Shown here in pieces: positions 1 through 64,000 of a stretch of DNA of 64,000 nt; positions within the stretch are counted from its first letter, which is position 1; each line of letters begins with the position of its first letter. The position numbers and the translations under genes were made by a program. Under the pieces are notes generated by a model that saw nothing but the letters and a program-made list of their open reading frames with translations, had not been told where the DNA came from and ran no database searches. The stretch comes from Gyromitra esculenta. Taxonomy: Eukaryota; Ascomycota; Pezizomycetes; Pezizales; Discinaceae. The stretch covers positions 620,001-684,000 of the forward strand of contig JBCAML010000006.1 of the NCBI GenBank assembly GCA_038503075.1. Reading direction: 5' to 3'.

Positions 1-2982
1 CCGGTGGGGGAGGGAAGTAAAATGAGGTGTTCCACCGTGCCCAAGATCCAACTCCGAGTTATGAGGCTCCAGGAGCATTTCTTATCCGTGATCGCAACCG
101 CCAATCTCCTCATTTCCCTTCCCCGCTACCCAAACTGCTCCCATCCCGCGGGGCATAATATCGTACCTTGTACTGTATATATTGCGAGCTCCATTCCGGA
201 ACCATAAGCTCCTCCATAGACCTGTAGCAAAGCCATTGTCAGCAAAAGCCCATCAATGCCCAGAGAAGAAGCCCAGAGGCATCCCCGCCCCAGGTACGAC
301 TTGACGGAACTCCCCCACCCCCACCACCACCGCCAATGGCCACAAGCATACGGGGGTGGGGATACGGACTTTGCAAACTTCATGACGTATGCTGCGATAC
401 TGCGCCCAAGCCGTGTGGAACGGGGATATAGCAGGAACTAAAAATTAGACAAAGCTCAACGGTCGAGACGAAGGTCAGCAGACGCATTCGCGAGGTGAGG
501 TAGCGAAGAGGGAACGTAAAATATAAGTTCAAGCAGCAAGACAGGAGAAGACATATAAAAGACAGGGCCGGGAAGGGAAACAAAGCAAGAAGAAAAAGAA
601 AAGAGCTGGTGGAGCAGAAACACCAAGCCTAACTCACCCAAAACGAGAACAGAGATCCGACGAGCGACGGCGAATTAGATATAAATAATGACGACCCGGA
701 CACGGGCAACACAGGCACACACGCATGCAGTGTGTAAATACGCTGCTCAGTGCTGTCCAGGGGGACTGGGACTGGGACTGGGACTGGGGACTGGGGACTG
801 CAGGAATCCAGGAAGAAGCCTGGTTTGGTTTGGTTGCCAGCACGGTCATTGGGCGAGTGGCAGGCTGCGTGGCCCGTCATTCGCCCGCTGCTGCTCTCAC
901 CACCACCGCCCAAGAGCATCACCACATCCGTCAGGGCATCATCCCCGTCCCACAAGGTGTGTAATCCGTGTCACGCTCCCCTCTCCCCCAATGCCAACCC
1001 CAACCCTCACCACCGCCACCACCCGCATGCGGGAACTGGTCGTGTGTCTCGCTCCCTTGCTCTCGGTCTTATCAGCAGGGCACCCACATCGCTCGGGTCA
1101 AGCGTCTCGCCCAGCTGCAGATCAGCCCCAGGCCATTGGACCCCGAGACCTCGCCCTTGCTGCTTTTGCTTTTCCTGCTGCAAATTTTCACTCACTCCCG
1201 CCAGGACATACTCAACGGGTCCATCTCTACTCGCAGAAACAGTGCTGCTCGATCCCAGAAGCTCAGCCGGCAAAGCCCTTCCAAGGAGACGAGGCAAACA
1301 TCCTGACGGGCACCATCAATTTCCCGCAAGAGTCTTCTGAGTCTTCTGCTGCAGGGTGAGAACATCTGTCACAGGACAGAGACGCAGGGCTGTTTTCCCA
1401 TCCGTTGGGTTTTCGACCAGGCAGGCAAATAATTACCTTGCTCACTCCTAAGTTTACCGCCTGCCCAGTAATACCGGAATATACCTCTTCCCCAAGTCTC
1501 GTGCACAGTATCCCATTTATTTGAAATGGCCAATAGCCCCGAAGCTATCTCTGCTGCTTGACTTGAAGACTAGGACTCCACTTATCTCTTTGTCCGTGCC
1601 TTAGCAGCATCAGTGCATGGTAATTTAAAGCTGACAGACATTTCATCGCCGCTGAGGGCTTTTGTTGTTGAAAAATTCTCTGCAAATTCACATCCTACGC
1701 TGGTACCCATTCCTACTCCTGTCAATTTTTCCGACAGTTGACGTGACGTGGCAAAAAATCTACGCCCACGATGTCCCCCCTATTTCTGATATTGGTGATT
1801 CTCCTAAAACATGTGAAATACGCCCCCAGCCACAACGGTCTCTCACCAACGACCGTGCCGGTCTTCACGGTGGCAGCTCCCGCCGGCACAGAGGGACGGC
1901 TGCCCTAATCCACCTCCCAGCCAAGTATTCCAACGTCACGACAGGCCCAGAGTCCACCCTTCCTGCTCCCCGAGACCACCGGAGACGGCCAGAAAGCAGT
2001 GGATCCTATAAAACTTCCTGATATCATTGTCCCATGAACCAAGAAATCCCCTGCCGATCAGTTCTGCTCTTCGGACACTGGGTGAAGCGCTGCAAGATCT
2101 GAATCTGAGACTGGGAGTAGCCCATTTCTGCAGCCCTATGCTGCTGCACTGTTGAACACACGCGGCCTCGATATGCGGGTCGGAGATGATGGTGATGAGA
2201 TGCTTTATGCGTTTAACGTTTATGCAAATTTCCCACAGCCGCGTGTCGAAATTTTTTCCTTCAAAAGCAAAACAGCTCAACAGGTAAAAATAAAAAAACT
2301 GCTGAAATTCATGATACAGCCGCCCAGAATAACTATCTCTAAACTCATGATAAATTTCCTAATAACCAGCCAACCAACCCCAAGCAGAGAATCCACAGGC
2401 GGGCAAGCATTGTGAGACATACAGAGCGGCTTTACTGGTATATGCGGTGCGCGGCCCGAATATGCATGTTTCCTGGACCTGCAGCAAAAATAAAAAAAAG
2501 GTACTATCGGATGATCTACCACCCACCACGTCTGTGCAAATCATTGATCTTCGAGTTATTGTTGTTCTTATACGTTTCTGTTACGAACATGCGGTACCTT
2601 TATTGATTTGTAATCTTATTTAATCTTGAGGAATATAATCCTCCTATCGAGTAATATGATGTGCATGTATGTGCAAAAGTAGGGCTTGGAGAAACGTGAT
2701 TCATATGTATGTGCATATACCACAGCTGGTACTGGAGAAAAGCAAGTCAGAATCCATAACATCAATGCAACACCCCATAAATAAGTCTCAAACACCACAG
2801 TACCAAACCAAGAGTGGCGAAGTCAGGAATCGTTCCTTCATGTATTTTACTACCCGCTGCGTGTAGCTAAGACATGCGGGTCGGAGATGGTGTGCTGTAT
2901 GGGGCACTAGGAGACAGATCCACCAGGTGTTGAGTGGGGAACTTCCGAGGGGTTTGTTATGTATATATATATACACGTATAC
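1..2982. other. Gene-free left flank
   Basis: I see no gene I can support here. The first 1.4 kb is rich in C and G and in CA/CT runs. Positions 758-799 hold a short minisatellite built from GGGACT units. Open frames in this part (for example 688-1359 +) have repetitive, low-complexity translations and look like by-products of base composition. It could be the promoter or untranslated region of a gene lying to the left. Confidence 0.5.
758..799. repeat. GGGACT minisatellite
   Basis: Tandem GGGACT units, with GGGGACT variants at the right end, seen directly in the sequence. They create an open frame with Gly-Leu or Asp-Trp repeats in the translations, which should not be taken for coding. Confidence 0.85.
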
Positions 2983-3486
2983 TACACGTAATGTAGTCTT
3001 CCTCCACTTCACTCGCTTACAACTCTCCTTCCTTCGTTCGCAACGACACAGGGCCAAAAGTCTTTAGACTTGCGACCCCCGCTTCGTGATACCTCTCCTC
3101 TTCTCATGATCGCCTTTTGAAGATCCATCATGATACACTCCTCACCCTTTGCCTCTCCTAGTGAGGCTCGCCCTCTCCTCTCTTCCTGCAACTCTTCGGA
3201 TCTCGGATCTCGGTTACTAGCCACTCTTCGCCCCCGCTTGCGCCTCCATCTCTACTTTGTTTGTCTTGGTGCGCCAGTAGTATTCTACCAATCACTTCAC
3301 CATCATTGGCCAATAACTATTTTGTTCAGTATTGTTTCATCTCTTTTGTATTTTCCTTTTGTCTAGGAGGGTTGTGAGAGTAGGGTTTTGTTCACGCTAT
3401 AACTTCGGTTGCATGTGATATTCTTGTACCTAGATAAAACAATGAAACAATGATTTAACAAAAAAAAAAAAATACACGTAATGTAG
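2983..3486 (+). mobile_element. Retroposed sequence with poly(A) tail and 14-bp target duplication
   Basis: The 14-mer TACACGTAATGTAG occurs at 2983-2996 and again, unchanged, at 3473-3486. The 476 bp between them end in a run of 13 A (3460-3472) placed directly against the second copy. This is the signature of target-primed reverse transcription by a LINE-type machinery. The insert itself has a CT-rich 5' part, no long open frame and no LINE motif that I recognise. It may be a SINE, a retrocopy of a cellular non-coding RNA or mRNA 3' end, or a severely 5'-truncated LINE. The LINE ORF1-like relic at 57.2 kb shows that such machinery has existed in this genome. Orientation is set by the poly(A) tail. 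Confidence 0.85.
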
Positions 3487-4460
3487 CTGGTTGGTGAGCG
3501 AGGTCTTTCATTTGTTCGTGGTGTACCTGTTGGGATGGATTTTAGGTGAGATTTTTACTACATGTAGTATCTAGATCTCGAATCTTATGAGGTTGTTTAG
3601 CAATATAGCTCACTTTTACGTAGATCTGAAAGCTTGCTCGCTCCTGAATAGTCCGTATATGAGGCATTCAATATACAAGGCTGTGGGATAGTGGCGTTGG
3701 CGCACATTGTATCGTAGAGATGGCTAAGTCAGCTATGAGAACGTTGTTTCTAATAATTAGCGCTCGCAAAAGGGTTGTATTGTATGGTCAATCGAATTCC
3801 GGTCTTACTATCATTTCCAACTTTCGGGATTCTCGTGGGAGATATACAAAAACGGTTGCTTTGCACAGTATAAGGAATTCTAGCTGCCACATAACTACAT
3901 GTACTCGTTCTATACCTATCAGTTCATCGATACGTGCATGCACCTAGCTAGGCCTGCACCTCTGCCTTCCGAGTTCGAAAGTCTTGGCAATCCGATCTCC
4001 CAAAACACAATAAACTGCGAGTGAGAATTATATATATAACTCAATGGGTTAATGATACAGGTAAATATAACTTTCACAAGTTTTGCTCAATTCTTTAGAG
4101 GGTATATACAGGTGAAAGTATGTTTGCAGCCCTCTGGGATTGAGAAAGCCGGTAAACGTGAATTGTGCGTGCATGGTTGGTGGGACTATAGGCACAGCTA
4201 AATTTAAAGGCTACCTAGATATTCTTTTTTGACCATATCTACTTCCAATCTTAATACATTTTCGTCAATTTAAGTTATTGGGAGAACCTAAGGTAGCGAA
4301 GGTACCACACCTCCCCCGGTATGATGACAGAACTAAACATACAGGGCTTTCCATACCGGTACCCTACCCACCTAGTTTCACGACCTTAATTCTTGCACAT
4401 TTGTGGAAAGTAGTCTGTGCTGGCAGTCGGGGAATATAGATATGCTCAATGCTGTCAAGA

Positions 4461-4692
4461 ATGTCTTTGCACCCTCCTCCCTATTGAGCACGACTTGCCG
4501 GCGGATTGAGGTGACAGTTTCCATAGAAGGCGGTTATATAAAGCTTAAGTTGGTGGATGTTATTTGGTATGTCAGTATTTCCACAGTTTTCATCAGTTTT
4601 GACTTACTGTTCCCTAGCTTGGTCTACAACCATTTAGTTTGCAATCAGTGGCTTGTAGGATGCCAGGACTTTGCGGACAAGACTGTATATCT
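4461..4692. repeat. Dispersed repeat, copy 1
   Basis: About 230 bp resembling 42460-42691 by eye, sharing blocks such as CTATTGAGCACGAC, GGATTGAGG and the right end GGACTTTGCG followed by GACTGTA. The right edge, read on the minus strand, starts TACAGTC, as expected for the end of a pogo/Fot-type DNA transposon. The left end is not clear. The 127-residue frame across it is not conserved in the other copy, so I do not treat it as a gene. Confidence 0.65.
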
Positions 4693-4888
4693 AGTAATTG
4701 GGGTGCAAATCACGGAAAGTCACATCAGGCCTATAGAGTTGAGAAGTTTTTTGCGAGACCAATGCGAGACCGTTGAGACCATCTAAACGAAGGATATGGC
4801 AAAGATGGTATGTAGAAGTCGGCAAGGACGAACCTATGAGATCGTTATTTTTCTTGTACTATTTCGCAAATTTGATCTTTGGCCTTTA

Positions 4889-4889
<1 letters not shown>

Positions 4890-4924
<35 letters not shown>
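4890..4924. repeat. TG dinucleotide microsatellite
   Basis: About 17 uninterrupted TG units, seen directly. Confidence 0.95.
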
Positions 4925-4926
<2 letters not shown>

Positions 4927-7524
4927 ACGTATGTTTACGTATAACATCAGAAAGGCGGACAAATTTCTGGTAGTTTAGAAATCATAGTCCCAGGGCTCGT
5001 GCACTAACCAACATCACCAAATATCACTCGCTAGCCGAACACGACTGAGTGTTGTAAAAGTAGAAAAAAAAACGGCGGTTGTATATTAATACATGCTCCT
5101 TTTGTGTCCTGGTATATACTGCACGTCTTTCTCTTCTTCTAATTCTGCCGTTGATGGTGTGAGCCCAGGGTCGATAGTTGTGTGACTGCGAGTTGATCAG
5201 GGCTAAGTGAGACCTGAAATCCATACATCGATATTCAACGCTGGGCCAGCTGCAGGTTATTGCCTATCTGCTCCAATTAGGGCGCTCGGGTCTTAAAACA
5301 TATTATGCACACTTCCGAATCTTCTCGCGATGTTAGTCGCATTTGCATTTGTGGGAGTAATGAACCGTCATGTTATAGTTAGTTAGGGAAGATCGATGTT
5401 AAAACTCGGAGATTTTAACAGGAAGCGACTGGCTAGCGTCGATCTCGTAGAGTCATTCGCTGCTATTTCGGGTGTATACTAATTAATCTTGCATGAATAA
5501 AGAATAGCGAAAAAAAATCTTTTTCGCCGTAGCGAGTAGCGAAATTTCCTAAAAGCCGCTTCTTAATTTTGTTTCAAGGGTTAGCTCCAGATCTGTTTAG
5601 ATATCTTAACACATTTTTTCCCTCGTTGAGCCCGATTGGATAAAGATCAGGAGCCAATAACAATGCCTATGTTAAATAGACACCCCATACACTGGTAAAG
5701 CTGGCTCCTAAATGGGGGCCAAGATTTACTCTTGTCCACGAGTCATTCTGTAACTGATTAATCTACTACTCTGCGTTAAACCATCCTCACATATAAGGAG
5801 GTGCCTGTATTTTTAACGGATTATGGGGTGGATGATATCGATCGAGATCCCAGGCCTTGCTGGAGGCCTGTCATTGTACCAGCAAGCAATGGCTAGGAAT
5901 TTAGTGATACTTTTGCCCCCACCTGGTACTATCAAAGCTTGAGCTTAAGGAACAGCTGTAGCATAGCCGCCGTTGAAATTTTTTTATACGCCGACATGGC
6001 TCGGATTTAAATCCCAACGCTAACAGATGGGCTTTGGGTTTAGCAGGCCCCTTTACTTACCAGTTTATTCTAAATTCTCAGTAAAATTTACCTAGCCGGC
6101 CCGCGGGTACCTACATGTATGTAGCCATCTTATCCCAGGTGTCCCACACGTGCGCATATATATCTATATATACATATGCCAGATATATACTACAGTGCTC
6201 GGAAATTAAATTACGGCCCTCAAAGCGCAATAGACCGATATATATTGATCTGCAGACCGGATTGACTCACATCGTTAAGTCACGATTAATGACAAGTGAA
6301 GCTGATGATTATCGTCGAGTTTCACGCCTACGATCCAAGTATTCGGGAGGAAATGGTCATTTTTCTGGTCTAGTTGCTAACACTTTATTTACACTGATAT
6401 TTAGGAGAAATATTACTATTTTTTATGGATGAACTTTAATTGCTTCTACGAGAAGGTTCTACTTCCTAGGCCTTCTGTTAGTACTAAGCTTATGAGGGAG
6501 GGAGTTGAATAATAGTTTTGAGCCGGTCTTGGGCACAAGAATATTACACACACGTACGCGTGCACCTACTACCCCGACCAAAACCCAACACGCCTATCCG
6601 TGAAAGGTTTCTAGTGTGTATGTATAGCTCCTTTTACTATTTCTTACCGTCGAAACCGAGCCTAGGTACCTACACGAGCCAGTAGAGAACGAAAGTATAA
6701 AAGGATATATACATGCAGTACCTCTACACGTTTTGGTGGGGAAAAAAATACGGAATTTGACTACCATGAGGCCTAGGATTGACTAAAGCATGGCTAGCTT
6801 CGATAATATATACTCATATCTGATAAGTACATATTTAATTAAGCCTAAATAGTACCAACTAGAGAAATATACTTTGAGTCATTATTCGCGGAGGTAGTTG
6901 TAAGATCCCGTTTCGAAGCCTTTAGACAAATACCCCCCATAATTGCAACCCCGAGTGTCCTTCTTGAGAAATATTTGGGCTAGTACGTACACATGGCACG
7001 TGGCACTCTGTGTACGGATATATATATCGAGGCAATAGGAATTACTGGATGAAGCTCTCCTCCTCAGCCTTCTCCTCCTCCCCCTCCCCCTCCTCCTCCT
7101 CCTCCTCCTCCTCCTCCTTCGCTTCCCCATCCCCTTCTTCCTTTTCTCCATCCCCTTTTCTCTCCTCTCCCCTCGTCCCCATCTTTCTCTTATAGTAATT
7201 GTGTGTAGCCTGGACTATCCAGTCACCGAATATATACTACAAGTTTTAAATTTAGGGAAAGTCAAAATCCTGATGCCAACTTAGGGTATGTGCAAAGCTC
7301 CGCTATTATCTACGTTACTGCCTTAATTTATTTCATGCTAAGTATAAAAGCATTTAATCCTATTATCATCGAACCCAAATCTAGAAAAAAACCAAGGTCG
7401 ACGTACCTTCAACACAGCAGCTTCTTCGTTTATCTGCGTACGTTTAAAAACCCTTCCTGGTCTGCGTTTGATTTCTAGTCGTATTTCGACCCATCCGAAC
7501 GTTTCTCGTCAAATAGCCCTCCAT

Positions 7525-8501
7525 ATGGAGAACCTAAATACAGGATTTCTAACCTTCCGAGGTCCGGTCACGTTACCGATTACGTCTACAACTAATGTTG
7601 ATTCGATCGTTGAATTAAACTCTCCACTATCGGATCTACCATTCTTGGGCATCAGCCAGAAAGAGACTCCAGAATTCGAAGTAGTTCGAGAACTTTTTCA
7701 AAATGGAAAAATCGGGGGGGTTGGAGGGGTTGGGGAAGGTGAGATAGAGCAAGGTAAGTTGAATCTAAATATTCCAAAGTCAGACGCAGCTAACTTACTA
7801 GTTACCGAATCAGAACAAGGAAACACGATCATTCAGCCTGTTTCAGTACCAGTGAAGGATGCAGAAACCTCTGCCCAGGCTAATTCGACAGTAAAACTTC
7901 TAGCTTCCCTACCATTTTAAATAACAGCGACTTCGTTCTAATCATTCCATAGTCAAGCCCTGATCCTTCGAGTTCACAGCCACCTTCGGCTTCGCGTTAC
8001 AAAAAGAACAAAGGTGGCCGACCCCGTGATCCCATCGCCAACGCCATCCTAGAGGCCGCATATCCCAACACGAACGATGAAAAAGAGGCCAAACAAACGA
8101 GATGCTCCTATTGTAGGGAGTGGACCCAACTAGCGAGATCCGCTCCACGAGCCCGAATCCACGCCGCATTCGAATGCCGTGAGGTGACAGACACCCTAAG
8201 ATTAAAGTCTGTTGAAAGAATCCTTAAGACCGCCCCAGTTGGCAGTCCCCTGAAGAGGAGAGCGAGTAGAAGGTTAAAGGAGTTGGGTGAAGAGAAACCG
8301 AATGAGAAGTCGAAGTCGAGGTCGAAGGAGGTATGCGTTGTTGATAGCTCAAGCAGCGAGATGGATCGGCATACTTTGATGAAGTTGGCAGACCTAATGG
8401 AAAAGTATTTTCCACCTAAATCGAAATCTGGGGCTCTTTGGGTTGAGCAGGTCGAGCAACACTTGGATATTATGAAGAAAACCTGCGATATCCAATGGTA
8501 G
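7525..8501 (+). CDS. BED-like zinc-finger protein
   Basis: Two exons, 7525-7890 and 7953-8501, give 304 residues. The 62-bp intron has 5' GTAAAA, a TTCTAATC branch site and 3' CATAG, and it joins two open frames that otherwise end in stops. The N-terminal ~120 residues are acidic and Ser/Thr-rich. Residues 134-148 are basic with an AT-hook-like GGRPRDP (G144-R147). A finger of the form C173-x2-C176-x15-H192-x4-C197 with a Trp four residues after the second Cys matches the general BED pattern (C-x2-C-xn-H-x3-5-[H/C]). The C-terminus is Lys/Arg/Ser-rich. BED fingers bind DNA and occur in transposases and in transcription factors or domesticated proteins derived from them. No transposase catalytic domain follows, so this is either a host DNA-binding protein or a stand-alone remnant. 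The start codon is the first ATG in the open frame; an upstream exon is possible. Confidence 0.6.
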
Positions 8502-9532
8502 ATGGCTCGAATTCGTTGAACATAAGCCGCTGCAGATGGTATACACAAGGAGGAAATAATTCAGATTACTTGGATCGATTTCTGTATCCGTGCTAACTGA
8601 TATGGGCAATTCAACAGGATTGTGTACAAGTCAATGAAAGTGTGTAAAGGCAATGTGGATTGGGTCAATAAGAAGAGAGCTGTACCTACACTGGATATGT
8701 GACAAAGCTACGTTTTTCTTTTCTTTTCTTTTCTTTTGTTTGGAATTGGGTGTTTTTTTCAACAGTACAGTCGTCCTCTAAAAGCTAGGGCTATAAGAAT
8801 ATAAGTAGTCTTGCAGCCGACTTGTCACGTGACAATCCTTTCCTACATTAGGTGTTGACGGATTTGAAAGAGTTCCATCAAAAACCCCGGTTTCAGCGAA
8901 TGAACGTCTGATTGTGAGACTAGAATATGAGGATGCTCTTATTAATATAGCCTTACAATTATACTACAGCGAAACACCTCATGGCTCCACAATACCAAGT
9001 TAAAGCCTTGTATCAAAGTATTCTAAGGAAAAACTATTATTTACATGCTGAAAAATAGAACCTGGCCTGGCATTTAGTTGCAGCGAATCCATCCCCAGAC
9101 CCTTTGTTTTCCCAAACTAACCGTGGAATTTGTACTCAAGCCCCCTACTACTTAATTAATCCTCTAAATATCCGCCTAAAAAAGAACGTAAATATGGGTT
9201 TAAATAGGGAGCCATCTGGCCATGGAGACCCAGAGATCTCTTGGCTTGCAACAAAGATTGATGGTGAGGTCTCGTTTCCCCCACAACGAGAGCCCGGAAG
9301 TCTTAAATAGGCGAGGCGGGATGGCAACACCAAGGAATGCGGCTCAAGAAAAGGGGACAGGGGGAAAAATTGGCTTGTGTTTAAATGTTCGTGTCTTCAC
9401 CTCCAAGCATATCTCGCCGTTTCGGTAAACAATAATTAAACCAGCATACAGTACAATCCGTCTTGCTCTACAGTCGGCGTAGTCTAGGGCTGTATCCCTA
9501 CAGCTCTATCTTCTCTTCCATCTCCATTGCAC
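8502..9532. other. Intergenic region upstream of ceramide glucosyltransferase
   Basis: No gene seen. It contains a TTTTC-type microsatellite at about 8714-8738 and a perfect 10-bp palindrome GTCACGTGAC at 8824-8833. That palindrome is an E-box of the kind bound by bHLH factors, lying about 700 bp before the next start codon. Confidence 0.5.
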
Positions 9533-11178
9533 ATGATCTCCGAACGAGCAGTCATTCCTCCAGACGACCACAAGGTTGGTAGTGGTCTTATATCAAACGA
9601 GCTTCCTGGCCCATCGTCCATGAAGTTGGCCGCTGCATGGATCTTTCTGGTTTGGTATATCTTTGTATGGATAGTGTGTTTGATCGGCTATGTGCAAATG
9701 TTCGTTCTCCCCTAATTGCCTCATCTTCCAAATCCAAGAAAACGTTTCTGATAAATTGATAAAAACTCAAATTCAGAAGGCGGAAATACAAAAATCCACC
9801 TATAAAGCGGGCCTTGACTGCAAAGGAGATCTCTGAACTACCTTTCGTCTCTATTATTCGTCCCATAAAGGGTGTAGATTCCTTCCTTCACACCGCGCTC
9901 ACATCGACTTGTCTGCTCGACTATCCGAAATCAAAGTACGAATTGATTCTCTGTGTCGCATCACCCCTTGACCCTGCAATCCCTATCGTCAAAGAAGTTA
10001 TCTCCCAGCACCCAGATGTTGACACCCGGCTCCTGATTGGTGAAGAAGATGTTGGTCCAAACCCAAAGATCAGGAACATGAGTCGGGGCTATCGCGAAGC
10101 GAAAGGCGACATACTCTGGGTCCTCGACAGTAATATCTGGGTAGTCCCTGGGACTCTCTCCCGGAGCGTGTGGATGCTTGAGGGCAAAGACCGAGGCGGA
10201 AAGGGTTATAAGCTTGTTCACCATCTTCCGATTGGTGTCGATGTCACGGTAAAAGAACAAACTGATCAGGCATCAACATTCGACACCGAAGAACAACCCC
10301 TAATAGCTGCGCCGACCTCACTTCCCTTCTGGCCCAGAGTTTGGCGTACTGGTGGTGGTCGCCTTGAAGAAAACTTCCTCTCGTCTTCCCACTGTAAATT
10401 CTATACTGCAATCAACTCCGTTGCCATCGCGCCTTGCGTCGTTGGCAAATCCAACCTTTTCCGTCGCTCCCATCTCTCACAGGTAACCCGTGATCCCGAA
10501 GGCCGTCTCGAAAATGAAGGCATCCTCGCCTTCGCAGAGAACATCTGTGAGGATCACCTACTCGCCGAGCGACTCTGGCTCACGCTAGTTGATGAAGAGA
10601 AAACCGGCGCACGGCAATGGAGTAGACATGGTATGGGTGAAGATCTTGTTTTCCAACCAGTTTCCGAAATGAGAGTCACAGACTATCTCGCACGACGAAC
10701 AAGATGGCTGAGGGTGCGGAAATACACCGTTCTCTCAGCGACGATTTTGGAGCCTGGAACGGAGAGCTTTGTTTGCTCGTTCCTGGGAGCCTGGGCCATC
10801 ACTACTCTCTTCCCTGAGTGCTGCATTCAGCTTCTGAGTCACCTTATCTTTGATCCTTCGGTTTGGACTGCGTTTGGAGTCTTTTGGCTGCTTAGCATAT
10901 CCTTGTGGGCCGCCGTTGACCACACACTATTCACGTACCTTCATTCGTACCGGTCTGTTGAGGTCGATAAGAATGCACCGTTCTTCATCACTGGCATGAA
11001 AAAGCGGACATTTAGCGCGTGGCTGTTGCAGTGGATTGGGAGAGAGGGGTTTGCGCTAGGTGTGTGGGTGTGGGCAATGTGGCCTGGGGAGGTGAATTGG
11101 CGTGGGGGGAGATATAGGGTAAGATGGAAGGATTGTAAAGTTGAGGAGATTGGAAGGGATGGAGGAAAAAGAGACTAG
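9533..11178 (+). CDS. Ceramide glucosyltransferase (GT21)
   Basis: Transfers glucose from UDP-glucose to ceramide to make glucosylceramide at ER/Golgi membranes. Exons 9533-9699 and 9777-11178 give 522 residues; the 77-bp intron starts with the less usual GTTCGT and ends TTCAG. There is one N-terminal membrane helix (about 31-53), then a cytosolic family-2-like fold beginning PFVSIIRPIKG near residue 78. The processive-type motifs are all present: DSN with Asp173, the ED pair before HLL at 314-315, and RRTRW at 362-366, which fits the (Q/R)xxRW acceptor-site motif. The C-terminus has further hydrophobic helices between about 380 and 500. PNPKIRN and SSSHxKFYTAIN are also hallmarks of the family. 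The length is usual for filamentous fungi. In-frame ATG 9533 was chosen because it precedes the membrane helix; the upstream TTG is not needed. Confidence 0.94.
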
Positions 11179-12316
11179 AATACAAGTCATCATCTTCTAA
11201 GGCTATTTTTTTTTTTTTTTGAGCTGCATGCGATGTTAGACTTGGCGGCATTTTCGTTACGGAGCGAGCGTGTAATTTTTTTTACATAGATACGTATTTT
11301 TAGTGTTTTTAGGAGTGCGTAATTTGAGATGTTTAGGTTTCTGTGCGGCGTAGATAGGTAGATTAATAGATAACTAGATGGTTGCTGCTTGAATGGCGCA
11401 AGCACATGTAGTACATGCAGTGGTGGTGCATGTATATATATATAAAAAGAGTGTGTAGTCGGTAATGATAGTACAAAATCCACCCCGTACGCGCTGGAAG
11501 TGGATACAATGCGTATTTAAACACTCTCCCTCGGAATCCCTTACACCTCGGAAACTTGACTATCCGTGACAGAATTCAGGTTCCGGAATTTCGGGACCCG
11601 TGGGCGCCGATTTCTGGGGCTCTTCGTATCCGGCTATGTATAGAATGTGCACGGTGGATACGAAGTGCACGGGCGCCTCGTCGTGATGCGTACGTACCTG
11701 TGCGACGGGGGATAAACGCGACAACAAGAGAATATCTACTGGCTGGTTGTAATAGCTATGATTGCTGTTGTCTTGGCCAATCGTGGTTGGAGTTTGTCGG
11801 GATACATGTAGTCTTCGAATTCGTATTCGTATCGGATATATGCAGTCAGTAGGGTGGCTTTACTGCGAGGCGGAGTGCCCTCCGGCACTACATGTAGTAT
11901 ATATGTATAACCTCCCAGGTCAAGTCTGGTTCTAGCAGTTCTTCAGAGTATAGTGTATGAATGGGGACTTTGTATCTGATAATCCGTCCCTATAGCCTCG
12001 GTGTTGTGTGCGTGCAATGAACATGATACATGATCATACAGTATCACTCGGTAAAGAGAGTGCGTCTTGGGCGTACAGGAGGGGGATATGTCTCTGTGGG
12101 TCAGAAAACTAGCAGCTACAAAGTGCTGGAGTGAATCTCCATAGAAAAGAAAGAAAGAAACTGGCGACCGAGTGATAGATTGTGACCAACTCGTCAGCTT
12201 ACGAGTGAGATGATATTATTCAAGATGTGACATCCAGCATGTTTGTTTGCGGAACATTGAGAGCTGGTATGTGTTGATGCAATCTCCTTCCTCAGCCCCA
12301 CCACGGATGCAGCCAC
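11179..12316. other. Intergenic region, gene-free
   Basis: A T-run (about 11207-11221) lies just after the ceramide glucosyltransferase stop. Two TACATGTA palindromes sit close together at 11813 and 11889. I see no coding region; the frame at 11556-11852 shows no protein-like features. Confidence 0.45.
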
Positions 12317-12724
12317 CTAGCTTATACATTTATACCAATCCGGGCCCACGACTGCCAAAGAACAACACGGAGGATTCGACAGAGTGGTCCTTGTCCTCTT
12401 CGCCACAGCTCTACCAACAGCGCCATACTTCTCAGCCATCATCCGCTCCTTCTCGTCTTGCCTTCCCCCGCGTCAGCCGACCAACAGTATGTCTCGCGAG
12501 ACGAAAACGAACCTCCTAACATGCTCTTCAAACCTCTGCTGGTTCAACGCTCTTATCTCCTCGAGTGACATTGCCTTGAACGCCCGTATGTCGTCGATTT
12601 CCTTTTTGATTTTGGACCCGAGACGCTTCAGCGGGTTCGTGGCCGGAGACGCCCCAAGCCCTGCCGGTGAAGGGTGAGAGGAGCCGTCGCTCGCCAGAAG
12701 ATTTGTTGTTGAATCTGTATTCAT
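12317..12724 (-). CDS. Small two-exon protein of unknown function
   Basis: On the minus strand, exons 12724-12513 and 12461-12317 give 118 residues. The 51-bp intron has 5' GTTCGT, a CGGCTGACG branch site and 3' GGAAG, and the reading frame runs through cleanly. The N-terminus is Ser/Thr-rich. It is followed by a basic, probably helical segment containing KRLGSKIKKEIDD and LNQQRFEEHVRR, then EKERMMAEKYGAVGRAVAKR across the exon junction. This charged helical pattern looks like a real small fungal protein, but I do not recognise a family. It is transcribed away from the Mmc1-like gene, about 0.9 kb between the start codons. The last ~20 residues are less protein-like, so the end may be mis-spliced. 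Confidence 0.5.
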
Positions 12725-13600
12725 GGTGTTCTGTGGGGAGCCCTGAATGAGTCTTGGTCCGTGATCAGATGGGGTTGATTATTATTATTTTTGAATGGGG
12801 TCTTCCGACAGTGATTCCGATGATTGAGCTCTCGGGTTGGTCTGATATTAAGGCGAAGATAACAAACGTGGGGTTTCCTTTCCTCGGCGATCACCAGATG
12901 GCATCCGCAATAGGAAGCTACACATGTGTAGCATACACGTACTGTACATACATATGTCTTTAACAAGGATGGGGTTACACGATACTTGGCCTGTGCAATC
13001 CAACTCACCTAAGCTGCCGAAGACAGCTGCCTTCAAAACACCCTTCTGCGCCTTCGGGGTAATTCAAATCACTTTCGCCAGGGCTTGTTTAAGGACTACA
13101 CTATAGTCATCGTTCTGCCTTCACTTGCTGAAAGCGTGGGCTGTGTGTGCGGATCTCGAGTGACACATCGTGACCACACTTATGTATTTACAATAAGCAC
13201 ATAGCATTGGGTAGACTACGTTGGCCTTTATCTTGATAGATATCACCATCCAGCGTGTCTCAAAATCTCCATGATAACCACCACCCGAAACGATACAGCA
13301 ATCCACCCCCCAACAGAAGCCACCACGATGCTAAGTTGAGACAAAGGAAAGTTCACGCAGTTCCATAGGCTGAAACTCTCCCAGCGACCTCTCGAGCACA
13401 GTGCCCCACATGTGGATACGTGAAGATACATGGAGACGTAGACAGAACAGCAGCAAAACCAGAGGGCTTGGCTTGGCCATGTCGTTCCACAACGTCATTC
13501 CCAGCATCTTAGAGAAAAAGATCGGGCCTACAGCATGGTGCTTGGTGTTTGAGCTTCCCATCCTCCAACTACACCCATCCTCTCCGAGAACCCTAATCCA
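12725..13600. other. Divergent promoter region
   Basis: Spacer between the start codons of the small minus-strand gene and the Mmc1-like plus-strand gene, so it must hold both promoters. No open frame here is convincing. No single motif stands out. Confidence 0.5.
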
Positions 13601-15690
13601 ATGCCACCAATATCCCGCCCCCTGGGCTTGCTCAGAGCTCGCTCCCCATCTCTCTGTTTGTTCTGCCGGTCTCGTCCCCCACCTCGCTCCCTCTTCGCTT
13701 TCTCGACTGCCTCACAAAACTTCTCGATATCATCTACTAGCATCAAGGCAGTACATCCTCCTGCAGTCGAGGATGGGAAGTCGGCCGTTGCGGATAGGTT
13801 AGGGCAATTGGCTCGTGCAGGGCTCGCAGGTGAGGCGAGGGTAAGGCTGGCAGTGCGGGGCTTGGAGGGGCAGGATGCGGGGGTTAGGGTTGCTGGTCAG
13901 TTTTGTTTTCTTTTTTCAGTTTTTCGATTCCTTTTCCCAGGAATTGGAGATCATGGCTGATATTCTGGATTAGTTCTTGGACGCTCTGGGTCGGAGGGAA
14001 GACTTGTTGCAGCGTTACTGGCGGATCCGTTATCGATGGAGCCTGAGGAAGAGAAACAATGGATAAAGGATTTACTTCTGTGGTCTGCATCTCTACGGGA
14101 AGGGAAGAAGGGAGGATTATTAATTCGGTATGTTTTCAGCTCTTCAGGGATGTCCTTAACTTCCGATTCCTGGGTTTCTTTTTTTCATCAGGAATCCAAA
14201 GGTTGAGCTCGCCCTCCCCCCCCCAATTCTTCAGCTCACTAACTTCTAACTCTAGCTACGGGCCACCTTCCCCGATCACAACTCCTCCCGGTTCCCCGAT
14301 CTCTCTCTTATCTGTTCCCTCCCCGTTGCTAAAATCTTCAGCTCTAGAAATACTCCTTGCGCCTCTTCCCTCCTCCCCTGAAGACCTTTCTGTCATTACT
14401 CTCCAAGCCACAGAGATCCCCGGTGCACGCATAATAGAATACCCGGTCCATAAAACTATCTTTTGGGCCGGCGAAGGTCCAGCCGGCCTGTCGACGCTCC
14501 TGAGCCAATCCTGCACGAATACTGGCCCCGTGCTAAAAGCACTCTCTCTACCCGGCCTCAGTACAACTGCAGCTCCGGAGGAGGCTGACGTCAAGATCAT
14601 TGATCTCACGATCGCTGAAGACACCATTACCCAACCTCAAACATCAATTCAGAATGCGACTACTCTTGAGCACGAGTGGATCCAAGGTGGTCTGGAGACG
14701 ATCAAGCGATGGATCGTGTCGGGAACCTCGAAAGGCCCTGCAGGACCAGGTGTCAAGCCAGCTATAATGGCGCTTGTATCGTCGATTATCTCCGAAGCGG
14801 AATCATTGATCCGTCGAGAAGAAGCGAGTATCGTGGCAGTGAAGAAGACGCTTGAGGACCGGGTCACTTCTACGTCATCACTCGCGCCAGACAACATGGT
14901 GACACTCTCTCAGGCACTCAAGGAGTGGTCTCAAACTGCACACTCCGAGCTCCAAGAAGAACTCTACACAGCGTTCAAAAGCAAACCATGGGAAGGACTG
15001 GCTTGGTGGAAACTCCTCTGGGCTGCTGATGATGTGACGAGCAATTTGCAGGATATCCTTGCTGTAGGATTCCTTCCAGAGTCTAAGAAAAAATTACTAT
15101 TCCTTGTAGGCCGCTTCTCCGGCGCTGGGTACCACGGAGATGGGAAAGGAAGTTCCCTGTCTTCTATACCGGTCTCGGTGAAAGAGGAACTGGAAAAGAT
15201 CCGTAAACTGGAACAGCCACTGGGTCCAGTTCCAAGGGATAGATATCTTGGAGGAGCGGATTACTATCCGCCACAGGTCTTCAGAGCCATAGATCACATA
15301 CGTTCTGAAGTTATCCCACGACTTCAAATCTCGGCGAATAAGTTGCTCATGCGTGCTTTTTCAGTCTCTACTACCAGCGTTGTAGTTTCGGGATTGCTCT
15401 ACCTATCAGAGATTTCGATCTACTCTTCCTCTAGTGTAGCAGCACTGGGTGTGATGTATAGTGCACGATATCTACAAAAGGAATGGGACAAGGAGAAAAA
15501 ATTGTTTCAAGGCACAGTAGCGGAAAAAGGGAGAATCGCGATTGTTGAGACTGAAAGGTGGGGATGGGAGAGGCTGAGGATGGGGAGGGACCTTGAAGAG
15601 CGGGTAGTAGTTGGGGGCGAGGAATTGAAGAAGATAGAGGAGGGGAAGAAAGCTGTGGAGGATATTAAGAGGATACTAGAGAAATTGTAG
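13601..15690 (+). CDS. Mmc1-like mitochondrial inner-membrane protein
   Basis: Exons 13601-13895, 13974-14127 and 14256-15690 encode 627 residues; introns of 78 and 128 bp restore one frame. Residues 1-35 are rich in Arg, Ser and Leu without acidic residues, a typical mitochondrial presequence. The core has VLGRSGSEGRLVAALLADPL at the exon 1/2 junction, LLIRYGP at the exon 2/3 junction and LSVPSPLL soon after. This pattern matches, from memory, the fungal Mmc1 family of mitochondrial inner-membrane proteins with a degenerate dynamin-like fold. The GRSGSEG loop sits where a P-loop would be but lacks the GKS/T residues. A C-terminal hydrophobic part at about 518-555 could insert in the membrane, followed by a charged coiled-coil-like tail. 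Exon 2 and the LLIRYG junction support the introns. The family call is from recall and is the less certain part; the gene itself is well supported. Confidence 0.75.
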
Positions 15691-16686
15691 GTGGGTTGTA
15701 TCTCCTCGATGCAGTATGTTTTTATTGGAGACACTATTTATTTATTTTTTCCTGTAAGCTTGGATTCATCGTGATTATGACTGGAAAAGATGGGTTGGAT
15801 AGAACCACATAAAAATTGGGAGGCAAGGGCGCAAGGGTGCAAGGCAGCTTGCTTGATGGTACTTCTTTATGGATTGTAAGGTGGAGTAATTCTCCACACC
15901 ACCAATGTAGATAGATACCCTGAAACCTCGCGAATCCCATAATTCCTATAGGGGGCGAATGAAGGGTGGAGTGTATGAGATACGTTTTTTTAATTTTTAT
16001 TTCCTTCCTTTTCCCATCGGTCTGCATGTTTGTCCGTCCACCACGGTTGGTTGGAAGAGGATCCTCGAGATAGAGCCCCGCAAAACCCCACGATTTCCAA
16101 TGCAGTATTAAATATTCGCCGATTTTGTCTGATGCACTCTTCTTGTCAGTCCGATTTCAATCTGCACCAACGGACATGCATGGAGTGTCGAGCGTAAGGT
16201 ACAGATTTTAAGCCTGACGTGCAGCACAGCCAAGACCCGGACCGGTTTAAAACTGGCTGGATCCCCCAAGCCTGGACAGCTCACACGAAGGATCTGCTCA
16301 AGGAGTCTCTTACTGGAAGATGTTCTTCCGATACAGGGAATTCAAGATCTCTGCTTTCAGTTTCAGCGCCTCGACATGCCATACATACATGTACCCTTTC
16401 TACACACCAATTCCTGACCCTGAACAACACAGAATGAAGGGATGAATGTGGATATCCGGGTTTATTCGCCGTGTTCGCTCGTATGTACATACATAAATGT
16501 ACTCATGCTAAGGAGACAGGTACTTCCGGTCACCACTCCCTTCCCTTGTTACTCCGCAGCCTCACGCCAATCGCTCTTGGGCGAAATCGGAGTACCGCGT
16601 GAAGGTTTGTTTAGATTTACGGAACGGGAAGATAACCTGGTCGATGCGTGAGTCAACCAATAGAATACATCTTCGACCCCCATCTA

Positions 16687-16819
16687 CTCGTGCTCTAGCA
16701 TAAGTACCTGAAAATGCCTTTTGGTGGCAACATTTTTTAATTCGTCCCGCAGCAGCGCTTCAAAATATGGTTGGCCAAAGTCTTACGCTTGTTTTCAGGT
16801 ACTTATTCTAGAGCACAAG
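16687..16819. mobile_element. TA-flanked MITE with CTYGTGCTCTAG ends
   Basis: A 133-bp inverted repeat with ends CTCGTGCTCTAGCATAAGTA and, on the other strand, CTTGTGCTCTAGAATAAGTA, continuing as CCTGAAAA on both sides. It is flanked on each side by TA, as expected for Tc1/mariner-type insertion. It has no coding capacity. The first five bases CTTGT are shared with the family at 47033 and 48404. Confidence 0.85.
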
Positions 16820-19800
16820 TAGTGTAGGTTCCCAACCTCATAAACACAGCCCTGTTCCCCAGGTCTCTTCCCTGCGTGCGTGTACTTCACCGTAATTAGC
16901 GGCTTGCATTTCTGGGCAAAGCGATAAAAATCCCAGCCCAACGAAAAGGGCCCCATGAAATTAATTCGTGGATTTTTCTTCTTTTTTTTTTGCACAGAAT
17001 TTTCATGTCACCGATTTGGAATGCCATATCATGGTAGTCCCAATCAATTGGGCTACGGTGACCCGATTCGCGATTCAGACCTGTGATTGCGATTGGGACC
17101 TTCAATTGAACCCCCCCCGGTTGTTGAGATCTCGGCGGCATATAAGCCCAAACTGTGGGCCCCAGTAGGGATAAAAGGCGAGGTTAAAGCTTCTTTTACC
17201 CGTGATAGGTACAACGGAGTGCGCTTCTTCAGCTGAAAATTTGTCGGAAAACACACCACTCCATTTCCCTCGCACCACGTGGGTGAGTAGAGATGCTGTG
17301 CTGGAGAGTTGGATGCCGATCATCTCGACCCGGCTCAACTACAAAACCGCGGTGAAAGGTAATGAGCATTTGACGCGCGCCGCTTGCGCGTTGTCACGGG
17401 GGCGAGCTAGGTGCTTTTGGTTTTTGTCTCGATTCAAAGGGCTGAGGACTGCTTACCTTAGTTCTAAGGTACTCTAAAGGCACTCTGGGGATCCAGCCAG
17501 CTGCCTCATAAGTTCAGCTAGTATATGTTATCATCATCGCATGTCAACGTATGATTTACTTTTTTTTTTCCTTCCCTCTCTGCTCTCCCTATCCTAGGCA
17601 TCGTCCAAACGTGGTGATTCGGGATCAGCTCGTCGGTTACTGCTCGACCTTTACCTCCTTTGTTTTTCTTACCTTACCGTATGTAATGCGCGAAAAGATT
17701 ACCCCGCTGATAACGAACCCGGGAGGTTAATGAATTATGAGAGGGCCACTAGTTATAGATATAATATATATGATCCCGCCATCTATAGGTAATAGCGGCT
17801 CAGCATTCAGTCGAAGTTTTTCGATACTCGTCAATATAGGGCTTAGCCTCGTAATTTTGTTGAAGGGCGATAGATAAAGGCAACTGACGGAAAAAAATGA
17901 GCAAGTGATTTCAGAAAATCTGTTGCCTAGCTGCCTTGTCGAGTCGCTAAATCCTGAGCTGTCACTCTATGATATGTGAACTGTATAACATGCGCACTCG
18001 TATGCTTTTGAGAGAAAAGAAAAACCTGGAGAAACGACGGGTGCAGATCGATGGAACACGTTGGATCGTATGAAACATCGAGAATTAAGTATCCAAGCCC
18101 TCAGCATGGAATACATAGGCTGGGTGAGGAACCCGGGGCGAAGGAAGGGGGACAGGGAGAACATAAAATAAAAGGTACATTAAACTCAGTTTCTTCATCA
18201 CGATTCACTGCACCCCGCACTGAGTCAGAAGCTGCGGTGAGATTCGATACAGAAAACCCCAGGAAAAAAAAAATAACGCGAGGGAAACACGGAGCAGGAT
18301 GTGGAGCAAAGAGCGCCAAGTGTATATGGCTCGCTCTGTCTGCTGCCGGACCGCCGGCGTTGTCCCGCGGCCATGGTTTCTCGCTTTCGATCGTGATACG
18401 TCGTGGGAAACCGCCCAATTGCCACATTGAAAACATGTTTGTTTCTTCCTCTGAGTTGGTTGTTTAAGATGCAATTGAAGCGGCACTTCGGCACCGAAGT
18501 GTCTAATGGCGAGTGCAATGACGCTGGGTAGCGGTGCATAAACCAGCAGTTCTTGGCCAGGTTTCCACGATGAAAGTAACAGAAAACCTGTCTTGGATGC
18601 GGTTACACGAATCAAATTGCCGGTGCCTTGGAAGAGACCATGTACCAGTACTTTCTTATCATACGTTTATATTTTCGAATTTCTTGTTTGTCCATGGTCC
18701 AAATCATCGTGAGCCCCGCAACCTTATCTCGCTCACCCAGCCCAGGGTTTCAGCGCTCGGGCGTAACTTAGTCTCACTTAGGCGAGCTCGGAATTTCCTC
18801 CATGGCTCGGAAAAAATAAAGAAAAAGCCTCGACTGGACAAACGGTGACCCCAAGGCTGAGACAATTTTTCTTCCAGGTGCTGTAGCGTCTCAGAGAAGA
18901 AGAAAAAAAAGGCTCTTCATCTCCGATATGTTGTAGGTGGATATGACCCAATTTCGAAGGGAGATTATCGCCAACAAGCGCACCTACCTTAGCCAGGGGA
19001 TCGGACGGCGGGGATGTGATGATTGGATGGAAATCTGATCCATAGCACGAACAGACGGACAGACGGGGGTGTGTGACAGGAGGCTGAATCGTTCCGTCAT
19101 GTCTGGAGCACGCATCATGTACGAGCACGAGCATGGATGGATGGAGGGGGAGGGATAGGAGGGGAGAGGGAGAAGGGAGAAAAGCATCTCGCCAAACATC
19201 TCGGCGGCATGCCTGCAAGCTGCTGCCTGCCCTGCACGGACGTGAACATGAACATGAACGGAACTGTAAGGCGAGCCACATCACACATTGCCGCGACAAT
19301 ACTTGCAATATCACGACCTTTCCGGATTGGTCAGCATGGCTATGCCTTGTGTTCATACGAATTCTAGAAAGTACATAAAAACAGCGTCCAAACATCGTTC
19401 ATACACAATCCACACCTTAACGTGGACCTAGGCCAACTCAGAAACATCGCGAGTGGCTCGAAAAACAACAGCATTGATTTCATTTCGAGTACAAAAGAAA
19501 AGTAGCTTGAACAGGCTGACAGTCTGCGAAACCGTTATAGGCACGGGAGGTAGAGTAGGTGCCTACATAGGTAGGCAGGTATAATAGGCTGCCTGGTTGG
19601 GTATCTATTTCTCGTCCCCTATCTACTACTCCATTGGCCGATGGCTTCCCCGACTGGGCTCTAGAACCTTGTGGGTTAGTTGGAGCCTCTCGACTCTAAT
19701 GTATGTACTCTAGGTTCCGGTTACCCCGATTGATGATAGGAAAGGTTATCGTAATGTGTGTGAGAGAGACGAGATCTACAGGCTTTGACTACATATGCCA

Positions 19801-20092
19801 GAGATAATGATCAGGGTCTTCCGTTTAACTCGACCCCCACGTGTACTCTACATGTATTTAGCAAGCAAAGAAGGGAATGAATCTAGTATACACATAACTG
19901 AAGTATTATATGTATCTACAGTATGACCCCTGAAGTAGTACGAACGAACTTTACAAATGTCCAGACGAGAGTTCGTTTACCAGAAAAGACAGTGCAAATT
20001 TATCCAATCCCACCTCCACCGCTTGACAGGAGAAAGACAACAAATAAAAGTGTTTAAAACGAATGCTAAGTAGCTGAACACCAGAAGCAAAC

Positions 20093-20120
20093 CCCCCCCC
20101 CAAAAAAAAAAAAAAAAAAA
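20093..20120. repeat. Poly-C/poly-A homopolymer junction
   Basis: A run of about nine C followed directly by about 18 A. No target duplication was found around it, so I do not call it a retroposon tail. Confidence 0.8.
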
Positions 20121-20726
20121 GAGGTGCGCAATGAGGAAAACAATAAAAGCCTATAAACACCCATAAACCCGATTGAACTACCAGCGACCCCTCCCTCGGG
20201 AAAATAAAACCGTCCGATAGACAAAGTAAATAGCCAACGAAGGAAATAGATACAATAGAAGATAGTAATAAAAATGTTACAAATGAGAATATAGTGATAG
20301 ATACTCAAAAATAGTGAGCATCCACGATCCTATCAACCAGGCGATAGATATACAGAAATGAAGAGAGTATTCGTCTCTGGCAAGGATCACACTCCCTGGA
20401 CCGAGCCCCAACGAGCGAATGCAGTAAAAAAAGGGGGAATGTACCTCCCAACCTCCGTACACCAATAAAAAAAAATCAACGACAGTCCGAGTATTAAAAA
20501 CCCCAATAGGAACAAAACTTTTTTCACCCTAAACCAAACAGATAACCAACCCAAACGAATGTCACCAAAGAAAAAAAATAAACGAGGGAAAGAAAACGAA
20601 AAAAGAAAGAGAAGAAAAACGAAAGACAGGCTGTCCGTGTCCTGAGCCCAATCTATGTGTAAAGTAACTTTTTCCTTCATCAACCATCGCCCACCTCATC
20701 CGGTCCCCTCTCGGAGGAGCAGCAAT

Positions 20727-21965
20727 TCACATGTCCGGGTTCGCCACGAACAATCGCACATTGCTCATAGTCATGGTCCTCACAACCTCCTCCTCATTCA
20801 AACTACCCCTCCGCTTCAAAGTGTTATCTCTTCTTGGCATCCCAGAGCTTTGATAGCCATTGTCGTAATGGCTTCGCTGTTCAATTCGACTAGGAGGACT
20901 TGTCGAGCCGGACCGTTTCGTCTTCATCTTTCCGTCTTGCGCAAACTCTGCTATGGACGAAGTTGGCGAGTAGTTTGGTGTACTCCCACTAGAACTTCTG
21001 TGCTGCTGCCCACCACCACCAGTTCCGGTTCCATACATAGAAGACGTCCTGTTAGTGTCTGAGCGAATTGAGGATGTGCGATTTGTTTTCCGGTGATTTG
21101 AATTTAAGGAAGATTTGCCGGATCCTGATCGCCTATTTATTCCTGGCCCATTGATGAAAGTTTCGTCTTCGTCTTCGTCTCCAAGAACCTCGGTGGCCGA
21201 TAATCGGTCAGGTACGCCGCTCGGTAGACTTCCGCCGACGATTCCAGGACCTGTGGTTCCGGCCCAAACTTTCTTGACCGTGGAAGTGACATGATTTGAA
21301 CTCCGTCCCAACTTTCCGCTTCGACCAGCGCTTAACGAAGAAGCTGCAGACCCATTGCCCGAGCCCAGCCCGTGCCCATGGTAACCCGAAGTGAGGAAAG
21401 CCGATGTCGATGATCCAACCACTTCTATCGCAGCGCGAAGCTTCGCGGCTCTCTGGGCAGCCAGAAGGCGGGGGTCTTCGTACTGCGATTTATCGCACCA
21501 AACAGTTGCCTTCTGCCGCCGTAGATAAGTTACATAGGCATTCGACGAGGTTGTTGCTATCGAGCTTGCCGTGTGGGTGCTTCCTGATCGGCGAAGAGTG
21601 ATTGGGACGGTAGGGTCCATTTTTCCTCCGTTGCGCCCGGTGCTTGTATTCGACGAGGAGCCGGAACCCGAACGGCGGTTTAGATATGCCACTGGAGGGT
21701 AGTTGTTGGTATTGCTGTTGGGATTGTACTTCTGGGTGTAATTCGCGGGGTAGCTCTCCGCAGGCAAGGCACCAGAGGAAGAGGTTCGTCGCCTCGCGTG
21801 GGAATACGAGCCTTGCGACGAAGCAGATTGTGGGCCGTATGGATTTGTTGCTGGCGCAAGGTTGGGATTAATACTGAGGTTCTTGCCTGATCCAGGTTGG
21901 TGGTTGCCTGGGCCAAAGGGCTTTCTGTGAGGAAATTGATAGTTAGGAGCGCGGTAGTCGACCAT
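20727..21965 (-). CDS. Ser/Asn/Gly-rich protein with conserved-looking basic core
   Basis: A single open frame of 412 residues on the minus strand starting at a true ATG (21965). The first ~130 residues are rich in Pro, Asn, Ser and Gly and look disordered. A more ordered segment follows: AYVTYLRRQKATVWCDKSQ, then EDPRLLAAQRAAKLRAAIEV. This compact, charged helical block resembles a motif I associate with uncharacterised fungal proteins. The rest is Ser/Thr/Arg-rich and contains GDEDEDETFINGPGINRRSGSG. I cannot assign a function. The long uninterrupted frame and the one well-ordered core argue that it is a real gene. Upstream lies a long CT-rich stretch that is likely promoter and leader. Confidence 0.7.
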   Translation of the reverse strand: MVDYRAPNYQFPHRKPFGPGNHQPGSGKNLSINPNLAPATNPYGPQSASSQGSYSHARRRTSSSGALPAESYPANYTQKYNPNSNTNNYPPVAYLNRRSGSGSSSNTSTGRNGGKMDPTVPITLRRSGSTHTASSIATTSSNAYVTYLRRQKATVWCDKSQYEDPRLLAAQRAAKLRAAIEVVGSSTSAFLTSGYHGHGLGSGNGSAASSLSAGRSGKLGRSSNHVTSTVKKVWAGTTGPGIVGGSLPSGVPDRLSATEVLGDEDEDETFINGPGINRRSGSGKSSLNSNHRKTNRTSSIRSDTNRTSSMYGTGTGGGGQQHRSSSGSTPNYSPTSSIAEFAQDGKMKTKRSGSTSPPSRIEQRSHYDNGYQSSGMPRRDNTLKRRGSLNEEEVVRTMTMSNVRLFVANPDM

Positions 21966-24900
21966 CGCAAGAGAGGAGTTCCGGAATAGGGAGCTTGGTG
22001 CGAAGGTGATGATAAACGTGGGCGCGAAGGAAAGGAGGGGGGGTAGTAAATAGGGTCTAGGGGTGGTCGGGCGGCGGAATGCAGTAGCTCATGCAAAAAG
22101 AGGGATCGAGTGTGGATCTGAGGCTGAAGGGGAATGTGACTTGTGCGAGCTGATGATGTAGCGATAGATACGGGATTTGCGCTGGAACAACAGTCTGACA
22201 TGTCAGTCACTTCTTAAGCATTTCAAAAGAGCCGGCGTATCGGTGGAGCACCGGGGAAATAGAAGGTTTTGCTCCCATCTTGAATCCATAGCTCGAGCGT
22301 GGGGGGGTTGAATATGGGTATTGGAGAGAGAGACTCCTAAATACCTGTAGTATCTTGAAACTTGCCCCTCCCTCCTTGCCTGCCTTCGTTGCCTCACAAA
22401 ACCCAACCCACGCGTTCAGCGTTCGGTACGTGCCGATCTTTCAAGATTGATTATTTAATCTTAATTTCGACAAAATTCCCGGGGAAATCTCGTTTGCTCG
22501 CTTCGGGGGGGATGCCTGCAATCCCACGTTCGAGTTTATCTTTTTGTTATTGTTGTCGTCGTCTTTCGAAAATCAATGCTAGACCGCCGAGAAGTAAATA
22601 TTTAGATCTGGACTTCGATTGATCGTGGAGAAGTCGCTGCGATCCAAATCGTATCCGTTCGGAAGCGAGAGTTTCGAAGTACCTAAATAGGGCCGAGGGG
22701 TGTGCTGTTGGCTATGAACCTGGTTTGTTTTTCTGATTTGGTCCGTATCCTCGGTTCGAGATTAAAATTCGATGCAACGTTTTTTCAAACAGGCTCTTTT
22801 CTTTCTTTCTTCCTTTCTTTTCTCACAGCGTCAGGGAATGTTTTATTATCTGTGTAGGACATGTAGAGGGAGTATGTGACGAGTGATATGTACCTATGGT
22901 GTGGGTCTCGTCTCGTCTCTCCCTCGTGTGTCTTTTCCAACCTGGCGAATTTATCCTGGCGCTTGGAATGACGTTTTCCTCGAAAGATAAATAGAGTGAG
23001 GTTGACAGAGTGAGATATCGGAATTGAATGCCGTGTATTGTAACGTAGGCAATGTATTGTACTGTACTGTACTGTATCGTATTGACGGATGGCGTAGAGT
23101 GGTAGTAAATCGAATTTCCCCTTTCCCCTCTTCTTCCTCCTCTTTCGTAGTATCGTATTCTGTTGTCTTGTCTGTCCGCCTGTCTGTGTGTGAAGTAGGT
23201 AGTATCGTATGTATCTATCGTCTGTGCCTGTGCCTGTCCCGTATCTCGCTTTTCTTCCTCTTTCACTTTCTCACCCGTACCGTACCACCTTGCTGATTTC
23301 ACCCTTCTTCGAGAGCAGATCGCGTATTATTTACCACAACAGCAAGCTATGTACGTACTGTATTGTATCCTGTATGTGGGCCGAACGCGGAGGGGAAAAA
23401 GGTGGCTCCCCTGCAGTTTAAGGCCCAGTCCATTCCACTCACAACTTACACTCACGCTCACACTCACACTCGCTCGCACCTGCACTTTTCTCGTCTCGAG
23501 AAGACGGACAAGGGAGTGGTGATTGGGCCCCGCGGATCGAGATTTAGTACTGAGCTATGATGGGCCCATGACGGCAGATGACGAGCTGCATTTGGGGGGG
23601 TTGCTTTTACACGTTTTTCCTCGTCGTCTCCACATATTTGAGAGTATGTAGGGTTCTCGGACAGGCCTTCTCAGCCTGGGGCTTATACAAGATACAGTAA
23701 CCCTCTCTGTATCTCGTTGTTTTGGTGTTTTCCACAGCGAATCGCAATCTTGCAGCTGTGACAACAAGCGAGACAGGGCAACAGGCAGCAAAAGCACAGA
23801 AACCAAGACACGATGGCTCAACTCCACCAAAGTAGAGTACAGTAAAGCACATGTACCCTGCCCTTCTGTCCTACAGGGACTGGGAGCATGCGCTCGCATC
23901 ATGTAGAGCAAGTGCTCTAGGTTACATGTGTGTATGTAGAGCCCTGTATGTCTGCTCGATTCCGGGAACGGCGTCTGCTTTCTCGGCGGCTCCAATTTGT
24001 TCCTCCCCACTCGCCCCACTTCGCTGCTGCATTCTGCTCTACCGTAGATTCACCAACCCCAACTGGCAGCATCGATGGCTCAACTCCTGGGGTCTTCTAC
24101 CATCAACGTGTACAATATATACATCCTCCCGTATTAAGGAGTGTCCCGTTTGATTGAAGTGTGGTGTATCGTAACGTCGGCGTTCACAGCTTTAGTTACT
24201 GTGACGTATATTACCTGGTGTAGACGAAGCCCTCTACTTTCTCTTTCTCGTCCCTCGCCCCATCCATTCGTGCATTCGTAACCCCCAAATCCATCTTAGC
24301 CATGTCTTCAGCATCATCACCATCATCACCACCACCAGCCGAGGGAAATCCCTGCCGCTTCTCGTGCTCAGCCTGCTTGTCATGCTTATCATCCATCCCC
24401 TGTCCCAAACACGTTATCTACAACAAAACCGAACAGACATCCACCTTGCTGATCCCCCATTTTAGTACCTTGCGCGATCACCGTCACTACCACCAAACCC
24501 CATCTTCTGCGCAACTTTCTTGTTTGGCCTTTCGCAACGAGCAAATTCCTGATCGTGAAACTCATAACCCTCCTCACTATTGACCAGCTCTCAACTTCAA
24601 CTCGCTTACCAAGCTTAGGTCTCTCCTGTCGTTGCAGGCCGCTTCCGGGAATCCGCTTCTTCTTGGCATACAATAGCTTTGAATTTTATCTGAACGCACA
24701 AGCCTAGCACGCTAGCCAGTGGTTTGAAATTGCGATCTCGGTCCGAGAGCAGAGAGGAAGAAGGGGCTGGGGTATCTCCTGTTCATCGCTAGAGACACCA
24801 ACACCCACCGAAATATCCGCCATAATTCATAATGCCTTCGTCATCCTCTCACTTCCGTTGAATGATCAGCTCATCGTTCACCACTTTGAGCTCTAGGGTT

Positions 24901-26501
24901 AGGCGAGTGACCTTTTTTTATCAATCAATCAATCAATCAATACTTTATAGGTAGTCTGGCTTTGCTGTAGGAAGGAATCTAATTTCTATTTCTTTTTCAG
25001 ATGAGATAGCAAGAACACAAGAGCACTGGCAAACCTCGCTTCTAAAATGAAAGCGCTGGAAATCTTGGAACTCATGATAATTGGTACCCGCCAAACCCAA
25101 AAGAGCTATAGATAAGTCGATAGAAGTTAAACTCGCAAACAATACATCTTACGAGCTTAACCAACGAGGATTTATGTCAACCGTTTTCGTTGGTTTAGGC
25201 CATATCAGGGGATTGCACGGTAGTAATCGTCTATTTGGAGCAGTAACTTCAATGGGACGAGATACCTTATGAGTAGACTTAAGACAGTCTCTGGTGGTCA
25301 CATCGAGTGATATGTGATGAACATATCCCAAAAGAAACGCTGTGCACATCAATAAGTTTTCTCGCCATGCATATATTAACCTTTCCTAACCGGGTACTAT
25401 GGAAGAAAAACTCACCTCTTGCTGCAACCGCCGCTTTTCGGGGGAGTTTTATCGGACCTCATATTGAAAATTTAGACAAGGTCCATTTTCTGCTCAACAT
25501 AACCAGTCTGGGGGCTATGAAAGATAGAAATTGCGACACGTCTACCGTTTCCTGGTTATGTAATAGGATGTCTAAGCCATTATCGTCGGCCTTACATATG
25601 CGGAAGAATCGGATTTGCACGAGTATTTGGGTTGCGGAATTTGCTTGCTTGACTGAGAACGAGGGGCTACATATCTACTGGGAGAAATATAAAGCTTAGA
25701 GAAAGTAGCTGTGCCTTTGGTTTGGGCCACAGCTTTTCCTCCACGCCACCTAAAAGATCTACTTTATTATGAACATGCACACCGGAGCACCTTCGATCTA
25801 GTGAGTGTCATTGGGAGCACGGGTGTTTAGAGATACGTGGAGGGCGGGGGTTTTTTTTCTTCATACTAGATCTGGAAGGAGTACTTAGGCTCATTTATTT
25901 TAGCTGTGCTGTAGAGAGGTCTAGAGGATGTCAAGTTTGTTTTTTCTATTAGATTTCTGCTGGGCTGAACTGGGCAATTTCCTAAATTTCTAGATTATGG
26001 GCTGCTATTGTTTTGGTGATTGTTTTGCGACTACATGTACCTACGCCTACACTGCGCTAAGGACTATAATGGGTCGGGGTTTGTTCAATGAGGCGTAGCA
26101 GCAGAGCTGGGGTCAATTGTGGGATCTCGCAGGGGGATCTCGCAGAGTCGTCTGCGACGCGCAGCGATCCCAGGTGGTGGGGGATGGGAGCGAGCCTACG
26201 GTGGTGGTGATGACCAGTTCATGTTTGTGGCATTTCTTGGGCACTTTCGCGCTTGGTGTGGTTTGACGCGTTGCTCTCCGTGATTCAATCCCAGAAGTGA
26301 GCCGCGTCAAAACACGTCTCCCACCCACGATATTCACAACTTCCCCGGAACGGCACCTATCAATATTCCCATCCAACTACCCATATCCACAGAAGCAGGC
26401 GGAACACTCTCAATAAACACTGTTTCTGAGAAGAAATCGCCTAGTCGTATTCCCATTCACATAGCACACGTCAATCTTCTTTGCTCGCCAAGCTATTGGG
26501 C
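21966..26501. other. Divergent spacer between the Ser-rich gene and CAF-1
   Basis: It must contain promoters for the minus-strand gene ending at 21965 and for the plus-strand CAF-1 gene. It has CT-rich tracts, a TGTAC tandem at about 23058-23076, CACTCA-type repeats near 23440-23480, a TCAA microsatellite at 24920-24941 and TACATGTA at 26032. On the minus strand, 24211-24680 holds several short protein-like blocks that I could not join into one gene (listed separately). Confidence 0.45.
24211..24680 (-). other. Possible broken or unresolved coding region
   Basis: Read on the minus strand, three consecutive blocks look coding-like: a Lys/Arg-rich frame near 24673-24600, GYEFHDQEFARCERPNKKVA in another frame, and MDDKHDKQAEHEKRQGFPS followed by an acidic stretch in a third. 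Splice-like GTAAGC and GTACTA sites exist between them, but the introns needed would be too short or out of phase. It may be a pseudogene or a gene whose exons I cannot resolve. Confidence 0.25.
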
Positions 26502-28494
26502 ATGAGCGCGTCTGCCACGATCCCACCACCTCCGGAAGTACAGTCGCCATTGCCTTCGCCGGGATCACAGGATGATGCTTCGTCTAGTTCATCAGAGGGA
26601 TTAAAGAAACGGGCCATCTCCGAGGTAATGGAGGACACAACAGCTCCTTTGGTCGACGGCAGCGGGGATGGTAAAGGCCCCGCTAAGAAAAAGACAAAGT
26701 TGATGGAAGCAGAAATTGAAGATAAGAGGAAGGATAAGGAGGCTAAGGAGAAGGAGAAGGAAGATAAGAGGAAGGAAAAGGAAGCAAGGGAGAGGGAGAG
26801 GGAGGCTGAGAGGGCTGTAAAGGCTAGACTCTTTGTTCCGGTATTGTTTTTTATGGTTACTGACCTGTGGGTTCTTGTAGAAAGCTGAGAAGGATGAGAA
26901 GAAGCGGATTCGAGATGAGGAGAAAAGGAAGAAAGATGAGGAAAAGAAGAAAAAGGACGACGAGAAGAAGAAGAAGGATGAGGAGAAGGCTAAAAAAGAT
27001 AGAGTATGTGGTAGTCGCTTTCGAATCGCAGGCGTATCTGGGGGGGGAGGAGGAGAACACGCCGCTGACGAAATTTTGATAGGCGCAAACCCGACTGCAG
27101 AACTTCTTTGTCAAGCCTTCTGGTCCTCCGAGTAGTCCTGCAAAGGCTGCGATTGCACCTCCCAGTCTAACTGCAGCAGTACCAGAGTCTGGGAAGAAGG
27201 AACAGAGCGATTACGAGCGAACGTTCCATACATTCTTTGTGAAATCAAATGTCACTGTTGCGCCGCCGCATTGTTTCCAGCGCGATGATGCCCACAAGAT
27301 CGCTGTAAAAAGTTTGATTGACAAAGCTATGTCTTTGCCGAAGGAGTTAGATGCTGTAGACGACGTCGAGATGCAGGTCGTGCCAGAAGTGGGCACGGCC
27401 ACGAGTGAGCAGATTACTGAACTTCTCCATATTCCTCCGTACAAACGGGGCCGGCGAGGAATGCTGTTGGGGTATACTACTAAGGATATTTTGGCCAGAA
27501 TAAATTCTCCAGACGACTCCTCATTACCTTCAATGATAAACTTGACGAAAGATGGATCATCTAAAGAAGACGGCGCAACAGTTTACCTTGGGCTGCTTAA
27601 TTCTCTACCTAATAAATTTTTAAGATTTGCTGAAGATGTGAGACCACCATATTGTGGGACATTCACTAGGAAGCCTACTACAACTGGCCTGCGGAAGGGT
27701 CGTAATCCGTTTCAAAGGACCTTACCGAAGATTGATTATGATTACGACTCGGAAGCGGAATGGGAAGAGGGAGCGTTGGATGGTGATGAAGAAGAGTTAT
27801 TAAGTGATAATGAAGAGGAAGACGAAGAGGTGGAAAGCTTGGATGACGAGATGGAAGGATTTCTGGACGATGAGGAGGATGAGGCGGCTAAGGGTCGGCG
27901 CGGGCAGCTTGCTGCATTGGTTCCGTTATCGTCAGGACTCTGCTGGGAAGATGAGGATGGCAGGAATTCGAGGGCGGATTTTGAAGGCATGAAGATGGAA
28001 ATGCTTATCGGTAGGCCTGATCGGGTTGGAATCTACGCTCATTTTGCTGTTGCTGATACCTTTGTGCAGAAGGTGTACCTGGTCCCATTGATCCATTTTC
28101 CACAGTCTATTGGAACCCTCCGCCGAAAAACATCAAATCTCTTACTAGTTTCCTTGTTCCTGCGACATCTTTGCCAAAATCCTCGTCGTCGACTTCGATG
28201 GAGCCGCCGCGTCTTCCACCCATATCCTCGGCCCGCCCTCAGGTGACAAATATTGTTTTGAGCATGGAAATGGGTACCCCTAAGAAAGGTAAAAGTGTAA
28301 GCCTCGTTCCTGCAGAAGACCTTGATGCGTTTAAACGCGCAGTTGAAGGCAGTGACATGACCAAAGCCGGGTTAGTCGAGGTGTTGAAGAAACAGTTTCC
28401 AAAAATTGGGAAAGAGTCAATCAAACAGACATTAGGGAAAGTTGCGGCTAGAGTCGGTGATAGAGAGAAAGATAAGCGATGGGTCTTGATTTAG
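26502..28494 (+). CDS. Chromatin assembly factor 1 large subunit (p150/Cac1-like)
   Basis: Subunit of the CAF-1 histone chaperone that deposits H3-H4 on newly replicated DNA at PCNA. Four exons (26502-26816, 26881-27003, 27083-28010, 28070-28494) give 596 residues; the introns of 64, 79 and 59 bp have good branch sites such as TTACTGACC. A Ser/Pro-rich start precedes a long Lys/Glu/Arg helix (about residues 75-146). A canonical PCNA-binding box, QTRLQNFF, follows at about 148-155. YDYDSEAEWEE opens the acidic H3-H4-binding domain, which continues with runs of Asp and Glu. The C-terminus, with KESIKQTLGKVAARV and the ending DKRWVLI, matches the winged-helix DNA-binding domain. ATG 26502 is the first ATG in frame. 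All expected parts are present and the gene looks intact. Confidence 0.95.
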
Positions 28495-30082
28495 CGTGCA
28501 TGAATTTTTTCTTATGTTTCACTAAACGGGAAAAAGATGGGGTGTATGTTATCGATATTTCTGATTGAGAGCATTAAATATACATTTCCCCTCTCTATAG
28601 CCTTTTTTTTCCCCAGGACGATAATATTATATGAATCCGACTCGTAGGTCTTAGTTCAGGGGCTTTTTCCCACGTTCATTCTGGCTTGAGGTAGTTTAGA
28701 TTAGAGGCCTCTATTTCTCCCACTTTGCTTTTATTGGGCAATCGGCACCCTTTTATAGTATTCTAGAATTGTCGAGAATACCATTACTGTTCGCTGTTCT
28801 AACATATTTATCGTTCCTCTGCCTTTTTGAGTCTCGTTGGGGTTTTTCCAGGTTGGAAGCTACAAGCATGTGTAGCAATCGGAGGATATTGGTTCTGAGG
28901 CATCCTGATGCATATGGGTTATGAGTTGATTTGGGTTCTGTGAATATTTTGTCTTCAGGCCTCAATGGGAAACCCTACTTTATTTTTTATTTACTGAGTG
29001 CTACTACTTAAACGCTTGGAGTATCAGCTAAAACGTCAACACTTAGCAAACCTTTTTTTAAGGAGATGATGGCTTTTATTAGCTACGTATAGAATCCTTT
29101 ATTGGGGGAGGTACTTGGCTAGATACTCCTGCTATTTTCTCTACCCTGATTCTTTAGTATTCTAGTCCCGTTAGAATTTTGGTGATCCGATCTTGTGTGT
29201 ATAGAGGACGGGCAATAGAAACCACTTTTATCATGCGTTATCACTCGACATCAAATGGTTGTATTTGGTGAGGATATTGAATATATTCGGTATCTGCACG
29301 GGGCAGTAAGAGAAGAGAGAGGAAAAGAAATTCAATAGGACGACAGAGAGCTTTATATACACGCTATAAAGAGAATACAATACATGGAATATAAGGGATA
29401 CTGGGCACCGACTTCGATCGGCCTGAGGGACCCCCAAGCAGCTAAAGCCCCACTAGCAGGACTCGTATACCCGCTAATAATCAGAGACCAAGAGAGAATG
29501 CAAGCCCGGGGGCCTGTAGATACATGTATATATCATAATATATATGCATGTATCCGACTGTATTATAAAATCCTGGGTTGGCCTCTTCTTTCCGCTGGTA
29601 TTAAGTAAATACATGTATACATAAATCATCGAGATGGGATACAAATTACATATCGGCAAGAATCGATATGGTACATGCAGTTGATTTTAATGGGTGAGAG
29701 AGGGACCCTAGCTCCCTAGTGCGGGGTGATGCTGTCTACATAAGACCTGCGTTTCGCACACAACAACACCTCACCTATCTTCCGGCACCACCATTGCTTC
29801 CCCCAGTTGGTCCGATTTGTCATAAGCATTTGCTCCTGTTCGACGAGCTCGATTCTCTTTAACTGTTCGATTGAGTATATAAGTGGGTTTCTCTTCCCCC
29901 GTAACATTTTAATCAGTCAATATATCTAGCCTATCAGCCCATCTTGTCGATTTATCCTTCCCCCTCGCTCAAGTTGATATATATGTTGTTATCCATCTAT
30001 CCGGCTATTTTAATTAACGTCATATGTATCGTGTGTAGGCTGACACTCGCTTTAGAGGTGATATCTTGCACTCTATACTGTC
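28495..30082. other. AT-rich spacer before the F-box gene
   Basis: No gene seen. Two TACATGTA palindromes at 29521 and 29610 lie within a stretch rich in ATATA and ATGTA, 470-560 bp upstream of the next start codon. Confidence 0.5.
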
Positions 30083-32813
30083 ATGGAGAACCAGCCTGCT
30101 CCGCAACCAGCGGATGTGCTCTGGATGACACAGTTCCATGAGTTACAGCAGCAACAAACTACTGCCCTCATTCAACAGAATGAGAACCAAAAAATCCAGC
30201 TAAAGATTCTCGCCATGCAACTGGAAGTCGAAAAGGAAAGGCGATTAACTCTCAACAGCGCAAATGGTCGAGTGGCAGCTAAACGAGAAGTAGATGGAGA
30301 TACTGCCATGCAGCAACTGCAACCTTTGTCTCAAGATACCCCACCGCCAATACAGAATGCGCAAGCGCAAGATTTTGAGATGAGTGATTTCACTCCTACT
30401 GTGCAGCAGCAGAATTTTGGACCGCACTATCTTGCCTTTGGCCTTGAGACACCGCAACAAAACCGAGATGGGCAGTATCAAGACCAAAACCAGCAACAAT
30501 ATCACCAACCTCAGCATCAGCAGCGAAGTGATGGCATGCAATTACCTCAGGTTACAACTCTAGATTCCGCAGATAATCAACTCTTGATGGCGCTTGGTGG
30601 CTATGATTTACCTCCCCTTTCGCTCCCTTGCCACACGCCCTCCAGTGTTTCTACCCCAATGAGCAATAGACCTCTCAACGGCCATGAGGATTCGCCTTAC
30701 TTAACCCCGAGATATCCATCAACTGCGCCTAACTCTATTATGCGTCTCAGGAGCCATGTAGCTAATGGTTCAACTGGGTCTCCACTAACAGGAAAACGTC
30801 GCCGTTTGCTTGGAACTACACTCCCGGGGTACAACTCTTCAATAGTGATGAATGCCCTTAGTAGGAGCTCCTACCATCATGGGCAGCAGAACCAAGCATT
30901 ACAGTCTTACGCTACTGGTGTTGGGAAACTTGCATTTTTATTGACTAGAAGGGACCTTGAAGAATGTATTATGGAATTGGCTCTACGGGAGGAAGATCTA
31001 TTTTCTGTTAAATTTCGCCAAAATACTGCCTTGGACGCTGAATCAAAGCCAGGACTTGTCAGAAATTCGTTGATGGGTAGGCTTGCTAACAACAACAGGA
31101 GGGTGGCAGTTGTCAAAAAAGATATCTGGCCCATAAGTATGGATACTACCAAAGTTGGGGGCCTGGGAAGTTTTGGGAAGGTCCCGCTGGAACGTATGTC
31201 ACCCCTTTCTGCACATATCAGTCTGAATCTATACAATTCTGTTTGTTCTAAAAAACCACCCGTTCTCGTCTTTAGTTCTCATTCATATCATTTCATTCCT
31301 TCCACTCGGCACTACTCTCACACTCATCCTCGCTGTTTGCAAGTCATTTCGCGCGCTCATGTCCGAACCTTCGCTTTGGGGCCAGATGGTCATCAAACCA
31401 ACAGCTCCAACATTCAGCTCCAATGGATTTCTTCGTTTGCTTCGTTGCCTACCCGAGACTTCCATTCGTCACTTCAGCTTCGATACTGCTGCTTGCGAGC
31501 CGGTAATATTGAACGAAGTCGTAGATTTGATGCTTAAGAAGAAACATTTCGGCGTGAGATCTCTGCATCTTGTGGGCAGAAGGCTTAGCCATGCAATGAT
31601 CTTAAACGCCCTTAAGCGTTTGTGGTCTGAAAACATTGTAACCTTTTCCCTTACAGAGGTAACCAATTCAAAACTAGACTCGGAAGCTGTCAATAAAGCT
31701 TTCCTGCCCCTAATGCCCAATCTTAGAAGATTGAGACTCGAAGGTGGAATCTGGAAGACCCAGGAACTGAAAGTTCTGTCATGCGTACACGGTCAATTAA
31801 GAAGTGCCGAACTGAACAGGCTCATTGGGGATAACAGATTGACGCATTTAAGTTTTGTCGGGAAGAACACTGCTATATGCTGGGACGACGTTAAAAATTT
31901 TGGGAAGTGGTATCCAGAATTAGAGGAGCTTTTCATCAATTGTATCTATGCAGATGAGGTTTCCTGGGTTGAGGAGTATACTCTCGGAGCTGTGCCGGTG
32001 ACTGAGGTCAATGAAGCTCTGGTCGGGATTGAATACGCTACTAAGAAGTACAAAGCACCTAGTAATGGTGATATTTCATGGCATGCGATGCCTAGACTGA
32101 GATATTTTGGATGCGACCATGTCGGCGACGGGACGAATAAAAAGCACGTCAAAGTGTTCGAAGATATCCATGCAGCATACATTTGGAGTCTAATAAAGGG
32201 GAGCAACCAGAATTTGGAGAGACTGGAGATTAGCCGTGGCGAAGAACACTTCAAATATGAACGTGGTGCTAAAAGTATGTCTTATGACCAGATTAAGTTT
32301 ACAGCAAATATTTTGAAATTGAAGTAGCTGACAATCGTAAATTACTCACATATAGTGGGTAGTAAAGTGTATGCACCACTTCCACAGCTAATCCCAATCT
32401 CATTGGGAAATATGCTCCCAGTGGACTTTCCTAAGCTGGTTTATCTCTACCTTGGACATTGGGAAATCCCCTGGAGTTGGTTTACAGGTTTCGTGCCTGT
32501 GAACCTTGTCGTTAATGGTTCTAGTTCTACTTCCCTAGCTTCTTCCACCGATGCGTCTACAACAAATAGAAAGGAGAATGGCGGAGGTAGCATCAATCGC
32601 GAGCGCCCAAAACTGCATCTTAACAGTGTCAGGACCTTCGTCTTTTGGAAATGTGGCGGTCTTCCGACTAGCATGGCTGACGAAGGTGGTGCGCTCGAGA
32701 AAGGGTGGCTTGAGGAATTAAAGAAGGTTTGGGGTGAGAGACTGACAGGTTTCGATGATTCGGTTGGGCCGGAGAAGGCGCTGAAGGGGAACAGAGGTGG
32801 CGGCGCTTGGTAG
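30083..32813 (+). CDS. F-box protein with Gln-rich N-terminus and LRR-like C-terminus
   Basis: Likely a substrate receptor of an SCF ubiquitin ligase. Exons 30083-31193, 31276-32296 and 32363-32813 give 860 residues. Intron 1 (82 bp, GTATGT to TTTAG) is decisive: it fuses a 370-residue N-terminal frame to VPLELLIHIISFLPLG and LAVCKSFRALMSEPSLW, which together form a typical F-box at about 366-405. The N-terminus is rich in Gln and Pro (glutamine helices near 15-40 and 130-150) and includes a basic KRRR at about 240. After the F-box come irregular leucine-rich repeats such as MPNLRRLRLEGG, YPELEELFINC and NLERLEI, as in FBXL-type proteins. The second intron is less certain: 5' GTTTAC (32297) or GTAGCT (32324), 3' TGGGTAG. 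Either keeps the frame. The F-box is unusually far from the N-terminus. Confidence 0.75.
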
Positions 32814-35800
32814 AGTAGAAGAGCGAATAGTAAGGGGATATACGCATCGTGGGCTTCCTATCTGGGTTTTGTTTTCATAAATTTCTTGGGTATCATGGTT
32901 TCCCCTCTGTAAAATTCAATTTGATCTTTAAGATCCTTTACTTGAGTTAGTACTTCTCCTTGACGTTTTCTTTCCCCTCCCTTTATTGTGATCTATGCCC
33001 AGGAATGGGGTGTTTGAAAGCTACATACTTTTGGGCAGAATGGAAGTTTGTGATACCATTCGTTGGGAGTTCCACCTTTCATTTTTAAAGAGAGCAGGCA
33101 ATAGTATTGCAAATACTGGGTCCAGTGGCTCTTGTTTCTTCGTGGCGGTGTTTGGCCAATAGTTGGCTAGGTCACTCTCGTCTCGCCTCGGTGAAACTCC
33201 TTAAGTAGATAGATGTCTTCTATATTCAAACTCACAGGATGGTTGGTGAGACGTTCAACGCTAGTAGAAGGGCTATCGGTGCTTTCAGCTGATATCTAGG
33301 AGGGTTACGCTTGTTCGTCGCTATTCATTAACTAGATATCTCAGTGGTAAGGAATGAGTGCTCTTATGTCTTGGGAGCCGGAGGTGCTATGTATGGTTCT
33401 GTAACACTGCTTACGGAAGATGGTGGCCGATATTAGTAAGTGATCCATATAGTATGTAGTATGGGCGATCATTGACACCTATGTACCTGTGGCACTATCC
33501 CATCAACCATAACGCAATTTTGGCTGTGACAACCAGCGCTTTTTAGGCCAATTTTTACCCCCCAAGCAGCTAATTTTTTTACAAATAGCCCCAAAATATA
33601 GAATATACAACTTGAGTATTCAAAGAAAATAATACTAAATATTTGGACCAATTAGTTCAATTTGCTAGCTACTGGTAAAAGAACTGTGAGATGGTTTTAT
33701 TAAGCGACTTTGGCTTGTTTAGCAACACCCAGACCCTTTGAAAGTTAATAAACCTGCCGGAAAAATGGAGACTGTCTTTAACTGGGGGAATTATCATGGG
33801 TAAAAAATAATTGAGTTGTTGGGGCTATGGGTGGTGGAGATAATGTACTAAATAGAAAAATAACCAGATCAGACCCTTAAACCACCATATTTGCTGCCAA
33901 ATTGGTGCCAAAATCGCTGAAAATCGCTAAAAACCCCAGTTTTCAACAATGCAAAACGCCATCTCAATGACAGTCAAAAAATTTGAAATTAAACATAGTT
34001 AATATCCACTATCTAAATATACTACAGAAAAAAACTGGGGACAGAATTATTGTTCCTGAAGGAAAAAATTAGGGATGAGCCTAGGAACGATTTTTAGGGC
34101 TAAAATCACAGCTATGGAAACAATGATTTATTAAAACAACAGATTAGCGATTTTAATTTTAGCATGCAGACCATGAAGATTATATATTAATGTACCCCTG
34201 TGAAAGAATTCATATTTATTAGATAGAATTCTGGAGAGTTATAAGCTGGTATTTTTTCTTGTGGCCTTCAAAGGCCACATACAGCGCGCGTTGCTACGAG
34301 CCATGGGATAGTTGTGTACCTATCCTTCAGTTGAAGAGGCTGATGAAGTCTACTAGGCTCGTATCGGATTACTTAGTCAACCTTAACCAATCAATACCTA
34401 CGTGGGAGCACCGAGTCTTTTTATCTTTCAGTTCTTTTTTTTTAAATTATAGCTAAGAATGGTGAAGGTCGCTAACAAGTTAGGTCAGGCGACAAGACTA
34501 CGAATGTCGATGTATCCTACCTAGGCAAGTTACTTGTGCTGTGTAAATTTATGAGCATTGACATGGAGTTTGATTATTTGTATGCTAAATATCACCCAGG
34601 TATTCTCAGGCTAAAGTGTGATTAGAGTTCACTCTTCCAAACATATTAATTGACGGTGGAGTCTGAAGAACGAAACACATTTTTTCAGGAGTAAAAATCT
34701 CTCGGCGGAGGTAGAAATTGTGGGAACTTATTGATGACCATGTGTACATGTATGCAAGGAGTTAAATGTTCGTGAGCTGCACATGGGTGGAAATTCTTTT
34801 TAAATAATTGGGGCGTGATAAATGTATGAGATCTAGATCTGGAATCAAGCGCTCAGGAATTTGCAAAAGAGTGTCCACAGTCAAGTTTATGTTCCCCTCT
34901 CCACAGACGCACCATGATACATGTAGTGTTGGTCAGGTGCCATGATAGAGCGCAAGAGTATATGGCCTATACAGTTCGATCTCCCTATAAGGGTTCACTC
35001 CGGACCAAAATTTGTACCCTTATAGAGCAGATACCCTTATAAACTAGCCGTCTGATACCCGTAAATAGAAATTGGGGCAGTCAAACATACCATTATAGGG
35101 CGATTGAGCTGTATAGCTATTATCTACGTTGAAGAATTTCGTTAACTTTCCTTATGTCGGAATTATCGCTAGCTAGATGTAGTAAATGGAAGGGAGGCCG
35201 GCGAAGGTTTTTTTTTGATATGGAGTATATCAGAGTTTGTTTTCTAGTAAGGCTGCCTTTCACATATATCGCGTGTACATAGATATATGATGAAATTTCG
35301 ATGGCGTTGCATTCCTCCGGAAATCACGCCAAGCTCCCAATTCTAGCTCGGAAACAAATGCTCGCATTCTCCTTAACCCTTCTTTCTGAATATGGGCAAA
35401 CTCATGCCCATCAACAACTTCCCCTTGCTTCTTAGGAAAAACAGGTTCTTAAAATTACCACTTTCAATTGCACGATTATCCGCAGTAGATAAACGTGTGA
35501 ATTGCTTAAGCTAATAGTGTGTACATTCTCCGTCCAGAAGGAACGTTACCTCCTGATAATATCTGTTCACGTGTACAGAAGGAAGGTATTTCTTCCTTCC
35601 TCTCACGTTCACGTTTGTTCAACCCGCCCGTTTCTCGATAGTTTATTATTGAAGACCCCGTCAACAGTCAATACAGCAGCAAGCGTTACAAGACAGTCGC
35701 TCTTTTTTATTTCCTCTTGCCACCTGTTACGCAGGTACACGCTCATTTACTGTAATTAGTTATTCTTTTGAAACCCCTCTAACCCTTTTCACTATTTCTT

Positions 35801-35963
35801 CAGCGAACGGCCAATTTTCAATAATCTTAACCTAATCAAACACCAACAAACTCCAGTGATCAGAACTAACACTGGTCCTACATATCATCAAAGGTATGAA
35901 AATCATAGCTGCTGTCGGATCTTAGGGTTTGTTGAAGCCTAATAGCATAAATTATTAGTATCA
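32814..35963. other. AT-rich spacer with one MITE
   Basis: No gene seen in about 3.1 kb. It contains an inverted-repeat element at 34972-35111 and TACATGTA at 34745 and 34918. The part 33.5-34.3 kb is notably AT-rich and may be an old, decayed repeat. Confidence 0.5.
34972..35111. mobile_element. TA-flanked pogo-like MITE, CAGTTCGATC ends
   Basis: A 140-bp element with ends CAGTTCGATCTCCCTATAAG and, on the opposite strand, CAGCTCAATCGCCCTATAAT, flanked by TA on both sides. CAG-starting ends and TA targets are typical of pogo/Fot elements of the Tc1/mariner superfamily. It has no open frame. Confidence 0.85.
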
Positions 35964-38387
35964 ATGACAAATTTGCCAACTTATACTATCCCAGATGAAG
36001 TATATGCTTCCTTCTTCCATAGGACGGTGGGCACCATAACCAGAGAAGAAGGATCTTTCCCTTCCGCCCTTGAGCCGTACTCATCGACTAGCGATTTGTC
36101 GATTGTGCCAGTAATGCCGTCAATATCGACAACCAGAGATTTTGCCTCGCAGGCTGCGGTGGCCTCATCAGCAGGAGCTCCTAATACGCCATTCTTAGAC
36201 GGCGCCCCAGTATCCGTATTCCAGGATATTGGTGGAGTACAGGCAACAGGCATACCAATGTCTCGAGAAGCGCAGAATTTCCCAATTTTCGCAGCACCAG
36301 CACCCCAATCGAGTCACATTGCCGTCACGCAAAATCCCAATGATAGTCCGATCTCACCCATCGCTATTATTGGGTTAGCGACGGGCGGCGCAATATCGGT
36401 CGTGGTAGCTGTGGCTATGACAGTTCTTATGTGTACTCGTCGACGCCATTCTGGCCGTTATCGTCAAAACTCTGTTGTCGGCCCAGGGATGAAAACATTG
36501 GCTCCTATGTGCAAAACTGAACCTAGTTATGACAAGGAACAAGTTCACGAATTACCTTCCAGTCTAAAGGCCTCGTCTAGTAACAGCAGGACCAGTAGTA
36601 ATAGGAGCAGACATATAACTTGGAAAGATCAAGTTTTTTCTGACCAGTCGTTCATGACACTTCCTCCACTGACGTCTCATCCGGCCTCAATAAGTCTGCC
36701 CTTGTTGCCTCGGAGCTGCCTTCGTGCTGGAGAGAAGGCACAGGAATCAGATTCACCTAGTTTTATGGTGTATCTCCCACCACGACCAGATCATAGAATA
36801 TCCTACCGGTCATTCTCATCTCCTACTTTAGGTGCAGACTATGCTTCCATCTATTCATCTGTGCCGCCTTCGCCCGTATGTGTTTCAGCTCTCTCACCAA
36901 TACCGTCCTATATTTTCCCCCCAACCCACCATCTGCTTCAAAGACAGCGAATTCCCTCCCAACGAAATTCCATAACACCAAACTCAGGCGAGTTGAACGA
37001 TTACTACGCAGCAATAGCGAGCACAAGCATCTACTCGTTTCTCCACAGTCCTAATCGCCGTTCTTTTTCCGACTCCTTGGCCACCCAGGAGGTAAATTCT
37101 TTCAGCCCTCTCCGTAAATCCTTGATTAGGTATTCAAGCAACATTCAGACTCTCAATTGCTCCTTCTACTCTCCGAAGTCACCTATCCCACTCGCAAGAC
37201 CTGGAAACCGCGTCTTGCAATCACAGGCTGACGGAAATCGATTCACTATTACCAACGATATCAGCGACGACAGCGACTCAATCTCCAGCGTTTCGTCTAC
37301 AAACTCCTCTATCTTAAACTATAGCGTCGGGGGAACCCCGCGGAGACCCTTTGTGGGGGGGTTATTGGCAGTCGATAGCTCATCGCCTCCCTCGTCAGGG
37401 CGTGTTTTTGATGACTCTCCACTTTCAGGTGGCTTGACGTTTCCACCTCACCAAATAAGGTACCTAGGAGGGCAATCAGCATTACAACAATCTCCATTCG
37501 GCAACTACACTGTTGATGACCCAGACAGCTTACAAACGCCTGGTTCCGGGATTGGTGTCGCACTATCATCACCACTTCTCGGAACTACGTTTATTGCTGC
37601 TTCTGCTTCTGAGCAAGTATTCCAAGATGATTTTCTTGTTACATCAGATATTGACACCTACTCACCAACCCTCGAAGAAATATCAACGCGCCACTTCTCA
37701 TGCTCAATGTCAACTTGCCCCCGATCTGTAAACACAGACTCCTCGTCACCCTTATACCCACCAGCGATACCGCTAGGCCCAGATTACTCTATCTTTCCCC
37801 ACTTCTGCGGCCGCGACTCTCCAACTCTACCACGAGATCTCCACGATCCCCAAGACCTTGCATTTAGTACCTATGAAATACCTTTGGTACTCTCACGCCG
37901 TACGCGTAGAGGAGTAGAAAGCACTTATTCGCCCACCCTCTCAATTGTGAATTTCTATACTATCGGTAATAATATGGATAGGCGTTTCTCATCAGCCAAC
38001 TCCTTCGCGCCTTTCTCGTCAAGTCCGTCTCCGAACCTATGTCATGCAAGGCCGTTTTCAGCCCTATCTCAAATGTCGTCTACCATGAGTTACAAGAATC
38101 AGAGTCGAGGCGCTGATGGGAAACGGGAGTCATCAACCAGAGGATATTCTCCAGACTCACCCAAGGGATGTTTCAGGCCGCTATCGCTAAGCCTTGGTCC
38201 CATAGGAAGGGTTAGAGTGATGAGCGTTTCAAGCACAGAAAGGGGGGGTAAACGTAGTAGTCTGCTCTCATTAGCACCAGGTAGATATGTAGTTTTTGGA
38301 AAGGGAATCGATGCGAAGGAGGACAACGATGAAGAATGGGAGGGATTAAATCTGAAGACAAGAGCTATAAAACCGAGTATCGACTGA
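35964..38387 (+). CDS. Single-pass membrane protein with long Ser/Pro-rich tail
   Basis: One uninterrupted frame of 807 residues from ATG 35964. A Ser/Thr/Pro-rich N-terminal region of about 125 residues without a clear signal peptide is followed by one hydrophobic helix at about 131-155 (PIAIIGLATGGAISVVVAVA and MTVLMC) and the basic stop-transfer CTRRRHSGRYR. The remaining ~640 residues are Ser/Pro/Tyr-rich, with many SPTL- and YSPT-like stretches, and look disordered and phosphorylatable. This layout resembles fungal plasma-membrane wall sensors or polarity proteins with Mid2- or Skg6-like helices. I cannot assign a specific family. Its 3' end faces the ICln-like gene 470 bp away. Confidence 0.75.
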   Translation: MTNLPTYTIPDEVYASFFHRTVGTITREEGSFPSALEPYSSTSDLSIVPVMPSISTTRDFASQAAVASSAGAPNTPFLDGAPVSVFQDIGGVQATGIPMSREAQNFPIFAAPAPQSSHIAVTQNPNDSPISPIAIIGLATGGAISVVVAVAMTVLMCTRRRHSGRYRQNSVVGPGMKTLAPMCKTEPSYDKEQVHELPSSLKASSSNSRTSSNRSRHITWKDQVFSDQSFMTLPPLTSHPASISLPLLPRSCLRAGEKAQESDSPSFMVYLPPRPDHRISYRSFSSPTLGADYASIYSSVPPSPVCVSALSPIPSYIFPPTHHLLQRQRIPSQRNSITPNSGELNDYYAAIASTSIYSFLHSPNRRSFSDSLATQEVNSFSPLRKSLIRYSSNIQTLNCSFYSPKSPIPLARPGNRVLQSQADGNRFTITNDISDDSDSISSVSSTNSSILNYSVGGTPRRPFVGGLLAVDSSSPPSSGRVFDDSPLSGGLTFPPHQIRYLGGQSALQQSPFGNYTVDDPDSLQTPGSGIGVALSSPLLGTTFIAASASEQVFQDDFLVTSDIDTYSPTLEEISTRHFSCSMSTCPRSVNTDSSSPLYPPAIPLGPDYSIFPHFCGRDSPTLPRDLHDPQDLAFSTYEIPLVLSRRTRRGVESTYSPTLSIVNFYTIGNNMDRRFSSANSFAPFSSSPSPNLCHARPFSALSQMSSTMSYKNQSRGADGKRESSTRGYSPDSPKGCFRPLSLSLGPIGRVRVMSVSSTERGGKRSSLLSLAPGRYVVFGKGIDAKEDNDEEWEGLNLKTRAIKPSID

Positions 38388-38860
38388 GAAAGTAGGTTGG
38401 GGGAAGGATTTCTGCGGATAGGGATATTTGAGGCTCGTAGGGAAAGGAGGGAGGACCTTACGGGCAGGGCAAACTTCAATAATGGTTATTTATTTATTTT
38501 CGATTCCCTTGGGATTGTATCCTACCAGGAAGTTGTGTTATTAGTGTACTAATGGGACCGTGGCGGTTTCTGTGACTCGCTGGATTAGTTCTGTTTTTCG
38601 TTCTGCTAGTTTTCCTCCATTCTTCTCCCATCTTTTTAATAGAAACCAATGAGCAAATGTATTGCTCATATCGAATACAACTAGCAGAGGATAAAGATAC
38701 CATGTTATTTATTTATTTATTTAGTTGTTTTGTTCAGTACACAACTCTTTCCCACGATTGGCCTAGGACGAGACGTACCTAAAGTACTTGCAGCACATAT
38801 ATGGTCAAGCAAACCCTTTCTTGCCTATTTCACTACCATCGTTCTAGGTCTTCATACACT
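38388..38860. other. Spacer between convergent genes
   Basis: This region holds the 3' ends of the membrane-protein gene (+) and the ICln-like gene (-). It includes a TTTA microsatellite at 38704-38723. No gene of its own is seen. Confidence 0.6.
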
Positions 38861-39758
38861 TCACTCAGTCCGCCTCCATTTCGCCTCCTCAGCTCCACCT
38901 TCAATACCTGTTTTATCTTCGACCTCGTGTGATTCCTCTACCCTTGGTCGGACGGTCCCTGCTCCGGGCCCCAGAGCGGGTGAGTCTCCATCTCCTCCAT
39001 CCTCTACGTCATCAAACTGAAATTGGTCCACATTCTCAGCAGTAATCCATCCGCTTTCTCCAGGAAACCCTTCAAGTCGAGTCCCGCTTCCTTCATACCC
39101 GACCGCGCCTTCAAACATGATAAGATCCTCCATTTCGCCATCAGTGGAGCCATTATCGGGGTCGGGATGAAGATTTGCACAGTCGCTCAAGGCCTTAAAG
39201 AGTGTGTTTGTATGCTCTTCCTCGTTGGGGAGGGGGAGAACCGTCAATTCGAGCATGTTTTCTTCATCATAAGCCCCGCTATTGGTTGTCTGTGATGTGT
39301 CTGGGCAGAGAGAGATTTGCATGTAGATTCCTGTTCCTTGAGGGATGCGTTGAACTGCATGAAGGGTTATCGAGGTGTATGGGATGATTACGCCGGCGGA
39401 GGAGGATGGATTATAAAGAATGAAATTTCTAGATTGACGGTCAGCTGCCGTTCACATACATTCTAAGGGATGAGGTGGAGTATATTATCGGTACATACTC
39501 TGAAGTAACCCAAACATCAATGTCATCGAGCTCTACCTCTTCACTGCTAGTTCCGTCCCCCTGAGCATCACCAGCAGAAGCCTTATCACCGAATATGGGA
39601 AGAAGTGATGTCTGATCTTTTGTGAGAACAAGTTTGCATTTTTCGCTGCGGAAGTGAAGAACCGGGATAGAGAATGAGGCTGGAGTCTGTGCTTGGTGGG
39701 CTGAGAGTGGAGTATATCTTCCCAGCTCGGGTATGGAATGAATAACGGTGAAATACAT
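38861..39758 (-). CDS. ICln/Lot5-like protein
   Basis: Minus-strand exons 39758-39499 and 39428-38861 (70-bp intron, 5' GTATGT, branch AGCTGACCG, 3' TCTAG) encode 275 residues. The N-terminus TVIHSIPELG with TPLSAHQ and the acidic DIDVWVTSEN before FILYNPSSSAGV form the PH-like fold typical of pICln/Lot5. VIIPYTSITLHAVQRI is the most diagnostic part. The C-terminal half is acidic and ends its ordered part with ESGWITAENVDQF, also usual for the family. Animal pICln is a chaperone of the methylosome that feeds Sm proteins into snRNP assembly; the role of fungal Lot5 is less defined. An acidic low-complexity tail of about 50 residues continues to the stop. Confidence 0.83.
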
Positions 39759-39914
39759 TATGAAGACGCCAGATGATATTATTTAGTTCAGGGATGGGTG
39801 TACGCGTATTGGATGAGGGTCTAAATTGGATGAGGATGGCGAGGCTTCGAGACTGGTTTTGAGCCTCATCCTTGGCGAGGCTGCGAACTACTGACACGAC
39901 AAATACAACACATA

Positions 39915-40125
39915 CCGTAAAAACTCAGTCATAACGAACTGGCCTGGACTGAGACAACATGATAGAACGAGTAGCGTAATTGGCGAGACTACATGTACTT
40001 GGGGCTCAGCAGTGGTCAGCATATAAACAGGTGTTCAACCCAAACCCTGGGTTCTTACCATTAAGGCTGGAGGTATTTCCTGCCGTCTCGGCCCAGACCA
40101 GTTCGCTATGACTGAGTTTGTATGG
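39915..40125. mobile_element. TA-flanked MITE with long ends (AACTCAGTCATA)
   Basis: A 211-bp element with inverted ends of about 41 bp, roughly 36 of which match. Both arms contain AAACTCAGTCATA and CGAACTGG. It is flanked by TA. A TACATGTA palindrome lies inside at 39990. It starts about 160 bp upstream of the ICln-like start codon, so it may overlap that promoter. Confidence 0.88.
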
Positions 40126-40529
40126 TAGGCAACACAATTTATTTTCCACGGGAGCAAGCGAGATATATTTTGCAAACTACAATTTCTCGTAGATTTTCAA
40201 GCATCTCTTATTTTTGAACAGCTTGGTTCTTTGGATGGGGGAGGAAAAAAGTAATCCTAGCAATCAATTATCGAGTGAGAGCGTGTGCATTGCACATGAC
40301 CCTGGCCCTACCACACACGAATCGAATATTGGTCATACAATACATTTGTGTACTCAGACAGTCAGACTCCAGTCGCTGTGACTCAGACTTCCAAAATTCC
40401 TTCCACAGCAAACCTCGCCCCGTTTTCGAATTCTCGAACAATGAGTATTCCAACCCTGGGCTTTATATATCCTATAATGTGTGTTCTCCCCTCTAGATCT
40501 TCCGGAGGGCTTTCTTGCCGCTGTCTCTA

Positions 40530-40678
40530 CAGCCTTCGGTAGAATTATTGAAAAACTGTGGCAACTCAGGACCTAAAGCGTTCATCGATCTTCCAGGCGA
40601 TTCGGAAAGGGTTTGGCAGTGGTATTGGCTGCTCGTTCGCCTACCCTCATGTTTCTACGATAATTCTACCAGAGACTG
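40530..40678. mobile_element. MITE family CAGCCTYCGG, copy 1
   Basis: A 149-bp element with ends CAGCCTTCGGTAGAATTA and, on the other strand, CAGTCTCTGGTAGAATTA. It is clearly homologous along its length to 48604-48756, sharing for example GTGGCAACTCAGGA and GGTATTGGCTGCT. The left flank is TA; the right flank is TG, probably a mutated TA. Confidence 0.88.
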
Positions 40679-41552
40679 TGAAAGGCAACATGCACATATT
40701 CGTTAATTAGCAGATGATGAAGTCTCACGCCTCATGAGGTTTTTGAATGGTCACACGGTGTGTTGCAAGAATACACAGACGACTACTCAACCTGATCTAG
40801 AACTCTTGTTGGGTGAGGCTCAGGCAATTCCGTACTTCTATTTTAAGTAATTTTATCTCCAGCCTCAAGGCCCCCCTGCATGAGATCTTGCTCGCATCTT
40901 CAATATTGTAATCCAGAAGCCCCTACAGCATCCATTTGGATCTACTTACTCTATCAGCAGTCTCTTAGATTCCATTTCTCTTCGAGAAACTCAACCGCGT
41001 GTACATTACTAATAGTAAAATATAATATGTATCTCTAAGAAGGGGTGGTGGAATACTCAACGATGACAGGGAAAAAGCTCCTCGATTCGTTTTCTTGTTT
41101 TGTCCCGGCCTGCTGGTGTAGATTTAGGTAGCCTGTGGTTCGGTACACACCCTATTTGTTTTCTGGTGTACGCATGTCATCTCTTGAAGCTGTTAGTCAC
41201 TGTTCTTCCAGCCTCTACGTGGCCCAAGTATATAAAGCGTTGCGTTTCCCAGCCTAAACAGAAGTCTTTCGTTCTCTTCCACTACATATACTACTATCGA
41301 ATTAGTTTGTTCAATATCTTCCTAGCCACAAAACTCAAACCATTGGTTGTTCCTGGTACAAAACACTCGTCCATAAGGGCTCAACTATAAGTGTATCGCC
41401 TTCCCGCAACAAGAAGGTTGGTTCTGGAAAGGGAATTAAGTGTTAGTTTCTCTTACTTTAGATTGAAGGTAGCCTGCTTGCCTCTTCTTGTGTTGATGCA
41501 TGAAGTCTCATATCCTTCTAGCTAGACTATCCGTGCTTCACATTTCGAAGCC

Positions 41553-41861
41553 ATGGTTTTTTCAATCCTTGGGATTATCCTAGCTTGCCTCTCCCTCCCG
41601 TTCTTTATCTATGCGGGGGAACGTACCACAGGTCGCCGTATCCCCCGTCCACGCCTTTTTCGTTCGGCCTCGGCACCCCCAAGGCTCTCGTCTCGCACCA
41701 TCGCCATGGAACGTCCCATAGCCCCAAGACGACAAACAACCACGGAGGAACCAGGCCCCAATCGAGTCAATACAAATGCCTCCGAGTGTTCATGGATGTC
41801 TACGAGCACTGCAGAGACCTATGTCAGAGGAATGACCCTCGAGAAGGTTGGACTAGACTGA
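41553..41861 (+). CDS. Possible small membrane-anchored protein
   Basis: A 102-residue frame from a true ATG. Residues 2-21 (VFSILGIILACLSLPFFIYA) form one strong hydrophobic segment, either a signal anchor or a signal peptide. A basic Arg/Pro/Ser-rich region follows (GRRIPRPRLFRS), and then a Thr/Ser-rich end. No family is recognised and no intron is needed. The membrane segment followed by positive charge is a realistic topology, but a short frame like this could arise by chance. Confidence 0.4.
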   Translation: MVFSILGIILACLSLPFFIYAGERTTGRRIPRPRLFRSASAPPRLSSRTIAMERPIAPRRQTTTEEPGPNRVNTNASECSWMSTSTAETYVRGMTLEKVGLD

Positions 41862-43378
41862 AACCACATGATCAAGGATATATACAGTGAACATGGGAAG
41901 AGTGGTTAATGTTTGGAATGATTATAATTTTTTGTAACCTTTAGACCGGTATCTCTTTTCTCTAGATCTATGCTTCGGGTGGCAGGCTAAGCCCCAAAGC
42001 CAGTCCTTAGCCCGATTTATATACTGCATGTAGATCGGGAACTCTATTATAATTACTATTTCTTTTTCTCATTATCGGGTGTCATTTGCTTAGTTCCATC
42101 TGACTTATTTTCTCTTATTTAAATTTCTGTGCCTTTATGCATATACGCTGTCACGCTATTTCTGCTCTTCCTATATTGCTATAGCTATAGTCGGATTTAT
42201 ACTCAATCTTATTTACAACTTATTCAAATTCAATGATCAGCAGATAATTGTTTTCTAGCTATAGAGCTAACACTCGAAGAACTTTCTTGGGCCTCACGAA
42301 GCTTATATTTTGCGCGCATACCGGTGAAAACCTCCAACAAGTGCCGAAGATGGAGAGAGTCCTTTTCATCTCTCGTAATAACGATAGGTTAGCTATAGTC
42401 GATTGATATACAGAGGCACAGTACTACAAAAGGTGATGCAATTGCTGCAGTACCATCCCATTCGAAAAGTCTTGGCATCCCTCATCTCTATTGAGCACGA
42501 CTGTCGGTGGATTGAGGCTATGGTTTTTGCAGAAGGTAGTTATATATATGCGAAGGCGTTAGGCGTTATTCAGCATCTCAGGATTTCCGTAGCCTTCTTC
42601 CCTTTTGATTTACTGTTTTCCATCTCGATCCATGGCTATCTGGCTTATTATCAGTGGTTTGTAAGGTGCTAGGACTTTGCGAACACGACTGTACACGTGG
42701 GGTAGTCTGAAAAAAAAAATGCTGGAATGATACTGGATTGCAATGATAAATACAGTAGTTCCCCAGAATTAAGCTCGCATTTCTTAACAATACCAGGTAA
42801 GCTCCCTCCACCTCGAGCTCTATCTTCAGGCTTGTGTAGATACCGAACTGCGCCTGAGGAAATATAAGCTCCTATGCCAAAAGGAATACCGGCCCTATAG
42901 TATAGCTAAGTTGCAGGATCTTTCACTCATCTCGTTAGTTAACTGATGCGACATATACGTACCGGATCTGGATCCTGCACATAGATACAGTACAATCGCT
43001 CTATATAGCCTAATCCTAAGGGGATTTTTCTCTCGCCTATCCCAAACCTTGCCCATACCTAGCCTTGTTCTCGTCTCACCGCAATCATGATTATACGTAC
43101 TGTAACTGCGGTATCAAGGCAATCAGCAAAACGCCTGGTATATTTACATACAATAGGTAGCTGTCTATGTACAGGCCATTAATATATAATGGGTGGACCA
43201 CCATAAACCCTAGATTTAATAATGTCGCCTAGCTAATATGAGAGCCCGACACGCCAAAGAGTAATTACAGACTCTAAATTTATACCTATGCCGTGCGCGT
43301 GCAAAAGGTGGTGACAGCTATACTTTTCTCCGCCCCAAGCCAAAATAAACAAACTAAGGGAAGGTTAAACCGAATAGT
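41862..43378. other. Spacer with dispersed repeat copy 2
   Basis: AT-rich and gene-free apart from the dispersed repeat at 42460-42691. A sequence at about 42988-43020 (CAGTACAATCGCTCTATA) looks like one end of the 34972-type MITE without a partner. Confidence 0.5.
42460..42691. repeat. Dispersed repeat, copy 2
   Basis: About 230 bp resembling 4461-4692. Both end on the right with GGACTTTGCG, then GACTGTA, giving TACAGTC when read from the minus strand, as in pogo/Fot ends. The two copies differ by many substitutions and small indels, so they are old. Neither has a shared open frame. Confidence 0.65.
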
Positions 43379-44960
43379 TTAGGTGATACTAATCCTTGTA
43401 TGAACTCGTATTCCGCTTACGGGTGTATTGGTCAAGTCCTCCGCACTCTCCGAAGCAGCTTGACGGTCGCGTACAGTATGTACATAGACCACTGGGGCTG
43501 GAGTTATAGCATGGGCATATGGTGTACTGAGATCTCCAGAACCAAACTTGGATTCACTAAAGCTCTGAGTGTCTTCGAGGGGAATGTGCGAAACGAGAGT
43601 ACCTCCCCCAGGTCGCGAGCCGTATCGCGGAGTGCTACCGTATGCCCCATGGCCACCAGTACTACCATAGTTTTTTCGAAGAAGGCCTCTAAGCGCAGGA
43701 AGACAAGCAACCACGACCGCTATAGAACCTTCAACTTGGGTCCATGTTGTGAGCCATATTGGTGATATCTCGTCTGAGTGGAATTATAAGGCATACGCGA
43801 TACGCGATACGCTATAAGTCAGCCTATTGCGATTACAATATTAATTGCAGTTTCCAAATAGAAGAAATAAAATTCCTACCACCAACTGAGCTCAAGAGTG
43901 CTCTAATGAGTGCAAACGTGATGCACAGCAATCCCAAAGAAAATATAACGACAAGCCCAAATTTCTGTTTTACCGATACCTTGAGACCAATGATAAGGCG
44001 AAGCGGGAGTGCCATGACTGCAAAACAAGTATCGTGTTAGTGATCGGACTTATTGGCAGCTAAGATAAAAGTTATTACTCATGATATCAGTTATAACATC
44101 AGCGACCATTGCATATATCATGGCTTCCCAGGGCGCACTTGGTTGCCTTGTGCTACATGATTCTTTTTGACCACGGTTACGTTAGCAGAAATTTCAAGAT
44201 CAGATAAATAACTGCAGACTCAAACTTACCGGGCCCAAGCTTAAACGATGATGAGAAGGGGCGACAGTTTACGAACTGCGAGAGCATGACTGAGATCCAG
44301 AAGAGAGTATTCAAAGTAATAACAATCCACCAAACCTTAATCATTGAATCTATGCCTAAGCATGTATGTGGGGGGAGAGTTAGTTATTGATAGCTGCGTA
44401 TGAATAAACCATACTGTCGCTTGAATATAAAGAAGCAGAAAGAACGGAGAACCAAGAATAGATGCGTACCATCCATAAGCCGTCTAAAGAACAGCAACAA
44501 TGAAAATTTCACCGACCATAACAACTGCCAGAAAATGAATATGGTAGCCCATTGAATCTTCAAATATAAAAGTATTACATTCGCCCATGCAGTATCAGGC
44601 TGCACTATTCCTGCTTGCGCCTCCATGATGTCGAAGATGTAAGGCGTGATAATGGTGTGGCTGATAGCAAGAACGACGCAGAAAATACCTGCAAAGAACA
44701 CAAACAAGTCATCGATGTAAAGTGACCCATGCTTCTTCCATCGAATCCAGAGTCTGAATACCATCAAAATCACTGCCGGAATCGTGACTGCCCAATATAT
44801 GACCTAAATTCAATTATTAGCTCCCATTCACTAATAGCTCTCAGACAAAAAACTTAGGAGCGATCGATCGACAAACATAATAACCATTTATTGGGAGAGC
44901 TTTCTCCAATGCATCGGGCGATCTTGTATGTATTTCATGTAATATCATGCTATTATACAT
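43379..44960 (-). CDS. SAT4/rhodopsin-like seven-helix membrane protein
   Basis: Six minus-strand exons (44960-44877, 44803-44470, 44355-44230, 44162-44079, 44017-43880, 43773-43379) encode 386 residues; all phases close. Helix 1 starts YYVIYWAVTIPAVILMVFRL, followed by the basic loop RWKKHG and YIDDLFVFFAG, the family's usual Asp pair. LLWSVKFSLLLFFRRL, VWWIVITLN and a Cys before RPF come next. ADVITDIMIMALPLRLI and WTQVEGSIAVVVACLPALRG match the last helices. This is the large fungal rhodopsin-domain (SAT4) family of orphan integral membrane proteins, which is distinct from light-sensing opsins. The ligand and role are unknown. The C-terminal tail (about 110 residues) is Gly/Ser/Thr-rich and cytosolic. 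One intron uses CAAAAAG as acceptor with a GCTAACG branch site; it restores a conserved Cys. Exon 1 and its GTTTGT donor are the least certain. Confidence 0.9.
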
Positions 44961-46089
44961 CTTGTTATCGATGCCTGGTTATAAATATATATGGCAATCT
45001 CCAAAATTTCCAGCAATAGAATCGCAGGATTGTTTAAGCCGTTATTCTCATACTAAAGGGGTTGATAGAGAAGGGTGATTTTTAGCACGGCTCTGGAGAG
45101 TAATCTAATCCGTGAAATGAAGTGAAGTGAGATCTAGAGTGAGTATAGAAGACGTAGAGATCTGATTTAGAGTTCCGACGCCTGAGCCCCGCGAGGATAA
45201 TCTTTTGAGTCGGCAGCGGACCCACGCGGATGCTGTAACCATATATATTCTGTGGTCCTTAGAAATGGTACTTTGGCAAAAACTTGGGGTGGAACATGGA
45301 ATATTCTGTCTAGTAACTAACAAGGGCCTGCAGCATAATATCATGATGTGACGAGAGCTACTCTTGCGTCTCGATCATCCTGGCCCTAGGTGGTACCCCG
45401 GCCGGATGTGCATGCGAAAGACATAAGAATACCAAGATTCTTCAGAAACACAGTCTTATAATGCTTCAAGAAAATATTGCATGGGTCAATCCTCGAGGTT
45501 CGGTATTTTAGCCACAAAGATCCCACCAAGTTAAAATCAGGAATCAGGGTTACACGTACATGTAGCTGCCACAGAACTTGGGCGTTGCCAAGAGGGTGGC
45601 TTTTGGAATACTATTCCAATTAGAGAGGTCGCGAACAGCCTCCAACAACCTCAGCTGAGCCGTGTTCCTCCCCTGATGTGCTGTAAATTATGTAAATTAC
45701 CTTAGAGAGGTATAGCAACGGTCTGTATTTACCCAAGCTCTACGGTATAGGACCGTTGCGTGATCACTAGGTCAGGCGAATTAAAGATAACGATATTAAC
45801 CATAACTCTCTCCCTTCGAGTCTAATTTATAGTGCAGTCAAGAAAATATGAAAAAAGTTATCAAGATGAAGCGTTGCATTCCGGTACATTATGGTACATG
45901 GGTCTGTGGGTAAGGACCAGGAATAGGGGTAGGGAGCTTGTGGGTCTTAACGGCAGTGGCTAAACCAAACACCCTGGAGATGGCGAATTTAAACGACTTG
46001 GTACAGAGCATTAGCAAAAAGTGATGGAACACCCGGGGTCGGCATGCAGTATGGGGTAGAGCGCCGAAGTCCAAAAGCAGAGTCGTTCA

Positions 46090-46232
46090 CAGGGTGATAG
46101 CGAATACTGGGTGTTAACAAACAGGGTTTTTGTGGGAAAGAAATCTGCCAAGCCGCGGATCTGGGCAGAAACCTCTAGTACTTTATTGGCCTAAATCCCC
46201 CTGTTCGTCACACCCAGTGTTCACTATCAGGG
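46090..46232. mobile_element. Imperfect inverted-repeat element
   Basis: Arms at about 46090-46125 and 46197-46232 share GATAGYGAAYACTGGGTGT and ACAGGG in inverted order. The flanks are not TA, so it may belong to another superfamily or the ends may be mis-set. There is no open frame. Confidence 0.65.
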
Positions 46233-47032
46233 AGGTTTTGCAGCGGAGTGTGTACTAAAGCAGGGGTGATCGATCTGGTTGGTGGGGGATAAATCTTGAG
46301 TGAGGTTTTGGGGGAGGGGAAACAAGGTCACCATACCGGATCTGATGCCAGGAATGAGGTCCAGTCAACCACTCAAAGTATTTGTCTACATGCTCCTAGC
46401 TTTGTTTATCTCACCTATATGTTGTATGAGCTCTTCGTTGCACTAATTTGATGTAAAAAATAGTCTGCATTTTTCTTAAGATTTTCCAGTTCTATACCTT
46501 CCCCATCACTTCCCTACCATCACCGTGGTAACTGCCCCGCAGCCTAGTACGCACTTCGCTACAAAACCTCCCATTGTACATGTCGTCAAGTGCAAGATTT
46601 TCCATGCGCTGCTACTGGCTAGTCAAGGCTACATTTACTTAAAGGGATATATATATGTACTTTATTGCTTATTATGTAATTGAGCTCATGGTCATATCGG
46701 TGGATTGATAGTATATCCTGTTACTACGAATTACATATGGTTATGATGCACGCACAGATAAATGTAGACCAATCAATTCTCTCCGTTGAATGCCTTAGTC
46801 TTACCGATCATGCCAAGCCACCCACAAAAATTTGCAAGAAACCCTTCAGTTTATATATCTCTGTCGCTGCCGCCCCTAATGCAAAGTCCTTTTGAATGTA
46901 TGTACTCTCTCTATATCAGTCCTTGAATTTACTACCAAAGCAGAAAAGATACAATGATGGGTGATGCGTATGTTCAGTCGTATTCTCAGTATTTCTCAGA
47001 ACGTTCCACTTTGCGCTTTTTACTTGTTAGCA

Positions 47033-47156
47033 GGCATACGAACCAGAAAACATGGGGAGTGTACATGTAGCTTTGTACGCTGCGGCATTAGGCATGGATT
47101 CCGTAGCATACAAAGCCACACCCCCGTGTTTTCTGGTTCGTATGCCTGCTAACAAG
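47033..47156. mobile_element. MITE family CTTGTTAGC, copy 1
   Basis: A 124-bp palindromic element with both ends CTTGTTAGCAGGCATACGAA, extending inward as CCAGAAAACA. It is flanked by TA on both sides. Its arms form a near-perfect hairpin. A second copy lies at 48404-48532. Confidence 0.95.
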
Positions 47157-47339
47157 TACAGCTAAATTCCAAGTTTTATTCCGCCGCAGCCACATTTTGC
47201 AGAGCCCTGTAAGAAGATACACCTTTATTAGAGTAATTGTAGATATCGTATCTTTTCCTGAGCAATTTGGCTGGCTGTGGGTGTGGTTATAAGGGTCAAA
47301 AGAGGTGGTCTACATCGTAATTAAGCATTGCGCGCACTA

Positions 47340-47473
47340 CAGTCGCACCTCAGTAGGACTTCGTACAAGATAGCAGATTAATTTTGGTGAGCAAAAAAGA
47401 TTATAGTAGGAGGATCCGTACGAGATAGCAAGGGATCCAACAGAGCGAGATCCGACATAGCGAGGTGCGACTG
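47340..47473. mobile_element. pogo-like MITE CAGTCGCACCTC
   Basis: A 134-bp element with ends CAGTCGCACCTC on both strands, flanked by TA. The right end read on the minus strand continues GCTATGTCGGATCTCGCT, very close to the right end of the larger element at 48007-48918, so they belong to one family. Confidence 0.9.
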
Positions 47474-48198
47474 TATATAAACAAGACCCTGTGTATTCTA
47501 CATCTATCATGATCATGTTTGCGTCGGCGATTCTCGAAAACTCTTTTTTGTCGGCTGATCGGATTCAAGCAGAGAGTTTGCCGATGTATATATCTGAAAC
47601 ACGTCTCAGTTTGTGCTTGGCAGCTTCGGATCTTTTTTCTTAGTATTTTGTCATGTACAACCTTCCTGAAATTGGACTCAGCATAACTATGAGGACTTCA
47701 GGCTCATCTTGAATATTCGTGGGCACACGAATCGAATCTACAAGCAATATACGTATATTGAGATAGCAAATTAGAAATAGTAATCCGTCGTATCATGATA
47801 GATTTGTATGAGACCCAGCGCTCCTACCGAAAACACGAATGTGGATTACATGTAAACTTTACTTGAGTTTAGACCTCTCTTATAACGCAATTGCTGGGGA
47901 GAGTTTCTTTTGCTGCAAAATATGCCATATATAGCTGCACTCCTGAGGCACAGCACGGAACACAGCGTTCCCGTGCTGCTAATGCCCGGGAACTGGGTAA
48001 TACCTACAGTCGCAACTCGATATGCCGGATGCCAAGTATCGGGTGGATTCCATACGTGATAGCAAATTATCCGCAATAGCCAATGATTCCTAAGCCCAGG
48101 GCACCATAAAATCTTAGAGTTAGGGGCTTGGGTCTATGAAAGATAGCGCCCCCTAATAGGTATAAACATCGGGTGCTAAGCTAAGAAAATCTGTGATA

Positions 48199-48583
48199 TG
48201 GTGCGAGAGGGCGTAAAGGGTGAGTTGGGCAAACTGCCTACACCCTCTTCAAAAAAAGATTTGTTAGCAAAGCTACAATCAAAAAACCACATTCTGAGGG
48301 AATGTCACCAAATTTGTGGCTTTAATCACCCATTTTCGTCTCTTGGAGGCCGCCAAAAGCCTCTTTTGCTGTTTTCAGGATTCTGATTGGCTAAAATCAT
48401 CTACTTGTTAGCAGGCATACGAACTGGAAAACATGGGGTGTGTGGCTTTCTATGCTACGGAAACCGTACCTAATGTCGCAGCACACAAAGCCACACCCCC
48501 CGTGTTTTCCGGTTCGTATGCTTGCTAACAAGTAAAGGTGTGGACCAGCTGGCCCAGCTCACCCTTTACGCCCTCCCGCACCA
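48199..48583. mobile_element. MITE TGGTGCGRGAGGGCG, inside the outer element
   Basis: Ends TGGTGCGAGAGGGCGTAAAG and, on the other strand, TGGTGCGGGAGGGCGTAAAG, continuing GGTGAG on both sides, flanked by TA. It is 385 bp long including the inner 129-bp element; about 254 bp belong to it. Confidence 0.92.
48404..48532. mobile_element. MITE family CTTGTTAGC, copy 2 (innermost)
   Basis: A 129-bp copy of the family at 47033, TA-flanked, with arms CTTGTTAGCAGGCATACGAA and, on the other strand, CTTGTTAGCAAGCATACGAA. It lies wholly inside the TGGTGCG element, so it was the last of the three to arrive. Confidence 0.95.
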
Positions 48584-48603
48584 TAGCAAATACTATTTAT
48601 ATA

Positions 48604-48756
48604 CAGCCTCCGGTGGAATTATTGTAGAATTGTGGCAACTCAGGATCTAAAGCTTTTATTGGTCTTCTAGGTTTATCGGAAAGATCTTGACTGCGGTATT
48701 GGCTGCTTGGGCGTTCGCTTACCATTGTTTTCCTACAGTAATTCTACCAGAGGCTG
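48604..48756. mobile_element. MITE family CAGCCTYCGG, copy 2
   Basis: A 153-bp homologue of 40530-40678, here with TA on both sides. It lies inside the outer element (48007-48918), 20 bp to the right of the TGGTGCG element. Confidence 0.92.
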
Positions 48757-49519
48757 TAGTAGCAGGGATCTAATATCTCCCACCTACCATACAGCACGGG
48801 ATAGCGGAAAATCCGGGACAGCAAATTAATTTTGGTGGTGGAAATCCATAACAGCAAAACTTGTACGTGACAGCGAGAGATCTGGGGCAGCGAGATCCGG
48901 CATATCGAGTTGCGACTGTAATGATGATTTAGTGCGCCTGCGGAACTCGGTGATGCTACAAGCCTCAACTACGATCCTTTGCCCATCTGGGTACTCTTAA
49001 TCGGGCACTTCAAGAAACAACTTCATCCATGATCACTGTAGTGGTTATTTCTTTTAGCTCCTTCACGAAGCAGATAGGGTTAAGCCTTCGCGCTATCCCT
49101 ACACTCTTGATACTCTAGAGCAGTACCGCTTATTATTTGTTGGTTTTTGGTAATCAAAGTAAACGGTACCCGGAAGAACGCTCCCGGTGTCAGTTTAACG
49201 AAATATCCCATTGAAGAAAGCCAGGGGACTCGAATAATCCGTCATTAAAGGCCTAAACGAGGCCCGCTTACCAAAAAATGTGCCGTCTTTTCCACAGCCT
49301 TTCCTCCTTTCTCCTAGAGGCTGAGGGCACTAAGAATTCGAACAGAGGGCATCACTAAGAAGTCTGTGTCCTGCCTGTACCAGTCTTTATTGATGTGCCC
49401 TTCCCTCGTTTTTGATTTCTTGACTTCTCTCTCGTGATCACTACTTCCTTGTTTGGGGCCTCAATTTTTTGTACCTTATAGCATACTGCTTATACTTTTG
49501 TCCGAACTGCTCTGTTAGG

Positions 49520-51518
49520 ATGTGGAAAATTAAGTTTCTCAACTCTTCTGCGCGTCTTGCAGTACTGGCGGGTATTATGCTTATGGTATGCTGCGTCGCT
49601 GTGACTGCGACTGCGACTGCGACGGAAGATTCCGACAATATCTCTGGGATGATAACAACTAGCAGTATTCCCACTGATATATCTAACTCGGCAAGTTCAT
49701 TTGGGGGCATTATTGCAGTTAGTACTACCTCAATACTACTTTATATTTACACTTTTAGGTACACCGAGACAGCCTACGGCCTAAAAATGCTGATATTGTA
49801 TATGTATAATATGTAGTGCGCAGTTCTGACTGGCGTCTTTTGGGGCAAAGTCTCATACCCATCCTCTTCGGTTTATGGTGACGAGAATGCATATTGGTGT
49901 AAGTCCATTATCTTAAGTACGCGATGGGATATTCACACTCATTTTGTCAAATAGCTGCCACCGCGGTTCTCTCACCTTCGTGTATATTTAGTCCTAAATC
50001 TGCCCAGGATGTGTCAATTGCTGTCAAGATCTTGGTCTTGGCTAAAGTTGAATTTGCCATCAAAGGTGGCGGACACACTGCCAACAAAGGTTGGGCTAAC
50101 ACAGACAAAGGAATTCTTATCTCGTTATCTGAGTTGGACACTCTTGAGGTTACGCCTGGAGCCGACTATGTCCAGGTTGGTGCCGGGCGTCATTGGGAAG
50201 AAGTTTACAGCTATTTAGATGCGAAGCAACTAAGTGTTGTTGGTGGGCGTATGACTGGAGTTGGCGTTTCTGGATATTTGCTTGGTGGAGGAATCTCCTA
50301 TATTTCTAACGAAAGAGGATTTGGATGTGACAATGTTAAAAACTACCAGGTATGCACAAGTACATTTCTAAAGAGCTTTGGTCTTGGCTAATCTGCTTGC
50401 ATATAGATTGTCCTTGCGGATGGCAGCATCGTCGATGCAAATGCTCAGACTAACCCAGACCTGTTCAAAGCGCTCAAAGGTGGTACTAACAACTTTGGGG
50501 TTGTGACTCGTTTCGATCTTTATACCTATAAAAGTACTGGGGTATATGCTGGGTCTCTTTACTACATGGAAAACAACTTCGATGCGCTATTCAATGCTAC
50601 TGCAAATTATGCGATTGGCAATACCGATCTGAAAACACATGTTATCCCGGCATTTGTTTCGTTGCCAGGCTATTCGATTGCTGCTTTTTACGTTTTCTCC
50701 AGTGATCCTGTCACTTCGCCACCAGCAGCGTTACAGCCCTTTTTCAACATTCCGACTTTCACAAACACCGCAAGGCTTACGAATTTTACTAGCGCTACTC
50801 AGGAGTTAGGAGCCGGTGACGTTTTTGGCATGAGGTTAGTCTGGTATATAGCTTGTCATTCTTTGGGGCATTAAGTAACCATGGTTTTGTATCTTGGTAG
50901 GCACTATCTCCAAGCCTTAACAATCGTGGCCGACACCTCACTCTACAAGGATATCTATGCAATTTTTAAGGAAAACAATGCGCCATTGACCTCATCAGTC
51001 AATGGCTTTCAAGCTTCCGTTGCATACCAGCCACTTGGTGCTAGTGTTATTGCAGCTGGTGTAGCTCGTGGAGGCAACTCTTTAGGACTCAGCGCGAGTC
51101 AGGGGACTCCGACCTGTATGAACTTCTGCTTCTTTATTGTACGGGTTACAAGGCCTACCGATTAACTCTCACTATCGTAGGCTTGAACTTCAACTATCGC
51201 TGGGCGAATACATCCGACGATGACATAGTAAAGGCCGTTGCGAACACAGTAATCACCAAGGCTTCCAGCCTCGCTAAATCTAGAGGTCTCTTCAACCCTT
51301 ATATGTAAGTGACCGTCACTCTCTCGGCGCATATATCGTAAAGGGTACTCATCCCTTTCGGGTAAAATAGTTATCTCAATTACGCAGACGCAAACGCAGA
51401 TGTCATCGAGAACTATGGAGCGCAAAACGTGAAATCACTCCAGGCTGCGAAGAAGAAATATGACCCCAAAAATATTTTTGGGACACTTGTGAAGGGTGGT
51501 TTTAAGGTGCCTCGGTGA
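49520..51518 (+). CDS. Secreted FAD-linked oxidase (berberine-bridge type)
   Basis: Oxidises small organic substrates using covalently bound FAD. Seven exons (49520-49717, 49817-49898, 49955-50349, 50407-50834, 50901-51115, 51181-51304, 51371-51518) encode 529 residues with every phase consistent. The N-terminal hydrophobic stretch (about 10-30) ending TATATATEDS is a likely signal peptide. YWSATAVLSPSCIFSPKSAQ opens the FAD-binding PCMH domain. GGGH with His134 is the flavin-attachment His, and GFGCDNVKNYQIVLADGS is typical. The second (Cys) FAD attachment site of bicovalent members is replaced by VVGGRMTG, so a single covalent link is predicted. The C-terminal substrate domain ends with the family hallmark NYG, then KKKYDPKNIFG. 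Such enzymes often sit in secondary-metabolite clusters, but no cluster partner is visible. The first intron (GTTAGT to ATGTAG) is the least certain. Confidence 0.92.
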
Positions 51519-52222
51519 TTGTAATTTGTTCGTTGCTATTTTTAGTCGAAAATTCGATGAATCACGTAGTTCAAGCTTATAACTTTTGTAATTTTAATAT
51601 GTAGTTTATCTAGGGGATGAAGATATAGATGCGTCGTGCTTAAGGTTGAAAAGAAGAAGTATCAATGGCAAGAACTGCAGTGGGCTAAGGTTGGCGAGAG
51701 CTTATAACTAGCATTTTTGTTGGAACGTGAACTTATGCATATGTGATACGTGCGTGTGCTCTGTGGTGACGGAATATTTCTCCATAATCGATATTTACAC
51801 AACTAGATCCATCTATGTTTGTTGATATCACTTGTAATTGATTGAAACTACCTTAGGGCAAGACTGGGACCGCAGATGGCCAGAATGGACTACATGTATG
51901 GTTGGTGATGGTTAGGGATTAAAGTTTTTACCTGCACTTTACTGTTGAGGCTAACTATAGTATGGGGGTAACAGTTGAACGGCCTGATGGAGGGCAGGAC
52001 TCAGATCTACTGTACTTGGCGAATACAAAGAAATTCAGAAAAATACCATAGTCCTGTGCAGTTGCGTCCAACAAGTCCCTATGGTTTTTGAAGTGCCACA
52101 ATACAACTAGTTGATGACAAACCTTCTTTAAACATAGAGTATAATTTTATTCTACCTTTATTATTACCTAAATGAATCGCATATGTAGTCAGCTATCTTA
52201 TATTTTTTCTTTCCATTGAATA

Positions 52223-52359
52223 GAGTGTTTTGGCCACTGCGTCGCAACTAAAATTCGAGCTCAAAATATAAATTCTTGGCGGATTTTCACATAGTATTAT
52301 GCCAAAAATTCATATTTTGAGCTCGAATTTTGGTTGTCATGGGGTTGGCCAAAACACTC
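52223..52359. mobile_element. TA-flanked MITE GAGTGTTTTGGCCA
   Basis: A 137-bp inverted repeat with outer ends GAGTGTTTTGGCCA on both strands, imperfect next bases, then a long inner match (AATTCGAGCTCAAAATAT and its complement). TA flanks both sides. There is no coding capacity. Confidence 0.9.
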
Positions 52360-52674
52360 TAATATCAAATATTTAGTTGATTTCTGCCCATTAATCTCAA
52401 GCCTGTTAACGTTGCAATTGTGTCGTGGTGTGTACTTCAAAAACAGCAGGGTCTTGTTGGACGCAAGTGCATCCTCTTGATAGGTACATGTAGTTCTGTG
52501 CCAAGCCTTGATCCCTGTCCACCATCCGGCCAGTACCCCTGTGATGTCCAGCTGTGTGAGAGTTGGTAATTAACAGCGGATCATGTGAGACATCTCGCAT
52601 CGAGCTAGCCCGAGTGGGCTGACCTTGTGATGTGTTTTTGTTTATGCAGGTACCAAGCCACCTACAGATGCGTA

Positions 52675-52702
52675 CATGTAAGTACATCTAGGTACTTACA
52701 TG
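52675..52702. promoter_or_regulatory. Perfect hairpin upstream of the aminopeptidase gene
   Basis: CATGTAAGTAC (52675-52685) and GTACTTACATG (52692-52702) are exact reverse complements separated by ATCTAG. This lies 168 bp before the start codon and overlaps a TACATGTA palindrome. A role as binding site or RNA hairpin is conjecture. Confidence 0.4.
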
Positions 52703-52870
52703 ATCAAATTTATCGTGTTTATCACCCCAGCTCCCTTCTTTTCCTGTTCTTGCTCCATTCATCCTCCTCCTCCTCCTCCTTCTATTCCTCACCCTGCTGT
52801 TTCTCATATCTAGTTCATCAACTTATCTCGAAGATCGCTCCATATCCCCCAACCAATTTATATATACATT

Positions 52871-54809
52871 ATGCGTAACCCTGATAGTTCCAACCTTCGC
52901 GCTCATGCGCGTCATCAACACGACTGGGAGGTTGATGCCATTTCAGTGAGCTCCCCATTTAATCGCTTCCTCAAAGCTATTTCTGATATTCTTAAATGTG
53001 AAGTCTGCTTTGAGTCTTACCTCCAAACCTTCTCAAATTCCGGCTCAAATTCCAACACCGGCAGTCACTCCTAAGAAAACCGCCAGTAAGGCTTCGGATA
53101 TTAATCCCGAGGATTATACCAAGCCCTTCTTAGACTTTATTAATGGGAACCCGACCGTCTTCCATGCAGTTCAATATTTTGCTAATCGTCTCGAATCTGC
53201 CGGCTTCACAAAGCTTTCGGAACGCGATACGTGGAACTCGAAGCTAAGTCACGGAGCAAAGTACTATGTCACCCGTAACGGTTCTTCGTTGATTGCCTTT
53301 ACAATACCTTCTGGTTATACTCCCGGAAAAGGTGTCGGAATTGTAGTTGGTCATATCGATGCCCTCACTGCTAAACTGAAGCCTGTGTCCAAGAAACCAG
53401 ATTCACACGGCTACGTCCAGCTCGGTGTCGCCCCCTATGCAGGAGCACTCAACTCCACGTGGTGGGATAGAGACTTGGGTGTCGGTGGGAGAGTTGTTGT
53501 TAAGAATTCCCAGGGAAAGATTGAGACCAAATTGGTTAAACTAGACTATCCAATTGCTAGAATTCCGACATTGGCTCCGCACTTTGGAAGTGCAGCAAGC
53601 GGGCCGTTCAACCTAGAGACGCAGATGGTGCCAATTATTGGTCTTGAAAGGTACGCCTCAAAACTCCGAGAACGTTTCCCGTTTAAATTTTAGCTACTTG
53701 ATTCCTAACCAGCTCCAAAACAGTCCAGAGGATAAATCTGCCGATTTCAGAACAGGTAGTTTTGCAAAGACTCAGCCGCCGCGACTCGTCAAGGCTATTG
53801 CTGCAGAACTTGGTCTCACCGAATGTAACCCCCCACTCCCGCCCCCGCCAGGTTAAATGAACGGGCTCTCATAACTCTTCACCGATACAGGCTCTTCTAT
53901 TATCAACTGGGAACTTGAACTTTTCGATACTCAGCCGGGTCAGCTCGGTGGGCTTTCTAAAGAGCTTCTTTTTGCCCCCAGGATTGATGATAAACTCTGC
54001 TCATTTTCAGCTTTGGAAGCACTCATCGCTGCTACTTCCGACAAAGTGGATCTAGAAGGGTCAACAATTAACCTTGTTGGGCTTTTTGATGATGAAGAGA
54101 TTGGAAGTCGGTTGAGGCAGGGTGCTGCAGGGAACTTAATGAGCAGCGTTATTGAGCGCACAATCGACGCATTTTCAAACGGAAAGGCTGGAGCAGTAGG
54201 TTTTGTTCTTAGTTTTGAGGACTTGACACCCGATTGAGTGCTTACTGTGTACTAGAATGTCCTTTCGCAGACATATGCCAACAGTTTCCTGATTTCAGCA
54301 GATGTCTCACATGCTGTAAATCCCAATGTAAGACCTTTTTCTTTCTCCTATAACGATTTTGTAGACTAACTTCGGCACTTAAAACAAGTTCTTAAATGCA
54401 TATCTCCCAGACCACATGCCGCAGCTGAACGTCGGTTTGACAGTTGCCGCCGACAGTAACGGACACATGACTACCGAGTAAGCATTTGCTATAGAGTGTC
54501 GATTTCTCTATTATGCCTAGCTAACGAATTGGTAGCTCTGTATCGGCTGCATTCCTCACTAGGATAGCTGAGAAAAGCGGTAATGTTTTGCAAGTATTCC
54601 AAATTAGAAATGATAGCAGGAGCGGAGGTACCGTTGGGCCGATGCTGAGTACAGCAACTGGTATAAGGTCAATTGACGCTGGCCTTGCACAGCTCTCTAT
54701 GCACAGCATAAGGGCTACTTGTGGAAGCAAAGACCCAGGCTTGGGTGTCAAGATTTTTGCAGCCTTTTTTGAGCATTTCGAGGAAGTCGACGCGGAATTT
54801 GAGGAGTAG
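52871..54809 (+). CDS. Vacuolar M18 aminopeptidase (Ape1/Lap4 type)
   Basis: A zinc-dependent aminopeptidase of the M18 family, in yeast delivered to the vacuole as a large assembled particle. Seven exons (52871-52945, 53004-53650, 53724-53824, 53891-54195, 54271-54327, 54389-54477, 54536-54809) encode 515 residues, close to the yeast length. Metal and active-site motifs are in order: VVGHIDALTAKLKP (His142, Asp144), WWDRDLGVGG, FAPRIDDK, GLFDDEEIGS, FLISADVSHAVNPN and QLSMHSIRATCGSKD. LTVAADSNGHMTT and the ending FEEVDAEFEE favour the vacuolar Ape1 branch over the cytosolic aspartyl aminopeptidase branch. The first exon is short and encodes a hydrophilic 25-residue start; the 58-bp intron has a TTCTGATATT branch site. 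The gene looks complete and functional. Confidence 0.95.
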
Positions 54810-57182
54810 GTCCATTTAGGACCTTGTTTAAAGTATTTCGATTAATCTGGATAACTTGGGCTTATTGGTTTCAAATGGCCTCAGATCTTGGCCCTTGTTT
54901 AATTTTTCCTCTTGCGCAAAGGCTATAGCGAATCGTACGTATTTTAGGAGTAATAAAGAAGAAGCTGGTTACGAAGATTAGATTACATAGAGTAAATGAA
55001 AGAAAATTATTATTAATATCACTTGCGCTTATCTCCCCAAAAAAAGCTGCCTGAAAGGTGTTGAAGGTGCTCAAATCATGGGGGAGAAGCGGTTGGAGAC
55101 ACAGGATGTCATTCGTAGAATCCTGGTTAGAAATGTTGGATAGGTTGATTATTCGTGATTCTCAGTAGTCCGGTGAAGTAGTAAAGAGAAAAACAGAATA
55201 GAAGAACGGGCATAGAGCCCCATATATATACTCCCTATGGAGTCATATATAAACAGGTTTATGGGGGCTCTTTGGGCGCCGAATAGATCGGCCCGAGCAA
55301 CCCCCATTAGTAGCAATGGCATGCCACTAGGAAGCCTATAGACATATTCCATATATCCAACAAGAAATATGCTCCTTTATTACTGCGCGTAATTACCTGT
55401 CTATCTGCTAGGTATGATGCTCTTAAAACAACCTGAAAAAAATAAACAAGTACTAAGAGTACTTGTCATGACACAATTCTGGGCGTAAGTACTCCATGTG
55501 TCCACCTACTTCATCCGCACCCAACCCCAATTCATAAAGCTACTCGTTTCCTACCTAATACAATCCCCAATACGCTGCTATCATCCATGCCTCCTCCTCC
55601 TTTTATGTAAGTCCTATCACTAGCTTCTCTCTTCTTTGCTTATCCTATGGTCCTTATCCTATTCCCTGTGGTGCCTTGTACCTGCTGGTACTCCTGGTTC
55701 CTAAGACAATATCCCGCTCTTGCGAATTTCTCTGCTTGCTTTTCTAAACACGTTTTTGCCTTTGTTTTTTCTCCTCAGCTGCAGGATAGGTGGGAGTCTG
55801 TTAACATACTGTTATACCTGTTTTGTCGGTGCTTTTGTTGGCGGGACTGGGGTTTTGGTAGGACCACTTTGCGCGAGGAATTGCTGTGGATCTGTGTGAG
55901 GGTGTTTTGCCAATTAAGAACACTTTCTCGACGCGTTAAAATTTCGAAACAAAGAAGTTTTTTTTTAACGGTGATCTAAAAGAGCAGCAATAAAGTGGAC
56001 GCACATGTGGTGGGTTTGTTGTGTGGGCGGAACCTATTGAAGCTATCTCTCGGTATTATCTAGCTAGAATTTCAAGGCTTCAGCTGCACTAGGCTTGTTC
56101 TCATCAGCTATAGGTAGAGCTATTATTGCATTCGCACGAGAGAACGGAAGATTTTACTGCATATGCGTAACCATATCTAAACCTGTGCTAAAGTTGAGTT
56201 TGTACTACACGCAGCAACCCACCCTCCTCTCTCACCAAAGGATATTGTGAATACGGGCTTACTAATATCATTCGGAGTAGCTTATGATTTTTCTAACAGG
56301 TCCAGGGTTACATAGCATTTTAAATTAACCAGCAGGCTACATGTATACGTACTCGAGGCAGGCATTTAGTACCCGAACATGCAAGCTGCTGGAGGGTCTT
56401 AGTCTATTGGGGGGTAAGGCGAATTTCGTATTTCTGGCTGGTTAGAAAACCCTACATGCCACTTGCATGTTCGGGTACTGAATGCCTGCCCTAAGTACCG
56501 TATGCACTCTCAAAATACGATCTGAAAGTGCCCAAGCTAAGCCAAGTATGGCGCGAAATGTGGCTAAATCGTTTGTCTTCGGCCACTCAGAAGTTCCCTC
56601 AAGAATGCCACACAAAAAAACGTGGCTCATGCAAAGACCGAGCTTCTGAGTGGGCTATCCGACACTACATTAGGCCTAGCTAGAGACACCTTCAAGTCGT
56701 ATTCCGACCTAAGCTTGCTTGAATCTCCAGATTTTACCAATTAACGTAGACTGATGCCTAGTGCATAGTATCCTTCACTTATTAAAAGCCTTATTAGGAC
56801 TCGCTGAGAGTTGTGGAACGAGAGGAAACGCTGTTTTCTCTTACTCGCGCTGCTATCTGGTGACAGACTTATCCCGACACCCGTAGTACGGTATGCATAT
56901 AGCTCTACGTATACACAAGCGACCTTTGATGCTGCAGCTAGCCAGGTATTGATAGTAAAAATGTGGGGGGGTGTTGCAGTTAGTACGGGATCAGCTCACT
57001 ATACATATAGTTACATGTAGCCTCACACCTAACTTATCACGTCATCCTCCGTCCCCCCTACATCATCCTTGATTGAAATTTCAACTCCACTTTTTGTGTT
57101 GCAACGGCGTTACACACAGCAAAAAGTCTTTAACAATTAGGCTTCACTACCCCGCACCTCAACTCGCTTAGGATCCGAGAAG
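54810..57182. other. Spacer with one MITE
   Basis: No gene is supportable; the 110-residue frame at 55647-55979 is Cys/Phe-rich and unlike a conserved protein. It contains the element at 56348-56500 and TACATGTA at 56338 and 57012. A weaker inverted pair (CCACTCAGAAG near 56580 and CTTCTGAGTGG near 56643) lies to its right. Confidence 0.5.
56348..56500. mobile_element. TA-flanked MITE with GCAGGCATTYAGTACCCGAA ends
   Basis: A 153-bp element. The two arms share GGCAGGCATTYAGTACCCGA and ACATGCAAG, about 38 bp in total, with CG/CGG at the outer tips and TA flanks. The central 70 bp is unique. No open frame. Confidence 0.85.
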
Positions 57183-58592
57183 ATGTCGGAGTTCAACACA
57201 CCCGCTCCCCACACTCCTATGAGAAGCAGTATGCTTCCTCCCCAATCTACTCACCATTCTAGAGCCAACAGCCCCAGAATCACTCTCCCTCCTCCTAACT
57301 TGACCCCCATTATTCCCTCACCCTATTTCGCTGTCGCCAGCGATTTCAGCGAAGCGATTGGCGAACAAATCCATCCTCACACAGAACTTTTTGACGCTAT
57401 TCACACTTTCCTCCTTACAGGAAAGTCTGATATTCAAGCCGTCCTCACCCTATGCCTTGTTCTCATTCAGGAGAACAAGCTCATCAACAACCACCTGAGA
57501 ATTATCTCTGACAACACAGACCATATTTCCTCCGTCCTCGCACTGTATACCACTGCACTCAATGGCATCAACCAACTTGCTGCCACTGGGGCAGCCAAAA
57601 CTACTATCACTGAACCCTTCAAACCCCCTCAAACCAACCAAACCTACGCCAACGTTGCTGCAACTGCCAGCTCCTCCCTTTCCCCTCCCAAGGTGAACAA
57701 GAAAAGGAAAGTCTCACGGTTTGATCTCTCGTTAAGCCCTTCAGTATCCCTGAAGGTGAGCAGTGCTACTTAAGCGAAAGGTCAAGCGACAAGAATCACG
57801 ATGTTTCTACAGGTCCTACGTGGGTCTAACTCAAGGCGAGTTAAGTGTGGAGGTTCTACAGCGACAGCGACCGCGAGGATTCTGAAGTAGAATCGAGATA
57901 GTATTAAAACAATACAGTAGAAGTAAGGTAAGAACGTTGCTTAAAGAAAAGAGAAGAAAACTGTAACAACCGTCTAAGATCCAGTCCTTATATACCCCGC
58001 AATCCCCCTTGTGACTCATAACCGAAACACAGCCGAACAACAAAGACATTATAAAGAAACCATCATCCGTTGCAACCATTACTTCCTGAACCCTAACCCA
58101 TCACTTCGCTTCATCCATGAAAGAAAGGCAATGGAGCTACATACGTTCCACCTGCTCTCCCCCTGACCAGCGAAGGGATGTCTCTCTCTGAAACTGACAG
58201 ATGGCAACTAGAGATAACGGATGCCCGTTCCCGCCCTGGATTCAACAGAAACCTACCTGCAAACCAACTTCCAGTGCCAACCAGACCAGCTCCCCTAACC
58301 AACAAACCCAAACCACTCCCTGCCTCGCAACGCAGATTCTATGCTACTAGAACTGTCCCAGAAGAATTTGAGCTCTCCTCCCAACATGCAGCAATCCTCC
58401 CCTCCGTCATTGCAAAGGCCTTGGAAAAGGTTAATGCAAAGGTCTCACTCGCTTTCACTGCAACTGTCAACTGCAACGGCACTGTTTCCATCCTGGCATC
58501 ACCCTTCACACCTGCAATTGACTATGTTCCTTACTTCTCCCACCTCACCAAAGCAATCAACGAAGCCCTTCCAGTTTTCATGGATGGACGTT
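57183..58592 (+). pseudogene. LINE ORF1-like relic broken by LTR insertions
   Basis: The first part (57183 to about 57730) starts with ATG and encodes a Pro/Ser-rich start, a helical segment (ELFDAIHTFLLTGKSDIQA, then LIQENKLINNHL) and TYANVAATASSS followed by the basic KKRKVS. The second part (about 58127-58592, a different frame) encodes YVPPALPLTSEGMSLSETDR, then RRFYATRTVPEEFE and VSLAFTATVNCNGTVSILAS. These features resemble ORF1 proteins of Tad-like fungal LINEs, from memory. The two parts are separated by about 390 bp homologous to the LTRs further right but inverted. The right end is cut by a second LTR at about 58592. No endonuclease or reverse transcriptase of a LINE is seen. A host gene origin cannot be fully excluded. 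Confidence 0.6.
57730..58120 (-). repeat. LTR-like copy C (inverted)
   Basis: Read on the minus strand this contains GGTATATAAG, TTTCTTTAAGCAACGT and, near its end, AAGTAGCACTGCT in the same order and spacing as the two LTR copies at 58592 and 59047. Similarity is moderate, so it is the oldest or a related subfamily. It interrupts the ORF1-like frame. Edges are approximate. Confidence 0.75.
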
Positions 58593-58985
58593 TGGTTGAT
58601 CGACTGGGTACATGGGTGCATGAGCGTTGCGTTTTATTATTGTTCTTTATGTTTCTTTGGGTTTTCCATTACAATGAGTCATGTCTTTGTCATCGAAAGA
58701 GTTGGAAGGTGGTATATAAGCGAAGGGATTTCCCCTCCTGTTGTACTTTTCCTTCTTCTTTCTTTAAGCAACGTCTTCTATAGTTCACTCTTGTATTTCA
58801 CAATACAAAACCCGGTTACACCTCGTAACCTCGCATCGCTGCCGTCTTCAAGTCTACTCCACTTGAACCAATCGTAGAGCCTGTGGAATCCCGTAAACAC
58901 TCTCGCCGCTGAGTCTTTCTTTCAAGTAGCACTGCTTATCTCGGGGGATACCTGAGAGCTTGACGGAAAACCCCGCTCCTTGAGA
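58592..58985 (+). repeat. LTR-like copy A (solo LTR)
   Basis: About 390 bp that align by eye with 59047-59438: shared TATGTTTCTTTGGG, GGTATATAAGCGAAGGGATT, CTTTAAGCAACGTCTTCTAT, CAAGTAGCACTGCTTATC and CCCGCTCCTTGAGA. There are many substitutions. No internal region follows, so it is a solo LTR. GGTATATAAG is the probable TATA box. Edges are approximate. Confidence 0.8.
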
Positions 58986-59046
58986 CCAGTAGATGTTAAC
59001 CACTTCAATGACTTCATCCTGGCTCCATTTCATGGATAATTATTTC

Positions 59047-59438
59047 TGTTGGTTCGTCGGTTACAAGGTCACGAGGTTGTTGTGTTACATTGTTGTTCCT
59101 TATGTTTCTTTGGGTTTCCGTTGCAATGAGTCAAGTCTTTGTCATCGAACGAGTTGGAATGAGGTATATAAGCGAAGGGATTTCCCCTCTTGTTGTACTT
59201 TTTCTTCTTCTTTCTTTAAGCAACGTCTTCTATTGTACACTCACTGTATCTCATAAATACAACTCCAGGTTACACCTCGTAATCTTCTGCTGCCACCGTC
59301 TTCAAGTCACCAGAACTTGAAACACTAGTAGAGCCTGTAGAATCCTCGCACTTTCTCCTGTTGTTGATTTCTCGTTCAAGTAGCACTGCTTATCTTGGGG
59401 GATACCCGAGAGCTTGACGAGATTCCCGCTCCTTGAGA
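59047..59438 (+). repeat. 5' LTR of the gypsy element (copy B)
   Basis: It begins near TGTTGGTTCG and ends near CTCCTTGAGA, where homology to the solo copy A stops. It contains GGTATATAAG at about 59163. The outer boundaries are estimated from where copies A and B stop matching, since no clean TG...CA pair is visible. Confidence 0.75.
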
Positions 59439-59495
59439 TTACGTTGCTTCCCTATCTACACCCTCTACCAACACCCACCTACCTCCGACGTCACT

Positions 59496-60743
59496 ATGAG
59501 CAACCCCGCTCCCGCCCCTTGGACCTTCCCTACCTTTGAGAATTTCCAAGCCGCCGCCAATGCCGACCTCGCTTCCGCCTACGAGGAAATCCGCTCGCAC
59601 TACCAACAGCGAGTAGATAACCTCACATACGCAGACCTACAACTCGAAGAGGCTACCCAAGAGAGGAATAACATGACAGCCAGGTTCAATACCTGCCAAT
59701 CCCAGTTGCAAGCGGCCGAAGCAGAAATCGCCCGCCTCCAAAACGCTGCTCCCCCACCACCTGCCCCGTCACCGCCACCCCCTCCTGCTCACACTCAAGG
59801 AGGCCGATCAGATAAAATGCCCGACCCAGACAAGTTCAATGGGTCTCGCGATAAGCTCCCTGGGTTCGTTTTACAGCTCAGGTCGAAGCTTTCAGTTAAC
59901 GCCGACCGTTTCTCGAATAGCAACAATATGGTATTGTACGCTATTAGTCGCCTCGAGGGAGCTGCCCTCGAACAAGTTCGTCACTCCGTCCTTCCTGACG
60001 GAACTACCACCTGGAATTCCGCCGCCGATTTGATCACCGCTTTGGAGACAGCCTTCGGCGATCCCGACCCCCTCGGTACTGCCCGCCGCGAGCTACATCA
60101 ACTTCGACAAGGGAAGCGAGATTTCTCCGCCTACCTTGCCGACTTTCAACGGATCATGGGACGCCTCAATTATGACGAGTCAGCCAAGAACGATGCTCTG
60201 GAATTCGGCATGTCAGACGAGCTGAAAGAAGCGGTAGTAACCGTTGCCGACTTCCCCACCACCTTTACTTCCCTCTGCGCCTTCCTCCTCCGCCTGGATA
60301 ACCGGATCCGAGCAAGAAGAGAAGAAAAGAAGAATGCCGCCCGCAATACCATGGGACAATTCACCGCCCCTGCCGCCGCCCCCGCCGCCTATACTCCCGC
60401 TTCCTCCTCCTTCGCCCCTGGAGGACTCGTCCCCATGGATCTCTCTTTTGGGCGAACCTCCACCTCTCGCCCTGCCCCTGAACAACGGTATGTTCAAATA
60501 AACGGGAGAAGAAAACTATCTCCAGAAGAGAAATCCTGGAGACAAACCAATAATCGTTGCCTGTTCTGCGCCGGGGAAGGCCATATCTTTTCGAACTGCC
60601 CTTCCGCCTCCAAGCGCCCCGCCATGAGAGGAGCCGTCACTAATGTCGCCGCCGTACCTCCAGCTCCCTCCGTTTTTCCGCCACCTTTGCCACCTCGCTT
60701 TCCTGCCTTCGATGCAGCAGACTCAGTCGAGTCTTTAAACTAA
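59496..60743 (+). CDS. Gag polyprotein of the gypsy element
   Basis: Structural protein forming the virus-like particle, 415 residues from ATG 59496, about 60 bp after the LTR. Residues 1-90 contain a coiled-coil-like helix; a Pro-rich linker follows. The capsid part starts KMPDPDKFNGSRDKLPGF and has the retrotransposon gag helices, including RELHQLRQGKRDFSAYLADF. A zinc knuckle C-x2-C-x4-H-x4-C (CLFCAGEGHIFSNC) sits at about 374-387 and binds the RNA. The frame ends TCT TTA AAC TAA, where T TTA AAC is a -1 slippery heptamer. The codon choice is C-rich, unlike nearby host spacers. Confidence 0.95.
   Translation: MSNPAPAPWTFPTFENFQAAANADLASAYEEIRSHYQQRVDNLTYADLQLEEATQERNNMTARFNTCQSQLQAAEAEIARLQNAAPPPPAPSPPPPPAHTQGGRSDKMPDPDKFNGSRDKLPGFVLQLRSKLSVNADRFSNSNNMVLYAISRLEGAALEQVRHSVLPDGTTTWNSAADLITALETAFGDPDPLGTARRELHQLRQGKRDFSAYLADFQRIMGRLNYDESAKNDALEFGMSDELKEAVVTVADFPTTFTSLCAFLLRLDNRIRARREEKKNAARNTMGQFTAPAAAPAAYTPASSSFAPGGLVPMDLSFGRTSTSRPAPEQRYVQINGRRKLSPEEKSWRQTNNRCLFCAGEGHIFSNCPSASKRPAMRGAVTNVAAVPPAPSVFPPPLPPRFPAFDAADSVESLN
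60735..60743 (+). promoter_or_regulatory. Probable -1 ribosomal frameshift site at gag-pol junction
   Basis: The bases T TTA AAC (60734-60740) in gag phase form the canonical X XXY YYZ slippery sequence U UUA AAC, directly followed by the gag stop TAA. A -1 slip gives CTA ATC CAA and enters the pol frame, which is open from here onward. This explains how pol is made without its own start codon. A downstream stimulatory structure was not assessed. Confidence 0.8.
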
Positions 60744-63700
60744 TCCAACCAGAGTCGCCTTGTGACCCTGCTCCGGTTCCTTTTTCTCCTTTGTCAGCGT
60801 TCTCAATTTCGGGGTTTTCAGTGTCGGATGTGCATGTGGAGGATAACTTGGATGGGGAACATTTTGTAATTTCTTGTAGCCTTTCCCACCAAAATAAAAT
60901 CATAAAAACACACGCACTTCTTGACACTGGAGCCTCAGGGTTCGCTTTCATTGATGAAAACTTTGTGCGTCACCATTCCCTTCCCCTATCTCCTCTAAAA
61001 ACCCCACGCCAATTGGAAGTCATTGACGGCCGAACAATTGCCTCGGGAGATATTACAAATCTTTGCCACCTAGGACTTTCCATTCAACAACACACTGAGA
61101 AAGCCCCCTTCTTCGTCACCAAGCTAGGCCATTACCCCTTAGTACTCGGTATCCCTTGGATGAACCTCCATGACGTTCATCTACAATTCGCGAATAAAAG
61201 CATTGAATTCAATTCTGAATTCTGCACCACCCACTGTGCTCCCAAGCAACCCATTGTCTCAGCCGCCGCCATTCCCCCTCCAGCAAAGTTAAACGCCGCC
61301 TTTATCGGTGCAGCTAGTTTCCGCATGCTCGCCAGGAAGAAGGGTATTCAAGTATATTCCATGTCTCTCTACGAAATCAATAGAGTCCTTGATAGCAAGA
61401 CTACCAAAGAAGAGTGGAGGCAACGAATACCCGCCGAGTACCACGAATACCTGGATATGTTTGACAAAGCCAAAGCTCAAGGACTCCCCCCTCGACGACC
61501 CTATGATCATAAGATTACCCTACAAGAAGGCAAAGAACCACCATTTGGCCCACTCTATGGTATGTCACGGGATGAACTTCTCGTTCTTAAGAAATATATC
61601 GAAGACAACCTAGAGAAAGGGTTTATCCGCGCCAGTTCATCTTCCGCCGGTTCTCCAGTCCTCTTTGCCGCCAAACCCGATGGTTCCCTCCGCCTTTGTG
61701 TCGATTACCGTGGCCTCAACGCTCTCACGGTTAAAGACAGATATACTTCCCCCCTGATCAAAGAAACCCTAGACCGCCTTGCAAAAGCTCAATGGTACTC
61801 CAAACTTGATCTCCGTGACGGCTTCCACCAGATTCGTATCGCCGAAGGGGAAGAATGGAAAACAGCCTTTCGAACCCGATACGGCTTGTATGAATACATG
61901 GTAATGCCATTCGGCCTCACCAACGCCCCTGGAACCTTCCAACGTTTCGTCAACGATTCCCTTCGAGAATACCTGGATCTGTTCTGCACAGCATATCTCG
62001 ACGATATCCTAATTTATAGCGATACCCTAGCAGAACATAAAGTGCACGTCAGACAAGTCCTCGATGCCCTTAAAGCCAATAACATCCTTCTCAAACCTGA
62101 GAAGTGTGAATTCCATGTTCAATCGATAAAATACCTCGGCCTAATCCTTACGCCTGAAGGAATCAAGATGGACGAGGACAAGCTCAAAGCGGTGCGCGAC
62201 TGGAACCGACCCAAATGCGTCAAAGATGTACAAGCTTTCCTAGGGTTCGCAAACTTCTACCGGAGATTTATTCTAGGGTTTTCTCGCCTGGCCGCCCCTC
62301 TCACTGCTTTTACAAAAAAAGGCATCTCCTTCGAGTGGACTGTCGAAGCTGAACTCGCATTCGAAGCTCTAAAGGACGCCTTTACTAAAGCTCCTGTTCT
62401 TATCCACTTCGACCCCCGAAAGAAAATCTTCGTAGAATCCGATGCTTCTGACTTTGTTTCCGGCGGTGTCCTCTCCCAACTTGACGATAACGGCGTACTT
62501 CATCCTGTAGCCTTCTTCTCTAAGAAGCATTCACCAGCCGAATGCAACTATGAGATCTACGATAAGGAACTTCTCGCGATTATACGCTGTTTCGAAGAAT
62601 GGAGACCAGAGCTTGAAGGATCCGAATTACCCATCTCGGTTATTACCGATCATAAGAATTTGGAATACTTCATGACCACAAAGCAACTTAATCGACGACA
62701 AGTCAGATGGGCCGAATACCTTTCACGTTTTGACTTTGTCATTACATATAGACCAGGGGTACAAGGAGGTAAACCGGACGCCCTGACTCGGAGATCAGGA
62801 GATCTCCCTGAAGAAGGGGATGAAAGACTAAGACACCAACACCAAATAGTCTTGAAGGAAAGGAACATTGATCCGAAGCTGAGTTTGTTTTCGGGTTCTT
62901 TATCAAACGAACCCGCTGAATTGGATGCCCCCCTCGAAGAATTGATGAATCAAGGATATATCGCTGACCCGTTCCCACAAAAAATCCTTCTAGCACTTAG
63001 AAATGGTGAACGACAATCTAAGGAAATCACCTTAGGCGACTGTATCGAGATCAACAACCGCTTATTCTATCGACAAAAGCTCTATATCCCCGACCATGAC
63101 CCTCTTCGCCTTCTCATCCTACAACGATACCATGATGCCCCCTCAGCTGGTCACCCGGGACGTGAAAAATCCTTCGAACTCATTTCAAGGCAATTTTATT
63201 GGCCAAAGATGAGGGAGTATATTGGCCGTTATACGCGGAACTGTCACATTTGTCGACGAGCAAAACCAAGCACCCTTGGTACCCAAGGCGTCCTGAAACC
63301 ACTCCCAATCCCCAATCGCCCCTGGGAAGAGCTATCAATGGACTTCGTTACCGGTCTCCCGGAATCTAACGGCTTTGATGCTATTATGGTCGTGGTAGAC
63401 CGACTTTCGAAGATGCGGCACCTTATCCCATGTAATACAACCGTCAATGCCGAGCAAACAGCCGAACTCTACCTCCAAAATGTTTGGAAATTACATGGAC
63501 TACCTTCCCATATCACTTCGGATAGAGGAACGCAGTTTACCGCTAAGTTTTGGAAACATCTTTGCCAACGACTGAATATCTCCGCTCGGATGTCAACCTC
63601 CTTCCATCCAGAAACAGACGGCCAAACCGAACGTCTTAATGCCGTTATGGAACAGTATCTTCGGTGCTACGTTTCTTACCAACAGGACGACTGGACGAGA

Positions 63701-64000
63701 TGGTTACCCATTGCGGAGTTCGCCGCCAATAACCAAGAGTCAGCCAGCACCAAAGCCACACCCTTCTTCGCCAATTATGGTTACCACCCCCGCTTCGATA
63801 CCTCCGTTGTCTCTAACGACCGCTCCCCCCAGACCCTCGATGCCGATGACTTCGCTTCTAAGATGGAGGAACTTAGAGACTTCCTGCGAGTTCAAATGAG
63901 GACAGCGCAAGATATTTTCGAGACCAGTGCTAATCAGCATCGTACCCCTGCCCCTTCATTCAAGGTCAACGACCATGTCTTCATATCCATGAAGAATATG
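60740..64000 (+). CDS. Pol polyprotein of the gypsy element (partial, open at right edge)
   Basis: Read in the -1 frame relative to gag, without stops to 64000 (over 1,080 residues). The protease has LLDTGAS at about 60920. The reverse transcriptase has KPDGSLRLCVDYRGLN near 61670, MPFGLTNAP near 61905 and the catalytic YLDD at 61994. RNase H starts with FVESDASDF near 62430 and includes YEIYDKELLAI. The integrase zinc finger is H-x5-H (HDAPSAGH) then C-x2-C (CHIC). Its D,D-35-E triad is in MDFVTGLPES, TSDRGTQFTA and HPETDGQTERLN. All key residues are present, so the enzyme should be functional. The C-terminal integrase end lies outside the window. Confidence 0.96.

Follow-up and report, generated by a model that had tools for sequence, protein, structure and literature searches.

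Published work already covers nested insertions of miniature inverted-repeat elements and the reading of relative ages from nesting. The Stowaway-like MITEs of carrot (DcSto) are described as forming nested and clustered insertions, with the same position hit repeatedly, in a paper that also cites nested-MITE work in maize and rice (PMC3695323). The Mycosphaerella graminicola genome has been credited with 78 putative nested repeat clusters and 13 MITE families (PMC4522978), the paper on the Trem elements of Paracoccidioides states that relative transposon ages have been estimated from nested insertions (PMC2836289), and an analysis of interruptions in mammals has used nesting to judge relative age (PMC2517846). 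The available portion of a paper on Umbilicaria transposons holds nothing on MITE nesting (PMC8773270), and the 17 texts containing one of five end motifs from this study include no transposon paper, as judged by title and start of abstract.

The locus described here is a stack of four such elements. Like the DcSto elements, they are short, non-coding and nested, with inverted ends and a TA target duplication; however, DcSto comprises plant families sharing a conserved 6-bp end unlike those of our four, and the present stack is three-deep and probably fungal (PMC3695323). With the Trem Tc1/mariner elements it shares a fungal host and a TA target, although those elements encode transposases and the four in the stack are non-coding (PMC2836289). 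The Mycosphaerella clusters likewise consist of element-in-element insertions in a fungal genome, but are mostly of LTR retrotransposons, whereas the stack is made of MITEs (PMC4522978). The TA target is also that of the pogo/Fot1 family (PMC7325037); in the loci examined here, no transposase with HTH/CENP-B-like and DDE domains was found between ends like those of the outer element. The stack is real and clean, yet an ordinary kind of transposon nesting, and it leaves the accepted view of how such elements work unchanged. It offers a clean worked case: sequence divergence points the same way as the nesting order, and a point change probably created one target TA ahead of its use. It also provides four MITE families with exact ends, lengths and copies.

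An inverted-repeat search of the window (the whole stretch of 64,000 nucleotides that was analyzed) resolved 48007-48918 into four inverted-repeat elements nested three levels deep:

48007..48918, plus strand: outer element, family CAGTCGCAACTCG, ends CAGTCGCAACTC; defined by inverted repeat, other copies and exact limits; 370 bp after removal of inserts; TA at 48005-48006 and 48919-48920
48005-48030/48895-48920: outer arms, 26 nt including TA, 100% complementary
48199..48583, plus strand: middle element, family TGGTGCG; defined by arms and other full-length copies; 385 bp in place, 254 bp minus the hairpin; TA at 48197-48198 and 48584-48585
48194-48236/48546-48588: TGGTGCG arms, 43 nt, 88% complementary
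48404..48532, plus strand: inner element, CTTG family, ends CTTGTTAGC; defined by arms and other copies; a 129-bp near-complete palindrome that folds into one long hairpin; TA at 48402-48403 and 48533-48534
48402-48459/48477-48534: arms of the inner element, 58 nt, 88% complementary
48604..48756, plus strand: side element, CAGCCT family, ends CAGCCTCC; defined by arms and other copies; 153 bp, within the outer element and adjoining the middle one; TA at 48602-48603 and 48757-48758
48602-48627/48733-48758: arms of the side element, 26 nt, 88% complementary

All four elements have TA directly outside either end. The list of open reading frames (threshold 80 aa) contains none of at least 80 aa in 48007-48918, and a search of 46800-49600 against Rfam returned nothing reaching the gathering score. 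The sequence-only reading had proposed four MITE-type elements, three deep, with intact ends and TA at both sides, and the inverted repeats and exact limits bear this out. The four are short, have terminal inverted repeats, lack open frames of at least 80 aa and occur in many copies with target duplications, as MITEs do, and they insert at TA with duplication of TA, as is characteristic of the IS630/Tc1/mariner superfamily.

The genome (47.1 Mb in 23 contigs) is likely that of a filamentous ascomycete: an M18 aminopeptidase exon has protein matches at 79-85%, with lower-ranking ones named from Arthroderma, Exophiala, Flavoplaca and Ascosphaera, while a match to fungal rhodopsin scores 24.6 bits, short of its cut-off of 27. 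We then counted the ends of each family across this genome (at most one mismatch, both strands), using the reversed pattern as control. The outer end pattern was recovered 77 times against 5 in the control, 13 of the 77 being exact and many of the inexact matches belonging to a sister family with ends CAGTCGCACCTCG. The CTTG pattern was found 232 times (control 25) and the CAGCCT pattern 124 times (control 0); for TGGTGCG there were 32 matches against 12, so that several of the 32 may be due to chance. The repetition of these end patterns across the genome is not a chance effect. Among the fetched loci, the outer family has eight uninterrupted full-length copies with 74-90% identity, five of them bordered by TA on both sides (one side is changed in L024 and L028, and both in L026). 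The middle family has seven at 83-95% identity, the best being L041 at 95%, with TA on both sides in five and one side changed in L046 and L047. L134 is an eighth full-length copy, and the family is small, with nine full-length copies seen. Six full-length CTTG copies (86-98% identity) all retain both TAs, as do eight of nine CAGCCT copies (80-94%).

Relatives of the outer and middle elements, for which the sequence-only reading had suggested a search, were found to read through the insertion points. Fifteen outer copies run uninterrupted across both points. At the TGGTGCG point 14 of the 15 have no TA: ten show GACAG, four have other sequences without TA, and GATAG occurs solely in L038. Since the window has GATAGC where most other outer copies have GACAGC, the TA entered by the TGGTGCG element probably goes back to an earlier C-to-T change. 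At the CAGCCT point, TA is kept in 14 of 15 copies, having been lost in L040, and L028 has extra repeats. Ten middle copies (L041-L047, L134, L138 and L139, the last two incomplete) read through the CTTG point, nine of them with TA and one, L046, without. The other copies of each family and these read-through relatives thus leave the proposed stack standing.

Anatomy, nesting, further copies and read-through sites are matters of direct observation; we regard it as very probable that the stack consists of four non-coding MITEs that arrived by at least four separate insertions at TA, each of which duplicated the TA. The outer element would have inserted first; a C-to-T change in this copy (GACAGC to GATAGC) then probably created a TA, at which the TGGTGCG element would have inserted. 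The CAGCCTCC element would have entered a nearby TATATA run either before or after this event, and the CTTGTTAGC hairpin would then have inserted into the TGGTGCG element. Of the order of arrival proposed earlier, the outer element coming first, TGGTGCG and CAGCCT later, and CTTG after TGGTGCG all hold, but the placing of CTTG after CAGCCT does not: the nesting leaves CTTG and TGGTGCG each unordered relative to CAGCCT. Likewise, the relative clock orders these single insertions but says nothing on the activity periods of the families, a CTTG copy at L110 being itself interrupted.

Sequence divergence provides a second, rough clock. In family trees of 11 outer, 13 CAGCCT, 8 middle and 25 CTTG sequences, the terminal branches of the window copies measured 0.084 for the outer element, 0.056 for CAGCCT, 0.033 for the middle element and 0.016 for the CTTG hairpin, values that are rough because many copies were chosen for similarity to the window and the CTTG family was fetched in part. 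Tests on counts rounded from branch times length (31/370, 9/153, 8/254 and 2/129, in the same order) gave a longer outer branch than the middle (p=0.005) and CTTG (p=0.003) ones; the remaining differences were not significant (outer-CAGCCT p=0.22, middle-CTTG p=0.29, CAGCCT-middle p=0.14, CAGCCT-CTTG p=0.056). Divergence thus roughly agrees in direction with nesting, with a clear difference only for outer-middle and outer-hairpin. Repeat-induced point mutation was considered as a distortion of this clock and rejected, the outer family showing no CpA excess: its C-to-T rates by 3' neighbor are 0.097 for CA, 0.093 for CC, 0.085 for CG and 0.084 for CT. In the CTTG and CAGCCT families the rate is highest at CG (0.070 and 0.093), and in the middle family at CC (0.053) and CA (0.051).

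Interruptions and close associations of these elements also occur elsewhere in the genome. Twenty outer loci were fetched, of which 19 show outer similarity. Two of these carry a clean interruption: L030 contains a CAGTGCTTCCC element, and L031 (G000:C4:988800-990600) contains a 183-bp CAGTCGCACCTCG element at 712-894, which lies in the same TATATA run as the CAGCCT element of the window and 4 bp away from its position. Others, such as L021, L025, L029, L032, L035 and L040, are deleted, truncated or replaced internally. A CAGCCT copy (L112) is interrupted by a CTCGTATTCTC element, and the CTTG copy at L110 (G000:C2:665450-666100, about 190-437) by a GGGTGCCGGGG element with ends GGGTGCCGGGGTAAGTCTGTCAC, whose flanks look like GTAC on either side rather than plain TA. 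At L138 (G000:C8:1926900-1927500, 99-340) a CTTG element directly adjoins a TGGTGCG element that is cut off, with one TA in common; at L053 (G000:C23:159400-160500, 327-645) three features follow consecutively, namely an end resembling that of TGGTGCG, a diverged hairpin of CTTG-like type and a CAGCCT element. L115, L116 and L051 hold pairs of CTTG elements separated by 13 to 115 bp, both relative orientations being represented, and such close pairs could reflect local hopping.

Among the positions listed (42 for CTTG, 41 for CAGCCT), pairs within 500 bp number three for CTTG-CTTG against 0.018 under uniform placement, one for CAGCCT-CAGCCT against 0.017, and two for CTTG-CAGCCT, one of them the window, against 0.037; the uniform null is too simple, so this excess is a lead only. 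There is about an even chance that the crowding has a simple cause, namely that only gene-poor, TA-rich stretches tolerate MITEs, which nest there by chance, with no preference for one another. The stack indeed lies inside a segment, between 44773 and 49441, that has no open frame of at least 80 aa, and 14 of the 15 outer copies offer the TATATA run for insertion; against this, the close-pair counts lie above the uniform expectation, though that null is too simple to settle the matter. A more tentative suggestion, which we hold to be possible but on the doubtful side, is that the genome harbors a community of apparently orphan TA-targeting MITEs that land in or beside one another. It draws on the excess of close pairs, the insertions 4 bp apart in the window and L031, and the abutment at L138. 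If it holds, a chronology for the whole genome could be read from nested copies without recourse to mutation rates, and local hopping may occur in the 129-bp hairpin family.

As to the source of mobility, the genome contains 29 DDE_1, 40 DDE_3 and 25 HTH_Tnp_Tc5 domain matches, and we examined 49 transposase loci, comprising all 29 DDE_1 and 20 of the 40 DDE_3 matches, with about 1.5 kb on each side. None of the four stack end types borders a transposase element in these 49 loci. Searching them with the four ends at two to three mismatches gave two matches (L064 and L075), both derived from neighboring MITE copies; the match at L075 to the outer end is exact, but is part of the neighboring MITE. 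A looser version of the outer end (8 of 25 mismatches) matched ten loci, with 7.3 matches expected from shuffles. The inverted repeats that do flank the transposase loci are of other types, such as ACGAAACTTACCC, CAGTCCCTATTCAG and CAGTGCCGTTCGC. Inspection by eye of the listed ends of the four families (for CTTG and CAGCCT, about the first 100 of 232 and of 124) placed none within 3 kb of a DDE_3 match. The outer element had been called pogo-like on the strength of its end letters, and its CAGT...CTCGATAT end is one that we take to resemble those of pogo/Tigger. This label remains unproven: the loci examined contain no partner with such ends, the 29 DDE_1 loci showing no HTH_Tnp_Tc5 plus DDE_1 gene between CAGTCGCAACTC-type ends, and Tc1-type (DDE_3) elements in this genome likewise start with CAGT.

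Length, ends, TA duplication and the lack of coding sequence fit mobilization in trans as MITEs, and the best reading is of four apparently orphan MITE families of the TA-targeting Tc1/mariner type. Each element would have been cut and pasted by an end-recognizing DDE transposase of the IS630/Tc1/mariner superfamily, and the partner elements may have been lost, be too diverged or lie beyond the loci examined. The hairpin element invites a different proposal, that its movement relied on some other route using its hairpin rather than on a TA-specific DDE transposase: it is a near-complete 129-bp palindrome, CTTG elements occur as close pairs, and no partner with hairpin ends was found in the 49 transposase loci. 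We consider this improbable, as TA stands at both sides in six of six CTTG copies and the read-through site has a single TA, as predicted for a Tc1/mariner-type insertion. Separately, around G000:C22:881417-882337 the L075 locus carries an open frame of 554 aa that matches DDE_1 and HTH_Tnp_Tc5, and shows no clear inverted repeats; a CAGTCGCACCTCG MITE adjoins this frame, which is perhaps a captured pogo-type gene.

We also searched the genome for the junction between the middle and CTTG elements and found an exact match at the window only, two places with two mismatches and the rest with three; the total of 47 is close to the 42 of the reversed control, so the matches outside the window are chance or plain middle elements. 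Queried with the whole 912 bp, with 40 of 318 candidates scored, the genome gave at least 75 matches; the left flank (47480-48006) matched itself only. That the stack is a single compound element, or part of a segmental duplication, brought here whole by movement or copying, its order having arisen elsewhere, is largely refuted by the junction search and very improbable: L138 is another place where a CTTG-type hairpin lies next to a TGGTGCG-type end, and L053 has the succession of three described above, but the hairpin of L138 sits at the border, its middle element crossing the CTTG point with TA intact, the left flank is single-copy, and among the 75 matches listed only the window itself matches the full 912 bp end to end.

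Outside the stack, the window carries, within about 1 kb to its left, a second CTTGTTAGC element and a CAGTCGCACCTCG element (47023-47156 and 47340-47473, 134 bp each and TA-bordered), and farther away, at 40528-40679, another CAGCCT element, diverged to 78% identity.
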